Origin: Thioalkalivibrio sp. XN279
Lineage (GTDB): Bacteria > Pseudomonadota > Gammaproteobacteria > Steroidobacterales > XN24
DNA length: 64,000 bases
Assembly (NCBI RefSeq): GCF_011089885.1
Contig: NZ_JAANBD010000027.1
Location: 248,001-312,000 of the forward strand
Reading direction: 5' to 3'
The position numbers were made by a program, and so were the translations under genes. Position 1 is the stretch's first letter. The number at the start of each line of letters is the position of its first letter. The notes beneath the pieces were generated by a model. That model was not told the origin of the DNA. It did no database searches and saw nothing but the letters and a program-made list of their open reading frames with translations. Positions 1 to 64,000 of the stretch are shown in pieces.

Positions 1-588
1 CAGCTGGCGGGGCACGTCGCCGGACTGTCGAACACCCTGCGCCTGGCCCTGCTGGATCTCGCCAGCCCCGCACTGCATCACCTGTCGGAAGCACGGCAAT
101 CCGATCTCGTGCACCTGGTGCAGCGACTGGTGGAACTCGACGGCGTGATCGAGCCGCGCGAGGCGGCCCTGGCGGCCGCGATCGAGACGCGGCTGCGGCC
201 CGACCAGGGCACAGCGCCCGATATAGAAGGCGCGCTGGCGATGCTGGTGCTGCTGGCGCGCGCCGGCCACGAGAGCGACGCGACGGCGGCCGAGGCCTGG
301 CGCCAGGGTGCCGCGCGCCTGCGCGAGGCCGGCTTCGCGCTGCCCGATCCCCTGCCCGACTTCGCCGTCGTCAACCAGACCGCCGGCGCCTATTCGGCTT
401 CACGCGCCGCGCGGCTGGCCGCCATGAAGGCCCCGGACCGCAAGGCGCTGCTGGAAGCCATGGCGGCAGTGGCCGGCCACGACGGCCACTTGCGCCAGAG
501 TGAACTCGAACTGCTGCGCACCGCGGCCTCGGCACTGGGCATGCCGATGCCGCCGCTGCAGCCTCAGTCGACCGGCTCGATGCGGTAA
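1..588 (+). CDS. C-terminal part of an M48-family peptidase (partial)
   Basis: The reading frame is open from the first base and ends at a TAA, giving 195 residues of a longer protein whose start lies outside the window. The fragment is soluble and helical. It has two stretches typical of the tail of gammaproteobacterial M48 metallopeptidases with TerB-like helices: an early LRLALLDLASPAL/DGVIEPREAAL block and a final QSELELLRTA...MPMPPL block. No HExxH zinc site is present, as expected for the C-terminus. The last 25 bp overlap the end of the convergent PQQ dehydrogenase gene. The family call rests on recalled sequence resemblance; the catalytic half would be needed to confirm it. Confidence 0.62.
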   Translation, partial: QLAGHVAGLSNTLRLALLDLASPALHHLSEARQSDLVHLVQRLVELDGVIEPREAALAAAIETRLRPDQGTAPDIEGALAMLVLLARAGHESDATAAEAWRQGAARLREAGFALPDPLPDFAVVNQTAGAYSASRAARLAAMKAPDRKALLEAMAAVAGHDGHLRQSELELLRTAASALGMPMPPLQPQSTGSMR

Positions 589-1712
589 AGCCCGCCGTCC
601 GCCATGTCGGTCAGCACGTAGACCAGGCCGTCGGGGCCCTCGCGCACGTCACGTATGCGCCCCACCAGCCCCAGCAGCAACTCTTCCTCGTGCACGACCT
701 CGCCGTTCTCGATCACGACGCGGCGGATGCGCTCTGCGGCGAGACCTCCGGCCAGCAGGTTGCCGCGCCAGGCGGGAAACTTGTCCGCAGTCACCAGCGC
801 CAGGCCGGACGGCGCCAGCGTCGGCAGGAACTCGTAGACGGGATCGACGTAACCCGGCCGGCTGCGCGCCTCCCCGTACTGGGCTTCGGTGCGATACTCG
901 CGCGCCTTGCTCACGACCGGCCAGCCGTAATTCTTGCCCGGCTCGATGCGGTTGAGCTCATCGCCGCCGCGCGGCCCGTGCTCCGTCACCCAGACCACCT
1001 CGCCGGCCGGATCGATCACCATCCCCTGGATGTTGCGATGGCCCAGCGACCAGATCTCGGGGTGCGTGTCGTCACGGCCGACGAAGGGATTGTCCGCAGG
1101 CACCGTGCCGTCCGCATTCAGGCGCAGCAGTTTGCCGGCATGGTCCAGCGGATCCTGCGCCCGCGGCGGGTCTGAGCCGCGGTCGCCGATGCTCAGCAGC
1201 AGGGTGCCGTCGGACAGCCAGGCGATGCGCGAACCATAATGCCGCCCCGGCCCGGACAGGCGGTCCTGCGAGAACACCTCCTCGAAGTCCACCAGCCGGT
1301 TGCCTTCGAGCCGGCCGCGCCCGAGCGTGGTCGCAGTGCCGTCGGCATCGCCCTTCGAGTAAGTCAGGTACACCAGGCGATTCTCGGCAAAACCGGGGTG
1401 CAGCGACACGTCCAGCAGTCCGCCCTGGCGTATGGCGCTGATGCCGGGCAGGCCGGTCACCTCGGTCTTGCGCCCGTCGCGCACGAGTTGCAGCCGGCCC
1501 GGCCGCTCGGTCACCAGGAACCCCCCGTCGGGCAGGAACGCGAGGCCCCACGGCCGTTCCAGTCCGTCCGCCAGCTGCACCACGCGAATCTGCTGGTACT
1601 GCGTCCGCACGCTGTCCGCCACGACGTTGGGCCCGGCGGCGGCCAGCCACGAGGGCGCGCCCAGGGCCAGCACACCAAACGCCATCATGTGCTTCAGCTT
1701 CGCCACGCTCAT
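564..1712 (-). CDS. PQQ-dependent sugar (glucose/sorbosone-type) dehydrogenase, exported
   Basis: A 382-residue protein of the soluble GSDH/YliI (Asd) family, which oxidises aldose sugars in the periplasm with PQQ as cofactor. A hydrophobic signal peptide covers about residues 9-27. The family signature TEHGPRGGDELN is at 243-254, and propeller repeats such as PDGGFLVTERPGRL (61-74) recur along the protein. The start is uncertain. The annotated ATG directly abuts GGAGGAG, whereas a GTG two codons later (position 1706) has a 6-nt spacing and is the better-placed start. Substrate and quinone partner cannot be read from the sequence, and no PQQ biosynthesis genes are in the window. Confidence 0.85.
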   Translation of the reverse strand: MSVAKLKHMMAFGVLALGAPSWLAAAGPNVVADSVRTQYQQIRVVQLADGLERPWGLAFLPDGGFLVTERPGRLQLVRDGRKTEVTGLPGISAIRQGGLLDVSLHPGFAENRLVYLTYSKGDADGTATTLGRGRLEGNRLVDFEEVFSQDRLSGPGRHYGSRIAWLSDGTLLLSIGDRGSDPPRAQDPLDHAGKLLRLNADGTVPADNPFVGRDDTHPEIWSLGHRNIQGMVIDPAGEVVWVTEHGPRGGDELNRIEPGKNYGWPVVSKAREYRTEAQYGEARSRPGYVDPVYEFLPTLAPSGLALVTADKFPAWRGNLLAGGLAAERIRRVVIENGEVVHEEELLLGLVGRIRDVREGPDGLVYVLTDMADGGLYRIEPVD

Positions 1713-1752
1713 CTCCTCCAGAAGCTCGACAAGGCCATTACTCTAGCATCCG

Positions 1753-2754
1753 TCACGGCGCCTCCAGCGTCTCCCAGCTGCGCAACGGGAGCTCCACCGC
1801 GGCCAGCAGCGCATCGACCTGCTCCGGGGTGGCGCACGTCGCCGCCGAGCGCACGGTGGCCGGGTCGAGGTGTGCGGCGAACAGCTGCAGGAACTCGAAC
1901 ATGTACTTGCGCAGCACCAGGTCGCGGCGAAACCCGATCCAGGTGGTGCAACGCGGGAACAGTCCGGTGGCGTCCACCGCCACGAGGTCTTCGTCGGCAG
2001 TTTCGGCATGCGCCATCCCGGCCACGATGCCGATCCCCAGCCCCAGCCGGACGTAGGTCTTGATCACGTCGGCGTCCCGCGCCGTGAACACGATGCGGGG
2101 CTCGAGGCCGCGCGCCGCAAAGGCGTCCTTGAGGCTCGAACCGCCCTCGAAGTTGAACACGTAAGTGACGAGCGGGTGTTCCGCCACCTCCGCCAGGTCC
2201 GGCCGCCGTCCGAGCGCGGCGAGCGGATGATCGCGCGGCACCAGGATGACACGGTCCCAGCGGAAGCACGGCAGGGTGACCAGGTCCGGAAAGCGGTGAC
2301 GGGCCTCGGAGGCGATGACGAAGTCGACCTGCCGCCGGGCCGCCATGTCGGCCAGTTGTTCCGAGGTCCCCTGGTGCAGGTCCAGCGTGACGTCCGTATA
2401 GCGCTGGCGAAACCGCGCGATGACGCCCGGCAGTACGTAACGCGCCTGGGTGTGGGTGGTGCCGATGGACAGGCTGCCCGCGACCTCCTGGTAGCGCCCG
2501 GCAGAGATGCCGCGAATCGCTTCGACTTCCTGCATGATGCGCGCGGCGCGGCGCGCGACTTCCTCGCCCTCCGGCGTCAGGGCGACCAGGTTCTTGCCGT
2601 GCCGGGCGAAGAGATACAGCCCCAGCTCCTCCTCCAACAGCTTGATTTGCTTGCTTACACCCGGTTGCGAGGTGGACAGGCGCTCGGCCGCTGCGGTCAT
2701 GTTGAGACCGTTGTCGATCACCGCCAGCAGGTAGCGTAACTGTTGCAGCTTCAT
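1753..2754 (-). CDS. cysB: LysR-family regulator of cysteine/sulfur assimilation, CysB-type
   Basis: A 333-residue LysR regulator that follows the CysB pattern from its first residues (MKLQQLRYL). The winged helix-turn-helix lies at about 18-40 (TAAAERLSTSQPGVSKQIK), and the effector-domain motif TTHTQARYVLP is characteristic of CysB/Cbl. In enterobacteria CysB activates sulfate-assimilation genes with N-acetylserine as inducer. Here the gene is divergent from a cysteine synthase across 90 bp, the usual arrangement for a LysR regulator and its target. The same frame stays open far upstream across cysK, but the ATG at 2754 matches the family N-terminus exactly. Confidence 0.9.
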   Translation of the reverse strand: MKLQQLRYLLAVIDNGLNMTAAAERLSTSQPGVSKQIKLLEEELGLYLFARHGKNLVALTPEGEEVARRAARIMQEVEAIRGISAGRYQEVAGSLSIGTTHTQARYVLPGVIARFRQRYTDVTLDLHQGTSEQLADMAARRQVDFVIASEARHRFPDLVTLPCFRWDRVILVPRDHPLAALGRRPDLAEVAEHPLVTYVFNFEGGSSLKDAFAARGLEPRIVFTARDADVIKTYVRLGLGIGIVAGMAHAETADEDLVAVDATGLFPRCTTWIGFRRDLVLRKYMFEFLQLFAAHLDPATVRSAATCATPEQVDALLAAVELPLRSWETLEAP

Positions 2755-2844
2755 AACCAGATCGCATGTAGCTCCAAGGAAAGGGTATTTCCCGAATACC
2801 GGGCCTGCCTTATATGCTTTTGAGCATAAGCCAACGGAGGTCTC
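2755..2844. promoter_or_regulatory. Divergent cysB/cysK control region
   Basis: This 90-bp gap between divergent cysB and cysK is more AT-rich than its surroundings. It holds two inverted repeats: GGTATT and AATACC separated by 5 bp (2784-2800), and TATGCT and AGCATA separated by 4 bp (2813-2828). The second overlaps a TATATG sequence that could serve as a -10 element for cysK. CysB would be expected to bind here, but its sites are poorly conserved, so the repeats are only candidate operators. A strong ribosome site (ACGGAGG) precedes cysK. Confidence 0.5.
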
Positions 2845-3801
2845 ATGATCTACGACAACATTCTCGGCACCATCGGCTCCACCCCGGTGGTGCGCCTGAA
2901 CCACATCGGCCCGAAGCACACGACCATCTACGTCAAAGTCGAGTCGTTCAATCCCATGGCCTCGGTCAAGGACCGGCTCGCCTTTGCCATCATCGACGAC
3001 GCGGAAAAGCGCGGCGTGCTGAAACCGGGCCAGACCGTGGTCGAGGCGACCTCGGGCAACACCGGCATCGCGCTGGCCATGGTCTGCGCCGCCAAGGGCT
3101 ATCCCTTCGTCGCCACCATGGTGGAAACCTTTTCCATCGAGCGGCGGCGCGTGATGAAGGCGTTGGGCGCCAAGGTGATCCTCACACCCGCCGCCGAGCG
3201 CGGCACCGGGATGGTGCGCAGGGCCGAGGAACTGGCGGCGAAGCACGGCTGGTTCCTGGCGCGCCAGTTCGAGAACGAGGCCAACCCCGCCTTTCACCGC
3301 AACACCACCGGCCCGGAGATCCTGCGCGACTTCGCCGGCCGCCGGCTGGACTACTGGGTCAGCGGCTGGGGCACGGGCGGCACCCTGACCGGCGCCGGCG
3401 AGATCATCAAGCTGGCGCGGCCCGAGGTGAAGATCGTGGCCACCGAGCCGGAAGGCGCCTCGCTCTTGGGCGGCAAGGAGTGGAAGCCGCACAAGATCCA
3501 GGGCTGGACCCCCGACTTCATCCCCAAGGTGCTCAACCGGGAGGTCTACGACGAGCTGGTCACGGTGACGGACGAGGAGTCCCGCGAATGCGCCCGGGCG
3601 CTGGCGACCAAGGAAGGGATCCTGGTGGGGCTGTCGGCCGGCGGCACGCTGGCCGCAGCGTTGCACGTCGCGGAGCGCGCCGAGCCGGGCTCAGTGCTGC
3701 TGGCGATGCTGCCGGACACCGGCGAGCGCTACCTCAGCACGTACCTGTTCGAGGACATCACGGACAGCTCGGACGACGACTGGCTGGCCGGCCTGGGCTG
3801 A
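2845..3801 (+). CDS. cysK: Cysteine synthase (O-acetylserine sulfhydrylase), PLP-dependent
   Basis: A 318-residue fold-type II PLP enzyme that makes cysteine from O-acetylserine and sulfide. The internal-aldimine lysine is K42 in the ASVKDR motif. The substrate loop TSGNTG is at 69-74, and the phosphate-binding loop GTGGTLTG follows near residue 177. Length and motifs fit CysK better than CysM, though the thiosulfate-using CysM cannot be excluded. It begins 4 bp after an ACGGAGG ribosome site and is divergent from cysB, which probably controls it. Some cysteine-desulfhydrating paralogues share these motifs. Confidence 0.88.
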   Translation: MIYDNILGTIGSTPVVRLNHIGPKHTTIYVKVESFNPMASVKDRLAFAIIDDAEKRGVLKPGQTVVEATSGNTGIALAMVCAAKGYPFVATMVETFSIERRRVMKALGAKVILTPAAERGTGMVRRAEELAAKHGWFLARQFENEANPAFHRNTTGPEILRDFAGRRLDYWVSGWGTGGTLTGAGEIIKLARPEVKIVATEPEGASLLGGKEWKPHKIQGWTPDFIPKVLNREVYDELVTVTDEESRECARALATKEGILVGLSAGGTLAAALHVAERAEPGSVLLAMLPDTGERYLSTYLFEDITDSSDDDWLAGLG

Positions 3802-3889
3802 GCTGCGGGCGACGCTACGGCAATCCGAACTGCCGCCGCGGCGGCCTGCTCGCTAGGATGCCCCAGGGTTTCCAGGAGGATTGCGCCGC

Positions 3890-4480
3890 GTGAGCAAGCA
3901 GATCGTGATCATCCAGGGCCACCCCGACCCCGAGGGCGGGCATTACGGGCATGCCCTGGCCGCAGCCTATGCCGACGGCGCCCGCGCCGGTGGCCATGCG
4001 GTGGAGATCCTGCCCGTGGCCCAGCTTGAGTTCCCGCTACTGCGCAACAAGCGTGACTTCGACAGTGGCGATCCGCCGGACGCCATCCGGCGGTGCCAGG
4101 CCGCGATCAAGGCGGCCGACCACCTGGTGATCATCCACCCCTTGTGGCTGGGCTCCATGCCGGCCCTGCTGAAGGGTTTCCTGGAACAGGTGTTCCGGCC
4201 GTCCTTCGCCTTCGAGCGCGCGGACAAGCCCGGGCGCCCGGGCAAGAAACTGCTGCAGGGCAAGAGCGCGCGCGTCATCGTCACCATGGGAATGCCGGGC
4301 TTCGCCTACCGCTGGTTCTACGGCGCCCACGCCGTGAAGAGCCTGGAGCGGAACATTTTGGCCTTTACCGGCTTCAAACCCATTCACCGCACCCTCATCG
4401 GCATGGTGGAAGCTGAAGACGACAAGGGGCGGCAGAAGCGGCTGGCCGAGGTGCGCGCGCTGGGTCGCGACGCCGCCTAG
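3890..4480 (+). CDS. NAD(P)H-dependent oxidoreductase / quinone reductase, flavodoxin-like fold
   Basis: About 196 residues with the flavodoxin_2 fold of MdaB/KefF/NQO-type FMN or FAD reductases, which reduce quinones by two electrons. The N-terminal QIVIIQGHP strand-loop binds the flavin phosphate, and the family block HPLWLGSMPALLKGFLEQV lies near residues 82-100. An upstream TTG at 3881 is almost on top of the AGGAGGA ribosome site. The GTG at 3890 has a 9-nt spacing and is preferred. It stands alone between cysK and a small membrane gene, and nothing nearby specifies the physiological substrate. Confidence 0.8.
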   Translation: MSKQIVIIQGHPDPEGGHYGHALAAAYADGARAGGHAVEILPVAQLEFPLLRNKRDFDSGDPPDAIRRCQAAIKAADHLVIIHPLWLGSMPALLKGFLEQVFRPSFAFERADKPGRPGKKLLQGKSARVIVTMGMPGFAYRWFYGAHAVKSLERNILAFTGFKPIHRTLIGMVEAEDDKGRQKRLAEVRALGRDAA

Positions 4481-4543
4481 GCCGGCACTACAATTGTTCG
4501 CAAGCAATGGCGGCGCCCCCGGCGTGCCGCCCGGAGATGAATC

Positions 4544-4891
4544 ATGTGGCGATTGATCGCCCCGGTGCTGGCAGTCCTGCTGCTCGGCGCCAGCTTCTTC
4601 CGCGCCGGCGACGCGCCCATGCTGGTCGCTTGCGTCGTGCTGCTCGGTCTGATGGCCGTGCCGCGCCCCTGGGCGGCGCGCATCGTCCAGGCCGCCCTCG
4701 TGCTCGGCGCCGCGCGCTGGGTGTTCGTCGCCTGGATGATCGGCTCGATGCGCGCAGCTGCGGGCGCGCCCTACCTGCGCATGGCCCTGATTCTCGGCGC
4801 CGTCGCCCTGTTCACCCTGCTGGCGGCGCTGGTCTTCCGCAGCGCCCGCCTGCGCCGCTTCTATGGCCTCGCGCCCGCCGCGGCGGCCTGA
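4544..4891 (+). CDS. Small integral membrane protein, unknown function
   Basis: A 115-residue protein made almost entirely of four hydrophobic segments (about residues 3-18, 25-40, 45-67 and 78-98) with short Arg-containing loops. A GGAG with a 7-nt spacer precedes the ATG. I recognise no family. Its last codons lie 16 bp before the DUF454 gene, so the two are probably co-transcribed, and both are likely inner-membrane proteins. Confidence 0.65.
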   Translation: MWRLIAPVLAVLLLGASFFRAGDAPMLVACVVLLGLMAVPRPWAARIVQAALVLGAARWVFVAWMIGSMRAAAGAPYLRMALILGAVALFTLLAALVFRSARLRRFYGLAPAAAA

Positions 4892-4907
4892 GGCCGCGGC
4901 AGGCGCG

Positions 4908-5372
4908 ATGAACAGCAAACGGGTCCGGCGCGGCCGGCTGCACAACCCGGAGACCTATCTCGATCATGCCGCGCGCTGGATGCTCATCAGCGCGGGCCTG
5001 ATCTGTGTCGGCCTCGGCGTGCTGGGCATCCTGCTGCCCGGGCTGCCGACCACGCCGTTCCTGCTGCTGGCGGCCTACTGCTTCGCGCGCAGCTCCGAGC
5101 ACTTCCACGACTGGCTGCTGAACCACCGCTGGCTGGGCAGTTACGTGCGCAATTTCGAGGAAGGCCGCGGCATGACGCGCCCGGCCAAGGCCACCACCCT
5201 GCTGGTGATGTGGCTGTCGTTCGGCGTCACCATCATCTTCTTCGTGCCCGTCACCTGGGCGAAGATCGCGATGTTCCTGATGGCGTCCGCCGTCACCGTT
5301 TACCTGTTGCGCCTGCCGACCCCGCCGCACGCGGCGCCGGCCAACGCAGAGCGGCCGCCGGCCGCGGACTGA
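4908..5372 (+). CDS. DUF454 (YbaN-type) inner-membrane protein
   Basis: A 154-residue protein matching the DUF454/YbaN family: a first hairpin with the block LGILLPGLPTTPFLLLAAYCFARSS (about residues 41-65), the middle motif HRWLGSYVRNFEEGRGM, and a second hydrophobic pair near 96-132. The function of the family is unknown. The start at 4908 was chosen because MNSKRV leads directly into the conserved domain. An in-frame start at 4863 would add a low-complexity Pro/Arg leader inside the upstream gene. The C-terminus is Ala/Pro-rich and variable. Confidence 0.78.
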   Translation: MNSKRVRRGRLHNPETYLDHAARWMLISAGLICVGLGVLGILLPGLPTTPFLLLAAYCFARSSEHFHDWLLNHRWLGSYVRNFEEGRGMTRPAKATTLLVMWLSFGVTIIFFVPVTWAKIAMFLMASAVTVYLLRLPTPPHAAPANAERPPAAD

Positions 5373-5378
5373 AGCGAC

Positions 5379-5948
5379 TCAGTCCGCCGGCCAGGTGATG
5401 GTGAAGGCGCCACGCAGCTCCCCGGGCTGGTAGCCGCGCGCCTCGTCCTCCGGGTACAGGCGGTCGATGGCCTGCGCCACCGGCTCGGCAAGGTCCGGGC
5501 CGTGGCAGCCGAGACACTGCGGCTGCACGATGATCGCGCTCATGAAGCGCACGCGTCCGTCGGGCAACGTGTCCAGCCGTGACGGCGGCGACTCCGGTGC
5601 GCCCGCGGCCAGCTCAGCCGCAAAGGCCTCCAGCACGGCCTGCTCGTGCGCATCCGGGCGGTTGTCGGGATTGCGCAGCCGGGTGGACGTGCGGCCCACC
5701 TCGGCGCCGGACTGCTCCGCAGCTGCGCGCGCGATGCGCGGCGCATCCTCGTTGCATACCCTGATGGCGGCCAGCGGTCCGCCCTCGGCCATGGCGGATT
5801 GCAGCGCGGTGCGCAGCTCGGCGCCAAAGCCGGCGGCAATGGCGCGGCCCTCGGCCGCACGGTCGACCTCGGCCGCCGATACGGCGCTGGCCGAGAGGCA
5901 CCCGGCCAGTATTGCGGCCAGCGTCAATGGAACAAAAGTGGTTTTCAT
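5379..5948 (-). CDS. Tll0287-like (DUF3365) c-type heme protein, exported
   Basis: A 189-residue exported protein with an N-terminal signal (about 1-26; an LAGC at 14-17 could also make it a lipoprotein). It has one heme c site, CLGCH, at 145-149. The rest, including RVCNEDAPRIA and TSTRLRNPDNRPD, fits the Tll0287-like/DUF3365 heme domain found in sensors and small cytochromes. It follows the MBL enzyme by 10 bp on the same strand and has a good AGGAGA ribosome site, so the two form an operon. A role in electron removal or sensing during sulfide/persulfide oxidation is inferred only from this position. Confidence 0.8.
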   Translation of the reverse strand: MKTTFVPLTLAAILAGCLSASAVSAAEVDRAAEGRAIAAGFGAELRTALQSAMAEGGPLAAIRVCNEDAPRIARAAAEQSGAEVGRTSTRLRNPDNRPDAHEQAVLEAFAAELAAGAPESPPSRLDTLPDGRVRFMSAIIVQPQCLGCHGPDLAEPVAQAIDRLYPEDEARGYQPGELRGAFTITWPAD

Positions 5949-5958
5949 TTCTCGTCTC

Positions 5959-6825
5959 CTAAAGGGTGTCGAGCGGTACGCGCAGGTAGCGCCTGCCGTT
6001 GTCCTCGGGCTCCGGCAAGCGGCCGGCACGGATGTTCACTTGCACGGCAGGAATGATGAGCGCCGGCATCTTCAACCCCGCATCCCGCGCCGTGCGCATG
6101 CGCACGAAATCCGCCTCGCGCGTAGCGGCGTCGATGTGGATGTTGCCTGCCCGTTGTTCCGCCACGCTCCACTCGCAGCGCGGTGCGCGCCCCTCGGGCG
6201 GGTAGTCGTGGCACAGGAACAGGCGCGTCTCCGGCGGCAGGGCGTACAAGCGCTGCACCGAGGCGAACAGCCGCGCCGCGTCGCCACCCGGGAAATCACA
6301 CCGCGCCGTGCCGTAGTCGGGCGCGAACAGCGTATCGCCGATGAAGGCCGCATCGCCCGCCCTGTAGGTGACGCTGTCGTCGGTATGTCCGGGCGTGGCC
6401 ATGACCTCGATCTCGACCTCGCCGAGCATGAAGCGCTCGCCGTCCGCGAACAGCCGATCGAACTGGCGCCCGTCCACGGGGAAGCCCGCGCCGAGGTTAT
6501 AGATGTCCCGGAAGTTGGCCTGCACCGAGGTGATGCCGCGCCCGATGGCGACCGGGGCACCTGTGCGCTCGTGCAGGAAGGCGGCCGCGGAGAGGTGGTC
6601 GGCATGCGCGTGGGTCTCGAGGATCCAGCGCAGTTCCAGCCGTTCCGACTCGATGATGGTGAGCAGCGCGGCCGCGCTTGCGGTGCCGGTCCGCCCCGCG
6701 GCGCCGTCGTAGTCCAGCACCGGGTCGATCACGGCAGCCTGGCGCGTCGCGGGATCCCACACCACGTAGGAGAAGGTGGAGGTCGGCTCGTGATAGAGCC
6801 CCCTGACCTCGGGTACTGTTGCCAT
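5959..6825 (-). CDS. MBL-fold persulfide dioxygenase-like hydrolase (Blh type)
   Basis: A 288-residue metallo-beta-lactamase-fold protein. The first metal motif THAHADH is at 71-77 (His72, His74, Asp76, His77), with further ligands at H147 (TPGHTDDS), D164 (IGDTLF) and H206 (CHDY). This pattern and the CDFPGGD stretch match the Blh/persulfide dioxygenase (ETHE1-like) group, which oxidises glutathione persulfide to sulfite. An AAGGAGG site sits 9 nt before the ATG. It is divergent from an ArsR gene with a SqrR/BigR-like cysteine pair, the known arrangement of bigR-blh loci. Glyoxalase II activity is a less likely alternative. Confidence 0.85.
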   Translation of the reverse strand: MATVPEVRGLYHEPTSTFSYVVWDPATRQAAVIDPVLDYDGAAGRTGTASAAALLTIIESERLELRWILETHAHADHLSAAAFLHERTGAPVAIGRGITSVQANFRDIYNLGAGFPVDGRQFDRLFADGERFMLGEVEIEVMATPGHTDDSVTYRAGDAAFIGDTLFAPDYGTARCDFPGGDAARLFASVQRLYALPPETRLFLCHDYPPEGRAPRCEWSVAEQRAGNIHIDAATREADFVRMRTARDAGLKMPALIIPAVQVNIRAGRLPEPEDNGRRYLRVPLDTL

Positions 6826-6865
6826 GTGCGCGGGCCTCCTTGTCAGCAGATGCGCTCGAGCCGCT

Positions 6866-6894
6866 ATTATTTCAGATATAGCTAATTTAGTTAA
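6866..6894 (-). promoter_or_regulatory. Promoter and probable ArsR operator of the persulfide operon
   Basis: Reading the minus strand, TTAACT (6894-6889) and AATAAT (6871-6866) are separated by exactly 17 bp, a good sigma-70-type promoter about 40 bp before the MBL start codon. A near-perfect palindrome, TAGCTAA-T-TTAGTTA with one mismatch (6879-6893), overlaps the -35 and spacer. A repressor bound there would block RNA polymerase. The strong local AT-richness contrasts with the GC-rich surroundings. The binding protein is inferred to be the adjacent ArsR product. The minus-strand word TAAATTAGC recurs at 63478-63486. Confidence 0.65.
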
Positions 6895-6938
6895 CTTCTC
6901 TTTTGTTACAGTGCGCTCCAGCGTAGGATAGCGGCGTT

Positions 6939-7292
6939 ATGAGCGCCAAACCCCAACCCGCCGCCGTATGCGCGCCCCGCCTCGATATCGACGCCGAGGA
7001 AATGCGCGTGCATGCGGACGATGCAGCCCGGCTTCTCAAGGCGCTGTCCAACAGCTCCCGCCTGATGGTGCTGTGCAGCCTCGCCAAGGGCGAGCTGAGC
7101 GTGGGCGAGATCAACGCCCGCGTACCACTGTCGCAGTCGGCGCTCTCGCAGCACCTCGGGGTGCTGCGTCGTGACGGGCTGGTGCACACCCGCCGTTCCG
7201 CCCAGGTGATCTACTACCGGCTCGCCGAAGGCCCCGCCGGCCGGCTGATCGAGGCCCTGCACGACATCTTCTGCGGCAACGCCGCCGGCTGA
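6939..7292 (+). CDS. ArsR-family repressor with SqrR/BigR-like persulfide-sensing cysteines
   Basis: A 117-residue winged-helix ArsR protein. The DNA-recognition helix is around LSQSALSQHLGVLRRDGLV (64-82), followed by the wing TRRSAQVIYYRL. Two cysteines, C46 (VLCSL) and C112 (IFCGN), lie 66 residues apart. This is the same separation as the dithiol pair of SqrR and BigR, which forms a di- to tetrasulfide link with reactive sulfur species and releases DNA. It lacks the ELCVCD-type metal site of ArsR/SmtB. The gene is divergent from the MBL/DUF3365 operon, with a palindromic operator between them. A third cysteine, C11, is in the variable N-terminus. Confidence 0.87.
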   Translation: MSAKPQPAAVCAPRLDIDAEEMRVHADDAARLLKALSNSSRLMVLCSLAKGELSVGEINARVPLSQSALSQHLGVLRRDGLVHTRRSAQVIYYRLAEGPAGRLIEALHDIFCGNAAG

Positions 7293-7373
7293 ACAGCCTA
7301 GTTCTACGAAATTGAATCCGGCGGCTCTGCCCCCGGCGAACTCCCGTGCAGTCCATCCCGGGAGTGCTCCGCC

Positions 7374-7922
7374 ATGCCGCCACGCTTCATCACTGCCGCA
7401 GCCGTGCTGCTTTCGAGCCTGCTGGCCGTCCCCGTCCAGGGCGCTGCGGACCTGTCAGGCCCGCTCGACGCGCTGCACGAGGTCGGCAGCGGCGAGCTGA
7501 CATGGTTCGGCCTGGACGTCTACGAGGCCCGCCTGCACAGCGCGACCCCTGAATTCAAGGGCCTGGACGGCTCCGTCCCCGTGGCCCTCGAGATCACCTA
7601 CCGGCGCAACATCTCCAGCGAGAGCCTGGTCAAGACCACGGCCAAGGAGTGGCGGCGGCTGCGCACCGAGCTCGGCCTGCCCGCGGCGGAACGCCTGCAA
7701 CCCTGGCTCGACGCGGTGGCCGAGATCTGGCCCGACGTCACCCCCGGGGACCGCATCATCGCGCGCGTCGAACCCGGCGGGCCCACCTTCTTTTACGGCA
7801 ACGACGGGCTCCTCGGAGTGGTCGACGATCCCGACTTCGGCCCGGCGTTCCTCGGCATCTGGCTCCATCCCGAGACCCGGGACGCCTCCCTGCGCGCGGC
7901 GCTGCTGGGAGATACCCGGTGA
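7374..7922 (+). CDS. Chalcone isomerase-like family protein, exported
   Basis: A 182-residue protein with a signal peptide (about 1-24) and the chalcone-isomerase-like fold signature: WFGLDVYEARL near 43-53 and LEITYRRNISSESLVKTT near 70-87. Bacterial members are not flavonoid enzymes; some bind fatty acids. It heads a run of overlapping genes (its TGA overlaps the next GTG) that continues into FAD oxidoreductase, DUF1365 and cyclopropane synthase genes. That context supports a role in periplasmic lipid handling. Confidence 0.8.
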   Translation: MPPRFITAAAVLLSSLLAVPVQGAADLSGPLDALHEVGSGELTWFGLDVYEARLHSATPEFKGLDGSVPVALEITYRRNISSESLVKTTAKEWRRLRTELGLPAAERLQPWLDAVAEIWPDVTPGDRIIARVEPGGPTFFYGNDGLLGVVDDPDFGPAFLGIWLHPETRDASLRAALLGDTR

Positions 7923-8476
7923 AGCGGCTGCACGGAATGACGGCCTCACTGGTGCTGGCGGCGGCCGCGCTGTTGCTGTCGGGCTGCGCGGTGCAGGTCA
8001 CCGACTACGCGGGCCGGGAGCCCGAGCTCGACCTGCAGACCTATTTCGACGGCCCGCTCGTGGCCTGGGGCATCGTGCAGGATCGCAAGGGCGAGGTCAC
8101 GCGCAGCTTTCGCGTCGACATGGTCGGCCGCTGGGACGGCGACCGGGGCGTGCTGGAGGAGGACTTCCTCTGGAGCGACGGCACCACCGAGCGGCGCGTG
8201 TGGAATTTCCGCAAGCTGGACGAGCACCGCTACATCGGCACCGCCGGCGACGTCGTCGGTGAAGCCGAGGGCGAGGCGCACGGCAACGCACTGCGCTGGC
8301 GCTACACCCTGGCGCTGCCATGGAACGACGGCACCATCAACGTCCGGCTGGACGACTGGATGTGGCTCATCCAGGACGACATCCTGGTGAATCGCTCCGA
8401 GATCCGGAAGTTCGGTTTCCGCGTCGGCGAGGTCACCCTGTTCTTCCAGAAGAAAGGATCCGGACATGGCGACTGA
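7919..8476 (+). CDS. DUF3833 family lipoprotein
   Basis: A 185-residue protein starting at a GTG that overlaps the upstream stop (GTGA). The hydrophobic leader ends in the lipobox LLSGC near residue 22. DUF3833 features include LQTYFDGPLVAWGIVQDRKG, WSDGTTERRVWNF and an ending built around DDWMWLIQDDILVNRSEI. It is probably anchored to a membrane facing the periplasm and has a lipocalin-like pattern. DUF3833 genes habitually accompany FAD oxidoreductase/DUF1365/cyclopropane-synthase clusters, as here. Its biochemical role is unknown. Confidence 0.85.
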   Translation: MKRLHGMTASLVLAAAALLLSGCAVQVTDYAGREPELDLQTYFDGPLVAWGIVQDRKGEVTRSFRVDMVGRWDGDRGVLEEDFLWSDGTTERRVWNFRKLDEHRYIGTAGDVVGEAEGEAHGNALRWRYTLALPWNDGTINVRLDDWMWLIQDDILVNRSEIRKFGFRVGEVTLFFQKKGSGHGD

Positions 8477-9299
8477 ATGGCCTGACGGAGGTCTTGGCGG
8501 CCTGTTCCCGATCCGCGTCGTCGCCCAGCTGACGGGCATCAACCCGGTCACCATACGCGCCTGGGAGCGTCGCTACGGCCTGGTCCGGCCTGCGCGCACT
8601 CCGGGCGGCCATCGCCTGTACAGCCAGGTGGACGTGGAACGGTTGCGCGCAGCTTCGCGCCTGGTGGCCCGCGGCGTCTCGATCAGCGGCGCATCGCGCA
8701 TGCTGCACGAGTCGGGCGAGGCGTCCGGCGAACTGCGCGACAATGGCCTGGCGCACTGGCTGGAGTGCTTCAGCGAGCGTCTCGAGGCACTCGACGACCA
8801 CGGCATGCATGCCGTCGTCGACGCCGCCGAAGCCCAGCATCCGGGGCTCGGCATGGCGCTGGTCGACCGCCTGCCCGGGCTGGCGCGCGAATTGCCGCAC
8901 ATGCAGGTGACCTTCCTGGACGCATGGCTCCAGGGACGGCTCACGGCAGCGGGCACCCGCAGCCCCGGCGGCGAACCGCGCGTGCTGTTTGCGGCCGGCG
9001 CCGAGCCCCGCGGTCACCGCACCTGGGCGCTCGCTCTCGCCTCGGGGCTGCATGCCCATGGCCTGCGCCCGGTCGTCGTCACCACGCAGGCCGCCGACGA
9101 GCTGGCAACGGCGGCCGGAGCCACGAGCTGCACGGCGCTCGTCCTGGCCGGCACTGCGGTGCCGCCGCAGGCAAGCCTGCCTTGCGGCGTGCCCGTCTTC
9201 TGCAGGTCCGACGAGGCCGCCGGGACCGTGCTGGGCGAAGACCTGGCCGCGGCGCGCAGCGTCCTCGCGTCCAGCCTGTGCACAGGCGCCGCAGCGTGA
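8466..9299 (+). CDS. MerR-family regulator, LitR/CarH-like with degenerate cobalamin domain
   Basis: A 277-residue protein with an N-terminal MerR winged helix (about 13-80; RVVAQLTGINPVTIRAWERRYGL, HRLYSQVDVERL). The C-terminal half resembles the helical plus Rossmann modules of light-sensing B12 regulators LitR/CarH. The E/D-x-H-x-x-G cobalamin-ligand motif is not apparent: the equivalent loop reads AEPRGHRTW. No clear W-x9-EH motif is seen either. It overlaps the DUF3833 gene by 11 bp and the next gene by 4 bp, so it probably regulates its own operon. It may respond to something other than light-sensitive B12. Confidence 0.8.
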   Translation: MATEWPDGGLGGLFPIRVVAQLTGINPVTIRAWERRYGLVRPARTPGGHRLYSQVDVERLRAASRLVARGVSISGASRMLHESGEASGELRDNGLAHWLECFSERLEALDDHGMHAVVDAAEAQHPGLGMALVDRLPGLARELPHMQVTFLDAWLQGRLTAAGTRSPGGEPRVLFAAGAEPRGHRTWALALASGLHAHGLRPVVVTTQAADELATAAGATSCTALVLAGTAVPPQASLPCGVPVFCRSDEAAGTVLGEDLAAARSVLASSLCTGAAA

Positions 9300-9745
9300 G
9301 CCCCGTGATCGCTGCCGCGTCCGCGGGAGAGCCGGCAACCCTGGCGCGCTTCCGCGAGGCCTACCAGGTGCTCGACCGGGACCACCTGCACCTCCTCGAC
9401 GCGGTCTATGCGCCGCAGGTGGTGTTCGAAGACCCATTGCACCGCATCGAGGGGCTCGATGCGCTGCGCGACTATTTCGCGCGCATGTACCAGGGCGTCG
9501 AATCGATCCGTTTCGATTTCGGCACGGTGCTGCATACGGCCGACGAGGCCATGCTCACCTGGACCATGCACATGCGCCACCGGCGCCTCCGCCCGGGCGA
9601 GTCCCTCGCGCTGCCGGGGGCGACTCACGTGCGCTTCGGGGACCAGGTCCATTACCACCGCGACTACTTCGATGCCGGTGCGCTGTTGTACGAACGCCTG
9701 CCGCTGCTGGGCAGCGTGGTACGCGCTGTGCGCAGCCGGGTCTGA
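9296..9745 (+). CDS. NTF2-like / SnoaL-like protein
   Basis: A 149-residue single-domain protein with the NTF2/SnoaL cone fold: LARFREAYQVLDRDHLHLLDAVYAPQVVFEDPLHRIEGL near the N-terminus, then a run of alternating strands and a final DYFDAGALLYERLPLLG. The start is the GTG that overlaps the MerR stop (GTGA). A second in-frame GTG three codons on is also possible. Members of this fold are polyketide cyclases, isomerases or binding modules. In this operon type it is regularly found beside the FAD oxidoreductase, but its reaction is unknown. Confidence 0.77.
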   Translation: MSPVIAAASAGEPATLARFREAYQVLDRDHLHLLDAVYAPQVVFEDPLHRIEGLDALRDYFARMYQGVESIRFDFGTVLHTADEAMLTWTMHMRHRRLRPGESLALPGATHVRFGDQVHYHRDYFDAGALLYERLPLLGSVVRAVRSRV

Positions 9746-9765
9746 GGCCTCCAGGAAGAGTGATC

Positions 9766-11043
9766 ATGAAAATTGCGATTATCGGCAGCGGGATTTCCGG
9801 CCTCACGGCAGCGCGCAGGTTGTGCGTCGACCACGAGGTCACCGTGTTCGAGGCCAATGACTACATCGGCGGCCACACCAACACCATCGACGTGCAAGCG
9901 GAAGGCCGCAGCTGGGCGGTGGACACCGGCTTCATCGTCTTCAACGACTGGACCTATCCCAACTTCATCGCCCTGATGGACGAGATCGGCGTCGGTTCGC
10001 AGCCGAGCCAGATGGGCTTCAGCATGCGCTGCGAGCGCAGCGGCGTCGAGTATTGCGGCAGTTCGCTCAACCAGCTGTTCGCCCAGCGTCGCAACGTGGC
10101 CAGCCCGCGCTTCTGGGCCATGATCCGCGACATCCTGCGCTTCAACCGCGAGGCGCTGGAGTTGCTGCAGGGACAGGACGATGCACTCGGCCTCGGCGAC
10201 TACCTGGCGCAGCGCCGCTACTCGCAGCGCTTCGTCGACCACTACATCGTCCCCATGGGCGCCGCCATCTGGTCCACCGACCCGCAGACCATGCTGCGCT
10301 TCCCGGCGCGTTACTTCGTGGATTTCTTCAACAACCACGGCCTGCTTTCGGTGAAGGAGCGGCCGCAGTGGCATGTCATCAAGGGCGGCAGCCGCAGCTA
10401 CATCGGCCCGCTGACCGCGCCCTTTGCCGACCGCATCCGCCTTAATGCCCCGGTGCACAAGGTGGAACGCGACGAGGGCGGCGTGGACCTGGTGCTGGAC
10501 GGCGGGCACCGTGCCCGCTTCGACGCCGTGGTGTTCGCCTGTCACAGCGACCAGGCGCTGGCGCTGCTCGAGCAGCCGGATGCCGTGGAGCGCGAGGTGC
10601 TGGGCGCGATCCCCTACCAGCACAACCGCGCCGTGCTGCATACCGACACCAGCGTGCTGCCGCGCCGTCGCTCGGCCTGGGCGGCCTGGAACTACCATGT
10701 CCCCCGCGAGCAGCGCGACGCGGTGGCCGTGACCTACCATATGAATATCCTGCAGACCCTGCCGGCGCGGACCCAGTTCCTCGTCACCCTCAACCCGTCC
10801 ATGCACATCGATCCGGCGCGGGTCATCCGCGAGATCGATTACCAGCATCCCGTTTACACGCCGGAAGGCGTTGCGGCGCAGCGCCGCCGCAGCGAGGTCA
10901 TGGGCCTGAACCGCAGCTTCTATTGCGGCGCCTGGTGGAGCTACGGCTTTCACGAGGACGGCGTGAAGAGCGGACTGGTGGCCGCGGCCGCAGTGCAATC
11001 CTGGAGCAGTCATGCACAGCTGCCTCTACGTCGGGCAAGTTAA
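9766..11043 (+). CDS. FAD-dependent amine-oxidase-like oxidoreductase of the DUF1365/CFA cluster
   Basis: A 425-residue flavoprotein. The dinucleotide-binding motif IGSGISG is at 6-12, the second-strand acidic residue lies in VFEANDYIGGH, and the conserved GFIVFNDWTYPNF block follows. It belongs to the group annotated as NAD/FAD-binding amine oxidase next to DUF1365 and cyclopropane-synthase genes. Related genes in Rhodobacter are linked to singlet-oxygen response and furan-fatty-acid formation, where a desaturation of the methylated acyl chain is proposed. It overlaps the DUF1365 gene by 32 bp. Its exact substrate here is inferred, not shown. Confidence 0.85.
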   Translation: MKIAIIGSGISGLTAARRLCVDHEVTVFEANDYIGGHTNTIDVQAEGRSWAVDTGFIVFNDWTYPNFIALMDEIGVGSQPSQMGFSMRCERSGVEYCGSSLNQLFAQRRNVASPRFWAMIRDILRFNREALELLQGQDDALGLGDYLAQRRYSQRFVDHYIVPMGAAIWSTDPQTMLRFPARYFVDFFNNHGLLSVKERPQWHVIKGGSRSYIGPLTAPFADRIRLNAPVHKVERDEGGVDLVLDGGHRARFDAVVFACHSDQALALLEQPDAVEREVLGAIPYQHNRAVLHTDTSVLPRRRSAWAAWNYHVPREQRDAVAVTYHMNILQTLPARTQFLVTLNPSMHIDPARVIREIDYQHPVYTPEGVAAQRRRSEVMGLNRSFYCGAWWSYGFHEDGVKSGLVAAAAVQSWSSHAQLPLRRAS

Positions 11044-11797
11044 CCACCGGCGGCACGGCGGGGGCGACGACCCGGTGTCGAACGCCTTCACCTACCGCCT
11101 GTTCATGGTCTACCTCGACCTGGCCGAGCTGGATCGAGTATTCCGCGGCCGCTGGCTGTGGAGCACGCGGCGCCGGGCGCCGGCCTGGCTGCGACGCGAG
11201 GACCACATGGGCGACCCGGCGGTGCCGCTGGAGCAGGCGGTGCGCGACCTGGTCCAGGCCCGCACCGGACAGCGCTCGGCCGGGCCGGTGCGCATGCTCA
11301 CCCACCTGCGCTACTTCGGCCATTGTTTCAACCCCGTCACTTTCTACTATTGTTATGACGCTGCAGGAACCGAAGTCGATGCCGTCGTGTGCGAGGTGAA
11401 CAACACGCCCTGGGGCGAGCAGCACTGCTACGTGCTGCCGCGGGATGCTGCGCGCGTGCGCGGCCCCAGCCAGGAATTCGAGCTGGACAAGGAATTCCAC
11501 GTCTCCCCCTTCCTGCCCATGCACACGCATTACCGCTGGCGCTTCACGGCGCCGGGGCCGAGGCTGCTGGTGCACCTGCGCAACGAGGAGGCGCGCGGCC
11601 ACGCCTTCGACGCCACCTTGAGCCTGGAACGTCGCGAGATCACCGGGCGCTCGCTGGCCGCCGCGCTGGCACGATTTCCCTTCATGACCCTGCGGGTCGT
11701 GGCTCTCATCTACTGGCAGGCGCTGAAGCTGAAGCTCAAGGGCGCCGTTTTCTACACGCACCCGTCGAAGGGTACCGCGGGACTGGAGAAACCATGA
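11012..11797 (+). CDS. DUF1365 family protein
   Basis: A 261-residue protein with the DUF1365 hallmarks: NAFTYRLFMVYLDLAEL at about 28-44, RMLTHLRYFGHCFNPVTFYYCYD near 93-115, and VSPFLPMHTHYRWRF near 164-178. It begins inside the end of the FAD oxidoreductase gene and ends in an ATGA overlap with the cyclopropane synthase gene, so the three are probably translationally coupled. Several conserved His and Cys residues suggest metal or substrate binding. No reaction is established that I can name. Confidence 0.88.
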   Translation: MHSCLYVGQVNHRRHGGGDDPVSNAFTYRLFMVYLDLAELDRVFRGRWLWSTRRRAPAWLRREDHMGDPAVPLEQAVRDLVQARTGQRSAGPVRMLTHLRYFGHCFNPVTFYYCYDAAGTEVDAVVCEVNNTPWGEQHCYVLPRDAARVRGPSQEFELDKEFHVSPFLPMHTHYRWRFTAPGPRLLVHLRNEEARGHAFDATLSLERREITGRSLAAALARFPFMTLRVVALIYWQALKLKLKGAVFYTHPSKGTAGLEKP

Positions 11798-13074
11798 GCG
11801 AAGACATCATCCCGGCCGAGCTTGCGTTATCCCACGTCGACCGGCAGGTCCGCCCCAGCCGCATGCAGGCGCTGGCCAAGCGCCTGCTGCTGGAGCGCCT
11901 GGCCCGCATTCGCCACGGCGGCATCGAGATCCACGACGCCGACGGCACGCGACGTTTCGGTGAGCACGGCGTCGCCGGCGCCCCGCAGGCGAAGATCGAA
12001 GTGCTGCACCCGCAGTTCTGGGCCGACGCGGCCTTCGGCGGCACCACCAGTGGCGGGGAGGCTTACATCCACGGCCTGTGGAAATGCGACGACCTGACCG
12101 CACTGGTGCGCATCCTGGTGGCCAACCGCGCCGTGCTCGAGTCGATGAACGGCGGCGCGACGCGCTTCGCCGCTGTCGGCCGTCGTGTTGCGCACTGGCT
12201 CAATCGCAACAGCCGCGAGGGCAGCCGGCGCAACATCTCGGCCCACTACGACCTGGGCAACGATTTCTTCCGCCTGTTCCTCGACCCCACCATGAATTAC
12301 TCCTGCGGGATCTTCGAGCGCGAGGACGCCAGCATGGAGCAGGCATCGATCGCCAAGATGGACGCCGCCTGCCGCAAGCTCGACCTGCAGCCCGGCGACC
12401 ACCTGGTCGAGATCGGCACCGGCTGGGGCGGACTGGCCCTGCATGCGGCCAGGCATTACGGCTGCCGCGTGACCACCACCACGATCTCGCGCGAACAGCA
12501 CGCCCTGGCCTCCGAGCGCATCCGTGCCGCCGGGCTGCAGGATCGCGTGACGCTGCTGCGCAGCGACTACCGCGACCTCGAGGGCCAGTTCGACAAGCTG
12601 GTCTCGATCGAGATGATCGAGGCGGTCGGCCACCAGTACCTCGATACCTACTTCAGCGCCTGCTCGCGGCTGTTGAAGCCTGACGGGCTGATGCTCATCC
12701 AGGCCATCACCATCCGCGACGAGCACTATGCGAACGCGCTCAAGTCGGTGGACTTCATCCAGCGCTTCATCTTTCCCGGCGGCTTCCTGCCGTCGGTGTC
12801 GGCCATGACCGGCAGCCTGGCGCGCAGCAGCGACCTGCAGCTCCTGCACCTGCAGGACATCGGCCTGCACTACGCCACCACGCTGCGCCTGTGGCGCGAG
12901 CGCTTTTTCCGCAACCTCGACCAGGTGCGCGCGCTGGGCTACCCGGAGAGCTTCATCCGCATGTGGGAGTACTACCTCTGCTACTGCGAGGGCGGTTTCC
13001 TGGAGCGCAACATCGGCACCGTGCAGATGCTGCTGGCCAAGCCCCGCAACCGCCGCCCCTCGCTGTCCTACTGA
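11794..13074 (+). CDS. cfa: Cyclopropane-fatty-acyl-phospholipid synthase family methyltransferase
   Basis: A 426-residue SAM-dependent enzyme. The Rossmann motif VEIGTGWGGLALHAA begins near residue 204. It is preceded by the CFA-family block NISAHYDLGNDFFRLFLDPTMNYSCG (about 147-172) and followed by IEMIEAVGHQYLDTYF and a Cys-rich YYLCYCEGGF near 391-400. The reaction is transfer of a methyl carbon to an unsaturated acyl chain of a phospholipid. In this gene neighbourhood it may act as a fatty-acid methylase rather than a true cyclopropane former. Its stop lies 4 bp from the convergent S9 peptidase stop. Confidence 0.88.
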   Translation: MSEDIIPAELALSHVDRQVRPSRMQALAKRLLLERLARIRHGGIEIHDADGTRRFGEHGVAGAPQAKIEVLHPQFWADAAFGGTTSGGEAYIHGLWKCDDLTALVRILVANRAVLESMNGGATRFAAVGRRVAHWLNRNSREGSRRNISAHYDLGNDFFRLFLDPTMNYSCGIFEREDASMEQASIAKMDAACRKLDLQPGDHLVEIGTGWGGLALHAARHYGCRVTTTTISREQHALASERIRAAGLQDRVTLLRSDYRDLEGQFDKLVSIEMIEAVGHQYLDTYFSACSRLLKPDGLMLIQAITIRDEHYANALKSVDFIQRFIFPGGFLPSVSAMTGSLARSSDLQLLHLQDIGLHYATTLRLWRERFFRNLDQVRALGYPESFIRMWEYYLCYCEGGFLERNIGTVQMLLAKPRNRRPSLSY

Positions 13075-13078
13075 GCAG

Positions 13079-15175
13079 TCACTCGGCGCCGAGCCAGCGC
13101 TCGAACCAGGCCGCCATTTCACCGTAGAAATGGCGGCTGTTGTGGCCGGTCATGATCCAGTGGTTCTCCTTCGGATAGACCAGCAGGCGGCTGGGCACCT
13201 GGAGGCGCTGCAGCACGGTCCACAGCTCCAGCGTGTTGTTCAGCGGCACGCGGTAGTCGAGCGCTCCGGCCGTCACCAGTGTCGGCGTGCTGAAATTGGC
13301 GGCGTAGGTCATCGGGCTTTGCTCGGTCCACAGCGGATGGCCTTCCCAGGGCGGACCGCCGACGTTCACCTCGCGGTGGTAGACGGCATCGCTGGTGCCC
13401 CACTGGCTCGCGAGGTTGACCAGGCCGGCGTGATTCACCAGGCAGAGGTAGCGGTCGGTGCTGGCCAGCATCCAGCTCGCAAGATGGCCGCCGTAGCTGG
13501 CGCCCGCGGCGCACTGGCGCGCGCCGTCGATAAAGCCGTAGCGGGCGATGGCCACGTCCGCGCCCTGGTTGATCTCCTCTGCCGGGCCCTTGAGCGGATC
13601 GCCCTGGATGCTCTGGGCGAAGGCCTCACCGAAGCCGGTCGAGCCCTTGTAGTTGGTCGCCACCAGCACGTAGTCGGTGCCGGCAATGAGGTGGTAGTTC
13701 CAGCGCAGGTGCACCTGGTCACGCCACATACCGTGCGGACCGCCGTGCATCAGCACCACGACCGGGTACTTGCGCGCGGGATCGAAACCCGCCGGCCTGA
13801 CCAGGAGATTGTGTATGCGCCGGCCGTCCTCGGTTTCGAACCAGAAATGCTCCACCGGCTGCAGGTCGAGCTGGGCCGTGCGCGCGCCGGTGAAGTCGCT
13901 CAGGGCCCGATGCCCGCCGCGTCGCAGGTCGATGCGCACCACCTCCGCGGGATTCACGGCGCTCTCGAAGTTCGCCAGCAGCACCGGACGACCGCGCTGC
14001 GATATCGACAGGTTGCCGTAGCCGCCCTGCGCCATGTCGAAGGCGAGGCGCGCCTCGCCCCCGCTGCTGCGGCCGCGGTACAGCTTGACGTGGCCGGCAT
14101 CCTGGCCGAGGACGTAGACCTCGCGCCCGTCCGGCGTCACCGCGAAGTCACCCGCCGTGCGCAGGTCGGGCAAGGTGATCTCGGCCGCGACGGTCGCCGC
14201 CGGCCAGTCCAGGCGCACCACGCGCGCGGCGTTGAAGACGCGGTCCGTACGCGGTACGCGCCGCGCGAACAGGCTGCGCCCGTCGCTGCTGAACACCGGT
14301 CCGCTCCAGCCGTCGCCGCCCTCCAGGCCGTCCCTGCCGGTGAGGCGGCGCGGCTCGCCGCCGGACAGCGAAACCTGCCACAGCTCCGAGTTCGTGAAGT
14401 CGAATGCCGCGCGGTGCCGGTTGCGGCTGGCCACGAATACGATGGACTCGCCGTCGGGCGCCCACGCCGGATCGAGGCCGCCGCCGCTGGCCGCGTAGCC
14501 GGGCTGTTGCACCAGCTCGCTGCCGGCAAGCAGGTCTACGGCGCCGTCCGCGCCGATGGTCTGCACCAGCAGCCGCGGCTGGCGCTCGGGCTGCAGCCAC
14601 TTGTCCCAGTTGCGGATGGGGAAGCCGTCGTAGGCGTGCACCTCGTACTTGCGCTCGCCCTCCTCCTTCTTGATGCGCTCGCTGTCCTCGTCGTTGGCGG
14701 CGTCGCGGTGCACGTCGCTGGTGAAAGCGATGCGGCTGCCGTCGGGCGAGAAGCGCGGCTGGCGGGCGCCGGTGCTGATGGAAGTCACGCGCTGGGCCTC
14801 GCCGCCACGCGCCAGGTCGAGAAGATAGACCTGCGCCGCCTCGTCCCCCTCGCGCTTGGCCGTGAAAGCGATGCGCGTGCCGTCCGGGCTCCAGGCAACG
14901 CCTGATTCGCCGGACTTGACGAAGGTGAGCTGGCGGGGCGGCGTCGCGCCGTCGGTGTCCACCAGCCACAGGTGCGTCGCCTGCTTGTCCTTGTCGTAAT
15001 CCGGCTGCACGACCTGGAACACTGCCTGGCTGCCGTCGGGGCTGACCACGGGCGCACCGACGCGCGGCATCAGCCACAGGTCCTCGTGGGTCATAGGGCG
15101 CGGCGCGGCGTTCTCGTCGGCATGCGCAAGCGCGGGCAGGAGGCACAGGGACAGCAACAGGATTCTGAGCAGCAT
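13079..15175 (-). CDS. S9-family serine peptidase (acylaminoacyl/dipeptidyl peptidase-like), exported
   Basis: A 698-residue protein with a signal peptide (about 1-22), an N-terminal propeller with repeated PDG motifs (PVVSPDGS, FSPDGSRIAFTSD) and a C-terminal alpha/beta hydrolase. The nucleophile is S560 in GASYGGH; the Asp is probably in AGALDYRVP and the His in KENHWI. The oxyanion region reads VVLMHGGPHGM. It cleaves short peptides in the periplasm. The start at 15175 opens the signal peptide; the frame is open further upstream without a leader. It is convergent with cfa. Confidence 0.87.
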   Translation of the reverse strand: MLLRILLLSLCLLPALAHADENAAPRPMTHEDLWLMPRVGAPVVSPDGSQAVFQVVQPDYDKDKQATHLWLVDTDGATPPRQLTFVKSGESGVAWSPDGTRIAFTAKREGDEAAQVYLLDLARGGEAQRVTSISTGARQPRFSPDGSRIAFTSDVHRDAANDEDSERIKKEEGERKYEVHAYDGFPIRNWDKWLQPERQPRLLVQTIGADGAVDLLAGSELVQQPGYAASGGGLDPAWAPDGESIVFVASRNRHRAAFDFTNSELWQVSLSGGEPRRLTGRDGLEGGDGWSGPVFSSDGRSLFARRVPRTDRVFNAARVVRLDWPAATVAAEITLPDLRTAGDFAVTPDGREVYVLGQDAGHVKLYRGRSSGGEARLAFDMAQGGYGNLSISQRGRPVLLANFESAVNPAEVVRIDLRRGGHRALSDFTGARTAQLDLQPVEHFWFETEDGRRIHNLLVRPAGFDPARKYPVVVLMHGGPHGMWRDQVHLRWNYHLIAGTDYVLVATNYKGSTGFGEAFAQSIQGDPLKGPAEEINQGADVAIARYGFIDGARQCAAGASYGGHLASWMLASTDRYLCLVNHAGLVNLASQWGTSDAVYHREVNVGGPPWEGHPLWTEQSPMTYAANFSTPTLVTAGALDYRVPLNNTLELWTVLQRLQVPSRLLVYPKENHWIMTGHNSRHFYGEMAAWFERWLGAE

Positions 15176-15251
15176 GGGCAAAAGGCTCCCTCGATGGACC
15201 GGAGACGTGAAGGCCGGATTCTGCCAGAAAGGCGCGTGCGGCGGGACGCGC

Positions 15252-16127
15252 TCAGGCGAGCGGGCTGCGGAATCCCGGCGGCTTGACCACCAGCAGGTCG
15301 CATTCGGCCCGGTCCAGCAGCCGCTCCGCCGTGCCGCCGACGAACACCTGCTCGACGCGGCTGCGCGAGATCCCGCCGGCCAGCAGCACGTCGGCCTCGA
15401 ACTCTGCAGCCAGGCGCGGCAGCTCCTGCTCCGGCCGTCCCTCGATGAGATGCAGCTGCGGGGCAGGAATGGATCTGTCGGCGAGCAGCGCATTCACGGC
15501 GGCCGTGGCCTCGCGGGCGGCACCGCCGGCGACACAGTGGGCGACGTGACTTTGCGCCTGCAAGGCGGAGCCAAGCCGCTCCGCCAGGTCGAGGATGGCA
15601 TGGTCGAGCCTGGCATGCCGGTCGTCGCGATGGCTCGGGTCGACGGCGGCGAGCAGCCGGGGATGTTGCGGCCAGTCGCGCCCCTTGGCGAGCAGCAACG
15701 GCGCCGGGCAGATGCGGATCAGCTGCCAGTCGGCGGCGCTCAGGGTGGCCCGCGCCAGCCACTCGTGATGATGGGTGCGCATCACCACCAGGGCAGCACC
15801 GACCGCCAGTGCGCGGCGCGTCACCGCCTCGTGGCCCGGGTTCGCGTACTCGGCCGCCACCGCAACCTCGAAGCCGCGCTGGCGCCACGGCTGCGCCTTC
15901 TCTTGCAGCCACGCCAGGCTGGCATCGACCCGGGCCGCGCGCGCGGCCTCGAGCCGCTCGGTCACGCGGAAGTGGCTGCCCTCCATGGCCTGGTCGAACT
16001 CGACCCGGAACAGCTCCAGCGGCAGCCGCAGGGCGCCGGCCAGCCGCGCGCCGCGCGCCAGGGCGTGGTCCGGCACGTCGGCCGGGTCCATCACCACCAG
16101 CACCGGGGACGGGCCGGACAGGTTCAT
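15252..16127 (-). CDS. Tandem universal stress protein
   Basis: A 291-residue protein with two UspA domains (about 1-145 and 150-291). The second carries the nucleotide-binding pattern GGISRSRVEQVFVGGTAERLL and ends DLLVVKPPG; the first keeps VLVVMDPADVPDHAL. An in-frame start at 16175 would add a low-complexity leader, while the ATG at 16127 follows GAGGTAAGG and overlaps no gene. It lies 4 bp after the FNR-type regulator, so the two are almost certainly one transcript. That fits Usp proteins being part of Anr/FNR anaerobic regulons in pseudomonads. Confidence 0.87.
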   Translation of the reverse strand: MNLSGPSPVLVVMDPADVPDHALARGARLAGALRLPLELFRVEFDQAMEGSHFRVTERLEAARAARVDASLAWLQEKAQPWRQRGFEVAVAAEYANPGHEAVTRRALAVGAALVVMRTHHHEWLARATLSAADWQLIRICPAPLLLAKGRDWPQHPRLLAAVDPSHRDDRHARLDHAILDLAERLGSALQAQSHVAHCVAGGAAREATAAVNALLADRSIPAPQLHLIEGRPEQELPRLAAEFEADVLLAGGISRSRVEQVFVGGTAERLLDRAECDLLVVKPPGFRSPLA

Positions 16128-16131
16128 CGCC

Positions 16132-16905
16132 TTACCTCGAGTGGGGGGTGCCTCGCGTCGCGCTGCCGCCGTCAAGATCCAGCGCCTCGCCCAGCTTGAG
16201 CAGGGCGTTGAAATCCAGGATCTCCACCTCGCGCCGCTTCACCGCCACGATGCCCTCGTCCTGGAAACGCGCGAACAGCCGGCTGATCGTCTCCGTGGCA
16301 AGGCGCAGGTGACTCGCAATATCACGTCGTGGCATCGGCAACGTGACGAGGTGCGGCACCAGGCCGCGACGCGCGTAGCGCCGGGACAGGCCCAGCAGGA
16401 AAGCGGCCAGGCGCTCGTCCGCGCTGTGTTCCGTGGCCAGCTGTGCGCTGGCGGACATCTCCCGGCTCATCACCCGGAGAATCTGTGTCTGCAGGCCGGG
16501 CACCTCGCGCGTCAGCTGCTCGAGGCGCGCGAAGGGCAGCGCACAGACGGAGGTCGTCTGCAGGGCGACGGCGTTGCAGCGGTTGCGTCCGGAATGGATG
16601 CCGTCGAGGCCGGCCAGCTCGCCGCCGATATGGAAACCGAGCACGTGCTCGCGGCCCTGGTTGTCGATGGTGTAGGTCTTCAGCGCCCCGCTCTTGACCG
16701 CGAACAGCGCATGGAAACTGTCCCCCTCGCGGAACAGGTGCTCTCCGGGGCGGATCGGCCCGCGCGTGTGGACGATGGACTCGAGTTTCTCCATGTCGTC
16801 GGCGTCAAGACCGAGCGGCAGGCAGAGGTCGCGCAAGGAGCAGGTGCGACAGGTTTGCCGGAGATGGGCGATGCTGACGACGTTGGAGTTGTTTGCGGAC
16901 GACAC
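16132..16905 (-). CDS. fnr: FNR/Anr-type oxygen-sensing transcription regulator
   Basis: A 257-residue Crp/Fnr protein. Starting at the GTG at 16905 (AAGGA with a 6-nt spacer), the cysteines fall at C19, C22, C28 and C121, one residue off the four [4Fe-4S] ligands of E. coli FNR (20, 23, 29, 122). The cNMP-like barrel spans about 40-150, and the recognition helix TETISRLFARFQ keeps the E-S-R contacts for TTGAT half-sites. An upstream in-frame start at 16974 would add 23 residues without a ribosome site. It senses oxygen through cluster loss and should control the matching boxes at 17006 and 63415. Confidence 0.92.
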   Translation of the reverse strand: MSSANNSNVVSIAHLRQTCRTCSLRDLCLPLGLDADDMEKLESIVHTRGPIRPGEHLFREGDSFHALFAVKSGALKTYTIDNQGREHVLGFHIGGELAGLDGIHSGRNRCNAVALQTTSVCALPFARLEQLTREVPGLQTQILRVMSREMSASAQLATEHSADERLAAFLLGLSRRYARRGLVPHLVTLPMPRRDIASHLRLATETISRLFARFQDEGIVAVKRREVEILDFNALLKLGEALDLDGGSATRGTPHSR

Positions 16906-17005
16906 CAGAGATCCTTGTGGAGCCTTATGCGGATTGTAAACAAAGACTTGGCTCTGGCGGCCTGTTGAAACCACTTATTTACCGCGAACTGGACTCTGTC
17001 CAGAA

Positions 17006-17046
17006 TTGATCCAGGTCAATTCGCGGTTTCCGGACATGGCTAGAAT
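17006..17046 (+). promoter_or_regulatory. FNR-activated promoter of ompW (FNR box plus -10)
   Basis: TTGAT-CCAG-GTCAA at 17006-17019 differs from the FNR consensus TTGAT-N4-ATCAA at one base. A TAGAAT -10 element (5 of 6) lies at 17041-17046. The box centre is 28.5 bp before that element, placing it near -41, the class II activation position. No good -35 is present, as expected for an activated promoter. The same box is in the intergenic space with divergent fnr and could also mediate autoregulation. Confidence 0.78.
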
Positions 17047-17084
17047 TCCATGCAAATTCAACGACAAAGCATGGGAGTAACCAC

Positions 17085-17738
17085 ATGCGCACTTTAGCTT
17101 CAGCACTTGCTTTGACCGCTGCGCTCGGCCTCGCCGCCCCGGCCTCCGCCCACGAAGCGGGCGACTGGCTGGTACGCTTCGGCGCCAGCGTGGTCGACCC
17201 GAAGAGCGACAACGGCAACCTGGACCTGACCGCGCTCGACGGCGGCGTCCAGCAGATCAGCGTCGACGACAAGACCGGCGTCACCTTCAACTTCACCTAC
17301 ATGTACACGAAGAACATCGGCGTGGAAGTCCTCGCCGCCCTGCCCTTCGAGCACGACATCTCGGTGGAAACCCTTGGCGAAGTCGGCAGCGTCAAGCACC
17401 TGCCCCCGACCATCAGCCTGCAGTACCACTTCCTGCCTGACAGCGTGTTCCAGCCCTACGCCGGCATCGGCGTGAACTACACCCGCTTCTTCAGCGAGAG
17501 CGAGAAGGGTGTGCTGGTGGATCCGCTGGGCGTGACCCTGGACGTCGACAGCTCGTCATTCGGTCTCGCGGCCCAGCTCGGCTTCGACTACATGGTCACC
17601 GACCAGTGGTTCCTGAACTTCGACCTGCGCTACATCGACATCGACGTCGACGCCAAGATCAGGGAAGTTCCGGAGATCAACGGCACGGTCAACATCGACC
17701 CGGTGGTGTACGGCATCCACCTGGGCTATCGCTTCTGA
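17085..17738 (+). CDS. ompW: OmpW-family outer-membrane protein
   Basis: A 217-residue protein with a cleavable signal (about 1-22, ending ASA-HE), followed by an eight-strand barrel pattern and a C-terminal aromatic (LGYRF) for barrel assembly. OmpW features include GDWLVRFGASVVDP, FNFTYMYTKNIGVEVLAALPF and YHFLPDSVFQPYAGIGVNYT. OmpW forms a narrow hydrophobic channel. GGAG precedes the ATG by 7 nt. The promoter carries a well-positioned FNR box, consistent with OmpW being FNR/Anr-induced in other gammaproteobacteria. Confidence 0.9.
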   Translation: MRTLASALALTAALGLAAPASAHEAGDWLVRFGASVVDPKSDNGNLDLTALDGGVQQISVDDKTGVTFNFTYMYTKNIGVEVLAALPFEHDISVETLGEVGSVKHLPPTISLQYHFLPDSVFQPYAGIGVNYTRFFSESEKGVLVDPLGVTLDVDSSSFGLAAQLGFDYMVTDQWFLNFDLRYIDIDVDAKIREVPEINGTVNIDPVVYGIHLGYRF

Positions 17739-17777
17739 CATTGGCGCGGGGTAACGCACTCCGCATCGGCCGCAAGG

Positions 17778-17840
17778 CGCCGGGATGCCGCATGGCGTCC
17801 CGGCGCCGGCTTGAAGAGCCGCGCCGGGCGCGGCTCTTTA
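17778..17840 (+). terminator. Two hairpins between ompW and ccoN
   Basis: Two strong stem-loops follow ompW: a 12-bp stem with one G-T pair (17778-17789 with 17794-17805, loop GCAT), and a perfect 10-bp stem AGAGCCGCGC/GCGCGGCTCT (17815-17837) followed by TTTA. The second resembles a weak intrinsic terminator for ompW. The pair also lies about 85 bp before ccoN, so it could shape the 5' end of that transcript. No FNR box is visible between the hairpins and ccoN. Confidence 0.5.
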
Positions 17841-17923
17841 CGGTCCAGCCGACACGTAAAGGTTTTTCCACCACGGGGGCGCTGACGCCGCCCGTTTCAT
17901 CTTCCGGCAGCCGGTAGAGGACT

Positions 17924-19342
17924 ATGACGACAGCAACTGCATACAACGACAAGGTCGTCCGCCAGTTCACCATCATGACCATAGTTTGGGGAGTGGTCGG
18001 GATGCTGGTCGGAGTCATCATCGCAGCCCAGCTCATCTGGCCGGGCCTGACTCTGGACATTTCGTGGCTGAGCTATGGCCGATTGCGTCCGCTGCACACC
18101 AATGCAGTGATCTTCGCCTTCGGCGGCAGCGCCCTGTTCGCGACCTCGTATTACGTGGTCCAGCGCACCTGCCACGTCCGGCTGTTCGCCAGCGGTCTCG
18201 CCGCCTTCACCTTCTGGGGCTGGCAGGTGGTGATCGTCCTGGCCGCCATCACGTTGCCGCTGGGGCTCACGCAGGGCAAGGAATACGCCGAACTGATCTG
18301 GCCCATCGACCTGCTCATCACCGCGGTCTGGGTGGCTTACGCGGTGGTGTTCTTCGGCACCATCGCCATTCGCAAGGTGAAGCACATATACGTGGCGAAC
18401 TGGTTCTACGGCGCCTTCATCCTCACGGTCGCCGTGCTGCACATCGTCAACAGCCTGGCGCTGCCGACCAGCCCGCTGCATTCCTACCCGGTGTACTCCG
18501 GCGTGGTGGATGCCATGGTGCAGTGGTGGTACGGCCACAACGCCGTGGGCTTTTTCCTGACCGCCGGCTTCCTCGGCATGATGTACTACTTCGTGCCGAA
18601 GCAGGCGGGGCGGCCGATCTATTCCTACCGGCTGTCCGTGGTGCATTTCTGGGCCCTGATCTCGCTCTACATGTGGGCCGGCCCGCATCACCTGCACTAC
18701 ACCACCCTGCCCGACTGGGCGCAGACGCTCGGCATGGTGTTCTCGCTGATGCTGCTGGCACCCTCCTGGGGCGGCATGATCAACGGCATCATGACGCTCT
18801 CCGGCGCCTGGCATAAGCTGCGCACCGACCCGATCCTGAAGTTCCTCATCGTGTCGCTGTCCTTCTACGGCATGTCGACCTTCGAAGGCCCGATGATGTC
18901 GATCAAGACGGTGAACGCGCTCTCGCACTACACCGACTGGACCATCGGCCACGTGCATTCCGGCGCGCTCGGCTGGGTGGCGATGATCACCATCGGCTGC
19001 GTCTACATGCTGGTGCCGCGCCTGTTCGGCAAGAAGGAAATGCACAGCATCAAGGCCATCGACGTGCACTTCTGGGTCTCCACGATCGGCGTGGTGCTGT
19101 ACATCGCCTCGATGTGGATGTCCGGCGTGATGCAGGGCCTGATGTGGCGCGCGGTCAACGAGGACGGCACGCTCACCTACACCTTCATCGAGAGCATCGC
19201 CCGCACATATCCCTTCTACGGGGTGCGCCTGCTGGGCGGCCTCCTGTTCCTGGGCGGCATGCTGATCATGTGCTGGAACACCTGGCGGACCATCCGCGGC
19301 GCCAAGGCCGCGGACGTGCCCGTCATGGCGCCGGCGCACTAG
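17924..19342 (+). CDS. ccoN: cbb3-type cytochrome c oxidase subunit I
   Basis: A 472-residue polytopic subunit carrying heme b and the heme b3-CuB centre, where oxygen is reduced. Visible ligand regions are [12 protein letters not shown] (low-spin heme His), [15 protein letters not shown] and [11 protein letters not shown] (CuB histidines), and HVHSGALGW (heme b3 side). The length is normal for CcoN and the start follows GTAGAGG. It is first in an uninterrupted nine-gene assembly and structural run. The oxidase has high oxygen affinity, matching the neighbouring FNR system. Confidence 0.96.
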
Positions 19343-19354
19343 GGGGAAACTGGC

Positions 19355-19963
19355 ATGAAGCACGAATTCATCGAACGCAAGGTCGGCCTCATGGCCGTAC
19401 TGGTCGTCCTCGTCATCAGCGTCGGCGGCCTGGTCGAGATCGTCCCGCTCATTTTCGATTCCCAGGTGCGCGACCCGGCGCCGGGCGTGGAGCCCTATGC
19501 GCCGCTCGCGCTGGCCGGCCGCGACGTCTACCTGCGTGAAGGATGCTACGGCTGTCACTCGCAGATGATCCGGCCTTTCCGCGCGGAAACGGAGCGTTAC
19601 GGGCATTACTCGCTCGCCGGCGAGTCCGTTTACGACCGGCCGTTCCAGTTCGGCTCCAAGCGGACCGGGCCGGACCTGGCGCGTGTCGGCGGTCTCTACA
19701 GCGACGAGTGGCATCGCCTGCACCTGCGTAACCCGCGCATCGTGGTGCCGGAGTCCAACATGCCGGCTTATCCCTGGCTGGAGAAGAACGGCCTCAACGC
19801 CCGTGCGGTGGAAAAACGCATGCTCGCCTTGCGCGCGCTCGGGCATCCCTACTCGGACGAGGACATCGCGGGCGTCAGCGCCGCGCTGGAAGGCAAGACC
19901 GAGATGGATGCTCTCATCACTTACCTGCAGGGCCTGGGCACCAACCTGGCCCGGGGACGCTGA
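19355..19963 (+). CDS. ccoO: cbb3-type cytochrome c oxidase subunit II (monoheme)
   Basis: A 202-residue membrane-anchored monoheme cytochrome c. One N-terminal membrane helix (about 11-30) precedes the heme c motif CYGCH near residues 64-68, in the typical CcoO setting [15 protein letters not shown]. The axial Met region is [10 protein letters not shown]. It passes electrons from CcoP to the CcoN heme b. It follows ccoN by 12 bp and lies 3 bp before the small ccoQ gene. Confidence 0.95.
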
Positions 19964-19966
19964 GTC

Positions 19967-20146
19967 ATGAGCGGCGACAACTGGCACATCGTCTGGACCC
20001 TGCTCCTGATGGCGGCGTTCATCGGGATCGTGGCGTGGGCGTGGAGCCATCGTCGGCACAAGGACTTCAAGGAGGCGGCGCACCTTCCCCTGGAGGAAGA
20101 CGAGCGCCGGCCGCAAAGCACTCCTGAGAATGGGGAATCGCGATGA
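19967..20146 (+). CDS. ccoQ: cbb3-type cytochrome c oxidase subunit IV (CcoQ)
   Basis: A short gene of 59 residues (MSGDNWHIVWTLLL...) with one membrane helix at about 8-27, then a His/Arg and acidic tail (HRRHKDFKEAAHLPLEED). Size, topology and position between ccoO and ccoP identify it as CcoQ, which stabilises the oxidase rather than carrying cofactors. The stop overlaps the ccoP start (ATGA at 20143-20146). It is easily missed by gene finders because of its length. Confidence 0.9.
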   Translation: MSGDNWHIVWTLLLMAAFIGIVAWAWSHRRHKDFKEAAHLPLEEDERRPQSTPENGESR

Positions 20147-21039
20147 GCAGTTTCTGGAGCGGATGGATCATCCTGCTGACCGTGGCCAACATCATCGGCG
20201 CCGTATGGCTGCTGTGGATGACCTCGAGACTGAGCCCGGAAGAGAAAGCCTCGGAAACGACGGGGCATGTGTGGGACGGCGACCTGAAGGAATACAACAA
20301 CCCGCTGCCGCGCTGGTGGCTGTGGTTGTTCTACCTCACGGTCGTCTTCTCGATCATTTACCTCGTGCTGTTCCCGGGCCTGGGCAACTTCCAGGGCGTT
20401 CTCGGCTGGTCCCAGACCGGCCAGTACCAGGAAGAAGTGGCGCGCATCGAGGCGCGGCAGGACGAGTTCTTCGCGCGTTTCGCCGAGATGGACATCGCCG
20501 AACTCGCGCGCGACCCGGACGCCATGTCCGCGGCGGCGAACATCTTCGGCAACCGCTGCGCCCAGTGTCACGGCTCTGACGGCCGGGGCGCACCGGGCTT
20601 TCCGAACCTCACCGACCAGGCCTGGCTGTGGGGCGGCGACGAGACCGCAGTGCTGGCCAGCATCCAGAGCGGCCGCGTCGGCGTGATGCCGCCGATGGCC
20701 GACTCGCTGGGTGGCGAGCAGGGCGTGGCGCAGATGGTGGAGTACGTGCGCAGCCTCTCCGGGCTGGACCACGACGCGGACATGGCGGCGGCTGCCGCCC
20801 CGCTGTGGCCGGTGTGCGGCGCCTGCCACGGCATGGACGGCACCGGCATGACCGCGCTGGGCTCGCCCAACCTGACCGACGCCAACTGGCTCTACGGTTC
20901 CGGCCGCGCCACCATCGCCGAGACGATCACCGGCGGGCGGCAGAACAACATGCCGGCGCAGCTGCCGGTGCTCGGGGAACTCCAGTCGCGGGTCCTGGCC
21001 GCTTACGTCTTGCGCCTCTCCGGGCAGCTCGGCGACTAG
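20143..21039 (+). CDS. ccoP: cbb3-type cytochrome c oxidase subunit III (diheme)
   Basis: A 298-residue diheme cytochrome c with two N-terminal hydrophobic segments (about 5-25 and 59-80), separated by the CcoP motif HVWDGDLKEYNNPLPRWW. The heme c motifs are CAQCH at 139-143 and CGACH at 225-229. A Met ligand for the second heme is probably in QNNMPAQLP near 267. It accepts electrons from soluble or membrane cytochromes for delivery to CcoO. It overlaps ccoQ by 4 bp. Confidence 0.95.
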   Translation: MSSFWSGWIILLTVANIIGAVWLLWMTSRLSPEEKASETTGHVWDGDLKEYNNPLPRWWLWLFYLTVVFSIIYLVLFPGLGNFQGVLGWSQTGQYQEEVARIEARQDEFFARFAEMDIAELARDPDAMSAAANIFGNRCAQCHGSDGRGAPGFPNLTDQAWLWGGDETAVLASIQSGRVGVMPPMADSLGGEQGVAQMVEYVRSLSGLDHDADMAAAAAPLWPVCGACHGMDGTGMTALGSPNLTDANWLYGSGRATIAETITGGRQNNMPAQLPVLGELQSRVLAAYVLRLSGQLGD

Positions 21040-21050
21040 GGAGGTAACCC

Positions 21051-21449
21051 ATGGCACTCGGACGCGCGGACAGGCTCGTCGGAGACGAAACGAAGCCCCG
21101 GCCGTGGCGGCGGCGGCAGCGCGATTTCGCCTACGTGGCCTGGGCGTCGTTCCTCATGGCGTGCGCCGCATCGGCGGTGTTCTTTGCCATGGTCGATCCC
21201 GTGGTGCTCTCCGGCACGACGACCCCCGGCTGGGAGATCAGCCGCCAGGCCGGCTACGCCATCGGCTTTTTCGGCTTCTGGCTGCTGACCGCGGGAACGG
21301 CCGCCTTCGCCGTCTGGCTGGTGCGCACGGAACCGTCGGGCGGCGGCGCCGGAACCCGGCGACCGCGTGACGGTCAGAACAGGCGGCGGCGCGGATTACT
21401 GCGCCGCCGCGCCCGCCCGGCGGCCGGCCGGGACGCAGGGGACAACTGA
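21051..21449 (+). CDS. Small two-helix membrane protein between ccoP and ccoG
   Basis: A 132-residue protein with basic ends and two hydrophobic segments (about 29-48 and 69-91). The C-terminal 35 residues are extremely Arg/Gly-rich and probably disordered. It ends at the first base of the ccoG start codon and has GGAGGTAA upstream, so it is translated within the cbb3 operon. I recognise no named family. Small uncharacterised membrane proteins do occur at this position in other gammaproteobacterial cco operons, which suggests an accessory role in oxidase assembly. Confidence 0.7.
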   Translation: MALGRADRLVGDETKPRPWRRRQRDFAYVAWASFLMACAASAVFFAMVDPVVLSGTTTPGWEISRQAGYAIGFFGFWLLTAGTAAFAVWLVRTEPSGGGAGTRRPRDGQNRRRRGLLRRRARPAAGRDAGDN

Positions 21450-22870
21450 TGAACGCGCAAGTGCAGGGCGGCGCCGGCGGCGGCGCGCCCGAATCCTTTT
21501 ATGCCGCCCACCAGAAAATCTACCCGCGGGAAGTAAAGGGCCGTTATGCGTCCCTGCGCAATCTCGCGGTGTGGGTGCTGCTGGGCATTTATTACGTCCT
21601 GCCCTGGATCAGCTGGGAAGGACGGCAGGCGGTGCTGTTCGACCTGCCGGCGCGCAAGTTCTACATCTTCGGCCTCACCTTCTGGCCGCAGGACTTCTTC
21701 TTCATGGCGTGGCTGCTGATCATCGCCGCGCTGACGCTGTTCTTCGTCACCGCACTCGCCGGACGGCTGTGGTGCGGCTACGCCTGCCCGCAGACGGTAT
21801 GGACCGAAGCCTTCCTGTGGATGGAGCGCATCACCGAGGGCAACCACTCGCAGCGCCGCAAGCTCGACAAGGGTCCATGGACACGCGAGAAGGTGCTGCG
21901 CAAGTCCGCCAAGCAGGTCTTGTGGATCACCTTCTCACTGTGGACCGGCTTCACTTTCGTCGCCTATTTCACGCCCACCATGGAGCTCGGCGCCAAGGTG
22001 CTGAGCTTTTCCACCGGTCCCTGGGAGACTTTCTGGGTGCTGTTCTACGGCTTCGCCACCTATGGCAACGCCGGGCTCCTGCGTGAGCAGGTGTGCAAGT
22101 ACATGTGTCCCTATGCGCGCTTCCAGAGCGCCATGTTCGACAAGGACACGCTGATCATTTCCTACGATCGCCGGCGCGGCGAGCCGCGCGGCGGCCGCAA
22201 GCGTTCGGTGGACCCGAAGGCGGCCGGGCTGGGCGACTGCATCGACTGCAACATGTGCGTCCAGGTCTGTCCCACCGGCATCGACATCCGCGAGGGACTG
22301 CAGATCGAGTGCATCGCCTGCGCCGCCTGCGTCGACGTGTGCAACGATGTCATGGACAAGATGGAGTATCCGCGCGGCCTGGTGCGTTACACGACCCACA
22401 ACGCCATGGAGGAGCGCCAGCCGGTGCGCGTCCTGCGCCCGCGCGTCATGATCTACGCCACCCTGCTGCTGGCGTTGCTGATCGGCTTCGGCACGGCCGT
22501 GGCCAACCGCAGCACGCTCGTGGTGGACGTCATACGCGACCGCAACAGCCTGTATCGCGAGCTCCCCGGCGGCCGGGTCGAGAACGTGTACACCATCACC
22601 TTCGTCAACAAGACCGAGTCGCCGCGCGAGTACCGCGTCAGCGCCAGCGGGGTGGAGGGCGTCGAGCTGGAGTTCGACGTGCCGCTCCCCATCACTTCCG
22701 AACCCGGCGAGGTACGCCGCGTGCCGATGCGCATCCAGGCCCCGGTGGCCGCACTCCCTGCAGACGGCGCAGAGATCGAGGTCACGGTCGAGGCGATCGG
22801 CGCAGTGCCGGACATGGTGCGGCGCCAGACGCGCATCATCGGTCCCAGCGGCATGCCGGGAAGACGCTGA
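21449..22870 (+). CDS. ccoG: Cytochrome c oxidase accessory protein CcoG (RdxA/FixG)
   Basis: A 473-residue polyferredoxin with several membrane helices. The N-terminal part has the CGYACPQTVW motif, and two [4Fe-4S] ferredoxin clusters follow in CIDCNMCVQVCPTG and CIACAACVDVCN (about 261-297). A C-terminal Ig-like periplasmic domain ends the protein. CcoG has been shown to reduce Cu(II) to Cu(I) during cbb3 maturation. Its stop overlaps the ccoH start by one base. Confidence 0.94.
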   Translation: MNAQVQGGAGGGAPESFYAAHQKIYPREVKGRYASLRNLAVWVLLGIYYVLPWISWEGRQAVLFDLPARKFYIFGLTFWPQDFFFMAWLLIIAALTLFFVTALAGRLWCGYACPQTVWTEAFLWMERITEGNHSQRRKLDKGPWTREKVLRKSAKQVLWITFSLWTGFTFVAYFTPTMELGAKVLSFSTGPWETFWVLFYGFATYGNAGLLREQVCKYMCPYARFQSAMFDKDTLIISYDRRRGEPRGGRKRSVDPKAAGLGDCIDCNMCVQVCPTGIDIREGLQIECIACAACVDVCNDVMDKMEYPRGLVRYTTHNAMEERQPVRVLRPRVMIYATLLLALLIGFGTAVANRSTLVVDVIRDRNSLYRELPGGRVENVYTITFVNKTESPREYRVSASGVEGVELEFDVPLPITSEPGEVRRVPMRIQAPVAALPADGAEIEVTVEAIGAVPDMVRRQTRIIGPSGMPGRR

Positions 22871-23379
22871 TGAACCGCCTGTCGCACGAAGATTCCCCGC
22901 CCCCGCCCTGGTACCGGCAGTTCTGGCCGTGGTTCCTCATCGCGCTGCCGGCCAGCGTCGTCGTGGCGAGCATGTTCACCATCTGGCTGGCCACTCGTTC
23001 GCCCAATCCCATGGTGGTGGACGACTATGCCAAGATCGCGCGCAGCATCGAGCTGCGGCGCGAGCGCGACCTGGCCGCAGCAGCGCTCGGCGTGGCAGCC
23101 GAGATCCGGCTCGTGCCGGCGGCCGGACTGGTCGAAGTCCGCCTCGTCCCGGAAAGCGTGCAGCCGGAATCGCTGCAGCTGCGCCTCTCGCATCCCCTGG
23201 TTGCCGAGCGGGACCGTATCGTCGACCTGGTCAAGGTGCCGGGCGGGTGGAGCGGGCAACTCCCTGCACTGGAGGGGCGCTGGTACGTCCAGCTCTATCC
23301 GGGCGACGCCGGCTGGCGGCTGGCCGGCGAGCTCGCCGGCGAGAGCTCGCTGCGCCTCACGCCCCCCGAGGCGCCCTGA
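22870..23379 (+). CDS. ccoH: FixH-family oxidase assembly protein
   Basis: A 169-residue protein with the FixH/CcoH layout: the N-terminal motif PPPPWYRQFWPWFLIALPAS, one membrane helix (about 22-43), the conserved SPNPMVVDDYAK just outside it, and a periplasmic beta-sandwich. CcoH is required for stable assembly of cbb3 oxidase. It overlaps ccoG by one base and is followed 6 bp later by ccoI. Confidence 0.9.
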   Translation: MNRLSHEDSPPPPWYRQFWPWFLIALPASVVVASMFTIWLATRSPNPMVVDDYAKIARSIELRRERDLAAAALGVAAEIRLVPAAGLVEVRLVPESVQPESLQLRLSHPLVAERDRIVDLVKVPGGWSGQLPALEGRWYVQLYPGDAGWRLAGELAGESSLRLTPPEAP

Positions 23380-23385
23380 GGCCTC

Positions 23386-25848
23386 GTGGCACAACCCCGG
23401 TCGTCCAACTGCTTCCATTGCGGCGAGGCGCTGACCGGCACCGAGCCGTGGTTCGTGGCAATCGAGGGCGAGTCTCACCGCGTCTGCTGCCCGGGCTGCA
23501 AGGCGGTGGCGGAACTCATCCGCGACAGCGGCCTGTCAGATTTCTATCGCTTCCGCACCCTGCCCGCAGGGCGCCCCGCGGACGCGGCCACGGCCGCCCC
23601 GGAGTTGCCCTGGCAGCCTTTTGACCGTCCGGAAATGCTGGAAGCGGTCAGCGCGCCGGCCGGCGACGGGCTGCGCAGCTGCACCATGCTGGTCGAGGGC
23701 GTGCGCTGCGCCGCCTGCGGCTGGCTCATCGAACGCAGCCTCGAGCAGATACCGGGCGTGCGCGAGATCCGCGTCAACCCGGCCACGGCGCGGGCCCGAC
23801 TGGTGTGGGAGCCGGGCGTGCTGCCGCTGAGCGGCGCGCTCGGCGTCCTGTCCCGCCTCGGCTACCAGCCGCATCCCGGCAGCGCCGGCGCCGCCGACAT
23901 GGCGCTGCGGGAACGTCGCGCCGCCCTGCGCCGGCTCGGCGTTGCGGGCATCGGCATGATGCAGGTGATGATGTACGCGGTGGCCATGTACGTCGGCGCC
24001 TTCCAGGACATGGACGCCAGCCTCGAGCAGCTGTTCCGCTGGGTCAGCCTGCTCGTGGCGACCCCGGTGGCGCTGTACGCCGGGCGGCCCTTCTTCGCCG
24101 GCGCCTGGCGCGACCTGCGCTCCGGCCGCCCCGGCATGGACGTGCCCGTCGCCCTCGCGGTCGGCGGCGCCTGGTCGGCCAGCGTGCTGCACACGCTCAG
24201 CGGACAGGGCGAGGTGTATTTCGACTCGGTCACCATGTTCGTGTTCTTCCTGTCCCTCGCGCGTTACCTGGAGATGAGCGCGCGACATCATGCCGGCGAC
24301 ACCCAGGAAGCGCTGGCGCGGCTGCTGCCCGAGGCCGCGCGGCGGCGTGGCCCCGCTGGGGAATGGGAGACCGTGGCCTTGCGCGAACTGCGCCCCGGCG
24401 ACGTGGTCTCGGTGCGACACGGCGAAACCGTGCCCGCCGACGGCCGTCTCATGATCGACGGCGCCCGGCTGGACGAGGCGATGCTCACCGGGGAGTCCCG
24501 TCCGCGCCTGCGGCGCCAGGGCGAAGCGGCGCTGGCCGGCAGCGTCAACCTCGGTGACCCGCTGGAGTTCACCGTGGAGCGCACCGGCGGCGAGACCCTG
24601 GTGTCCTCCATCGGGCGCCTGCTCGACCGGGCGCAGTCGGAGCGCACGCCCATGGCCGCCGCGGCCGATCGCGTCGCGCGCTGGTTCGTGCTGGGCGTCC
24701 TCAGCGCCGCGGCGCTGACCTGGTTCGCCTGGAACGCCATCGATCCGGCGCGGGCCTTCGAAATCACGCTGGCGGTGCTGGTGGTCACCTGTCCCTGCGC
24801 CCTGTCAATCGCCACCCCCGCCGCGCTCACGGCAGCGACTGGCCTGCTGGCCAGGCGCGGGCTGCTGGTGACGCGCGCCGGCGCCGTGGAGCGCCTGGCC
24901 CGGGTCGACCGGGTGATCTTCGACAAGACCGGGACCCTCACCCTGGGCCAGCTGCGCATCACCGCGGTGGAGGCAGCGCCCGGCTGGGAGGCCGACGCGG
25001 CGCTGGCCGTGGCGGCCGCGCTGGAATCCGTCTCCGAGCATCCCATCGCCCGCGCCTTCGGCATGGCCCATCCCGCCGGTGCGCCGACGGATGTGCAGGT
25101 TGCGCCAGGACGCGGCATCGAGGGCAACGTGCTGGGAAGACGCTGGCGCCTCGGCAAGCCCGACTGGGCGGCGGCGCTCGCCGGCGTCGCGCCGCCCGAC
25201 CTGCACGGCGACGACACGGCCGTCTGCCTCGCCGACGACGAAAAGGTGCGCGCCGTGTTCCGGCTCGCCGACCGGCTGCGCGGCAGTGCTCGCGAAGAGC
25301 TGCAGAAACTGCGGCACCTGGGCCTGGCCACCGAGGTGGCGAGCGGGGACGCCACCGAGGCCGTGGCGCCCATGGCCGCGGCAGTCGGCGCGGCACGGTG
25401 GCAGGGCGGCATGACCCCGGAAGACAAGCTGGCGCTGCTGCGTGAGCGGCAGCAGGCAGGCGAAACCGTGGTGATGGTGGGCGACGGAGTGAACGACGCC
25501 CCGGTGCTGGCCGGGGCCGATGTCTCCATCGCCATGGCCGGCGGCACCCCACTGGCGCAGACCAGCGCCGACATGGTGCTGCTCGGCGAGTCCCTGGCGC
25601 CCCTGGCCGAGGGCATCCTCCAGGCGCGCCGCACCCTCAGGATCGTGCGCCAGAACCTGGCCTGGGCAGCGGGCTACAACCTGGTGGCGCTGCCACTCGC
25701 CGCCACCGGCTTCATCGCGCCGTGGATGGCCGCCATCGGCATGTCCGCGAGCTCGCTGCTGGTGGTGCTGAATGCCACGCGGCTGTCGCGCCCGCCCCGC
25801 TCCCGCATCGCCACGGACGCGCCGCTCGTCGCCGGAGCCGGCGCATGA
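23386..25848 (+). CDS. ccoI: Copper-translocating P-type ATPase for cbb3 maturation
   Basis: An 820-residue P1B ATPase. It has an N-terminal CxxC zinc-ribbon-like region plus CCPGC near residues 29-33, a heavy-metal-associated domain with CAAC (about 107-110), the membrane metal motif CPCAL, the phosphorylation site DKTGT and the hinge GDGVNDAPVL. This is the FixI/CtpA type, which exports copper slowly for loading into CcoN rather than for detoxification. The start is GTG. It overlaps ccoS by 4 bp. Confidence 0.93.
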   Translation: MAQPRSSNCFHCGEALTGTEPWFVAIEGESHRVCCPGCKAVAELIRDSGLSDFYRFRTLPAGRPADAATAAPELPWQPFDRPEMLEAVSAPAGDGLRSCTMLVEGVRCAACGWLIERSLEQIPGVREIRVNPATARARLVWEPGVLPLSGALGVLSRLGYQPHPGSAGAADMALRERRAALRRLGVAGIGMMQVMMYAVAMYVGAFQDMDASLEQLFRWVSLLVATPVALYAGRPFFAGAWRDLRSGRPGMDVPVALAVGGAWSASVLHTLSGQGEVYFDSVTMFVFFLSLARYLEMSARHHAGDTQEALARLLPEAARRRGPAGEWETVALRELRPGDVVSVRHGETVPADGRLMIDGARLDEAMLTGESRPRLRRQGEAALAGSVNLGDPLEFTVERTGGETLVSSIGRLLDRAQSERTPMAAAADRVARWFVLGVLSAAALTWFAWNAIDPARAFEITLAVLVVTCPCALSIATPAALTAATGLLARRGLLVTRAGAVERLARVDRVIFDKTGTLTLGQLRITAVEAAPGWEADAALAVAAALESVSEHPIARAFGMAHPAGAPTDVQVAPGRGIEGNVLGRRWRLGKPDWAAALAGVAPPDLHGDDTAVCLADDEKVRAVFRLADRLRGSAREELQKLRHLGLATEVASGDATEAVAPMAAAVGAARWQGGMTPEDKLALLRERQQAGETVVMVGDGVNDAPVLAGADVSIAMAGGTPLAQTSADMVLLGESLAPLAEGILQARRTLRIVRQNLAWAAGYNLVALPLAATGFIAPWMAAIGMSASSLLVVLNATRLSRPPRSRIATDAPLVAGAGA

Positions 25849-26051
25849 GCATCCTCTACCTGATGATCCCGATGGGCATCCTGATCGTGATCGGCGCCGT
25901 CTGGGCGTTCTTCTGGGCCGTGAACAGCGGGCAGTTCGACGACCTGGACAGTCCCGCCTGGCGCATCCTGCTGGACGACGACACCAAGCCGCCGCAGCAG
26001 GGCAGCAAGCCGGACACAGGCGCCCCCGCAAACGAGGAGAACAAGGAATGA
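25845..26051 (+). CDS. ccoS: Cbb3 oxidase maturation protein CcoS
   Basis: A 68-residue single-span protein: membrane helix at about 3-27, then the CcoS signature WAVNSGQFDDLDSPAWRILLDDD. CcoS is needed for cofactor insertion into cbb3 oxidase. It is bounded by ATGA overlaps on both sides (ccoI and the TauE/SafE gene), so translation of the three is coupled. Confidence 0.92.
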   Translation: MSILYLMIPMGILIVIGAVWAFFWAVNSGQFDDLDSPAWRILLDDDTKPPQQGSKPDTGAPANEENKE

Positions 26052-26824
26052 ACCTGGTGGAAGCGGGACTTCCGGCGGCCCTGGTCGCAGGACTGGTGGG
26101 CAGCGTGCACTGCCTCGGCATGTGCGGCGGGATCGCCGGCGCGCTCGGCATGGCCGGTGGCGGCCGGGCCTCGCTCGCGGTGTCGTACAGCGTCGGACGC
26201 ATCGCGAGCTACGCGGTCGCGGGCGCGCTCATCGGCGCGATCGGTGGCAGTCTCGCCGGAGCCGCTGGCCTGGGCCCCTGGCTGCGGCTGGTCATGGCGC
26301 TGGTGCTGGTGCTGCTCGGGCTGCAGGTCGCGCTGAACCTGAAGCTGCTGGCGCCGCTCGAGGCCGCCGGCGCCGGACTGTGGCGCCGCCTGGCGCCGGT
26401 GGCGCGCCGCTTCATCCCGCCGCGCCATGCCGGCCAGGCGCTGGCCCTCGGCGCCCTGTGGGGCTGGCTCCCATGCGGCCTGGTCTACGGCATGCTCGCC
26501 GCGGCAGCGGGCGCCGGCAGCGCCGCCGGCGGCGCCCTGTTCATGGCGGTGTTCGGCCTCGGTACGGCCCCGGCGATGATCGGCGTCACCTGGGCCTCGG
26601 GGCGCGGCAGCGGCTGGCTCACCGCACGCCGGCGCCGCATGCTGGGCTGGTTGCTGGTGGTGTTCGGCGCCTGGACCGCTGTCACGCCGCTGATGCGGCT
26701 GGCCGGCGGCGGGGCGCACGGCAGCCACCCGCCCGCCATGGAACAGCAGCAGGAGCATCGCCACCACGACGCAGCGCTGCAGGAAAACCGGATATCTCCC
26801 CCGACAGCCCTGCTGCCGGGCTGA
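26048..26824 (+). CDS. TauE/SafE-domain (DsbD-like) copper/cytochrome biogenesis membrane protein
   Basis: A 258-residue polytopic protein of the SafE group found at the end of cco operons. The key motif GSVHCLGMCGGI (about 18-29) has two cysteines in the first helix, and GWLPCGLVYGML near 139-150 provides another. The architecture resembles the transmembrane part of DsbD/CcdA, so a thiol-relay or copper-supply role in oxidase maturation is likely. A His-rich tail (HGSHPP...EHRHHD) could bind metal. It is translationally coupled to ccoS. Sulfite export is an unlikely alternative. Confidence 0.82.
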   Translation: MNLVEAGLPAALVAGLVGSVHCLGMCGGIAGALGMAGGGRASLAVSYSVGRIASYAVAGALIGAIGGSLAGAAGLGPWLRLVMALVLVLLGLQVALNLKLLAPLEAAGAGLWRRLAPVARRFIPPRHAGQALALGALWGWLPCGLVYGMLAAAAGAGSAAGGALFMAVFGLGTAPAMIGVTWASGRGSGWLTARRRRMLGWLLVVFGAWTAVTPLMRLAGGGAHGSHPPAMEQQQEHRHHDAALQENRISPPTALLPG

Positions 26825-26830
26825 GTAGCT

Positions 26831-27229
26831 CTATTCGGGCGGCTGCTCCAGCGGCTGCTCCGGCGCCTGCGGCTCGGACACGATCAGGGCGCGCAAGCGC
26901 GCATCCTCCGCCGCGGCCTCGGCCTTGAGCCGCAATTCGCGCTCGCGGTCCAGCCGGGCCCGATACTCGGCCCGCGCCGACTCGAAAGCCTCCTCGCGCG
27001 CCTTGCGCAGCAGCCGCTCCTCGATCGCGGCAATGCGCTCGGCGGCCTGGCGGGCGTTCTGGCATTCCGCTCCCATGACCGAGCCCGGATCGCTGTCGCA
27101 ACGCGCCAGCGTGCCGTAGAGCAGGATCTCGTTTTCCATGAACTCGGCCACCGTCAGCGGCCGTTTTTCCTCGCAACCCGCCGCGGCCAGGAGGCTGGCT
27201 GCGAGCGCGACGGCAAAGGCATATCTCAT
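26831..27229 (-). CDS. EexN-like lipoprotein
   Basis: A 132-residue lipoprotein: hydrophobic leader and lipobox LAAAGC with the lipidated Cys near 19, then a pattern like EexN entry-exclusion lipoproteins (TVAEFMENEILLYGTLARCDSDPGSVMGAECQNARQAAERI, two conserved Cys), then a long charged helix rich in Arg/Glu. The ATG at 27229 is chosen over earlier ones because it sits about 9 nt after AGGGGGG. There are no conjugation genes around. It lies 72 bp downstream of the giant ATPase gene on the same strand and may share its transcript. Confidence 0.7.
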   Translation of the reverse strand: MRYAFAVALAASLLAAAGCEEKRPLTVAEFMENEILLYGTLARCDSDPGSVMGAECQNARQAAERIAAIEERLLRKAREEAFESARAEYRARLDRERELRLKAEAAAEDARLRALIVSEPQAPEQPLEQPPE

Positions 27230-27301
27230 TGCTTGCATCCCCCCTGCTACACGCCGGAGTCTAGCCGACACCGCGTCACGTCGCGCGCGGCCCAGTTCAC
27301 A

Positions 27302-30300
27302 CTATTCGCGCGCCGGATCCTGGCTCAGCTCACCTTCGGCGTCGAAATACAGCTGCAGGCGCGCCTGCCAGGCCTCGAGATCGACCGTCCAGTCCTCCGG
27401 CGGCGGGTCCGCGCGCGCGAAGTCCAGCACTGTCATGGTTTCCCCGTGGGCGCCGCCCACCAGTACCACCCGCGTGCCTGCGGCATCCGCGCTGCGCCAG
27501 CCGGCCGGCGGCACGGAAGCCGGCAGCATGCGACTCGAGAGCACCTGCAGCCGACCCTCCTCGAGCCCGAGCCGATGCAGCCATGCCGGCGTCTGCACCA
27601 GCAGCGCAACGCCGTCCGGGGAGAAGGCGAGATGCAGCACGGGCGCCGCCAGCGCCAGGCTCACGGCGCGTCCCGCGGGACCCATGCCCCAGGCGCGTAC
27701 CAGGCCAGTCGCACCCCCGGCGGCAACACCCGGGCCACCGTTGCTCAGTGCAATGCTGTCCACGGGTGCGTCCAGCGAGCCGAACCAGAGGCGCTCGCCC
27801 CCGGCGACGTCCCAGCTCTCGACCAGTCCTTCGGGCGTGCCCGTGAATGCCCGGCTCCCGGCCGTGTCGAGCGCCACGGCTGTCACCTCGCGCCCCGCGC
27901 CGAGCATCGGTCCGGGGACACCCTCCAGCCCATCCCAGATGCGAGCGCCGCGTTCACCGGCGACGGCGACGGTACGCCCGTCCGGCGCCAGTGCCAGCGC
28001 AGCCAGCCGGCCGCCGCCATGCTGGAAGACCGGCCCGACGGCGTTGCCGTCCACCGTGTTCCACAGCACGATGCTGCCATCCTCGCCGGCGCTCGCCAGT
28101 CGCGTGCCGTCGGGGGAGAACGCCAGTGCGGCGACACCCTCGCCATGGCGGGTATCCGCGTCGCTGATGCCGGCAAACTGCAGGCGCAAGGACTCCGGGT
28201 CGCGCAGCCGCAATGCCACGCGCCCGTCAGCCGTGCCCGAGGCGGCACGGAGCCCGGCGGGTCCGAGGGCGACCACCGCCGGGATGCGTGGCAGGGCCAT
28301 CGGGTCCGCCGCAGCGCGCGGCCGCCATGTCCGCACTGCCCGGGTGCCTCGCCCGCCGACGAAGCGCCCGTCAGGCAGGCGCAGCGCAACGGCCGGGGGC
28401 AGCAGCGGCGGCGCATCCGCACGGTCGGTGCGTGCACCGTGGTCACGCAGCACCGGCGCCAAGGCGATCCCGGCCGCCAGGTCCCACAGCTCGTAACCGC
28501 GGCCCGCATCCAGGTTGATCAGCTGCCCGCCCCCGGGGGTGAAACCCGAGGCGCCCGCACCGTTCTCGCGGACCAGCCGCAGCGGCGTGCCGGGATCACC
28601 GAGATCCCAGGCCAGCAGCCGCCCCGCAGCGTCAATCGCGGACAGCCAGCGGCCGGCCGGCCCGAACTCCATGCGCGTCACCGGGCTGCCCGGCTGCAGC
28701 TCTGCGGCCAGTGCGCCGTCCGTCACGTGCCACACGCGCACGAAGCCGTCCTGCCCTGCCACTGCCAGCTGCAGCCCGCCCGGCGAGACCGCGAGCGCAG
28801 CAACCTCGCCGGCGACCGGCTGCTCCCGCAGCAGCCGCCCGTCATCCACGGACCGGATCCAGGCGCCGCGGGCCTCGCCGTCCACGGCTGCGACGTACCG
28901 CCCGTCGGGAGACACCACCGGCCCGACGGCCAGCAGGGACGCGGTGAAATAGCTGAAGCGCTCCGTGCCGTCGACGGCGTCCAGGGCGCGAAGCCGGTGG
29001 CCGGCCGCATCACGCTCGAGCAGTAGCAGCGTGCGGTCGTCGGCGAAACCCAGCCGGCGCTGAGCGGCATCCAGCGCAATGGTCGCCAGCGGCGCTCCCG
29101 AGGCCGTGTCCACTGTCTGCAGCCGGCCGCCGGCGGCCGCATTGCGCGGGACGGCTGCGGCAATGGCGCCATCCGGGGAGAGCGCCGCGGCCACGACCGA
29201 GCTCTGCGTCGGCGCCTCGAGCAGCAGCGGGTTCTCGGGCTGGTCCTGCGCCCCCATCCCCGCGGCGCCGGAGAGGCGCAGCGACCAGCCGCGCAGCACG
29301 CCCGGCGGGCCGCCGGACCGGTCTTCGACTTCCAGCGTCCAGGTCCCGCGCGCCTGCTCGCCACGCAAGGCGGCCAGGGCCGCCGCCTGGCGCTCCTCGA
29401 TGACCAGCCCATCACCCTCCGGCCGCGCCTGCGACAGCGGCAACACGACGACGCGCCCGGCAGGAGAGACCAGTCGCGCGTGCAGTCGCGCCGGGTCCTC
29501 GTGCTCCAGGCGCAGTTCCAGGCGGACGGCGGCGACACGGCCCTGGCCGTCGATGCTGAGCCGCCGGCGCACCGGCACGAACTCCTCCGCCAGCAACTCG
29601 AGGGCGCCGCCTGCGACCGCGGCCCCGGTCTCTCCGTCCCAGCGTTGCACCTGGTTGCCCCCGCTCAGGGTGACCAGGTGCCGGCCGGATGCAGCGGCCG
29701 CCAGGAACTCCACCGGCGCCGCCGTCCGGATGACGTTGAGCAACTGCGCATAATCGCCGCCGGCGAGTGCCGCCGCGCGGCCCGCGTCGGCGGTAGGCCC
29801 GGCCTGGTAGGCGCGCAGGCGGTACAGCAGCGCGGCGTCGCGATGCTCGGCGGCCTCCGCCGCCGCGGCGCGCCGCTCCCAGAATTCGACCAGCAGGCCG
29901 TCCGCCCGCGCTTCGTATCCCGGCAAGGCGCGCATACTGGCATCCGCGGCGGCGACCACGGCCCAGGTATCCGCACGCCGGCTGTGGCGCGCGAGCACGC
30001 GCGAGAACAGGCGGTCGGCCTTGGCGCGAAATCCCGGGATGCGGCGCAGTGCGCTCCACGCCTCTTGCGCCTCCCCCATCTCCACGGACGCCACGCGCAA
30101 CGTTTCCTCGTACGGTCGGGGCAGGACTTCCGCATACGTCCAGGCGCCACCCGCCACGAGCGCGACCACTGCCGCGATGCGACCGACGCGCCCCCATTCC
30201 ACGGGCAGCGCCTCGCGCGCCCAACGTCGCGAGAAGGCCTCGGCGTAAATACGATTGCGCACCGCCAGGCGACGCTCGGCAGTCACCGTGACGAGACCGC

Positions 30301-31360
30301 ACACCCGCAGCAACTGGTGCTTCGGATTGTCCGGCTCGTGGCGCACGCGCCAGCCACGGTGGATGCGGCGGTACAGGCGCAGTGCGGGGCGGGCGAGCTT
30401 GCCGGCCCGGTCCAGGCTGTCCAGCACGCGGCTCATGCTGGCCTCGGTCCTGACCACGTTGCGACCGAGGAAACGCGTGCGCACCAGTGCGTCCACGGCC
30501 TCGTCGGAGTCGATGCGTGCCGCGTTCCGCGCCACCGCCTGGCACAGGCGTTGCGTCAGGTAAGGATGCCCGCCGGTCCAGTACAGGACCCGGTACAGGG
30601 CACGCTCCGCATCCCCGGGCGCCAGCCCGAGCCCCTCTGCCAGCGGGCGCGCCTGTTCGAAGCTGAAGTCGTGCAGCTCGATCCGTGTGCTGATCTCCGT
30701 GACGGCCTCGCTGGCGCGTTCCGCCGGCCCCGCGGGCAGCGCCGTCCCGAGCAGCGCGAAACTCAGGCGCCCGTACTCGGGCTCCCCCGCGCGCGCATCG
30801 AAGCAGCCGCGGATCACCTTGAACAGCTCGGCGGCATGGTCCGCCTGCTCGACGCTCTCCATCTCGTCCAGCAACAGCGTCACCGGCCCCTTGGTGCCGC
30901 CGAGGACCACGGTCCAGAAAAACTCGCCCAGGCGCTGCGCCGGCGACAGGGGCAGGTGCTCCTGCCACCAGGCCTGCAGGTCCAGCTTGAGGCGCAGGTC
31001 GCGCAGCACCCGGTAAGCCAGGCCGTAATACCACCGGCCCGCCTCGGCCGAGCCGTCGCGGCTGCCGAGCTGCGACAGGTCCACCACCGCCGCGAGGCCG
31101 CCCGCTTCACGGACGCGGCGCGCCGTGCTGGCCGCGAGGCTGCTCTTGCCAGAGAAGCGCGGCGCGATGACGTGACAGTAGTCGCCCGACAACAGCCGCT
31201 CGAGCAATTGCCGGTCGGCGGCGCGGCGGAGGTAGCAGCGCCTCTCGGGGGCGACGGGGCCACCGGCGACGAAAAAATCCCCGGCGCGGCGACGCGGTGT
31301 CTTCCGGGCTGGAGGCACGCCCCCGGCCGGCGCAGCCGGCGTGTCGCTGGATGGATCCAT
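27302..31360 (-). CDS. Giant AAA-like ATPase / transmembrane / P-domain / WD40 protein
   Basis: A 1352-residue multidomain protein. An AAA_35-type P-loop domain covers about 27-380 (Walker A PRFSGKSS at 67-74, Walker B TLLLDEME at 161-168, ending in a winged-helix-like tail). A single hydrophobic helix lies at about 393-410, then a helical linker to 545. A proprotein-convertase-like P-domain is at about 598-698 (ARLVSPAGRVVVL, GTWTLEVEDRSGG, LRGWSLRLSG). WD40-type repeats flank it and fill 715-1340 (for example FSPDGTRLASAGEDGSIVLWN). If the helix is a membrane span, the ATPase is cytoplasmic and the propellers periplasmic. An ATG at 31381 is an alternative start. A STAND-type sensor or defence role is possible but unproven. 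Confidence 0.85.
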   Translation of the reverse strand: MDPSSDTPAAPAGGVPPARKTPRRRAGDFFVAGGPVAPERRCYLRRAADRQLLERLLSGDYCHVIAPRFSGKSSLAASTARRVREAGGLAAVVDLSQLGSRDGSAEAGRWYYGLAYRVLRDLRLKLDLQAWWQEHLPLSPAQRLGEFFWTVVLGGTKGPVTLLLDEMESVEQADHAAELFKVIRGCFDARAGEPEYGRLSFALLGTALPAGPAERASEAVTEISTRIELHDFSFEQARPLAEGLGLAPGDAERALYRVLYWTGGHPYLTQRLCQAVARNAARIDSDEAVDALVRTRFLGRNVVRTEASMSRVLDSLDRAGKLARPALRLYRRIHRGWRVRHEPDNPKHQLLRVCGLVTVTAERRLAVRNRIYAEAFSRRWAREALPVEWGRVGRIAAVVALVAGGAWTYAEVLPRPYEETLRVASVEMGEAQEAWSALRRIPGFRAKADRLFSRVLARHSRRADTWAVVAAADASMRALPGYEARADGLLVEFWERRAAAAEAAEHRDAALLYRLRAYQAGPTADAGRAAALAGGDYAQLLNVIRTAAPVEFLAAAASGRHLVTLSGGNQVQRWDGETGAAVAGGALELLAEEFVPVRRRLSIDGQGRVAAVRLELRLEHEDPARLHARLVSPAGRVVVLPLSQARPEGDGLVIEERQAAALAALRGEQARGTWTLEVEDRSGGPPGVLRGWSLRLSGAAGMGAQDQPENPLLLEAPTQSSVVAAALSPDGAIAAAVPRNAAAGGRLQTVDTASGAPLATIALDAAQRRLGFADDRTLLLLERDAAGHRLRALDAVDGTERFSYFTASLLAVGPVVSPDGRYVAAVDGEARGAWIRSVDDGRLLREQPVAGEVAALAVSPGGLQLAVAGQDGFVRVWHVTDGALAAELQPGSPVTRMEFGPAGRWLSAIDAAGRLLAWDLGDPGTPLRLVRENGAGASGFTPGGGQLINLDAGRGYELWDLAAGIALAPVLRDHGARTDRADAPPLLPPAVALRLPDGRFVGGRGTRAVRTWRPRAAADPMALPRIPAVVALGPAGLRAASGTADGRVALRLRDPESLRLQFAGISDADTRHGEGVAALAFSPDGTRLASAGEDGSIVLWNTVDGNAVGPVFQHGGGRLAALALAPDGRTVAVAGERGARIWDGLEGVPGPMLGAGREVTAVALDTAGSRAFTGTPEGLVESWDVAGGERLWFGSLDAPVDSIALSNGGPGVAAGGATGLVRAWGMGPAGRAVSLALAAPVLHLAFSPDGVALLVQTPAWLHRLGLEEGRLQVLSSRMLPASVPPAGWRSADAAGTRVVLVGGAHGETMTVLDFARADPPPEDWTVDLEAWQARLQLYFDAEGELSQDPARE

Positions 31361-31483
31361 CGGGCCATTGTCCGCGACCATCCCCGGCGCGCCAAGGGCC
31401 TGGTGCCGAGCGGGCAGGCGCACGGGTGGCGCGCGCCGCCGCAGCGGCGAATAATAGTCGCCTTGTGTGCCAGCGGGATCGCC

Positions 31484-31750
31484 ATGAACCAGAGTTGCCA
31501 CGAACACAACCGCAGCCGGCCGCTGCCCGCTGCGCCCAAGACCTGGGGCATCCGGCTCAGCCTGCCTGAGGACGACCCAATGCACGCCGTGCTGGGGGAT
31601 GACTGGCAGGAGTACCAGTGGTTCGCCAGCGAGGCCGCGCGCGAGGCGAAGCTCGGGCAATTGCAACGCCAGTTCACCTATTACCGCACGGGTGACCGGC
31701 CCAGCTTCGTGCTCGAGCGCGTCAACCGGCTGCCGGAAGATGTCGCCTGA
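31484..31750 (+). CDS. Conserved small hypothetical protein
   Basis: An 88-residue soluble protein with two recognisable blocks, WGIRLSLPEDDPMHAVLGDDWQ and a C-terminal FTYYRTGDRPSFVLERVN. The Trp/Tyr content is high and there is no signal or membrane segment. The start follows AGCGGGATCGCC. Its final 11 bp overlap the thioesterase gene in another frame, and it is divergent from the giant ATPase gene. I believe similar short proteins are widespread in gammaproteobacteria but can give no function. Confidence 0.65.
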   Translation: MNQSCHEHNRSRPLPAAPKTWGIRLSLPEDDPMHAVLGDDWQEYQWFASEAAREAKLGQLQRQFTYYRTGDRPSFVLERVNRLPEDVA

Positions 31751-32174
31751 CCCGCTGCAGGACTACCCTGTCCAGGTCGAGATCCCGGTCGCCTGGGGCG
31801 AGATGGATGCCTTCGGCCACGTCAACAACGTGGTCTATTTCCGCTACTTTGAATCGGCCCGCATCGCTTGTTTCGAAAGGCTCGGGTATCCCGGGCTGAC
31901 GGAAACGACGGGCCTGGGCCCGATCCTGGCGTCGACGGACTGTCGCTTCCGGCTGCCGCTGACCTACCCGGACACGGTGGTCGCGGCGGCCCGCATCGGC
32001 GCCATCGGCACGGACGACTTCCTGATGCAGTACCTGGTCCTGAGCCGGCGCCACGGGCGCGTCGCGGCCGAGGGCAGCGGGCGCATCGTCTCTTACGATT
32101 ACGGGAAACAGTGCAAATCACCGTTACCACCGGAACTTCGCGCCCGCCTCGAGGCTGTCGCCTGCGGCGACTGA
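31740..32174 (+). CDS. Hotdog-fold acyl-CoA thioesterase (4HBT / YbgC-like)
   Basis: A 144-residue hotdog-fold protein. The catalytic region WGEMDAFGHVNNVVYFRYFESAR (about 19-41) has the Asp and HVNN typical of 4-hydroxybenzoyl-CoA-type thioesterases. It hydrolyses acyl-CoA esters in the cytoplasm. It overlaps the preceding 88-residue gene by 11 bp and, with the chosen start, the next TonB-receptor gene by 64 bp. This compact overlap suggests co-transcription, but no functional link between them is obvious. Confidence 0.85.
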   Translation: MSPDPLQDYPVQVEIPVAWGEMDAFGHVNNVVYFRYFESARIACFERLGYPGLTETTGLGPILASTDCRFRLPLTYPDTVVAAARIGAIGTDDFLMQYLVLSRRHGRVAAEGSGRIVSYDYGKQCKSPLPPELRARLEAVACGD

Positions 32175-34210
32175 TCGGCGGCCTCGTCCTGCTGGCGGCC
32201 TGCGGCGCCCCGGGCGCCGAGCTCGAGCCCATGACGGTGACGGCCACCCGCTCGGCTGCGCCGCTGCTGGCCACGCCCGGCAACGTCGCCCTCATCGACC
32301 GCGCAGCCGTCGAGACCGTGGCGCCGCGGCACGCCTCGGAGCTGTTCTGGCGCGCGCCCGGCACCTGGGTCACGCTGAACAGCGGCCAGGAAAGCCTCAT
32401 CGCCATCCGTTCGCCCGTGCTCGCAGGCGCCGGCGCCTGCGGCGCCTTCCTGGTGCTGGAGGACGGCCTGCCGTCGCGGCCGGCCGGCTTCTGCAACGTC
32501 AACCAGCTGTTCGAGCTCAACGTCGAGCAGGCCGAGGCGCTGGAGGTGGTACGCGGTCCCGGCAGCGCGCTGTACGGCACCAACGCCCTGCACGGCATCA
32601 TCAACGTGCTGATGCCGACGCCGGCGACCGGGGCCGATTCGATCCGGCTCGACGCCGGCCCGTCCGGGTTCCTGCGCGGACGCCTCAGCGGCGGCCACTG
32701 GGATGGCGACAAGGGCTTCCGGCTCACGGCCCAGGCCATGCGCGACGACGGCTGGCGCGACCAGACCGGCCATGAGCAGGCCAAGCTCAACGCTTCCTGG
32801 CTGGCGCGCGACGGCGCCGTGGAGCGGGCCGGCGCGGTGGCGGGCTCCATGCTGCGGCAGGAGACGGCGGGCTACATCACCGGCCTGAACGCGTACCGCG
32901 ATCCGGCGTTGGCGCGCTCCAACCCCAACCCCGAGGCATTCCGCGACGCGGACAGCCTGCGCGCCTGGTATGCGTGGCGCCGCCTCCAGGGCGACCAGCG
33001 CCTCGAGATCAGGCCGTATTTCCGCGCCAGCCGGATGGAGTTCCTGCAGCATTTCCTGCCCGGCCAGCCGCTCGAGGAGAACGGCCAGGTGAGCGCCGGC
33101 GTCCAGCTCACCGCCAGCCAGCGTGCCGGTGCCGGACGGCTGCACTACGGCCTCGACCTGGAGTTCGCCGAGGGCCGGCTGGAGCAGTTCCAGGCCGGCG
33201 AGACCACCGGCCTGCCGCCGGCGATCGCCGCAACCCGGCCGCAGGGCCTGCATTACGACTACCGCGTGCGCGCCGCCAGCGTCGCGCCCTGGCTGCACTG
33301 GGAGCGCGAACTCGGCGCCGACTGGACGCTGGGGCTCGGCCTGCGCGCGGAGCGACTGGCCTACGACTACGACAACCGCATGCTGGCGGGCAACACGCGC
33401 GACGACGGCAGCGAGTGCCCCGGCGGCTGCCTCTATACGCGCCCCGCCGATCGCAGCGACGCTTTTTTCAACCTGGCGCCGAAGCTCAGCCTCGGCTGGC
33501 GCCCGGTGCCGGGACAGCTGGCCTGGGTCGCCCTGCGACGCGGCTTCCGCGCCCCGCAGGCCACCGAACTCTACCGCCTGCAGAGCAACCAGTCGGTGGC
33601 CGACCTGGACAGCGAAACGCTGGACAGCCTGGAGCTCGGCTGGCGCGGCTATCGCGCCGGGCTCGCCTGGGAGCTGGTCGGCTACCTGATGGAAAAGAAC
33701 AACTACATCTTCCGCGACGGCGACGGCTTCAACGTGTCGGACGGACGCACTCGCCACACCGGCGTCGAGTTGTCGCTGCGCTGGGAGATCGTGCCCGGCC
33801 TGAGCCTGCAGACCGACCAGTCATTCGCACGCCACAGCTGGCGCTTCGACCGCGACGTCGGTCGCGGCGAGATCATCGTCTCGGGCAACGAGACGGATGC
33901 GGCGCCGCGCCGCTTCGGCAGCACGCGACTGGCCTGGGAGGACGGGGGCGGCTGGGGGGCTGAGCTGGAATGGCTCACCATGGGCGCCTACTGGCTCAAC
34001 GCCGCGAACAGCGCGCGTTACCCCGGCCACGACCTGCTCCACCTCCGGCTGCGGCGAGCGTTGTCCCCGCAGCTGGCGCTCGGCGTGCGGGTCCACAACC
34101 TGGCCGATCGCGCTTATGCCGAGCGCGCGGATTTCGCCTTCGGCCAGTACCGCTACTTCCCCGGACGGGGCCGGGCGCTGTTCGTGGAACTCGCGTGGCA
34201 GGGGCGCTGA
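32111..34210 (+). CDS. TonB-dependent outer-membrane receptor
   Basis: About 699 residues: a basic leader and hydrophobic core (RLRRLIGGLVLLAACGAPGA), a TonB-box-like EPMTVTATRS, a plug domain ending VRGPGSALYGTNALHGIINV, then a 22-strand barrel with an aromatic C-terminal region (RALFVELAWQGR). It imports a chelate or vitamin with energy from TonB; the ligand is not evident. The only plausible start giving a complete signal peptide is the GTG at 32111, preceded by GGGA. It lies inside the thioesterase gene. No TonB or ABC transporter genes are adjacent. Confidence 0.85.
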   Translation: MQITVTTGTSRPPRGCRLRRLIGGLVLLAACGAPGAELEPMTVTATRSAAPLLATPGNVALIDRAAVETVAPRHASELFWRAPGTWVTLNSGQESLIAIRSPVLAGAGACGAFLVLEDGLPSRPAGFCNVNQLFELNVEQAEALEVVRGPGSALYGTNALHGIINVLMPTPATGADSIRLDAGPSGFLRGRLSGGHWDGDKGFRLTAQAMRDDGWRDQTGHEQAKLNASWLARDGAVERAGAVAGSMLRQETAGYITGLNAYRDPALARSNPNPEAFRDADSLRAWYAWRRLQGDQRLEIRPYFRASRMEFLQHFLPGQPLEENGQVSAGVQLTASQRAGAGRLHYGLDLEFAEGRLEQFQAGETTGLPPAIAATRPQGLHYDYRVRAASVAPWLHWERELGADWTLGLGLRAERLAYDYDNRMLAGNTRDDGSECPGGCLYTRPADRSDAFFNLAPKLSLGWRPVPGQLAWVALRRGFRAPQATELYRLQSNQSVADLDSETLDSLELGWRGYRAGLAWELVGYLMEKNNYIFRDGDGFNVSDGRTRHTGVELSLRWEIVPGLSLQTDQSFARHSWRFDRDVGRGEIIVSGNETDAAPRRFGSTRLAWEDGGGWGAELEWLTMGAYWLNAANSARYPGHDLLHLRLRRALSPQLALGVRVHNLADRAYAERADFAFGQYRYFPGRGRALFVELAWQGR

Positions 34211-34240
34211 GTCACCGCCCCTGCCTTCGAGTCCGGCGGC

Positions 34241-34417
34241 CTAGTCCTTCGGACCGAGGAACAGCCAGAGCAACAGGCCGAGCACGGGCAAGAGCAGGAT
34301 CACCACGATCCAGCCCACCTTCACGCCCGTGGTGGCATTGCTCTGCACGGTCTTGACGATCGCGTAGACGTCAAGAATGAGGATGATCAGGCCTAACAGG
34401 CCGCTTATTTCGAGCAT
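34241..34417 (-). CDS. Small two-helix membrane protein (PLD nuclease N-terminal-like)
   Basis: A 58-residue protein with two membrane helices (about 3-21 and 33-53). It ends in LLLPVLGLLLWLFLGPKD, the pattern of the PLDc_N/phospholipase D N-terminal membrane domain found alone in many bacteria. An AGGAGG 5 nt before the ATG fixes the start. It follows the CBS protein by 8 bp and is probably co-transcribed with it. The role of stand-alone forms is unknown. Confidence 0.78.
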   Translation of the reverse strand: MLEISGLLGLIILILDVYAIVKTVQSNATTGVKVGWIVVILLLPVLGLLLWLFLGPKD

Positions 34418-34425
34418 AGGACCTC

Positions 34426-34860
34426 CTATCCCCCGGTAACGTAGCGTTCCAGCTCTTCGATGACCACCTGCTGGTCGGCGATGACGCACTTCACCAGGTC
34501 GCCGATGGAGACGACGCCGACCACCTTCCCGTCTTCAATGACCGGCAGGTGGCGGAAATGCCCCTCGGTCATCATGCCGAGACAGTGCTGCGCGGTCATG
34601 CCCGGCGTCGCGGTCTGCAGGTCCGCCGTCATGATCTCGGACACGGGGGTGGTTTCCGAGCGGCGACCCTTGAGGATGATCTTGCGCGCATAGTCTCTTT
34701 CGGAAACGATCCCGACCAGCTGTTCGCCGTCCATCACGAGCAGCGCGCCGATGCCCAGCCTGGCCATCAGGGTGACGGCGTCCAGCACCGATTGCTGCGG
34801 CCCGACCGACCACACCTCGGTGCTGTCCTTGTTCTTCATGATCGTGCGCAGCGTGTTCAT
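34426..34860 (-). CDS. Tandem CBS-domain protein
   Basis: A 144-residue protein consisting of two CBS motifs (about 8-66 and 74-135). The first includes LDAVTLMARLGIGALLVMDGEQLVGIVSERDYARKI, and the second ends HLPVIEDGKVVGVVSIGDLVK. Such stand-alone pairs bind adenine nucleotides and act as energy or redox sensors. The ATG at 34860 begins exactly at the domain; the frame is open upstream without homology. It is divergent from the prolyl oligopeptidase gene. Confidence 0.88.
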   Translation of the reverse strand: MNTLRTIMKNKDSTEVWSVGPQQSVLDAVTLMARLGIGALLVMDGEQLVGIVSERDYARKIILKGRRSETTPVSEIMTADLQTATPGMTAQHCLGMMTEGHFRHLPVIEDGKVVGVVSIGDLVKCVIADQQVVIEELERYVTGG

Positions 34861-34983
34861 ACGACCGTCTCCGGCTGAGCCCTGCAATGAAGTTAACTCA
34901 TGCCCTCGCCGCGGGCAAAATACAGCCGCAGGCCCGGGTCGGCCGCACGGCCCGGCGCCGCAGCGCGGCCCGTGGTTTCGCCA

Positions 34984-35001
34984 AGCGGGCTGAAGCCCGC
35001 T
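34984..35001. repeat. Short GC hairpin in the CBS/peptidase intergenic region
   Basis: AGCGGGC-TGAA-GCCCGCT is a perfect 7-bp stem with a TGAA loop in the 228-bp divergent gap between the CBS gene and the S9 lipoprotein gene. It resembles dispersed REP-like palindromes of gammaproteobacteria, but I found no second copy here. The rest of the gap contains no recognisable operator. Confidence 0.35.
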
Positions 35002-35088
35002 AAACTCGCCGCCTGCCGTCCTGCCGCGGTCCCGGGCTCGCCCCGGCACGCCAGGATCGACCACAGTGTACGCCCCGGAGAATCAGCC

Positions 35089-37233
35089 ATGTCGACCCGA
35101 GTCGCCACCCGTTTCCTGCTGCTTTCCTTCCTTCTGGTCCTGGCGGCCTGCGTCCCGACGCGCAGCGGCGAGGTACCGCAGCTGCCGCCCGAGCCGCAGG
35201 CAGAGCAGCGTCCCTTCGTCGTCGTCTCGCCGCAGGGCAACCGTGAAGATCCCTGGTACTGGTTGCGCGACGACGCGCGCCAGGATCCGGACGTGATCGC
35301 CTACCTGGAAGCCGAGAACGCTTATTACCAGGCCTACGAGGCCCGCTATGGGGGACTGGTCGACACGCTGTTCGAGGAGATCGTCGGCCGCATCAAGCAA
35401 GACGACGCCACGGTGCCGGTGTTCGACAACGGCTACTGGTACTACGCGCGTTTCGAGGAAGGCAAGCAGTATCCGGTCCATGCGCGCCGCAAGGGCAGCA
35501 TGGACGCGCCCGAAGAGATCCTCCTGGACGGGAACGCCATGGCGGAGGGACACGCCTTCTTCAGTATCGGCGGCTACGAGGTCTCGGACGACAACCGGCT
35601 GCTGGCCTGGATCGAGGACACCGTCGGACGCCGGCAGTACGTGCTCAAGGTGCGGGACCTCGAGACGGGCGAGATGCTTGCCGACGGCATCGAGCGCGTC
35701 TCCAGCTTCACCTGGGCCGGCGACAACCACACGCTGCTCTACGGCGAAAACCATCCGGTCACCCTGCTGTCCTACCGCGTGCGCCGGCACAAGCTCGGCA
35801 GCGCGGCAGAAGACGCCGTGGTCTACGAAGAAGCCGACACCAGCTTCTATACCTACGTCGGGCGCAGCCGCTCAAAGGACTATCTTGCGATCTACCTGGG
35901 CAGCACCGAGGCCACGGAGATGCGCATCCTCGAGGCGGACGACCCGACCGGCGAATTCCGGGTCTTCCTGCCGCGCGAGCGCGGGCACCTTTACGCGGCC
36001 GACCATGCAGGCGAGCGCTGGCTCGTGCGCACCAACAAGGACGCGCCGAACTTCCGCCTCATGAGCGTGCCGGTCGGCGCGGAAAGCGACTTCGCACAAT
36101 GGGCCGACGTGGTCCCACACAGCGAGGACGTGTTCATCCAGAGCTTCCTGGTGTTCGACACCTTCATGGCGATTGGCGAGCGCTCCGGCGGCCTGCTGCG
36201 CGTGCGCGTGCGCAACTGGGACGGCACGGAGTTTTACCTCCCTGCCGACCAGGACCCGTCGACCACCTGGCTGAGCAGCAACGGCAACCCGCGGCTGGAC
36301 ACCACCGTGCTGCGCTACGCCTACACCTCCATGACCACGCCGACGACGATCTACGACATCGACGTGGTCAGCGGTGAGCGCGAACTGCTGAAGCGCGACC
36401 CGGTGCTAGGGGACTTCGACCCGGCGAATTACCAGACCGAGCGGGTCTGGGCCACGGCACGCGACGGCGAGAAGATCCCGGTTTCGCTGGTGTATCGCAA
36501 GGGCTTCAAGCGCGACGGCACGGCCCCGCTGTACCAGTATGCCTACGGCTCCTACGGCAGCAGCGAGGACCCAAGCTTCAGCTCGGTGCGCCTGTCGCTG
36601 CTCGACCGCGGCTTCGTCTATGCGATCGCCCACATCCGCGGCGGTCAGGAGATGGGCCGGCGCTGGTACGACGACGGCCGGCTGCTCAACAAGATGAACA
36701 CCTTCACCGACTTCATCGACGTGACGCGCCACCTGGTCGCGGAGGGCTATGCCGCGCCGGACAAGGTCTTCGCCATGGGCGGCTCCGCCGGCGGCCTGCT
36801 GATGGGCGCGGTCGCCAACATGGCGCCGGGCCTGTACGCGGGCATGGTGGCGCACGTGCCCTTCGTCGACGTCGTCAGCACCATGCTCGACGAGTCCATC
36901 CCGCTCACGACCAACGAGTTCGACGAGTGGGGCAATCCGAAGTTCGCCCCGTGGTACGAGTACATGCTGTCCTACAGCCCCTACGACAACGTCGCGGCGC
37001 AGGACTACCCGCCGCTGCTGGTGACGACAGGGTTGCACGACTCGCAGGTCCAGTACTGGGAGCCCGCCAAGTGGGTGGCGAAGCTGCGGGCCACACGCAC
37101 CAACGAGGCGCCGCTGATCTTCCGCACCACCATGGAGGCCGGCCACGGCGGCCGCAGCGGGCGTTTCGAGCGCCTGCGCGAGACGGCCCAGGAGTACGCC
37201 TTCATCCTGTACCTGGCGGGCAAGCAAGAGTGA
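35089..37233 (+). CDS. Prolyl oligopeptidase / oligopeptidase B-like S9A lipoprotein
   Basis: A 714-residue serine peptidase with a lipoprotein leader (LLVLAAC, lipidated Cys near 22), the S9A start motif EDPWYWLRDDAR, a seven-bladed propeller and a hydrolase domain. The nucleophile is S566 in GGSAGG, the acid is probably in GLHDSQVQYWEP, and the His is in AGHGGRSGRF near 685. The YAYGSYGSSEDPSF oxyanion motif is typical of oligopeptidase B, which cleaves after basic residues. Membrane anchoring of this normally soluble family is noteworthy. The MFS gene follows after 1 bp. Confidence 0.88.
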   Translation: MSTRVATRFLLLSFLLVLAACVPTRSGEVPQLPPEPQAEQRPFVVVSPQGNREDPWYWLRDDARQDPDVIAYLEAENAYYQAYEARYGGLVDTLFEEIVGRIKQDDATVPVFDNGYWYYARFEEGKQYPVHARRKGSMDAPEEILLDGNAMAEGHAFFSIGGYEVSDDNRLLAWIEDTVGRRQYVLKVRDLETGEMLADGIERVSSFTWAGDNHTLLYGENHPVTLLSYRVRRHKLGSAAEDAVVYEEADTSFYTYVGRSRSKDYLAIYLGSTEATEMRILEADDPTGEFRVFLPRERGHLYAADHAGERWLVRTNKDAPNFRLMSVPVGAESDFAQWADVVPHSEDVFIQSFLVFDTFMAIGERSGGLLRVRVRNWDGTEFYLPADQDPSTTWLSSNGNPRLDTTVLRYAYTSMTTPTTIYDIDVVSGERELLKRDPVLGDFDPANYQTERVWATARDGEKIPVSLVYRKGFKRDGTAPLYQYAYGSYGSSEDPSFSSVRLSLLDRGFVYAIAHIRGGQEMGRRWYDDGRLLNKMNTFTDFIDVTRHLVAEGYAAPDKVFAMGGSAGGLLMGAVANMAPGLYAGMVAHVPFVDVVSTMLDESIPLTTNEFDEWGNPKFAPWYEYMLSYSPYDNVAAQDYPPLLVTTGLHDSQVQYWEPAKWVAKLRATRTNEAPLIFRTTMEAGHGGRSGRFERLRETAQEYAFILYLAGKQE

Positions 37234-37234
37234 G

Positions 37235-38566
37235 ATGACTACCCGCGTACGCGCACCGCGGCGGGAGATCTTCGGCTGGGCGATGTTCGACTTCGCCAAC
37301 CAGGCCTATACGCTGCTGATCATCACGGTGGTGTTCGGCGACTTGTTCACCCGGGTCATCGTCGGCGGCGAGAGCGGCGACTACCGGCTGGGCAACTTCC
37401 TGTGGAGCCTGGCGCTGGCCGTCAGCTACCTCATGGTGGTGGTGTGCTCGCCGATCGCCGGCGCGGTGATGGACTACACGGCGTCCAAGAAGCGGTTCCT
37501 CTTCGCCGCCTGGCTGCTGACGGTCTTCGCCACCGCCGCGCTGTATTTCGTGGCGCCGGGCTACGCCCTGCTCGGCGTAGTGCTGCTGATCATTTCCAAC
37601 TTCGCCTTCTCCATCAACGAGGCCTTCATCGCCAGCTTCCTGCCGGACCTCGGCCCGCCGGAAGACCTCGGCAAGATCTCCGGCTTCGGCTGGGCGCTGG
37701 GTTACGTCGGCGGCATGGTCTCGGCCGTGTTCGTGCTGCTGGTGCTCGGCGAGGTCAGCCTGGCGAACTTCGACCGTATCCGCTGGGTCGGCCCCTGGGC
37801 CGGCTTCTTCGTCTTCGCCGCCGCCCTGCCCACCTTCATCTGGCTGCGCGAGCGCGGCACAGCGCGGGTCCTACCGTCCGGCAGGAGCTACCTCGGCATC
37901 GGTCTCGACCGCGTGCGCGAGACGCTGCACAGCCTGGGTGAACACCGCGACATGGCGCTGGTGCTGGTGTCGATGTTCTTCTCCATGAGCGGGATCTACA
38001 TCATCATCACCTATGCCTTCATCTACGGCGCCCAGGTGATCGGCTGGGACCAGGACATCCGCACCCTGATGTTCATCATCGTCCAGTTGACCGCGGCCGC
38101 CGGCGCGTTCGGTTTCGGTTTCGTGCAGGACCGGCTGGGGGCGCGCCTCACCTACCAGGTCACGCTGGTGATGTGGATCGCCGCCATCGTCCTCATCTAT
38201 CTCACCCCGTGGCTCGCCGATACGCTCTCGCGCTTGCTGGCGCGCGAGATCGAGGCGCAGCACGTCTTCCTCGTGGTCGGCAGCCTCGCCGGGCTCAGCC
38301 TCGGCGCCTGCCAGTCCACCACCCGCACGCTGGTCGGCCTGTTCTCGCCCCTGTCCCGCGCCGGTGAGTATTTCGGCTTCTGGGGCCTGTCCCTGAAGCT
38401 GGCCGGGGTCTTCGGCCTGCTCTCCATCGGGCTGCTGCAGGCCCTGCTGGGATTGAAGACCGCCGTGCTGTTCTGCGTCCTGTTGTTCGGCGCTGCCCTG
38501 GTCGTCAGCCGCGGCGTGGACGAGGCGCGCGGGCGCCGGGTCGCGGCAAGCCAAGCGGAGGGCTGA
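37235..38566 (+). CDS. MFS transporter, UMF1/Atg22-like family
   Basis: A 443-residue polytopic protein with about 12 hydrophobic segments. The N-terminal [20 protein letters not shown], the loop [12 protein letters not shown] and the mid-protein [27 protein letters not shown] are hallmarks of the UMF1 (Atg22-like) major-facilitator group. Yeast Atg22 exports amino acids from the vacuole; bacterial substrates are unknown. The start lies 1 bp after the S9 peptidase stop. Coupling an oligopeptidase to a putative amino-acid or peptide transporter is an attractive inference. Confidence 0.85.
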
Positions 38567-38630
38567 TCGGTTATCATCGGCATCCATGCAGGCGGCCCGC
38601 AGAAGGCCGCGCCCAGAAGGAGTCCCGGAA

Positions 38631-39932
<1,302 letters not shown>

Positions 39933-39944
39933 CGCCGGCGCGGG

Positions 39945-41684
39945 ATGCAGCAGGCTGCGCCTGACATGGCCCTGGCGCGCGACAGCGCCAGGGCCATTTT
40001 CGATGCCTTCGGCGACTACAACGCCGAGTTTCGCGCCGTCACCCGCCGCGCGCGCCTGCGCTTCGAGACCCGCGACTGGGTGGGCGGGCGCAATGACGCC
40101 CGCGAACGCATCGACCTCTACGACCGCTACGTCGCCGACACCACCGCCATGCTGCGCACGCGCCTCGGCGAGCGCGCCACCGACCGCGACCTCTGGGTGC
40201 TGACCAAGCAGTGCTTCGAGGACGAGATCAGCGACTTCATCGACCTGGAGTTCGAGAAAACGTTCTTCAGCTCGATCACGCGGCGCCTGTTCGCCACCGT
40301 GGGCGTCGACCCTGAGGTCGAGTTCGTCGCCCTAGACCTCGACCCGATGTCGAAGATCCGCCCGCCGCAGCAACTCAATGTCTACGAGTTCGACGGCCGC
40401 GCCGAGGTGATGATTGAGGAGATCCTCGAGGACCACACCTTCGAATCGCCCTGGCTCGACTTCAAGGGCAGCGTTGACTTCGTCGCCGCCGAGCTGGCGC
40501 GCGCCTGGGAGCCGCTGGGCGGCCTGGAGCGCCTGGAGCGTGTCGAGTTCATGCGTCCGATCTTCTACCAGAACACGCGTGCCTACATCGTCGGCCGCGC
40601 GCTGGGTTCCGCCCAGCCGCAGCCACTGGTCATCGCGCTGAAGAACACGGAGGACGGCGTGGCGGTAGACGCCCTGCTGACCTCGGTCCGCGATACCAGC
40701 ATCCTGTTCGGCTTCACGCGCAGTTATTTCCACGCCGACCTCGAGACGGTGCACGATGCCGTGGTGTTCCTGCGCACCATCCTGCCGCGCAAGCCGCTGG
40801 CCGAGCTGTTCACCGTGCTGGGCCGCGCGCGGCAGGGCAAGACCGAGACATACCGCACGCTGTTCCGGCACCTGCAGAACTCGCGCGACCAGTTCGTCGA
40901 GGCGCCCGGCGACCGCGGCATGGTGATGGCCGTGTTCACGCTCCCGTCCTACGACGTGGTGTTCAAGATCATCCGCGACCGCTTCGCCTATCCCAAGACC
41001 GTGGTGCGGCGCGACGTGCTGGACAAGTACTACCTGGTGTTCCGCCACGACCGCGCCGGCCGGCTGGTGGACGCACAGGAGTTCAAGAAGCTGCGTTTCC
41101 CGCGCACGCGCTTCGATCCCGCGCTGCTGGAACACCTGCTCGAGTCCTGCTCGCAGACGGTCTCGGTCGAGGGCGAGGACGTGGTGGTGGCGCACTGCTA
41201 CGTCGAGCGCCGGCTCAGGCCGCTCAACCTGTACCTCGCCGAGGCATCCCCGCTCGCCGCACGGCACGCGGTGCTGGACTACGGCCAGTCCATCCGCGAC
41301 CTCGCCGCGACCAACATTTTCCCCGGCGACCTGCTGCTGAAGAATTTCGGCGTGACGCGCAACGGCCGCGTCATCTTTTACGACTACGACGAGCTCTGCC
41401 TGGTGACCGAGTGCAACTTCCGCAAGCTGCCGCGGGCGCGCTCTCTCGAGGAAGAGATGCAGTCCGAGGCCTGGTTCTTCGTCGACGAGGACGACGTCTT
41501 CCCGGAGCAGTTCATCAACTTCCTCGGGCTGGAGCCCGAACAGCTGGAGATTTTCCTCGAGCACCATGGCGAGCTGCTGACCCCGGAGTTCTGGCGCGAT
41601 CTCAAGCGCCGCCACGAGGCAGGTGAAGTGCTCGAGATCCTCCCTTACCGGCCCAGCCTCTCCGCTACGGCCAGTGCGGCCTGA
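39945..41684 (+). CDS. aceK: Isocitrate dehydrogenase kinase/phosphatase
   Basis: A 579-residue bifunctional enzyme that switches Icd off and on to divert carbon into the glyoxylate shunt. AceK features include FLEFEKTFFSS-like FIDLEFEKTFFSS, the kinase-like region GRARQGKTETYRTL (about 304-317) and the Asp-containing metal site YDYDELC near 481-487. The start could be 39945 or the in-frame ATG at 39966; neither has a good ribosome site. A perfect terminator-like hairpin covers codons 8-18. Adjacency to its target icd replaces the usual aceBAK arrangement, and no aceA or aceB is in the window. Confidence 0.95.
   Translation: MQQAAPDMALARDSARAIFDAFGDYNAEFRAVTRRARLRFETRDWVGGRNDARERIDLYDRYVADTTAMLRTRLGERATDRDLWVLTKQCFEDEISDFIDLEFEKTFFSSITRRLFATVGVDPEVEFVALDLDPMSKIRPPQQLNVYEFDGRAEVMIEEILEDHTFESPWLDFKGSVDFVAAELARAWEPLGGLERLERVEFMRPIFYQNTRAYIVGRALGSAQPQPLVIALKNTEDGVAVDALLTSVRDTSILFGFTRSYFHADLETVHDAVVFLRTILPRKPLAELFTVLGRARQGKTETYRTLFRHLQNSRDQFVEAPGDRGMVMAVFTLPSYDVVFKIIRDRFAYPKTVVRRDVLDKYYLVFRHDRAGRLVDAQEFKKLRFPRTRFDPALLEHLLESCSQTVSVEGEDVVVAHCYVERRLRPLNLYLAEASPLAARHAVLDYGQSIRDLAATNIFPGDLLLKNFGVTRNGRVIFYDYDELCLVTECNFRKLPRARSLEEEMQSEAWFFVDEDDVFPEQFINFLGLEPEQLEIFLEHHGELLTPEFWRDLKRRHEAGEVLEILPYRPSLSATASAA
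39966..40000 (+). terminator. Terminator-like hairpin within the start of aceK
   Basis: A perfect 13-bp stem (ATGGCCCTGGCGC at 39966-39978 pairing with 39985-39997), loop GCGACA, followed directly by TTTT. It has every visual property of an intrinsic terminator for icd but lies inside aceK coding sequence, and its first three bases are a candidate aceK ATG. It could lower aceK expression relative to icd by attenuation, by masking the start, or both. Confidence 0.65.
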
Positions 41685-42411
41685 GCCTCGTCGGCGCCCG
41701 GGCGCAGCCCATCTCTGGCTGCTGCTGCCGGCAGCGGCGCTCGCCTCCCTGTGGCTGGCGTGGCGCTGCCTGGCGATGGTCGACTTCCTCTACCCGGTGT
41801 TCTACGAGGCGTTGGACATCCACGGCCACATCCAGGAGTTCGGCCCGCAGAACCGCTACAAGTCGGGTTTCGAGCTCACCACGCCCGAGGAGCGCTTCCG
41901 CCTCTTCGGCGCGGTCGTCGACGCCATCCATGCTGATGGCGCGGGGCTGGCGGAACTCACCTACCACGCGCCGGACGGTCGCACCGTCGACCGCATGTTC
42001 CGCGCGCCGGAGGTGGGCCACCTGCAGGACGTCGCCCACCTGGTCGGGCGCATCGCACCGGTCGGCTGGCTGGCGGTGGCGTGGGTCGGGTTGCACCTGG
42101 GGTTGATCCGGCTGCGGCGCTGGCGCGTGCCGCCGCTACGCAGACTGCTCGGCGCCAGCCTGCTCGCGACGGCGGCCGGCACGGTGGCGGTGTTCCTGGT
42201 GGGACCGAGAAAACTGTTCCAGTGGTTCCACGAGGTCGCCTTCCCGCCGGACCATCCGTGGTTTTTCTATTACCAGGACTCGCTGATGTCGACCTTCATG
42301 AAGGCGCCCGACCTGTTCGGCGCCATTGCCGTGGCGCTGGTCGTGCTGGCGCTGTTCTTCTACGCGCTCCTGCTGTGGGGCGCCCGCCGCCTGGCGTCTC
42401 AGCCCGCGTAG
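41674..42411 (+). CDS. DUF1461 integral membrane protein
   Basis: About 245 residues with four hydrophobic segments (about 14-35, 121-143, 155-172, 213-237) and a large loop between the first two. The loop contains VGHLQDVAHLV, matching the HxxDV element of DUF1461. The start is uncertain. The GTG at 41674 overlaps aceK by 11 bp; another at 41623 overlaps by 62 bp. Neither has a clear ribosome site. The 3' end overlaps the convergent peptidase gene by 13 bp. Function unknown. Confidence 0.72.
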   Translation: MRPEPRRRPGAAHLWLLLPAAALASLWLAWRCLAMVDFLYPVFYEALDIHGHIQEFGPQNRYKSGFELTTPEERFRLFGAVVDAIHADGAGLAELTYHAPDGRTVDRMFRAPEVGHLQDVAHLVGRIAPVGWLAVAWVGLHLGLIRLRRWRVPPLRRLLGASLLATAAGTVAVFLVGPRKLFQWFHEVAFPPDHPWFFYYQDSLMSTFMKAPDLFGAIAVALVVLALFFYALLLWGARRLASQPA

Positions 42412-43784
42412 CGCGCGGCAAGCAGCGCGAACGCCGCCCGCACGCCCTGGCTCATGCCGCCCTCGGGCCGGCCGGGGCGGTTGCGCGGGTTCCAGGCGAA
42501 CGTGTCGACGTGGGCCCATGACTGCGCCTGGCGCACGAAACGCTGCAGGAACAGGCCACCGTAGATCGCGCCGGCAAAGCCGTCCGTGGTGACGTTGTTC
42601 AGGTCGGCGACGCCGCCGCCGAGATTGGCCGCGTAGGGAGCCCAAAGGGGCATCGGCCACAGCGGGTCACCCTCGGCCAGCCCTGCCTTGGCCCAGGCCT
42701 GGCCGAGCGACTCGTCGGTGGCGAACAGCGCCGGCAGGTCGGGGCCGAGCGCCACGCGCGCAGCGCCGGTGAGCGTGGCGAAATCGAGCAGGAGTTCCGG
42801 CGCTTCCTCGTCGGCCAGCGCCAGGGCATCGGCCAGCACGACCCGGCCCTCGGCATCCGTGTTGCCGATCTCCACCGTCAGGCCGGCGCGCGTGGCCACC
42901 ACGTCACCGGGACGATAGGCGTTGCCGGAGACGCTGTTCTCCACGGCCGGAATGAGCACCCGCAGGTGCACCGGCAACCCCGCGTCCATGATCATGCGGG
43001 CCAGGCCGAGCACGTGCGCCGCGCCACCCATGTCCTTCTTCATGTTGCGCATCCCGCCGGCCGCCTTCAGGTTCAGGCCGCCGGTGTCGAAACATACGCC
43101 CTTCCCCACCAGCGTCACCCGCGGTCGGCCGGGCTCGCCCCAGCGCAAGTCCAGCAGCCGCGGCGGCCGCGAGCTGGCGCGCCCGACCGCGTGGATGGCC
43201 GGGAAGCCCTCGGTGAGCAGGGCGTCGCCGACGATTTCCCGGAACTCGGCACCCGCAGCCGCGGCGAGTTCCGCCGCCGCGCGTGACAGCTCGGCCGGGC
43301 CCATGTCCGCTGCCGGCGTGTTCACGAGGTCGCGCACCAGGCGGTCGGACTCGACGGCGGAGATCACGGCCGCCGTGTCGACGTGCTGCGGCCAGGCCAG
43401 CTTGCGCAGGGTCGCCGGCTTGTCTTCCGTGCGACGCGAAAAAGCATATTGCCCCAGGCCCCAGGCCACCGCGCGGCGGTGACTTTCCTCCGCGCCTGTC
43501 TCGTCCGCAAATGCGTAGCTGCCGGCCGGAAGCTGGCCGGGCAGGGCTGCGAGCGACCAGAACGGCTCCGTACCGCCCGTTCCGGCCAGCACCGCTGCCA
43601 CGCTGCCGTCTACACCCGGCAGGCACAGCACGGTGCCGGGCTTGGCCTCCCAGCCGGTGTTGCGCACCCAGCTGCGGTGCGCATCGGTCATCTTGCCCAG
43701 CAGTGCAGCGAGCCCGGCGCTGTCCACCAGGTGGATGGCGCAGGCGCCAGCGCCTTGATCGGTGTAGAAATCGTTTGCGGGCAT
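42399..43784 (-). CDS. M17 leucyl aminopeptidase-family protein
   Basis: A 461-residue cytosolic metallo-aminopeptidase. The catalytic domain has GKGVCFDTGGLNLKAAGGM (metal and catalytic Lys region, about 229-247), MKKDMGGAAHVLGL, the family signature NTDAEGRVVLADAL near 312-325, and the bicarbonate-site Arg within it. The short N-terminal domain is like that of PepB/YpdF-neighbour enzymes rather than full PepA. A GAGG 9 nt upstream supports the ATG at 43784. Confidence 0.9.
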   Translation of the reverse strand: MPANDFYTDQGAGACAIHLVDSAGLAALLGKMTDAHRSWVRNTGWEAKPGTVLCLPGVDGSVAAVLAGTGGTEPFWSLAALPGQLPAGSYAFADETGAEESHRRAVAWGLGQYAFSRRTEDKPATLRKLAWPQHVDTAAVISAVESDRLVRDLVNTPAADMGPAELSRAAAELAAAAGAEFREIVGDALLTEGFPAIHAVGRASSRPPRLLDLRWGEPGRPRVTLVGKGVCFDTGGLNLKAAGGMRNMKKDMGGAAHVLGLARMIMDAGLPVHLRVLIPAVENSVSGNAYRPGDVVATRAGLTVEIGNTDAEGRVVLADALALADEEAPELLLDFATLTGAARVALGPDLPALFATDESLGQAWAKAGLAEGDPLWPMPLWAPYAANLGGGVADLNNVTTDGFAGAIYGGLFLQRFVRQAQSWAHVDTFAWNPRNRPGRPEGGMSQGVRAAFALLAARYAG

Positions 43785-43873
43785 GAGCAAGGTCCTCGGC
43801 AGCGGCGGCTGGGCGCCAGATTATGCCATCACGCGCCGGCCGCAGCCGGGGCGGCATCCGGCTCAAAAGCAAG

Positions 43874-43897
43874 AGGCCCGGCTTTGCAGCCGGGCCT
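43874..43897 (-). terminator. Intrinsic terminator of the porin gene
   Basis: A perfect 10-bp stem AGGCCCGGCT/AGCCGGGCCT with loop TTGC, read on the minus strand and followed by CTTGCTTTTG. It lies about 28 bp beyond the porin stop codon and before the aminopeptidase start, so it should end the porin transcript. Confidence 0.75.
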
Positions 43898-43925
43898 CCC
43901 GCGAGAGCTTCGTGGTCCGCCGGAC

Positions 43926-44969
43926 TTAGAAGCTGTAGATGAAGGCCACGCCGAAGGTGTCGGTGCTCGGGTCGGTGATGCCGTTGACCACGCGATCCTG
44001 GTCCTCATAGGTGACGTAGTACAGCTGCGTGGTGGCGGCCTTGCTCAGCTTGTAGTCGGCGCCGATGCCCACCATCATGCGGGTCACGCCGGTGAAGTCG
44101 CCCTCGGTCTCGCCGAGCTGGGCCTTGAGCTTCCAGGCGCCGGTCTTGTAGGCGCCGGAGATCATCCAGCTGTCTTCCTGGAAGTTGCTGCCGCTCAGGC
44201 CGCCGGCCTGGTCGACCCCTTCCGCCGTCTGGTACAGGCCGCCGACCTCGAAGGCGTCCCAGCTGTACTTACCGACCACGCGCAGGATGTCCTTGGCCGC
44301 GGAAGAACCGTCGAAGCGCATGCTGCCCGGCTCGTTGTCGGCGTAGGCGATAGCGGCGTAGATCGCGCCGGCGCTGTACTCCAGGCCAGTGTAGAAGCTA
44401 TCCGCAATACCGTCCTCGGTATCGTTGACGTTGTCGCTGGCGGTACGGCCCTCGCCCGGCTGGACCGTGGCGGTGAACTTGAAGCCGCCACCAAACTTCG
44501 GCGAGGCGTAGGTGATCAGGTTGCTGGTGCGGGTCTCACCACGCATCAGGCGCGTGAGGTCGCCGACGGTGTCGTTGAACTGGTCGACCTTGCCGCCGAT
44601 GTCCTTGACGATCGTGTCGTAGAAGCCGGCCTTGACCGAGCCGAAGCCGCCCTCGAGACCCACGAACAGGTTGCGCTTGGAGAAGGCATTCGACTCGCTG
44701 CCGTCCGGGTCGATGCCGTACTCGAGCTGGTAGAAGACCTTCAGGTCGCCCATGCCGAGCTCTTCCTTGCCCTTGACGCCAAGGCGGGAGGAATTGTTGT
44801 TGTCGCGCAACTTGATGGTGCTGTCCTCGGTGCCGAAGTCGAGACCGATCTCGTCCTTCTGGCTGTCGAGGGCAAGGTTGAAACGACCGTAGACGGTCGG
44901 GGCCGCCGAGGCGACGCTGGTGGCCAGCAGGGTGCTGCCGACGGCAATCGCGAGCAGTGTCTTGTTCAC
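43926..44969 (-). CDS. Gram-negative porin
   Basis: A 347-residue outer-membrane porin: signal peptide (1-23, ending ASA-AP), first strand TVYGRFNLAL, constriction-loop region after NLFVGLEGGFGSVKAGFYDT, and a C-terminal Phe (GVAFIYSF). It matches the Omp32/OmpC-like porin_4 type of beta- and gammaproteobacteria. The start codon is GTG with AAGGAG 6 nt upstream. Codon use is less extreme in GC than its neighbours, as expected for a highly expressed gene. It has its own terminator downstream. Confidence 0.9.
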   Translation of the reverse strand: MNKTLLAIAVGSTLLATSVASAAPTVYGRFNLALDSQKDEIGLDFGTEDSTIKLRDNNNSSRLGVKGKEELGMGDLKVFYQLEYGIDPDGSESNAFSKRNLFVGLEGGFGSVKAGFYDTIVKDIGGKVDQFNDTVGDLTRLMRGETRTSNLITYASPKFGGGFKFTATVQPGEGRTASDNVNDTEDGIADSFYTGLEYSAGAIYAAIAYADNEPGSMRFDGSSAAKDILRVVGKYSWDAFEVGGLYQTAEGVDQAGGLSGSNFQEDSWMISGAYKTGAWKLKAQLGETEGDFTGVTRMMVGIGADYKLSKAATTQLYYVTYEDQDRVVNGITDPSTDTFGVAFIYSF

Positions 44970-44987
44970 AGATAACTCCTTGATATG

Positions 44988-44999
44988 AGCGATATCGCT
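44988..44999. promoter_or_regulatory. Perfect palindrome upstream of the porin gene
   Basis: AGCGATATCGCT is a perfect 12-bp palindrome 18 bp before the porin start codon, immediately 5' to its AAGGAG ribosome site. It could be an operator or a 5'-UTR hairpin affecting porin translation. The rest of the 263-bp gap to the DUF2057 gene shows a short AT-rich stretch near 45130-45150 that may hold the promoter, and a terminator at 45201. Confidence 0.4.
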
Positions 45000-45200
45000 T
45001 TGGATCCCAGTTCGATCACGGCGCGACGGTGTTGCAACCGGAAGGCGTCCCGGCCGGCTCGAACGTGCGTTGGAATAGCGCTGCGCCGCATGCCGTACCC
45101 CCGTAATCGCGGCACAGTATGGGGAGCGACTGTGAAGCTTTGATTACAGTGCGCGGGGGATCGCCCGGCTGTGGCAGGGGCGATACAAGGGGCGATGGAA

Positions 45201-45221
45201 GACCCCGCTGAACGCGGGGTC
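45201..45221 (-). terminator. Terminator-like hairpin after the DUF2057 gene
   Basis: A perfect 8-bp stem GACCCCGC/GCGGGGTC with a 5-nt loop, about 12 bp beyond the stop of the minus-strand DUF2057 gene and followed on that strand by TTCC. The T-tract is weak, so termination may be partial. Confidence 0.55.
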
Positions 45222-45232
45222 GGGACCGGATC

Positions 45233-45997
45233 CTAGCGCTGCTCGGCGAGCCAGCGCAGGAAGGCGCGTCGCTCTTCGCTGCTGGCCTCGCTCCAGAAAC
45301 TCTTCATCAGGTCCAGCCAGCTGCCCTCGGGCGCGGGCGCGACTGCAGGCGCCACCCCGGGAGTGGCCGGGTACGCCGGCACAGCCGCAGGCACAGGCAA
45401 CGACGCCGCACCGGTAACCGTCCTGGGCGCATCACCCGTCGGGAGTGGTGGCACGAGTTGCCCGTCGGCGCTGCGCTCGGCAGCAGGCACGAGGGTGTCG
45501 TCGAAAGTCAGCGCCGGGACCAGGCCGCGACGAAACTGGAGGCCGCTCTCGCGCGCGGCAATGCGCTCGCCCGTGGCCTGGTTCTCCACCCAGCCAGTGA
45601 AATCCGCCGCCAGCTTCCGTGCCGCCTCCACGTCGGCCGGCCGCTCATAGTCGATACGATAACGGCCGCCTGCGCCAGCATCGACGACGAAAAGGGCCGG
45701 GTCGGAGCGCAGGACCTCGTGGTGGTCGCCCCACTCCCACAGCTCGCGGTAGAACACCACCAGCTCGTAACGGCCCGGGGCGAGTTCCAGTGTCTTGTCA
45801 CCCCTGGTCAGCATCCCGCTGGCGCCCTCGATCTCCCGCCCGTTGACGGTCGCGACTTCGAGCTGCTCGGGTAACACGATCGCAGCCACGGCTGCCTGCG
45901 GCACTTCCGGGTCGTGCAGGGTCACCGGTGCGGTGGCGCAGCCCGCAAGCGCGGCGGCCGCCAACACGAGCAGGGGCAGGTAGACGGGCTTCGACAT
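45233..45997 (-). CDS. DUF2057 (YccT-like) lipoprotein
   Basis: A 254-residue protein with a lipobox LAGC (Cys near 20) and a DUF2057 domain (about 39-150; LPEQLEVATVNGREI, LELAPGRYELVVFYREL, VLRSDPALFVVDA). An Ala/Pro-rich linker follows. A short C-terminal helix (SWLDLMKSFWSEASSEERRAFLRWL) ends the protein. GGAG 8 nt before the ATG at 45997 supports the start. The function of the family is unknown; it is likely an envelope protein. Confidence 0.82.
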   Translation of the reverse strand: MSKPVYLPLLVLAAAALAGCATAPVTLHDPEVPQAAVAAIVLPEQLEVATVNGREIEGASGMLTRGDKTLELAPGRYELVVFYRELWEWGDHHEVLRSDPALFVVDAGAGGRYRIDYERPADVEAARKLAADFTGWVENQATGERIAARESGLQFRRGLVPALTFDDTLVPAAERSADGQLVPPLPTGDAPRTVTGAASLPVPAAVPAYPATPGVAPAVAPAPEGSWLDLMKSFWSEASSEERRAFLRWLAEQR

Positions 45998-46093
45998 GTC
46001 TTCAACTCCAGCAGGCCAGCCGATGGCGCCGGAGCGTAGCACAGGACGCCAGGCAGCAATATTACGCGCGCGTGACAGTCGCCATGGCCCCAC

Positions 46094-46759
46094 TCATGAC
46101 CGCTGGCGCACGTAAAACATTTCGTCGTACAGCCGCACCCACTCGGGCCGGTAGACGATAAACATGCTGGCCAGGGCGCCGTTGATAAAGGCCTCGGGAA
46201 ACAGCACCAGCGGCAGGAAGGCCCACAGGGACGCGCCCGGACCGCCGGGCAGCGGTTGCCCGGTCATGCCGAGCAGCCCTGTCGCAGCCAGCCAGGTCGC
46301 CAGCGCTGCTGCGCCCGCGCCGAAAAAGCCGCACACGAAAATGAAGACAAAGGGATTGCGCGGCAGCCGGAAGCGCGCGCCCCAGGCCACGGCCCAGCTC
46401 ACCGCCGCCGGCAGCGCCGCGCTCAGCATCCAGCCCAGCGGCGCTGCACCTGGCGCGCTCCTGCCCGCCACCACCAGCGCCAGCTCCGCCAGCGCAGCAG
46501 CCACCAGGGCCAGGCGCCAGCCCAGCAACAGCGCCACCAGCGGCGTACCGAGCACGTGCACCGCGATACCCGGATCGACCCGCGCGCTCACGCTCCACAG
46601 CACGGCCAGGGCCACGGCGGAGCCCAGCACGAGATGCAGGCGCTCGGGATGACCGCGCAGCGCCTTGAGGCCCGGCAGCGACATGGCGACCAACGCGGCG
46701 GCCATCAGCGCCAGCCAGGGTGACGCCGCCGCCGGCAGCAGGTGAAGCTCGAAATGCAT
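46094..46759 (-). CDS. CbiM-like / ECF-type permease membrane protein, stand-alone
   Basis: A 221-residue polytopic protein with six or seven hydrophobic segments. It starts MHFELHLLP and contains HVLGTPLVALLLGWRLAL, PRNPFVFIFVCGFFGAG and a final LFPEAFINGALASMFIVYRPEWV, which I associate with the CbiM/energy-coupling-factor permease superfamily. No CbiN, CbiQ or ATPase gene is adjacent, so cobalt uptake by an ECF complex is not supported here. An earlier in-frame start would add a leader inside the terminator region; 46759 is preferred. Confidence 0.68.
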   Translation of the reverse strand: MHFELHLLPAAASPWLALMAAALVAMSLPGLKALRGHPERLHLVLGSAVALAVLWSVSARVDPGIAVHVLGTPLVALLLGWRLALVAAALAELALVVAGRSAPGAAPLGWMLSAALPAAVSWAVAWGARFRLPRNPFVFIFVCGFFGAGAAALATWLAATGLLGMTGQPLPGGPGASLWAFLPLVLFPEAFINGALASMFIVYRPEWVRLYDEMFYVRQRS

Positions 46760-46791
46760 GGGTGGCGCGACAGCTCCGGCAGGAAAGGAAA

Positions 46792-46821
46792 CTGCCCGGA
46801 CGACGTGCATCGTCCGGGCAG
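46792..46821 (-). terminator. Intrinsic terminator of the OmpA-like gene
   Basis: A perfect 12-bp stem CTGCCCGGACGA/TCGTCCGGGCAG with a 6-nt loop. On the minus strand it is followed by TTTCCTTTCC. It lies about 27 bp after the OmpA-like gene stop and before the CbiM-like gene, so it separates the two minus-strand units. Confidence 0.78.
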
Positions 46822-46847
46822 GATCCTATTCTAGTCGCGACGGCTGC

Positions 46848-47591
46848 TCAGGGCCGGGCCACCACCCGCTCGTCCTTGTGTTCCAGGCGGATGTCCGCGC
46901 GCCGCTGCAAAGCCCAGCCGTCCGGGTCCGCCGGCGCCGCTGCGGGATCGAGCTGCGGCGCGCCGTGACCGGCGATGCTGATACGGTCCGCCGGGATGCC
47001 GGCCGCGAGCAGCTGGTCGCGGATGGCCGTGGCACGTGCCTCCGACAGCGAACGGTTCAGGACCTCGGTGCCGCGCGGATCCGCGTAGCCGTCGATGCGC
47101 ACCTCGAGCGAGGGCACGGCGCTCAACAACAGCGCCAGGGCCTCCAGGCTGTCGACTGCCTGGTCCGGCGGCTGTGCGCTGTTGGTGCGAAAGCCCACGC
47201 TGAACGCCAGGCCGTCGGCCAGCGCGGCGACGTCGGGGCGGGCCGCCGCCATGCGGCGCTCCTGCCCCAGCTCGCGGTCGAGTTCCGTGATGCGGGCCTG
47301 CAGCCGGGCGCGTTCGCCGGAGAGCTCGCGCTGCTCCGCGGCCAGCGCAGTCAACTGTCCCTCGAGCTCGCCGTTGCGCCGCGCCTCGACCTCGCGCTCG
47401 GCAGTGATGCCGCCGAGCGTCATCCCGGCGATCGCGCCGGGCGGCCCGCCGACGATGGCGCCGAGCACGCCGCCCACCACGATGCCGATGTCCGTCGTGC
47501 GCTTGCCTTCAGGCGGGTTCGCCGCCGACGCCAGTCCCGGCGCCGTTGCCAGGGCCGCCAGCGCGGCCAGCGTGATGATCCTGTTTCTCAT
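46848..47591 (-). CDS. OmpA-family protein with glycine-zipper segment
   Basis: A 247-residue exported protein: signal peptide (1-23), a glycine-zipper hydrophobic segment (about 34-62; GIVVGGVLGAIVGG), a coiled-coil helix (64-115) and a C-terminal OmpA peptidoglycan-binding domain (about 125-240) with the motif DGYADPRGTEVLNRSLSEARA. It probably tethers the outer membrane to peptidoglycan. It resembles PdsO of sortase systems, but no sortase gene is present. It has its own terminator at 46792. Confidence 0.83.
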   Translation of the reverse strand: MRNRIITLAALAALATAPGLASAANPPEGKRTTDIGIVVGGVLGAIVGGPPGAIAGMTLGGITAEREVEARRNGELEGQLTALAAEQRELSGERARLQARITELDRELGQERRMAAARPDVAALADGLAFSVGFRTNSAQPPDQAVDSLEALALLLSAVPSLEVRIDGYADPRGTEVLNRSLSEARATAIRDQLLAAGIPADRISIAGHGAPQLDPAAAPADPDGWALQRRADIRLEHKDERVVARP

Positions 47592-47708
47592 GTCTCGCGT
47601 CCTCCGTTAAAGCTGCGGACGGGGCGTCCGCTACGGGAGTCATTGCAACCCCCCGCAGGGACATCCCCGTGGCGCAGCCGGGGCGAAACACGGACCGATG
47701 ATGACGAA

Positions 47709-51646
<3,938 letters not shown>

Positions 51647-51650
<4 letters not shown>

Positions 51651-53578
51651 GGGGTTGCTTCCGCGCCGGCCGGCGCAACGAGCGTTTCAGCGACCCAGCC
51701 GCAGCGCAGCATCGCCTCGCCATAGTAGGGGTTGGCGATCTCCTCGCGCGGCTGCAGCCAGAAACCGTCGCGCCCCTGCACCATTGGGCAGACGGCGCGG
51801 TACACCGGCCCGGTGCCCGTCATGCCGAAAGACGCGGCCGCGGCGGTCAGCGCGTCGCTGAAGGCCTCGAACTGCCGTCGCTGGGGTTCCAGTTCGCCGG
51901 CACGCGCCACGCCGTCCAGCCCGGCGTGCATCTGGCGCGCCAGCGCGTTCCAGCGCTCGCGGGCGGACGCCCCTGCAAGCACGGTGGCGTCGACCTCGTG
52001 CAGCGCCGCATCCGTCGCCAGCGCGGCCGCGCGCGCAGCCTCGGGGTCGTCGTCGGCCAGCGCCTGCACCAGCGCAAACTGGGCGGTCACGAGGCGGCCG
52101 ATCTCGCGCTGGAAGCTCTCCGGTGCCGGCCCCACGTCCGCAGCCTGGTCGGCATGCCCTGCATGCTCCGTCGCGGTCGCTGCCGCCTCGTGCCCTGCGT
52201 GCTGCGCCTCCTCCTGCGCATGACCGTGCGCATGGCCCGGCGCCGCGCCGCCCTCAGGCCGCATCATGCTGGGCCGCCCGCGGATCTGCAGCTCGGCGTC
52301 GATCTTGAAGGCGCCCTGGCTCACCACCAGCTCACCCTCGCTCAGTCCGGCACGGACGACGTACCAGTCGCCCGCACGGGCCCCGAGCTCGACCTGCCTG
52401 GCCTCGAAAGTCGGACGCTCGGCGCCCGGCTGCTGCACATACACCAGCGCGCGCTTGCCGGTCAGGAGCGGTGCCGAGGCAGGTATGAGCAGGGATTCCT
52501 CGGCCTCCGCCACCCCGGCAACCGTGGCGCCGGCCGTGACGACACCGCGCACGAACATGCCCGGCTTCAGGCGCCCGTCGGGGTTGGGCACCTCGACCCG
52601 GACCTGTGCCGTGCGCTTGCGCGGATCCAGGACAGGATCGATGAACGCGACGTGGCCCGCGAAGGCATCGCCGGGATAAGCCTCGCTGGTCAGGCGGACC
52701 GGCTGCCCGGCCTTGAGCCAGCGTAGCTCGGACTCATAGACTTCGAGCTGCGCCCACAGCACGGAGAGATCCGCCAGCCGGTAAATCGGTGCGCCGGTGT
52801 CGACGTAGTCTCCGACCGCCACCATGCGCTCCAGTACCACGCCGCTCACCGGGGCCGGCACCGTGACGTGGTCCTCCACTTGCTCGCGCCGCTCCAGGGC
52901 CGCCACCTGCGCCGCGTCCAGGCCGAGCAGCCGCAGGCGATCACGCGCCGCCTCCACCGTGAGGCGCGTCGCTTCGCGCACCACGCCGATGCCCTCCTGC
53001 TCGAGTTCGCGCGCCGCCCGGATGGCGTGGAGCAATTCCTCCTGCGCTGCGATCAGACGGGGACTGAAGACTCGCGCCATGGGCTGGCCGGCCTCGACCT
53101 CGACACCGGTGAAATCGACGTACAGCCAGTCGATGCGCCCGGGAATCCAGGCCGAGATGGTGCGCAGGCGCGTCTCGTCCCGCTCCAGCATGCCGAACAG
53201 CGCGATCGGGACCTGCGCCGAACCGCGTGCCACCGGCGTCACCTCCACCCGCATCAGGGCCGCGGACCGGGGCGAGACGCTCAGCGTCGGCAGGTCGGTG
53301 TCCGCGCCGGCGCTTTCCTCTTCCGTCGGCACCGGGATCAGGTCCATGCCGCAGATGGGGCATTTTTCATCCGGGTCGGTGGAGCGCACCTGAGGATGCA
53401 TGGAGCAGGTGTACACGGCGCCGCCCGAGCTGGTGCCCGTGTCCGCGGCCGTCTCGACCCCGCTGGCGCTCACCGCCGCGTCGTCATCCCCGGAGAACAA
53501 GGCCGCGATGCCGAACCCCCCCAGCAGGCCGGCCACCAGCAGCAGCGGATAGAGAAGCTTTCTGAAACTCAGGGCCAT
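51647..53578 (-). CDS. RND periplasmic adaptor (CusB-like) with metal-binding domain
   Basis: A 643-residue membrane-fusion protein: N-terminal anchor (about 8-28), a heavy-metal-binding domain with C58, H61, C73 and C76 (YTCSMHP, CPICGMDLIP), barrel-sandwich and beta-barrel adaptor domains, a His-rich linker near 447-480 (HAHGHAQEEAQHAGHE) and a C-terminal DUF3347-like helical domain. It links the pump to TolC and probably hands over copper or silver. The length is about 230 residues above E. coli CusB because of the added metal domains. It is flanked by a 4-bp overlap with the pump and a 3-bp gap to the TolC gene. Confidence 0.88.
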
Positions 53579-53581
53579 CGT

Positions 53582-54943
53582 TCAATCCTCCTGGTCCGAA
53601 GCGAGACCCGGGTCGCCCGCCAGGGCTCTCACCCGGGCCGCGGCCACGGCCCGGTCAGCGGCCGCGCGTTCGCGCTCGAGCTCGAACTCGAGCAGGCTGC
53701 GCTGGCTGTCTATGAGATCCATGAAGCTTGCGTTGCCGGCACGGTATGCGGCCTCGGTAGCCTCCAGTGCATGGCGGGCCTTCGGCACCAGCGTGCCGCG
53801 GTACAGCCGCAACTTGCGCTCACCCTCGCGGTAGGCGAACAGCGCCGCCTGGAGTTCGGACTCGACCGCCAGTTCGCGCGCCCGCGCATCGCGGTCCGCA
53901 GCATGCAGGCGCGACCGCGCTTCATTCATTTCAGCGTCGAGACGCCCGCGCCGGATCGGCAGGTTCACGGAGATCATGCCGACCAGCATGTCGGCGCCGC
54001 CGCCATCCATCGCCGCCATGCGGCCGCTGCCCTCGCGCGCATATTCGAGGCCGAGACGGACATCGGGGTAATAGGCCTTTTCCGCCAGCGCCACGCCATG
54101 GCGTTCGCGCTCGATCTCGTGGCGCGCCGCCTGCAGCTGCGGGTTCCACTCGCGCGCCAGGGCCAGCCATGCCGCATCGTCGCGCTCCGGCAGCACGGCC
54201 ACCGGCTGGCGGGACGGCGCGGCAGGTTCCGGCAGCCGGGCGTGGGCGGGACGGCCCAGCAAGGCGTTGAGCCGGGCCGCACGAGGTCCCAGCTGGTCCA
54301 GCAGGGAGCGCAGCCGGTCGTCCAGCCGCCCCATCTCCACCTGCGCCCGGCTGACGTCCGCCTGGCTGCCGGCATCCGCCCGGTACAGTGCGCGCGCGAC
54401 GGCCTCGAGGCGCATGACCAGGTCCCGGTTGGCGCGCGCCGTACCTGCTGCCTCGTGCACCCAGGCGTATTCGAACCAGGCCGCCGTGACCTGCTCCGCC
54501 AGTGCCAGTCGCAGCGCCTCGTAGCGGCGCCGTTCCGCATGCGCGCCCTCGGCCGCGGCATCGGCGCGCAAGCCCCGCTTGCCGAACCAGGGGAAAGCCT
54601 GCGACACGGAATAGCGCTCACCCATGTAATCGGTGCCGGCATCGACCTGGTCCAGCACCACGCCCAGCCCGAGCTGGGGATCGGGCAGCGCTCCCGCCTG
54701 CGGCACCTCCTGCTCCGCTGCCTGCCAGCGATGCAGCGCCGCCTCCAGCTGCGGGTTGTGCGCCTCGGCGTAGGCGATCAGCTCATCCAGCCCGGCCTCC
54801 TGGCCCGGGCCGGTCGCCTCGTCGGCCGCAGTTACGGCAGACGCCAACAGGCAAAGAAGCACGGCCAGCCGGGGACACAGGGCCGGGCCGGACGCATGGA
54901 TGCGACAATTGCGGCCGGATGCGGCCGCGCGGAAAAACGACAT
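53582..54943 (-). CDS. TolC-family outer-membrane efflux protein (CusC-like)
   Basis: A 453-residue protein with a signal peptide (about 25-40, after a basic leader), two internally repeated coiled-coil and barrel halves, and the OEP-type motif SLPFPWFGKRGLRADAAAEGA-like VSQAFPWFGKRGLR near 115-128. The end is rich in Ala/Arg helices (EFELERERAAADRAVA). It forms the outer-membrane duct for the RND pump. It is first of the three pump genes in transcript order, behind the small Cys-rich protein. Confidence 0.87.
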   Translation of the reverse strand: MSFFRAAASGRNCRIHASGPALCPRLAVLLCLLASAVTAADEATGPGQEAGLDELIAYAEAHNPQLEAALHRWQAAEQEVPQAGALPDPQLGLGVVLDQVDAGTDYMGERYSVSQAFPWFGKRGLRADAAAEGAHAERRRYEALRLALAEQVTAAWFEYAWVHEAAGTARANRDLVMRLEAVARALYRADAGSQADVSRAQVEMGRLDDRLRSLLDQLGPRAARLNALLGRPAHARLPEPAAPSRQPVAVLPERDDAAWLALAREWNPQLQAARHEIERERHGVALAEKAYYPDVRLGLEYAREGSGRMAAMDGGGADMLVGMISVNLPIRRGRLDAEMNEARSRLHAADRDARARELAVESELQAALFAYREGERKLRLYRGTLVPKARHALEATEAAYRAGNASFMDLIDSQRSLLEFELERERAAADRAVAAARVRALAGDPGLASDQED

Positions 54944-54988
54944 GAAACACCTCCGTGGACTCGAGAAGAACGACTCGAATCGAAGGTG

Positions 54989-55378
54989 CTAATCGTTGAG
55001 GACGCAGTGCCTCAGGTGCAGGCGCGGCCCACCCGGGTCGGGTGGAGCGCGGACCAGGTAGGTCTCCGGCCCCTGCTGGACGACAGGCAGGGCGACCGCG
55101 GCGAGCGCCAGCGGCGGCAGCGCCACCAGCTCGACTTCGACCTTGGGCGCCGCAGGTGAGCGGCCGTCGAAGTCGTAGCCCTCGATGTAGCTGCAGCTGC
55201 CCGTGCCGTCCGGCTCATGGCACGGCGGCGGCGGGTCGGGGCAATGGGGACAGTCCCCGCCGGCAAGCATTTCCGCGGCCATCAGGCACGGGGCCACGGC
55301 CATGCTGGCCCACACCGCCACGAACAACGTGGCGGCAAAACCGGCAATACCGCGACTGTGGCGACGAAGTGACTTCAT
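54989..55378 (-). CDS. Secreted Cys-rich small protein heading the metal-efflux operon
   Basis: A 129-residue protein with a hydrophobic signal (about 12-35) and a cluster of potential metal ligands, CPHCPDPPPPCHEP, followed by SCSYIEGYDFDGR. The second half is Val/Leu-rich with a final HLRHCVLND. It lies 45 bp before the TolC gene on the same strand. I recognise no named family. The His/Cys cluster and position suggest a periplasmic metal-binding accessory of the efflux system, similar in style to short proteins that precede cus/czc operons elsewhere. Confidence 0.68.
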   Translation of the reverse strand: MKSLRRHSRGIAGFAATLFVAVWASMAVAPCLMAAEMLAGGDCPHCPDPPPPCHEPDGTGSCSYIEGYDFDGRSPAAPKVEVELVALPPLALAAVALPVVQQGPETYLVRAPPDPGGPRLHLRHCVLND

Positions 55379-55492
55379 GCTGCGCTCAGACCCAGAAGCA
55401 GCAAGACTAGTTCCGCGGCCTGCGCTTGTGCAAGCCGGCAGGCGTCGCACTGTGCGCCGCGTCACGCCCGGCGCCGTGCGGTGAGCGGTGAA

Positions 55493-56377
55493 TCAGTGTC
55501 CCATGCGACGCAGCGCGGCGATGCGCTCGTCCAGCGGCGGATGGGTCATGAACAGGCGCTTCAGGCCGGAGGCACGGTGCCCGGAGATGCCGAAGGCCGA
55601 GAGCTGGTCCGGCAGCGCGGCGTTGTGCCCCTGCTTCAGTTTCTCCAGCGCCGAGATCATTTTCTCCCGTCCCGCCAGGCGCGCGCCGCCCGCGTCGGCA
55701 CGGAACTCGCGCTGGCGCGAGAACCACATCACGATCATGCTGGCGAGAATGCCCAGCACCAGCTGCGCGACGATGGTCACGATCCAGAAGCCGGGCCCGT
55801 GACCGCGCTCGGTGCGGAACACCAGGCGGTCCACGAGGTGGCCGATGACGCGCGAGAAGAAAATGACGAAGGTGTTCACCACGCCCTGGATCAGGGTGAG
55901 GGTGACCATGTCGCCGTTGGCCACGTGGCTGACTTCGTGCGCCAGCACCGCCTCGACCTCTTCGCGCCGCATGTTGTGCAGCAGGCCGGTGCTGACGGCC
56001 ACCAGCGCGTGGTCACGCCGCGCACCCGTGGCGAAGGCGTTCGGCTCCGGGGCATCGTAGATCGCCACCTCGGGCATGCCGATCCCGGCCTCGCGCGCCT
56101 GGCGGCGCACCGTCTCGAACAGCCAGGTCTCGACCTGGTTGGAGGGCTGCGTGATGACCTTGGCGCCGGTCATGCGCTTGGCGCTCCACTTGGAGATGGC
56201 CAGCGAGATGAAAGAACCACCGAAACCGAAGATCGCGGCGAACACCAACAGCTGGCCGAGGTCGAGGTCGACGCCCTGCTGGTCGAGGATGCCCTCGAAA
56301 CCGATCAGGCTGAGCACGATCGACATCACCAGCAACACGGCGATGTTGGTGGCCAGGAACAGGAAGATGCGCTTCAT
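55493..56377 (-). CDS. htpX: Membrane zinc protease HtpX
   Basis: A 294-residue M48B protease with four hydrophobic segments (about 3-22, 33-52, 157-180, 194-215). The zinc motif HEVSHV begins near residue 142, and the third ligand region is [11 protein letters not shown]. It degrades damaged membrane proteins together with FtsH. Length and motifs match E. coli HtpX (293 residues). The start is ATG at 56377 after GGAGAG. It stands alone between the metal operon and the PTPS-like gene. Confidence 0.95.
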
Positions 56378-56477
56378 CCGGACTCTCCTCTCGCGCCGCC
56401 CCGGCGCCGCCCAAAAAGTGGGGGCAACCCGCCCCGATTACAAGACCGTACGCCCGCCGGCAGGTTCCGTCCGGCCG

Positions 56478-57329
56478 TCAGGAACCTTCCGCCACCGCGC
56501 CCTTGTTGATTCCTTCATAGGCCCGGACGCGAAAGTGCGTGTCCGGGCTGAGACGCGTCAGCTCGGCCGCGACATAGGCCGCCAGGCACTCCACCGTCGT
56601 ATCGTGGGGCACCAGCTCGCAGCGCTCACGCCACAGCTCCATCTCGAACTCGCCCTGCCCGGACTGGTAGGCGAAGCGCCAGGCCGGGCGATCGCCCAGC
56701 GTCGTCTCGGCCACCAGGTCTTCCGCGGAGCCCAGGTAGATATCGCGCCAGCGATCCGCCCAGTAGCGCTCCCAGTGATCATTGCGCCGGTCGTCGGCAT
56801 AGACCTGGATCCGCGAACGATGGCCGTGTGCGATGCGCTGGCAGTTGCCGGCGTGGCGCTTGAGGCCGTGACTGTAGTGGTAGTACGCGCCGGGCGCGGC
56901 CTCCTCGCGCAGCGCCACCCGCACCGCATGCACGTTCGCCGGCATCACCGCCGCCACGCAGCTTTCCAGCGCCGCCTGCAGCACCGGCATGGTGACCGCC
57001 GCGGTGTCGAGGACGCAGACGGCCTCGCCGGGCGAGCGCAGTCGCAGGCCGGCAGCCGGCGCCTCCACGCGCACCTCGCCGCTGGCGGCCGACACCGCGA
57101 TTTCCAGCCAGCCGCAGCCGGCCGGCACCAGCAGCTTGTGATCGGCAAAATCCTCCATCGCGTCGCGCGCGATGCGCTTGACCTCGCCGAAGTCCAGCAC
57201 CATCGACTGCGGGTCGAGCTCGCCTTCCAGCTCCAGGTCCACGATCCAGCTCTCGCCCACCAGCCCGCGCTCCCGATCGAGGCGCGAGAAGTCGAGTACC
57301 GTCAGGTGTTCCACGAACAGGCAGGCCAT
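56478..57329 (-). CDS. Tandem 6-pyruvoyl-tetrahydropterin synthase-like protein
   Basis: A 283-residue protein of two PTPS/QueD-type domains. The N-terminal copy (about 1-118) keeps the strand pattern VDLELEGELDPQSMVLDFGEVK but lacks the zinc histidines. The C-terminal copy (about 119-283) keeps GLKRHAGNCQRIAHGHRSRIQ, with the metal His residues and a Cys, and DTTVECLAAYVAAEL. Single-domain relatives make 6-carboxytetrahydropterin for queuosine or act in pterin synthesis. This fused type could be an active-site/scaffold pair. No que genes are adjacent. It is divergent from the CorA gene. Confidence 0.82.
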   Translation of the reverse strand: MACLFVEHLTVLDFSRLDRERGLVGESWIVDLELEGELDPQSMVLDFGEVKRIARDAMEDFADHKLLVPAGCGWLEIAVSAASGEVRVEAPAAGLRLRSPGEAVCVLDTAAVTMPVLQAALESCVAAVMPANVHAVRVALREEAAPGAYYHYSHGLKRHAGNCQRIAHGHRSRIQVYADDRRNDHWERYWADRWRDIYLGSAEDLVAETTLGDRPAWRFAYQSGQGEFEMELWRERCELVPHDTTVECLAAYVAAELTRLSPDTHFRVRAYEGINKGAVAEGS

Positions 57330-57417
57330 GGGCCGATTGTAACGCGCCCCTGTTGCAGATCGGCGTCCCGTGAGAGGCTATAGGCGTTCGAGCAGCTATC
57401 CGGGAGGAGCACTTACC

Positions 57418-58500
57418 GTGAGCCCGCGCGACACCGTCCGCCGGCGCATCCAGCCTGGCACCGCCCCCGGCCACGCGATCGAGTCCGTGGCCGCCGACGT
57501 CGCCGGCGCTGCGGTCCACTGGCTGCGCTACAGCAGCACGGTCTTCGAGGAACGGACGCAGTCCGGGCTCGCCGATGCGCTCGAAGGCGTGGCGGCGGAC
57601 ACGGTCGACTGGCTGCATTTCGACGGCGTGCCGGACGCCACCGCGTTGCGCTGGCTGCACGAGCGCCTGGGGCTCGACTCCCTGGCGCTGGAAGACGTGC
57701 ACAACGGCCAGCAACGCACCAAGCTGGAGCTCTACGAAGGGCACGCCTTCATGGTCGTCTCGGTGCCGCTGCTGAGGAACGCCGAGTTGTCGCTGGAGCA
57801 GCTCAGCCTGTTCCTCGGGCCGCACTGGGTCATCAGCTTCTGGTCCGGGGACCCGGCCTTGCTCGAGCCGGTACGCCAGCGGCTGCGCAAGAGCGTGTCC
57901 GGACGCATCCGCAAGCGCGGCGCCGACTACCTGTTCTACTGCCTGGTCGACGTCGCCGTGGACAGCTGCTTTCCGGCGCTGGAGGAGCTGCGCGAGCAGA
58001 TCGAGACGCTGGAGGACCAGCTCCTCGAGGACGCGCGCGACTTGGAGGTGGGAGAGATTCATGCCATCCGGCGCAAGCTGTCCTCGCTGCGCCGGCTGGT
58101 GCTGCCCGGGCTGACCGCGCTGCAGCAGCTGCTGCACGACGAGGAGTCGCCGCTGCAAGACACCACGCGACGCTACGTGCGCGACGTGCTCGACCACCAG
58201 GCGCGGGTGGGCGACCAGGTCGACAATCTCACCGAGCTGAGCGCCAGCCTGCACGAGATGCACCTCAGCGCCATCAGCCAGCGCATGAACGACGTCATGC
58301 GCCTGCTCACGGTGATCGCGACCATCTTCATCCCCCTGACTTTCATCGCCGGCGTGTACGGCATGAACTTCGATCCGGACGCCAGCCCGTGGAACATGCC
58401 GGAGCTGCGCTCGCGCTTCGGCTACCCGGCGGTGCTACTGCTTTTCCTCGTCGTCGGCGCCGGCATGGCCTGGCTGTTCCGCCGCCGGGACTGGCTCTGA
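57418..58500 (+). CDS. CorA/ZntB-family divalent metal transporter
   Basis: A 360-residue protein with a large soluble N-terminal domain and two C-terminal membrane helices (about 301-321 and 336-354). The channel signature YGMNF follows the first (VIATIFIPLTFIAGVYGMNF). The family funnel helices (LEELREQIETLEDQLLEDARD) are clear. It moves Mg, Co or Zn ions; the substrate is unresolved. GTG at 57418 follows GGGAGGAG with a 9-nt gap. The protease/RimK/deacylase genes follow directly on the same strand. Confidence 0.9.
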   Translation: MSPRDTVRRRIQPGTAPGHAIESVAADVAGAAVHWLRYSSTVFEERTQSGLADALEGVAADTVDWLHFDGVPDATALRWLHERLGLDSLALEDVHNGQQRTKLELYEGHAFMVVSVPLLRNAELSLEQLSLFLGPHWVISFWSGDPALLEPVRQRLRKSVSGRIRKRGADYLFYCLVDVAVDSCFPALEELREQIETLEDQLLEDARDLEVGEIHAIRRKLSSLRRLVLPGLTALQQLLHDEESPLQDTTRRYVRDVLDHQARVGDQVDNLTELSASLHEMHLSAISQRMNDVMRLLTVIATIFIPLTFIAGVYGMNFDPDASPWNMPELRSRFGYPAVLLLFLVVGAGMAWLFRRRDWL

Positions 58501-58503
58501 GCG

Positions 58504-58968
58504 ATGGCCGGCAGCGCGGCGCGAACCACCCTCGGCTGGCGCGAATGGGTCGCGCTGCCAGAGCTGGGCATCCCGCGCCTCAAGGCCAAGGTGGACACCG
58601 GGGCGCGCACCTCGGCCCTGCATGCCTTCGAGCTGGAAGCGTTCCAGCGCGACGGCGTCCGCTGGGTGCGGTTCGCCGTGCATCCCGACCAGTATGATCG
58701 CAGCCAGGTGATCCGCTGCGAGGCGCCGGTGCTCGACCGGCGCCTGGTGTCCGACTCGGGCGGGCACCGCGAGCAGCGCTGGGTCATCGCCAGCACACTG
58801 CGCCTCGGCGCCCACGCCTGGCCCATCGAAATGACGCTGACCGACCGCGACACCATGCGTTTCCGCATGCTGCTCGGGCGCACCGCGCTGCGCGGACGCT
58901 TCACGGTCGATCCCGCCCGCTCTTATTGCATGGGCGGGGCTCCGGGCCCCGCCACGGAGAAACGCTGA
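58504..58968 (+). CDS. Retropepsin-like ATP-grasp-associated protease (RimB-type)
   Basis: A 154-residue protein with one aspartic-protease-like motif, [11 protein letters not shown] (31-41), plus a mid-strand [22 protein letters not shown]. This is the PF05618 (putative ATP-dependent zinc protease) family, whose member RimB removes the poly-glutamate tails added to ribosomal protein S6 by RimK. It lies 3 bp after the CorA gene and shares TGATG with rimK. A small GC hairpin (58933-58953) precedes the rimK start. Confidence 0.85.
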
Positions 58969-59873
58969 TGCACATCGCCATCCTGTCGCGCAACCGGCAT
59001 CTCTATTCCACCCGCCGCCTCATCGAGGCGGCCCGCGAGCGCGGCCACGAGGTCAGCGTCATCGACCCGCTGAAGTGCGTCATGGACGTGACCTCGCGCC
59101 GCCCGAGCGTCTACTACCGCGGCGAGACGCTGCCGCGCTACGACGCGGTGATCCCCCGCATCGGCGCGTCGGTGACCTTCTACGCCCTGGCGGTGCTGCG
59201 CCAGTTCGAGGTCATGGGCGTGTATCCCGCCAATGAATCCGTGGCCATCGGGCGCAGCCGCGACAAGCTGCGCTCCCTGCAGCTGCTGGCGCGCGCCGGC
59301 GTCGGCATGCCCGTCACCGCCTTCGCACATTCGCCGGACGACACCCAGACGCTGGTCAGGCTGGTGGGCGGCGCGCCGCTGGTGCTCAAGCTGCTGCAGG
59401 GCACGCAGGGCCGCGGCGTGGTGCTGGCGGAAACGCAGCAGGCAGCCGAGAGCGTCATCGACGCCTTCCGCGAGCTGGACGCCAACTTCCTCGTACAGCA
59501 GTTCATTCACGAGGCGGGCGGCGCCGACATCCGGGCCTTCGTCATCGGCGACCGGGTCGTCGCCGCCATGCTGCGGCAGGCGAAGGAGGGCGAGTTCCGC
59601 TCCAACCTGCACCGCGGCGGATCGGCCTCGGTAGTCAAGCTCAGCCCCCAGGAACGGGCCACGGCGGTGCGCGCCGCGAAGACCGTCGGACTCAACGTGG
59701 CCGGCGTGGACATCGTGCGCGGCCACGACGGCCCGCTGGTGCTCGAGGTCAACTCCTCGCCCGGCCTCGAGGGCATCGAGGCCGCCACCGGCAAGGACGT
59801 GGCCGGAATGGTGATCGGCTTCCTCGAGAAGCAGGCCCGTCCCGGCCGTACGCGCACCCGCGGCAAGGGGTGA
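58968..59873 (+). CDS. rimK: ATP-grasp ribosomal protein S6 glutamate ligase
   Basis: A 301-residue ATP-grasp ligase adding glutamates to the C-terminus of ribosomal protein S6. RimK features are the N-terminal [18 protein letters not shown], the central [18 protein letters not shown] nucleotide loop (about 139-156), [23 protein letters not shown], and the metal site [14 protein letters not shown] near 261-274. Length matches E. coli RimK (300). It is coupled to the upstream protease by a TGATG junction. Confidence 0.93.
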
Positions 59874-59877
59874 AGCC

Positions 59878-60915
59878 GTGACCCCTGTCGCTGCGCCCCT
59901 GGTCATCGGCGGCGTCACGGTGGCGCCCGGTGAGCGCCGCGGGATCTCGCTGCCCGTGGGCATGCTGCACACGCGCGTGCCGGTGCAGATGCCGGTGTGG
60001 GTGATTCACGGCCGGCGCCCGGGGCCGCGGCTGTTCATCAGCGCCGCCGTGCACGGCGACGAACTCAACGGTATCGAGATCATCCGCCGGGTGCGGGCGC
60101 GGCCGCTGACCGGCCTGCAAGGCACCCTGCTGCTCGTGCCCGTGGTCAACGTCTTCGGCCTGCTGCAACACTCGCGTTACCTGCCCGACCGGCGCGACCT
60201 CAACCGCAGCTTTCCCGGCTCCGAGCGCGGCTCCCTGGCCGCCCGGCTGGCCCACCTGTTCATGACCGAGATCGTGGAGCGCTGCACCCACGGCATCGAC
60301 CTGCATACCGGGGCGGTCCACCGCAGCAACCTGCCGCAGATACGCGCCCAGCTCGACGACGCGGAAACCCGCAAGCTGGCGACCGCGTTCGGCGCGCCGG
60401 TGGTGCTCGACTCGCGGCTGCGCGATGGCTCCCTGCGCGAGGCCGCGGCGGAGAACGGCATCCCCACGCTGATCTACGAGGCCGGTGAAGCGCTGCGTTT
60501 CGACGAGATGTCCATCCGCGTCGGCGTCGCCGGCATCGTGGAAGTGATGCGCACGCTCGGCATGCTGAGGCGCAAGCGGGGGGCCCGCGCGCGCCCGGCG
60601 CAGCCGGTGATCGCGGATGGCAGCCACTGGGTGCGTGCGCCCGCCGGCGGCATCCTGCGCACCGCCATCCGCCTCGGGCAACGGGTCGGTTCGGGCGAGC
60701 TGCTGGGCCGGGTGTCCGATCCTTTCGGCGCCGACGAGGTGCGGGTGGACGCGCCGCACGAAGGCATCATCATCGGCCGCAACAGCCTGCCGCTGGTGAA
60801 CGAGGGCGATGCGCTGTTCCACGTCGCCCGGGTGGCCCGGCCGGGGGAAGCCTCACGCGCCGTGGAGGCGATTTCGGGCGCGTTCCGTGACCCGGGCGAC
60901 GTCATCTCTTCGTAG
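59878..60915 (+). CDS. M14-type succinylglutamate desuccinylase/aspartoacylase family deacylase
   Basis: A 345-residue zinc hydrolase. The metal motif HGDELNG is at 59-65 (H59, E62) and the third ligand region GIDLHTGAVHRSN is near 140-152. The C-terminal part carries a lipoyl-like hammerhead region (GILRTAIRLGQRVGSGELLGRVSD). The RimK-protease-deacylase gene order recurs in gammaproteobacteria, which suggests a connected peptide or amide modification cycle. The precise substrate is unknown. GTG start 4 bp after rimK. Confidence 0.85.
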   Translation: MTPVAAPLVIGGVTVAPGERRGISLPVGMLHTRVPVQMPVWVIHGRRPGPRLFISAAVHGDELNGIEIIRRVRARPLTGLQGTLLLVPVVNVFGLLQHSRYLPDRRDLNRSFPGSERGSLAARLAHLFMTEIVERCTHGIDLHTGAVHRSNLPQIRAQLDDAETRKLATAFGAPVVLDSRLRDGSLREAAAENGIPTLIYEAGEALRFDEMSIRVGVAGIVEVMRTLGMLRRKRGARARPAQPVIADGSHWVRAPAGGILRTAIRLGQRVGSGELLGRVSDPFGADEVRVDAPHEGIIIGRNSLPLVNEGDALFHVARVARPGEASRAVEAISGAFRDPGDVISS

Positions 60916-60984
60916 TCGATCCTTCACGCCACGGTAGCGTCGGGGCGCCATCCTCTATACCCGGTGCAACCACCGGGACACGAC

Positions 60985-61521
60985 ATGGCGACTGCGATCG
61001 GCTGGCTGGCACGACTCGAGGATGCCGAGGTGCGCTTTTGCCTGCGCGCCAACCGCAGCTGTGAACGTCGCGCGGTGCTGGCGCTGTTCGCGGCGGTGAG
61101 CCGGCTGGGCGACGGCCTGTTCTGGTACGGGCTGATGCTCGCGTTGCCGCTGCTCCATGGAACTCCGGGTCTCGTCGTCTCGCTGCACATGGCGGCCGCG
61201 GGCGTGGCCGGCCTGTGCATCTACCGCATGCTCAAGGAACGCCTGGTGCGCGAGCGGCCATGCAACCTGAATCCCCGCATCCGGGCCGGGGCGCGCGCGC
61301 TGGACCGCTACAGCTTTCCTTCCGGGCACACGCTGCATGCGGTCGCCTTCACGCTGATCGTGATGGGGACTTTTCCCGCGCTGGGCTGGCTGCTGGTGCC
61401 CTTCACCGTGCTGGTCGCGATGTCGCGTGTCATCCTCGGGCTGCACTATCCCAGCGACGTGGCTGCGGGTGCGCTGCTGGGCGTGCTGCTGGCCCAGGCC
61501 ACGCTGGCCCTGGCAGGCTGA
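60985..61521 (+). CDS. PAP2-superfamily phosphatase
   Basis: A 178-residue membrane protein with the three PAP2 motifs: KERLVRERP (near 84-92), SFPSGHTLHA (near 109-118) and SRVILGLHYPSDVAAG (near 148-163). It probably removes phosphate from phosphatidic acid or undecaprenyl pyrophosphate at the periplasmic face. The ATG at 60985 follows GGGACACG. A GTG at 60964 would add seven residues. It is convergent with the gamma-glutamyltransferase-like gene. Confidence 0.88.
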   Translation: MATAIGWLARLEDAEVRFCLRANRSCERRAVLALFAAVSRLGDGLFWYGLMLALPLLHGTPGLVVSLHMAAAGVAGLCIYRMLKERLVRERPCNLNPRIRAGARALDRYSFPSGHTLHAVAFTLIVMGTFPALGWLLVPFTVLVAMSRVILGLHYPSDVAAGALLGVLLAQATLALAG

Positions 61522-61537
61522 AACGCTGCCTGCGCCG

Positions 61538-63094
61538 TCAGGCGTCCGGGACCACCAGCGCCGCACCCTGCCGACGGGGATCCGCGGCCGCAACCAGCGA
61601 CCGGTCCGCCGCGCGCAGCACCGCGCCGGCGCCGCCGAAGAACATCGACAGCGCATCGAAGGCGCGCACCGGGATCAGCACTTCCGCCACCGGCAGCCCC
61701 GGCTCCGCTGCAGCCTGCCAACCCGCGGCGCCGCGCTCCACATGCAGTCGCGGCGCCGCCAGGGCCTCTTCCAGGCTGTGTCCTACGCGCATGAAATTCA
61801 GCATCACCTGCAGCAGCGCCGTGGTGATGCGCTCCGCGCCCGGGCTGCCCAGCGACAGCATGGCGCCGTCGGCGCTGCGCGCCACGACAGGCGACATGTT
61901 CGATCCCATGCGCGCCCCCGGCGCGAGCGCGTGAAAGCCCTGCGGGTTGAGTTCAAGCTCGCCCAGGCAGTTGTTCAGCCAGATCCCCCTGCCCGGCACC
62001 AGCACGCCGGAGCCATAGCCGGAGGATGCGGTCACCGCGCAGGCCAGGCCGTCTGCGTCGAGCGCTGAGATGTGCACCGTGGAGGGCGCCGACCCACCGG
62101 TGGTCCCGCCGCCGGACGCGGCCCAGCGCAACAGGGCCTCCAGCGCGGCGTCCGCCTCCGGGCCGGTGTGCGTGGACAGCGCCTGCATGCGCTCGAACAC
62201 GTCCCGCTGCGCGGCGGCCAGTTGCGCCACGGTGGCGGCGTTCCACTCGCCGCGGGGCTCGGCGCCCATGCGCGACAGCATCGCTGCCAGGGCCGCACCG
62301 CCGATGGCGGGCGGCGGCGGCACGGCCACTTCCCAGTCGTCCACTGCGCAATGCAAAGGCTCGCGCCGCGCCACGCGGTAAGCCTGCCGGTCCGCCGCGC
62401 CCATCAGGCCGCCGCCGGCGTCGACGCAAGCGGCAATCTCCGCGCCCAGGCGGCCGGTGTAGAACGCCGCCGGGCCCTCGCGGCCGAGCTCCACGAGGGT
62501 CTCAGCCAGCCCGGGCACCCGCATCGGGGCGCCGACCGGGAGTAACTCCCCGGCGGCATCGTGGATGACTGCCCCGCTCTCGCGCTGCCAGCCGAAGATC
62601 TCGCGGTGGCTGTAGCGCAGCCAGGTACCCGACGCGGCGCCGAGCGGAAAGCCCCGGCGTGCCCGCGCCGCCGCCGGGGCCAGGAGGTCCGGCCATTCCA
62701 GCCGGCCCCAGCCGCCCGCAACCTCGCCGAGCGCTGCCACCGCGCCGCCTACGCCCACTGCACCGTAGCCGACAATGGTCCGCATGCCGCCGCCGTAATC
62801 GAGGGTAACGGGCCGCCCGGCGGCGCCGAAGCGTTCCGGCGCGCGACCGAGGCCCGGCATGGCGATACCGCCATCGATCACGCAGGGGTGTTCGCCAGGT
62901 CGCCAGACGGAAACGAAGGCCCCGGCGTCGAGACCGACAATGCCGATTTCCGTGGCCAGGGCCGCCACGGTGGCGGCAACGGCTGCATCCACCGCGTTAC
63001 CGCCCTGCTCGGCCACCTCGGCTCCGGCGCGGACCGCGATCTCCGAAGGACCTGCAATGCCAACGGCAATCCGCGCTCCGCCCCTCCGACTCAC
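61538..63094 (-). CDS. Gamma-glutamyltransferase-family Ntn hydrolase
   Basis: A 518-residue member of the gamma-glutamyltransferase family. The likely autoprocessing nucleophile is T339 in STVHIS, aligning with the TTH-S of classical enzymes; a substrate loop GSGVLVPGRGIWLNN and the C-terminal GSPGAERITTALLQVMLN follow. There is no signal peptide: with the chosen GTG start (63094, overlapping the upstream stop as GTGA) the protein opens with MSRRGGARIAVG. It is therefore probably cytoplasmic, unlike the periplasmic GGT. It is translationally coupled to the small ACP-like gene. Confidence 0.83.
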   Translation of the reverse strand: MSRRGGARIAVGIAGPSEIAVRAGAEVAEQGGNAVDAAVAATVAALATEIGIVGLDAGAFVSVWRPGEHPCVIDGGIAMPGLGRAPERFGAAGRPVTLDYGGGMRTIVGYGAVGVGGAVAALGEVAGGWGRLEWPDLLAPAAARARRGFPLGAASGTWLRYSHREIFGWQRESGAVIHDAAGELLPVGAPMRVPGLAETLVELGREGPAAFYTGRLGAEIAACVDAGGGLMGAADRQAYRVARREPLHCAVDDWEVAVPPPPAIGGAALAAMLSRMGAEPRGEWNAATVAQLAAAQRDVFERMQALSTHTGPEADAALEALLRWAASGGGTTGGSAPSTVHISALDADGLACAVTASSGYGSGVLVPGRGIWLNNCLGELELNPQGFHALAPGARMGSNMSPVVARSADGAMLSLGSPGAERITTALLQVMLNFMRVGHSLEEALAAPRLHVERGAAGWQAAAEPGLPVAEVLIPVRAFDALSMFFGGAGAVLRAADRSLVAAADPRRQGAALVVPDA

Positions 63095-63330
63095 TCTTCC
63101 ATCCCGCCCGCGAGGTACTCCATGCAAGCGGAGAAACTGGTCAGCAGGCACCGGTCCGAGGCGGGAATATCCAGGCCCGTCTCGCGACACAGGGCGCTGA
63201 AAAAACGCTCGAGGTCGAGGTCGAACTGCTCGGCCAGCGGCCGCTCCGGGTCGATCGGGCGATCGCCGATGGGACCTGCGGCCTGCGACAAGGCCCTCAG
63301 CACTGCGGTTTCGAGGTCGCGCTCGTTCAT
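63091..63330 (-). CDS. Acyl-carrier-protein-like small protein lacking the carrier serine
   Basis: A 79-residue acidic helical protein. Its second half, FFSALCRETGLDIPASD...YLA, aligns well with helix 2-4 of acyl carrier proteins (AL...GIEIP.ED...YI). The position of the phosphopantetheine serine in the D-S-L motif is Asp here (FDLD). It may have an ACP fold without the prosthetic group. GGAGGAGG precedes two adjacent ATGs; the second (63330) has the better spacing. It overlaps the GGT-like gene by 4 bp. Confidence 0.65.
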   Translation of the reverse strand: MNERDLETAVLRALSQAAGPIGDRPIDPERPLAEQFDLDLERFFSALCRETGLDIPASDRCLLTSFSACMEYLAGGMEE

Positions 63331-63414
63331 CATCCTCCTCCTCCGGCGCATCCGGCTGCGGACTCGCCCGGGACGACTATGCTTGCAGGGTGCCACCCGT
63401 GGACACGCGGCTGC

Positions 63415-63428
63415 TTGATTCAGGTCAA
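63415..63428 (+). promoter_or_regulatory. Second FNR/Anr box
   Basis: TTGAT-TCAG-GTCAA, the same one-mismatch form of the FNR consensus as the ompW site. It lies in the 239-bp divergent gap between the ACP-like gene and the RND exporter. It is 29.5 bp before a CATGTT (63451-63456), the class II spacing, and about 88 bp before the TSS of a second, better-looking promoter (63475-63503), a class I position. Confidence 0.65.
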
Positions 63429-63474
63429 CGCCTGCCGCGACACAGTTTGCCATGTTGGGCACGGGTGCGGACGG

Positions 63475-63503
63475 TTGTAAATTAGCATTTGCTAAATTAC
63501 AAT
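63475..63503 (+). promoter_or_regulatory. Promoter inside a 28-bp palindromic operator, RND exporter
   Basis: TTGTAA (63475-63480) and TACAAT (63498-63503) are separated by 17 bp, a strong core promoter. Nearly the whole element is a palindrome: 12-bp arms TTGTAAATTAGC and GCTAAATTACAA with one mismatch and a 4-bp ATTT centre. Such overlap marks a repressor site. The word TAAATTAGC also occurs at the persulfide-operon operator (6879-6893 region, minus strand). Confidence 0.7.
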
Positions 63504-63569
63504 TCCTGGCACTTGACGACACGCCCGACCGGGGCCTGCGTCATCCGCAGCCATGATGGAGAAGCGCTC

Positions 63570-64000
63570 TTGAAACAGGCACTGCTGGAACTGGCCCTGC
63601 ATCGACCGCGCGCGGTCTACGTCTTCGCCCTGCTGCTGACCGTCGTGCTGGGACTGCAGCTCCCCCGCATACAGATCGACACGGATCCGGAGAACATGCT
63701 TCCGGCGGAGCAGGCCGACCGGGTCTTCCACAACGAGGTCAAGGCAGAGATGGCGCTGCACGACGCCATCGTCGTCGGCCTCGTTGAGCCCGACCACCCG
63801 GACGGGATTTACAACCCGGCCGCGCTCGGCGCGCTGCACCGCGCCACCGAGCAGATCCTCGAGCTCGAGGGCGTGGTCGGGCGCGACCTCATGGCCCTCT
63901 CGGTGGCGGACAACATCGACCAGGCCGGTCCGGGCACGGTGCGCTTCGAATGGCTGATGCCCGCACCGCCCGAGACCCGCGAGGCCGCACTTGCGATCCG
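63570..64000 (+). CDS. MMPL/RND-superfamily exporter (partial, N-terminus)
   Basis: The first 143 residues of a large RND protein; the gene runs off the window. It has a short basic start, the first membrane helix (about 16-33), then IQIDTDPENMLPAEQADRVFHNEVKAEM, the periplasmic opening characteristic of MMPL/hopanoid-type RND proteins. The start is a TTG with GGAG 8 nt before it. An ATG at 63553 opens a six-codon frame that stops on the TTG. The promoter region carries an FNR box and a palindromic operator. Substrate unknown. Confidence 0.82.
   Translation, partial: MKQALLELALHRPRAVYVFALLLTVVLGLQLPRIQIDTDPENMLPAEQADRVFHNEVKAEMALHDAIVVGLVEPDHPDGIYNPAALGALHRATEQILELEGVVGRDLMALSVADNIDQAGPGTVRFEWLMPAPPETREAALAI

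Follow-up and report, generated by a model that had tools for sequence, protein, structure and literature searches.

Thioalkalivibrio sp. XN279 harbours a gene encoding a 1352-residue STAND protein that appears to span the inner membrane, with a nucleotide switch inside and a sensor of WD40 propellers and a P-domain outside. The gene lies in the window analysed here, a stretch of 64,000 nucleotides to which all positions refer. The predicted parts of the protein and two neighbouring genes are the following.

27302 to 31360, minus strand: gene of the 1352-residue membrane STAND protein, open reading frame with ATG at 31360
30461 to 31279, minus strand: NBD and helical domain (HD) of the STAND module, residues 28-300, from AAA_35 and VIA structural matches
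31139 to 31162, minus strand: Walker A, residues 67-74 (PRFSGKSS), with G71, K72 and S74 in 31/31 rows
30857 to 30880, minus strand: Walker B, residues 161-168 (TLLLDEME), with D165 in 31/31 rows
30203 to 30457, minus strand: winged-helix domain (WHD), residues 302-386, from model secondary structure; NLR and CED-4 matches stop near 387
30125 to 30196, minus strand: predicted single membrane helix, residues 389-412, from hydropathy, AlphaFold and charge bias
29738 to 30118, minus strand: helical neck, residues 415-541, from the model; pairwise identity 39.8% (propellers about 27%)
29597 to 29737, minus strand: propeller 1 blade 1, residues 542-588, from model strands
29270 to 29572, minus strand: predicted P-domain inserted in propeller 1, residues 597-697, from Pfam, profile and model
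28325 to 29254, minus strand: remainder of propeller 1, residues 703-1012, from model strands
27422 to 28291, minus strand: propeller 2, residues 1024-1313, seven WD40 blades, from VIA against 5yzv
26831 to 27238, minus strand: EexN-family lipoprotein gene, 63 bp downstream of the STAND gene, from NF033894 and co-occurrence
31484 to 31750, plus strand: conserved small gene of 88 residues, divergent, function unassigned, a locus marker

Conservation was followed in an alignment of 31 rows, comprising the window, locus L002 and 29 loci from the near-relative survey. These rows are not identical to the 31 gene-positive genomes described below, and genome G057 yielded no locus. Contig ends truncate four rows, and in one a TAG precedes the chosen start, homologue starts having been picked by script as the first ATG at most 50 residues before a conserved motif. 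Identity figures come from the 27 full rows, and cysteine and charge counts from all 31. One locus of the Planctomycetaceae (L003) was left out, its match being confined to 127 residues of the WD40 region. Gene maps of the other loci were drawn from a simple codon-position score, and genes may be missed or misplaced in them.

Residues 28-387 form a STAND-type NBD-HD-WHD module. The AAA_35 P-loop had already been recognised in the original prediction, and Pfam agrees (residues 34-281, E 9.3e-17; WD40 was detected with E 5e-21). Walker A G71, K72 and S74, together with Walker B Asp165, are invariant in all 31 rows, including that of the window, as are G264 and P266 of the GxP motif. The position after D165 is occupied by E (17 rows), D (9), G (3) or R (2), leaving five rows without the second Walker B acid. 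Structural matches found with VIA over residues ~28-387 include 2qen (Z 19.6), RPP1 (17.4), NRC4 (17.1) and CED-4 (16.8). Archaeal ORC/Cdc6 proteins match about equally (ORC2 1w5t, Z 17.7), and therefore the STAND assignment leans also on AAA_35 and the GxP motif. Mean identity is 48% in the NBD-HD, 39% in the WHD, 40% in the neck, 32% in the P-domain, 27% in the propellers and 23% in blade 1; switch and transducer are thus more strictly conserved than the sensor. Residues 1-25 have pLDDT below 50 in the AlphaFold model, and no listed Pfam match falls on them, so that no CARD or other N-terminal effector domain is seen there. Of 39 Pfam matches for the whole protein, 25 were listed, and none of these is an effector domain in cis.

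STAND switches are generally taken as soluble, with the sensor touching the nucleotide domain directly. In 31/31 rows, 19-residue hydropathy over the whole protein peaks at the hydrophobic segment predicted at residues 393-410, and AlphaFold models this segment as one separate helix of 24 residues (389-412), next to an aromatic exit motif with the consensus WYTQxLP. Before the helix, 152 of 11,956 residues are cysteine; after it, 3 of 27,801 (Fisher 5e-75). Lysine and arginine are more frequent on the N side of the helix in 26 rows, less frequent in one and equal in four. Because of this cysteine exclusion and positive-inside bias, the C-terminal part is very probably periplasmic, as judged from sequence. 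Three exported gene clusters at the same loci contain 0.38-2.0% cysteine, so that low cysteine alone is no proof; the labels exported and cytoplasmic in this comparison were assigned by us.

Taken together, profile and model evidence identifies residues 597-697 as a true P-domain. Pfam detected P_proprotein at residues 610-696 (E 2.3e-12; 47.3 bits, cut-off 21) and recognised the domain in 26 of the 31 rows. Compared with the PDB, the family P-domain profile matched the extracellular serine protease 3hjr/3wqb (2.8e-9), kexin (5e-4) and furin (0.016), and the ten best matches were subtilase-type proteases; four filamin chains came next at 0.15 to 0.99. By our reading of the strand list, AlphaFold places the P-domain at ~597-697, after blade 1 of the first of two predicted seven-blade WD40 propellers, which supports the predicted location among WD40 repeats (598-698). 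Neither a missing P-domain nor a hydrophobic segment buried in a soluble fold, the outcomes contrary to the original prediction, appeared in the model. The blade count of propeller 1 comes from model strands only, and propeller 2 matches 5yzv with Z 29.8 (274 aligned residues, rmsd 2.9). Coverage by VIA-align was mainly of propeller 2 and the nucleotide module, with no P-domain row among the 50 matches listed. P-domains usually follow subtilases. Here none of the Pfam matches listed is to a protease domain, and the P-domain does not stand behind a subtilisin-like protease. Searched alone against plasmids, the P-domain gave one weak match (Vibrio, E 0.009). A WD40 control search in 19 relatives had no match anywhere, its controls being likewise blank.

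The STAND gene was found in 31 of the 59 near relatives surveyed, and a neck probe detected it in 137 of 296 genomes of the order, with none outside the order in the class sample. Its presence follows families, most of those sampled being wholly with or wholly without it. Each of the 31 gene-positive genomes has a single AAA_35 match over the cut-off, inside the STAND gene; the 28 gene-negative relatives have none, and two matches below the cut-off were seen among the 59 (G019 and G039). AAA_35 is rare in the phylum sample, in 7 of 398 genomes including our own. The neighbourhood, with icd, aceK and ccoG, is a housekeeping one and a stable chromosomal locus. PADLOC gave no match in ten neighbours, and the suggested clustering in a defence island was rejected on these two grounds. 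A scan for promoters and terminators at the locus returned nothing above chance.

Searching for partners, we found no dedicated cytoplasmic partner gene. The 88-residue gene was rejected as a dedicated partner, its profile matching 30 of 31 gene-positive and also 16 of 28 gene-negative genomes. A kinase gene adjoins the STAND gene at 10 of 21 loci (PRK12274 and PRK09188 are its best NCBIfam models but stay under the cut-off); it was rejected as a specific partner, being near the locus also in 5 of 11 loci opened from STAND-negative genomes.

The EexN-family lipoprotein is probably a partner of the STAND protein. Its gene in the window matches NF033894 with E 2.1e-12 (46.8 bits, cut-off 33) and may begin earlier, with a GTG at 27271. 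Seven of eight lipoproteins scanned exceed this cut-off, and that of L041 scores 30.1. The lipoprotein occurs in 22/31 STAND-positive and 0/28 STAND-negative genomes, in a test that takes no account of shared ancestry. Both genes share a contig in 19 of the 22, always on the same strand with the lipoprotein downstream, according to coordinates compared by hand. The profile had no match in the other 9 of 31 STAND-positive genomes, and in several genomes the lipoprotein gene lies kilobases from the STAND gene or on another contig. All 11 lipoproteins inspected have an invariant lipobox cysteine, and none has Asp at position +2. In E. coli, the Lol rule sorts lipoproteins by the residue at +2, and since Asp is absent there, the lipoprotein is predicted to be of outer-membrane type. 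Within the EexN family, the STAND-linked members are chromosomal and tied to the STAND gene, and most carry a long, charged extension at the C-terminus; none of the neighbours identified is a conjugation gene. We do not take the EexN name as evidence for conjugation.

Among the known systems closest to the STAND family are tandem AAA_35 pairs of Cyanobacteria, Chloroflexota and Abditibacteriota, whose second gene is of the sensor type. The modules of these sensor genes are 29-38% identical to ours over residues ~30-389 (30 records listed of 40). In a tree of 16 of the 31 family rows, the STAND family joins the sensor half of the pairs, apart from the effector half, with support 100/100, eight rows including that of the window having an unusual letter make-up. 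As in the STAND family, a hydrophobic helix comes after the module in 8 of the 11 sensor genes opened; it is followed by WD40 in four and by an annotated CHASE2 in one, and proteins of this kind occur on cyanobacterial and Chloroflexota plasmids. Unlike the STAND family, however, the sensor genes are preceded in 9 of 10 records by another AAA_35 gene, adjacent or overlapping, lack the P-domain (11/11) and do not exclude cysteine after the helix. The STAND family is solitary, no second AAA_35 gene (the effector half) being found over the cut-off in the 59 relatives searched.

Apaf-1, a human scaffold of cell death, has the order NBD-HD-WHD, helices and two WD40 propellers. By structural matches, the STAND protein has NBD-HD-WHD in common with the Apaf-1, CED-4 and plant NLR resistosomes, and with Apaf-1 also the helices and two propellers after the switch; it differs in the membrane helix between switch and sensor, in the P-domain insert and in lacking an N-terminal effector domain. 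In the part of the source available, planctomycete Ser/Thr kinases are described as having mostly one membrane helix and WD40 predicted in the periplasm (PMC11032199), an enzyme-inside layout like that of the STAND protein, with a kinase in place of the switch and no mention of a P-domain there. Hence the signal-spanning layout put forward originally is upheld by the cysteine exclusion, the positive-inside bias and the separate helix, but its novelty is not: the bare layout is already known from AAA_35-TM-WD40/CHASE2 proteins and, as far as that source goes, from kinase-TM-WD40 receptors. The new elements are the inserted P-domain, the solitary gene and the link to the lipoprotein. A paper on cyanobacterial sigma factors (PMC11119718) may bear on AAA_35. 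The open-access literature yielded no paper combining P_proprotein with WD40 or an AAA-like domain with WD40, and none relevant to WD40, P-domain and STAND together among the matches listed; the term "AAA-like domain" was absent among the matches listed for cyanobacterial transmembrane WD40 proteins.

Our preferred reading, for which we see somewhat better than an even chance, is an envelope sensor: a single-pass inner-membrane STAND ATPase acting via its nucleotide switch on an effector in trans. The NBD-HD-WHD switch would be cytoplasmic, and the two propellers with the inserted P-domain periplasmic. The trigger would be a ligand bound in the periplasm (a protein, or one from the cell wall or outer membrane), or alternatively a change of state of the EexN-type lipoprotein, which may bind the STAND protein. 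Propellers and P-domain would read this event, neck and membrane helix would pass it on, and the STAND modules would then change in nucleotide state or in clustering and act on the separate effector. We infer the sensor role, the direction of signalling, the oligomerisation and the effector in trans, and assume the coupling of switch to sensor through the membrane.

Two other readings concern parts of the protein. A soluble cytoplasmic STAND-WD40 protein with the hydrophobic segment as a buried helix has a precedent in two related AAA_35-WD40 proteins without a hydrophobic helix after the module (both in L080), and is very improbable given the cysteine exclusion, the charge bias, the separate helix and the exit motif. 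That the P-domain is a functionless leftover of a subtilase is hardly credible: the usual association with subtilases and the ten protease matches of the profile agree with such an origin, whereas the domain is better conserved than the surrounding propellers, is recognised in most rows and has, by the Pfam matches listed, no protease domain beside it.

The remaining two concern the role of the protein. An envelope assembly or scaffold ATPase, whose propellers hold or place periplasmic partners while the ATPase drives or times assembly without signalling, would suit the stable locus with one AAA_35 gene per genome, the outer-membrane-type lipoprotein and the lack of an effector domain among the Pfam matches listed; BamB and TolB are propellers that offer a comparison. 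We regard it as unlikely, as the module resembles STAND switches (though also ORC/Cdc6) and five rows lack the second Walker B acid. Less probable still is a sensor directed against phages or mobile elements, which would monitor the envelope for phage adsorption or conjugation and trigger a response. The fold is common to Avs and NLRs, TIR, CHAT or HTH domains were found in 3 of 5 upstream genes scanned of related cyanobacterial pairs, and the lipoprotein bears the EexN name. Nevertheless, the neighbours are housekeeping genes blank in PADLOC, whose single model in the protein itself (HEAT-ARM_XIII, residues 1020-1101) lies over the WD40 region, and the presence of one AAA_35 gene per genome follows families. 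The defence locus and known effector of anti-phage STAND systems (Avs, bNACHT) are not encountered with this gene.

Returning to the envelope sensor, we tentatively propose a receptor class in which an Apaf-1-like switch is worked across the inner membrane by a double propeller with a P-domain, with the outer-membrane EexN-type lipoprotein as co-receptor, a proposal that is possible but doubtful. If true, it would carry outer-membrane information to a cytoplasmic nucleotide-switch assembly. The STAND family presents a P-domain without a protease and a possible functional context for EexN-type lipoproteins outside conjugation. With a lineage-wide membrane-crossing version, transmembrane control of a STAND switch would become testable in an ordinary bacterium.

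Two genes of the locus are described here:

27302-31360, minus strand: STAND gene, 1352 aa
26831-27238, 63 bp downstream of the STAND gene: EexN-family lipoprotein gene (NF033894)

Pfam matches over the cut-off in the 1352-aa STAND protein correspond to AAA_35 (34-281), P_proprotein (610-696) and WD40. Genome searches detected a single AAA_35 and a single P-domain in the window genome, both inside the STAND gene. The Pfam matches, together with AlphaFold models, confirm the original prediction of an AAA_35 module, a hydrophobic helix and a P-domain among WD40 repeats. Walker A and the Walker B Asp show no variation in the 31 aligned rows. Since the second Walker B position varies (E in 17, D in 9, G in 3 and R in 2 rows), the STAND module is more likely a nucleotide switch than a fast motor.

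In the AlphaFold model of residues 1-600 (31 sequences; pLDDT 86.4, pTM 0.62), the nucleotide module stops near residue 387 and is followed by a separate helix (389-412). VIA-align matched the module to 2qen (Z 19.6), 2fna (19.1), RPP1 (17.4), NRC4 (17.1) and CED-4 (16.8), with aligned lengths of 296-304 and rmsd of 4.0-4.6. Archaeal ORC2 (1w5t) also matches, with Z 17.7; fold similarity by itself therefore cannot tell STAND from ORC/Cdc6, and AAA_35 and the GxP motif are also needed for the STAND assignment. The model of residues 415-1352 (pLDDT 89.1, pTM 0.86) contains a helical neck extending to about 541, one blade, the P-domain strands, six blades to about 1012, and propeller 2; the number of blades in propeller 1 is our own reading of the strand list of the model. 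Propeller 2 matches 5yzv with Z 29.8 over 274 aligned residues.

The identity of the P-domain is supported in three ways: by Pfam, by a family profile that picks up kexin, furin and a bacterial extracellular serine protease, and by strands at about 597-697, after the first blade of propeller 1. With a threshold of E 0.01, Pfam recognised the domain in 26 of the 31 rows. Among the P-domain rows, four loci of one genus (L022, L027, L030 and L031) look most divergent, and the sequence of the homologous locus L028 breaks off at about the P-domain position.

Across the 31 rows, 152 Cys were counted in 11,956 residues before the membrane helix, compared with 3 in 27,801 residues after it. By comparison, Cys makes up 0.38-2.5% of residues in ten gene clusters of the neighbourhood, both exported and cytoplasmic, and about 0.3-0.9% of the part beyond residue 390 in related AAA_35-WD40 proteins of Cyanobacteria and Chloroflexota. 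K/R content is higher on the N side of the helix than on the other side in 26 rows, lower in 1 and equal in 4. The Cys exclusion, the K/R bias and the separate helix argue, indirectly but with high confidence, that the propellers and the P-domain are periplasmic, in support of the topology proposed originally, with the ATPase inside and the sensor outside.

The lipoprotein profile matched 22 of 59 near relatives, all within the 31 with the STAND gene (22/31 versus 0/28 without it; Fisher 2e-9, shared ancestry ignored), and found nothing in the other 9 of those 31. In 19 of the 22 genomes the lipoprotein gene shares a contig with the STAND gene; in all 19 it lies downstream of it on the same strand, with distances ranging from less than 300 bp to about 10 kb. 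The NF033894 cut-off was passed by seven of eight members scanned. The lipobox Cys and two other Cys are unvarying in 11 of 11 members. A lipobox without Asp at +2 points to outer membrane sorting, and the absence of this Asp from all 11 suggests that the lipoprotein is located at the outer membrane.

The STAND gene is present in 31 of the 59 near relatives in one copy each, in one genome as two pieces on two contigs. AAA_35 exceeds the cut-off in the same 31 relatives, only in this gene; two more matches among the 59 are below the cut-off. Of 296 genomes of the order, 137 gave a match to the family with the neck probe. In a class sample the family is present in 3 of 369 genomes, all three from the same order. 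Presence among the 59 mostly tracks families, a pattern that points to vertical inheritance and some losses. In 10 of 11 gene-less genomes whose corresponding locus was opened, at least one usual neighbour (icd, thioesterase, TonB receptor, Ysc84, kinase) is found, with the STAND gene absent.

A small conserved protein of about 85 aa is encoded divergently at 31484-31750; a homologue (locus L033) matches no Pfam or NCBIfam model, its profile matches 46 of 59 relatives, and in mapped loci it is often close to icd, thioesterase and TonB-receptor genes. A small RIO/Kdo-like kinase lies beside it in 10 of 21 loci (for example L039:6910-7572 and L038:11539-12222, in other genomes) and was not called at the corresponding place in the window genome. 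Both were rejected as specific partners and are features of the locus. Downstream of the locus, 21449-25848 encodes CcoG and an E1-E2 metal-transport ATPase, a combination found in cytochrome oxidase maturation clusters.

The most similar STAND modules found beyond the order are carried on plasmids of Cyanobacteria, Chloroflexota and Abditibacteriota, with 29-38% identity over about residues 30-389 (best 30 of 40 records). Ten plasmid records (L076-L085) contain eleven sensor-type genes, carrying WD40, CHASE2, GUN4 or PAS-GAF. In nine of the ten, the adjacent or overlapping upstream gene, the effector half of a tandem pair, belongs to a single, separate clade of AAA_35 genes; in the tenth it is another sensor-type gene. 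All five upstream genes scanned with Pfam have AAA_35, and three have TIR, CHAT or HTH. These pairs appear to be a two-gene system of their own.

In the tree, the window family (16 rows used) forms one clade (100/100) that groups with the sensor genes and is split from the upstream genes by a 100/100 branch. This grouping suggests that the family is a solitary sensor half without its effector half; the tree was rooted at its midpoint and does not distinguish loss of the effector from its never having been gained. The novelty first proposed for the bare layout is not supported: in 8 of the 11 plasmid sensor genes, as in the window family, the STAND module is followed by a hydrophobic helix, and published kinase-TM-WD40 proteins have a WD40 part predicted to be periplasmic (PMC11032199). 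Excerpts of the conflict-system survey cover membrane-linked variants and the Apaf-1 mechanism and do not describe the window layout (PMC7159879, PMC8195603). The family P-domain profile matches none of the eleven plasmid sensor-type genes. What is new is the whole unit, a solitary membrane STAND with a P-domain in the propeller and an EexN-type lipoprotein, of which no description was found in the open-access papers searched.

Mean pairwise identity is 48% in the switch, 38-40% in the transducing parts, 32% in the P-domain and 27% in the propellers (23% in blade 1). The stricter conservation of the switch and transducing parts than of the propellers is consistent with a fixed switch coupled to a more variable sensor. 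In the proposed mechanism, periplasmic binding at the propellers or the P-domain, perhaps via the lipoprotein, would act through the membrane to alter the STAND module's state, and STAND clustering may then recruit an effector encoded elsewhere.
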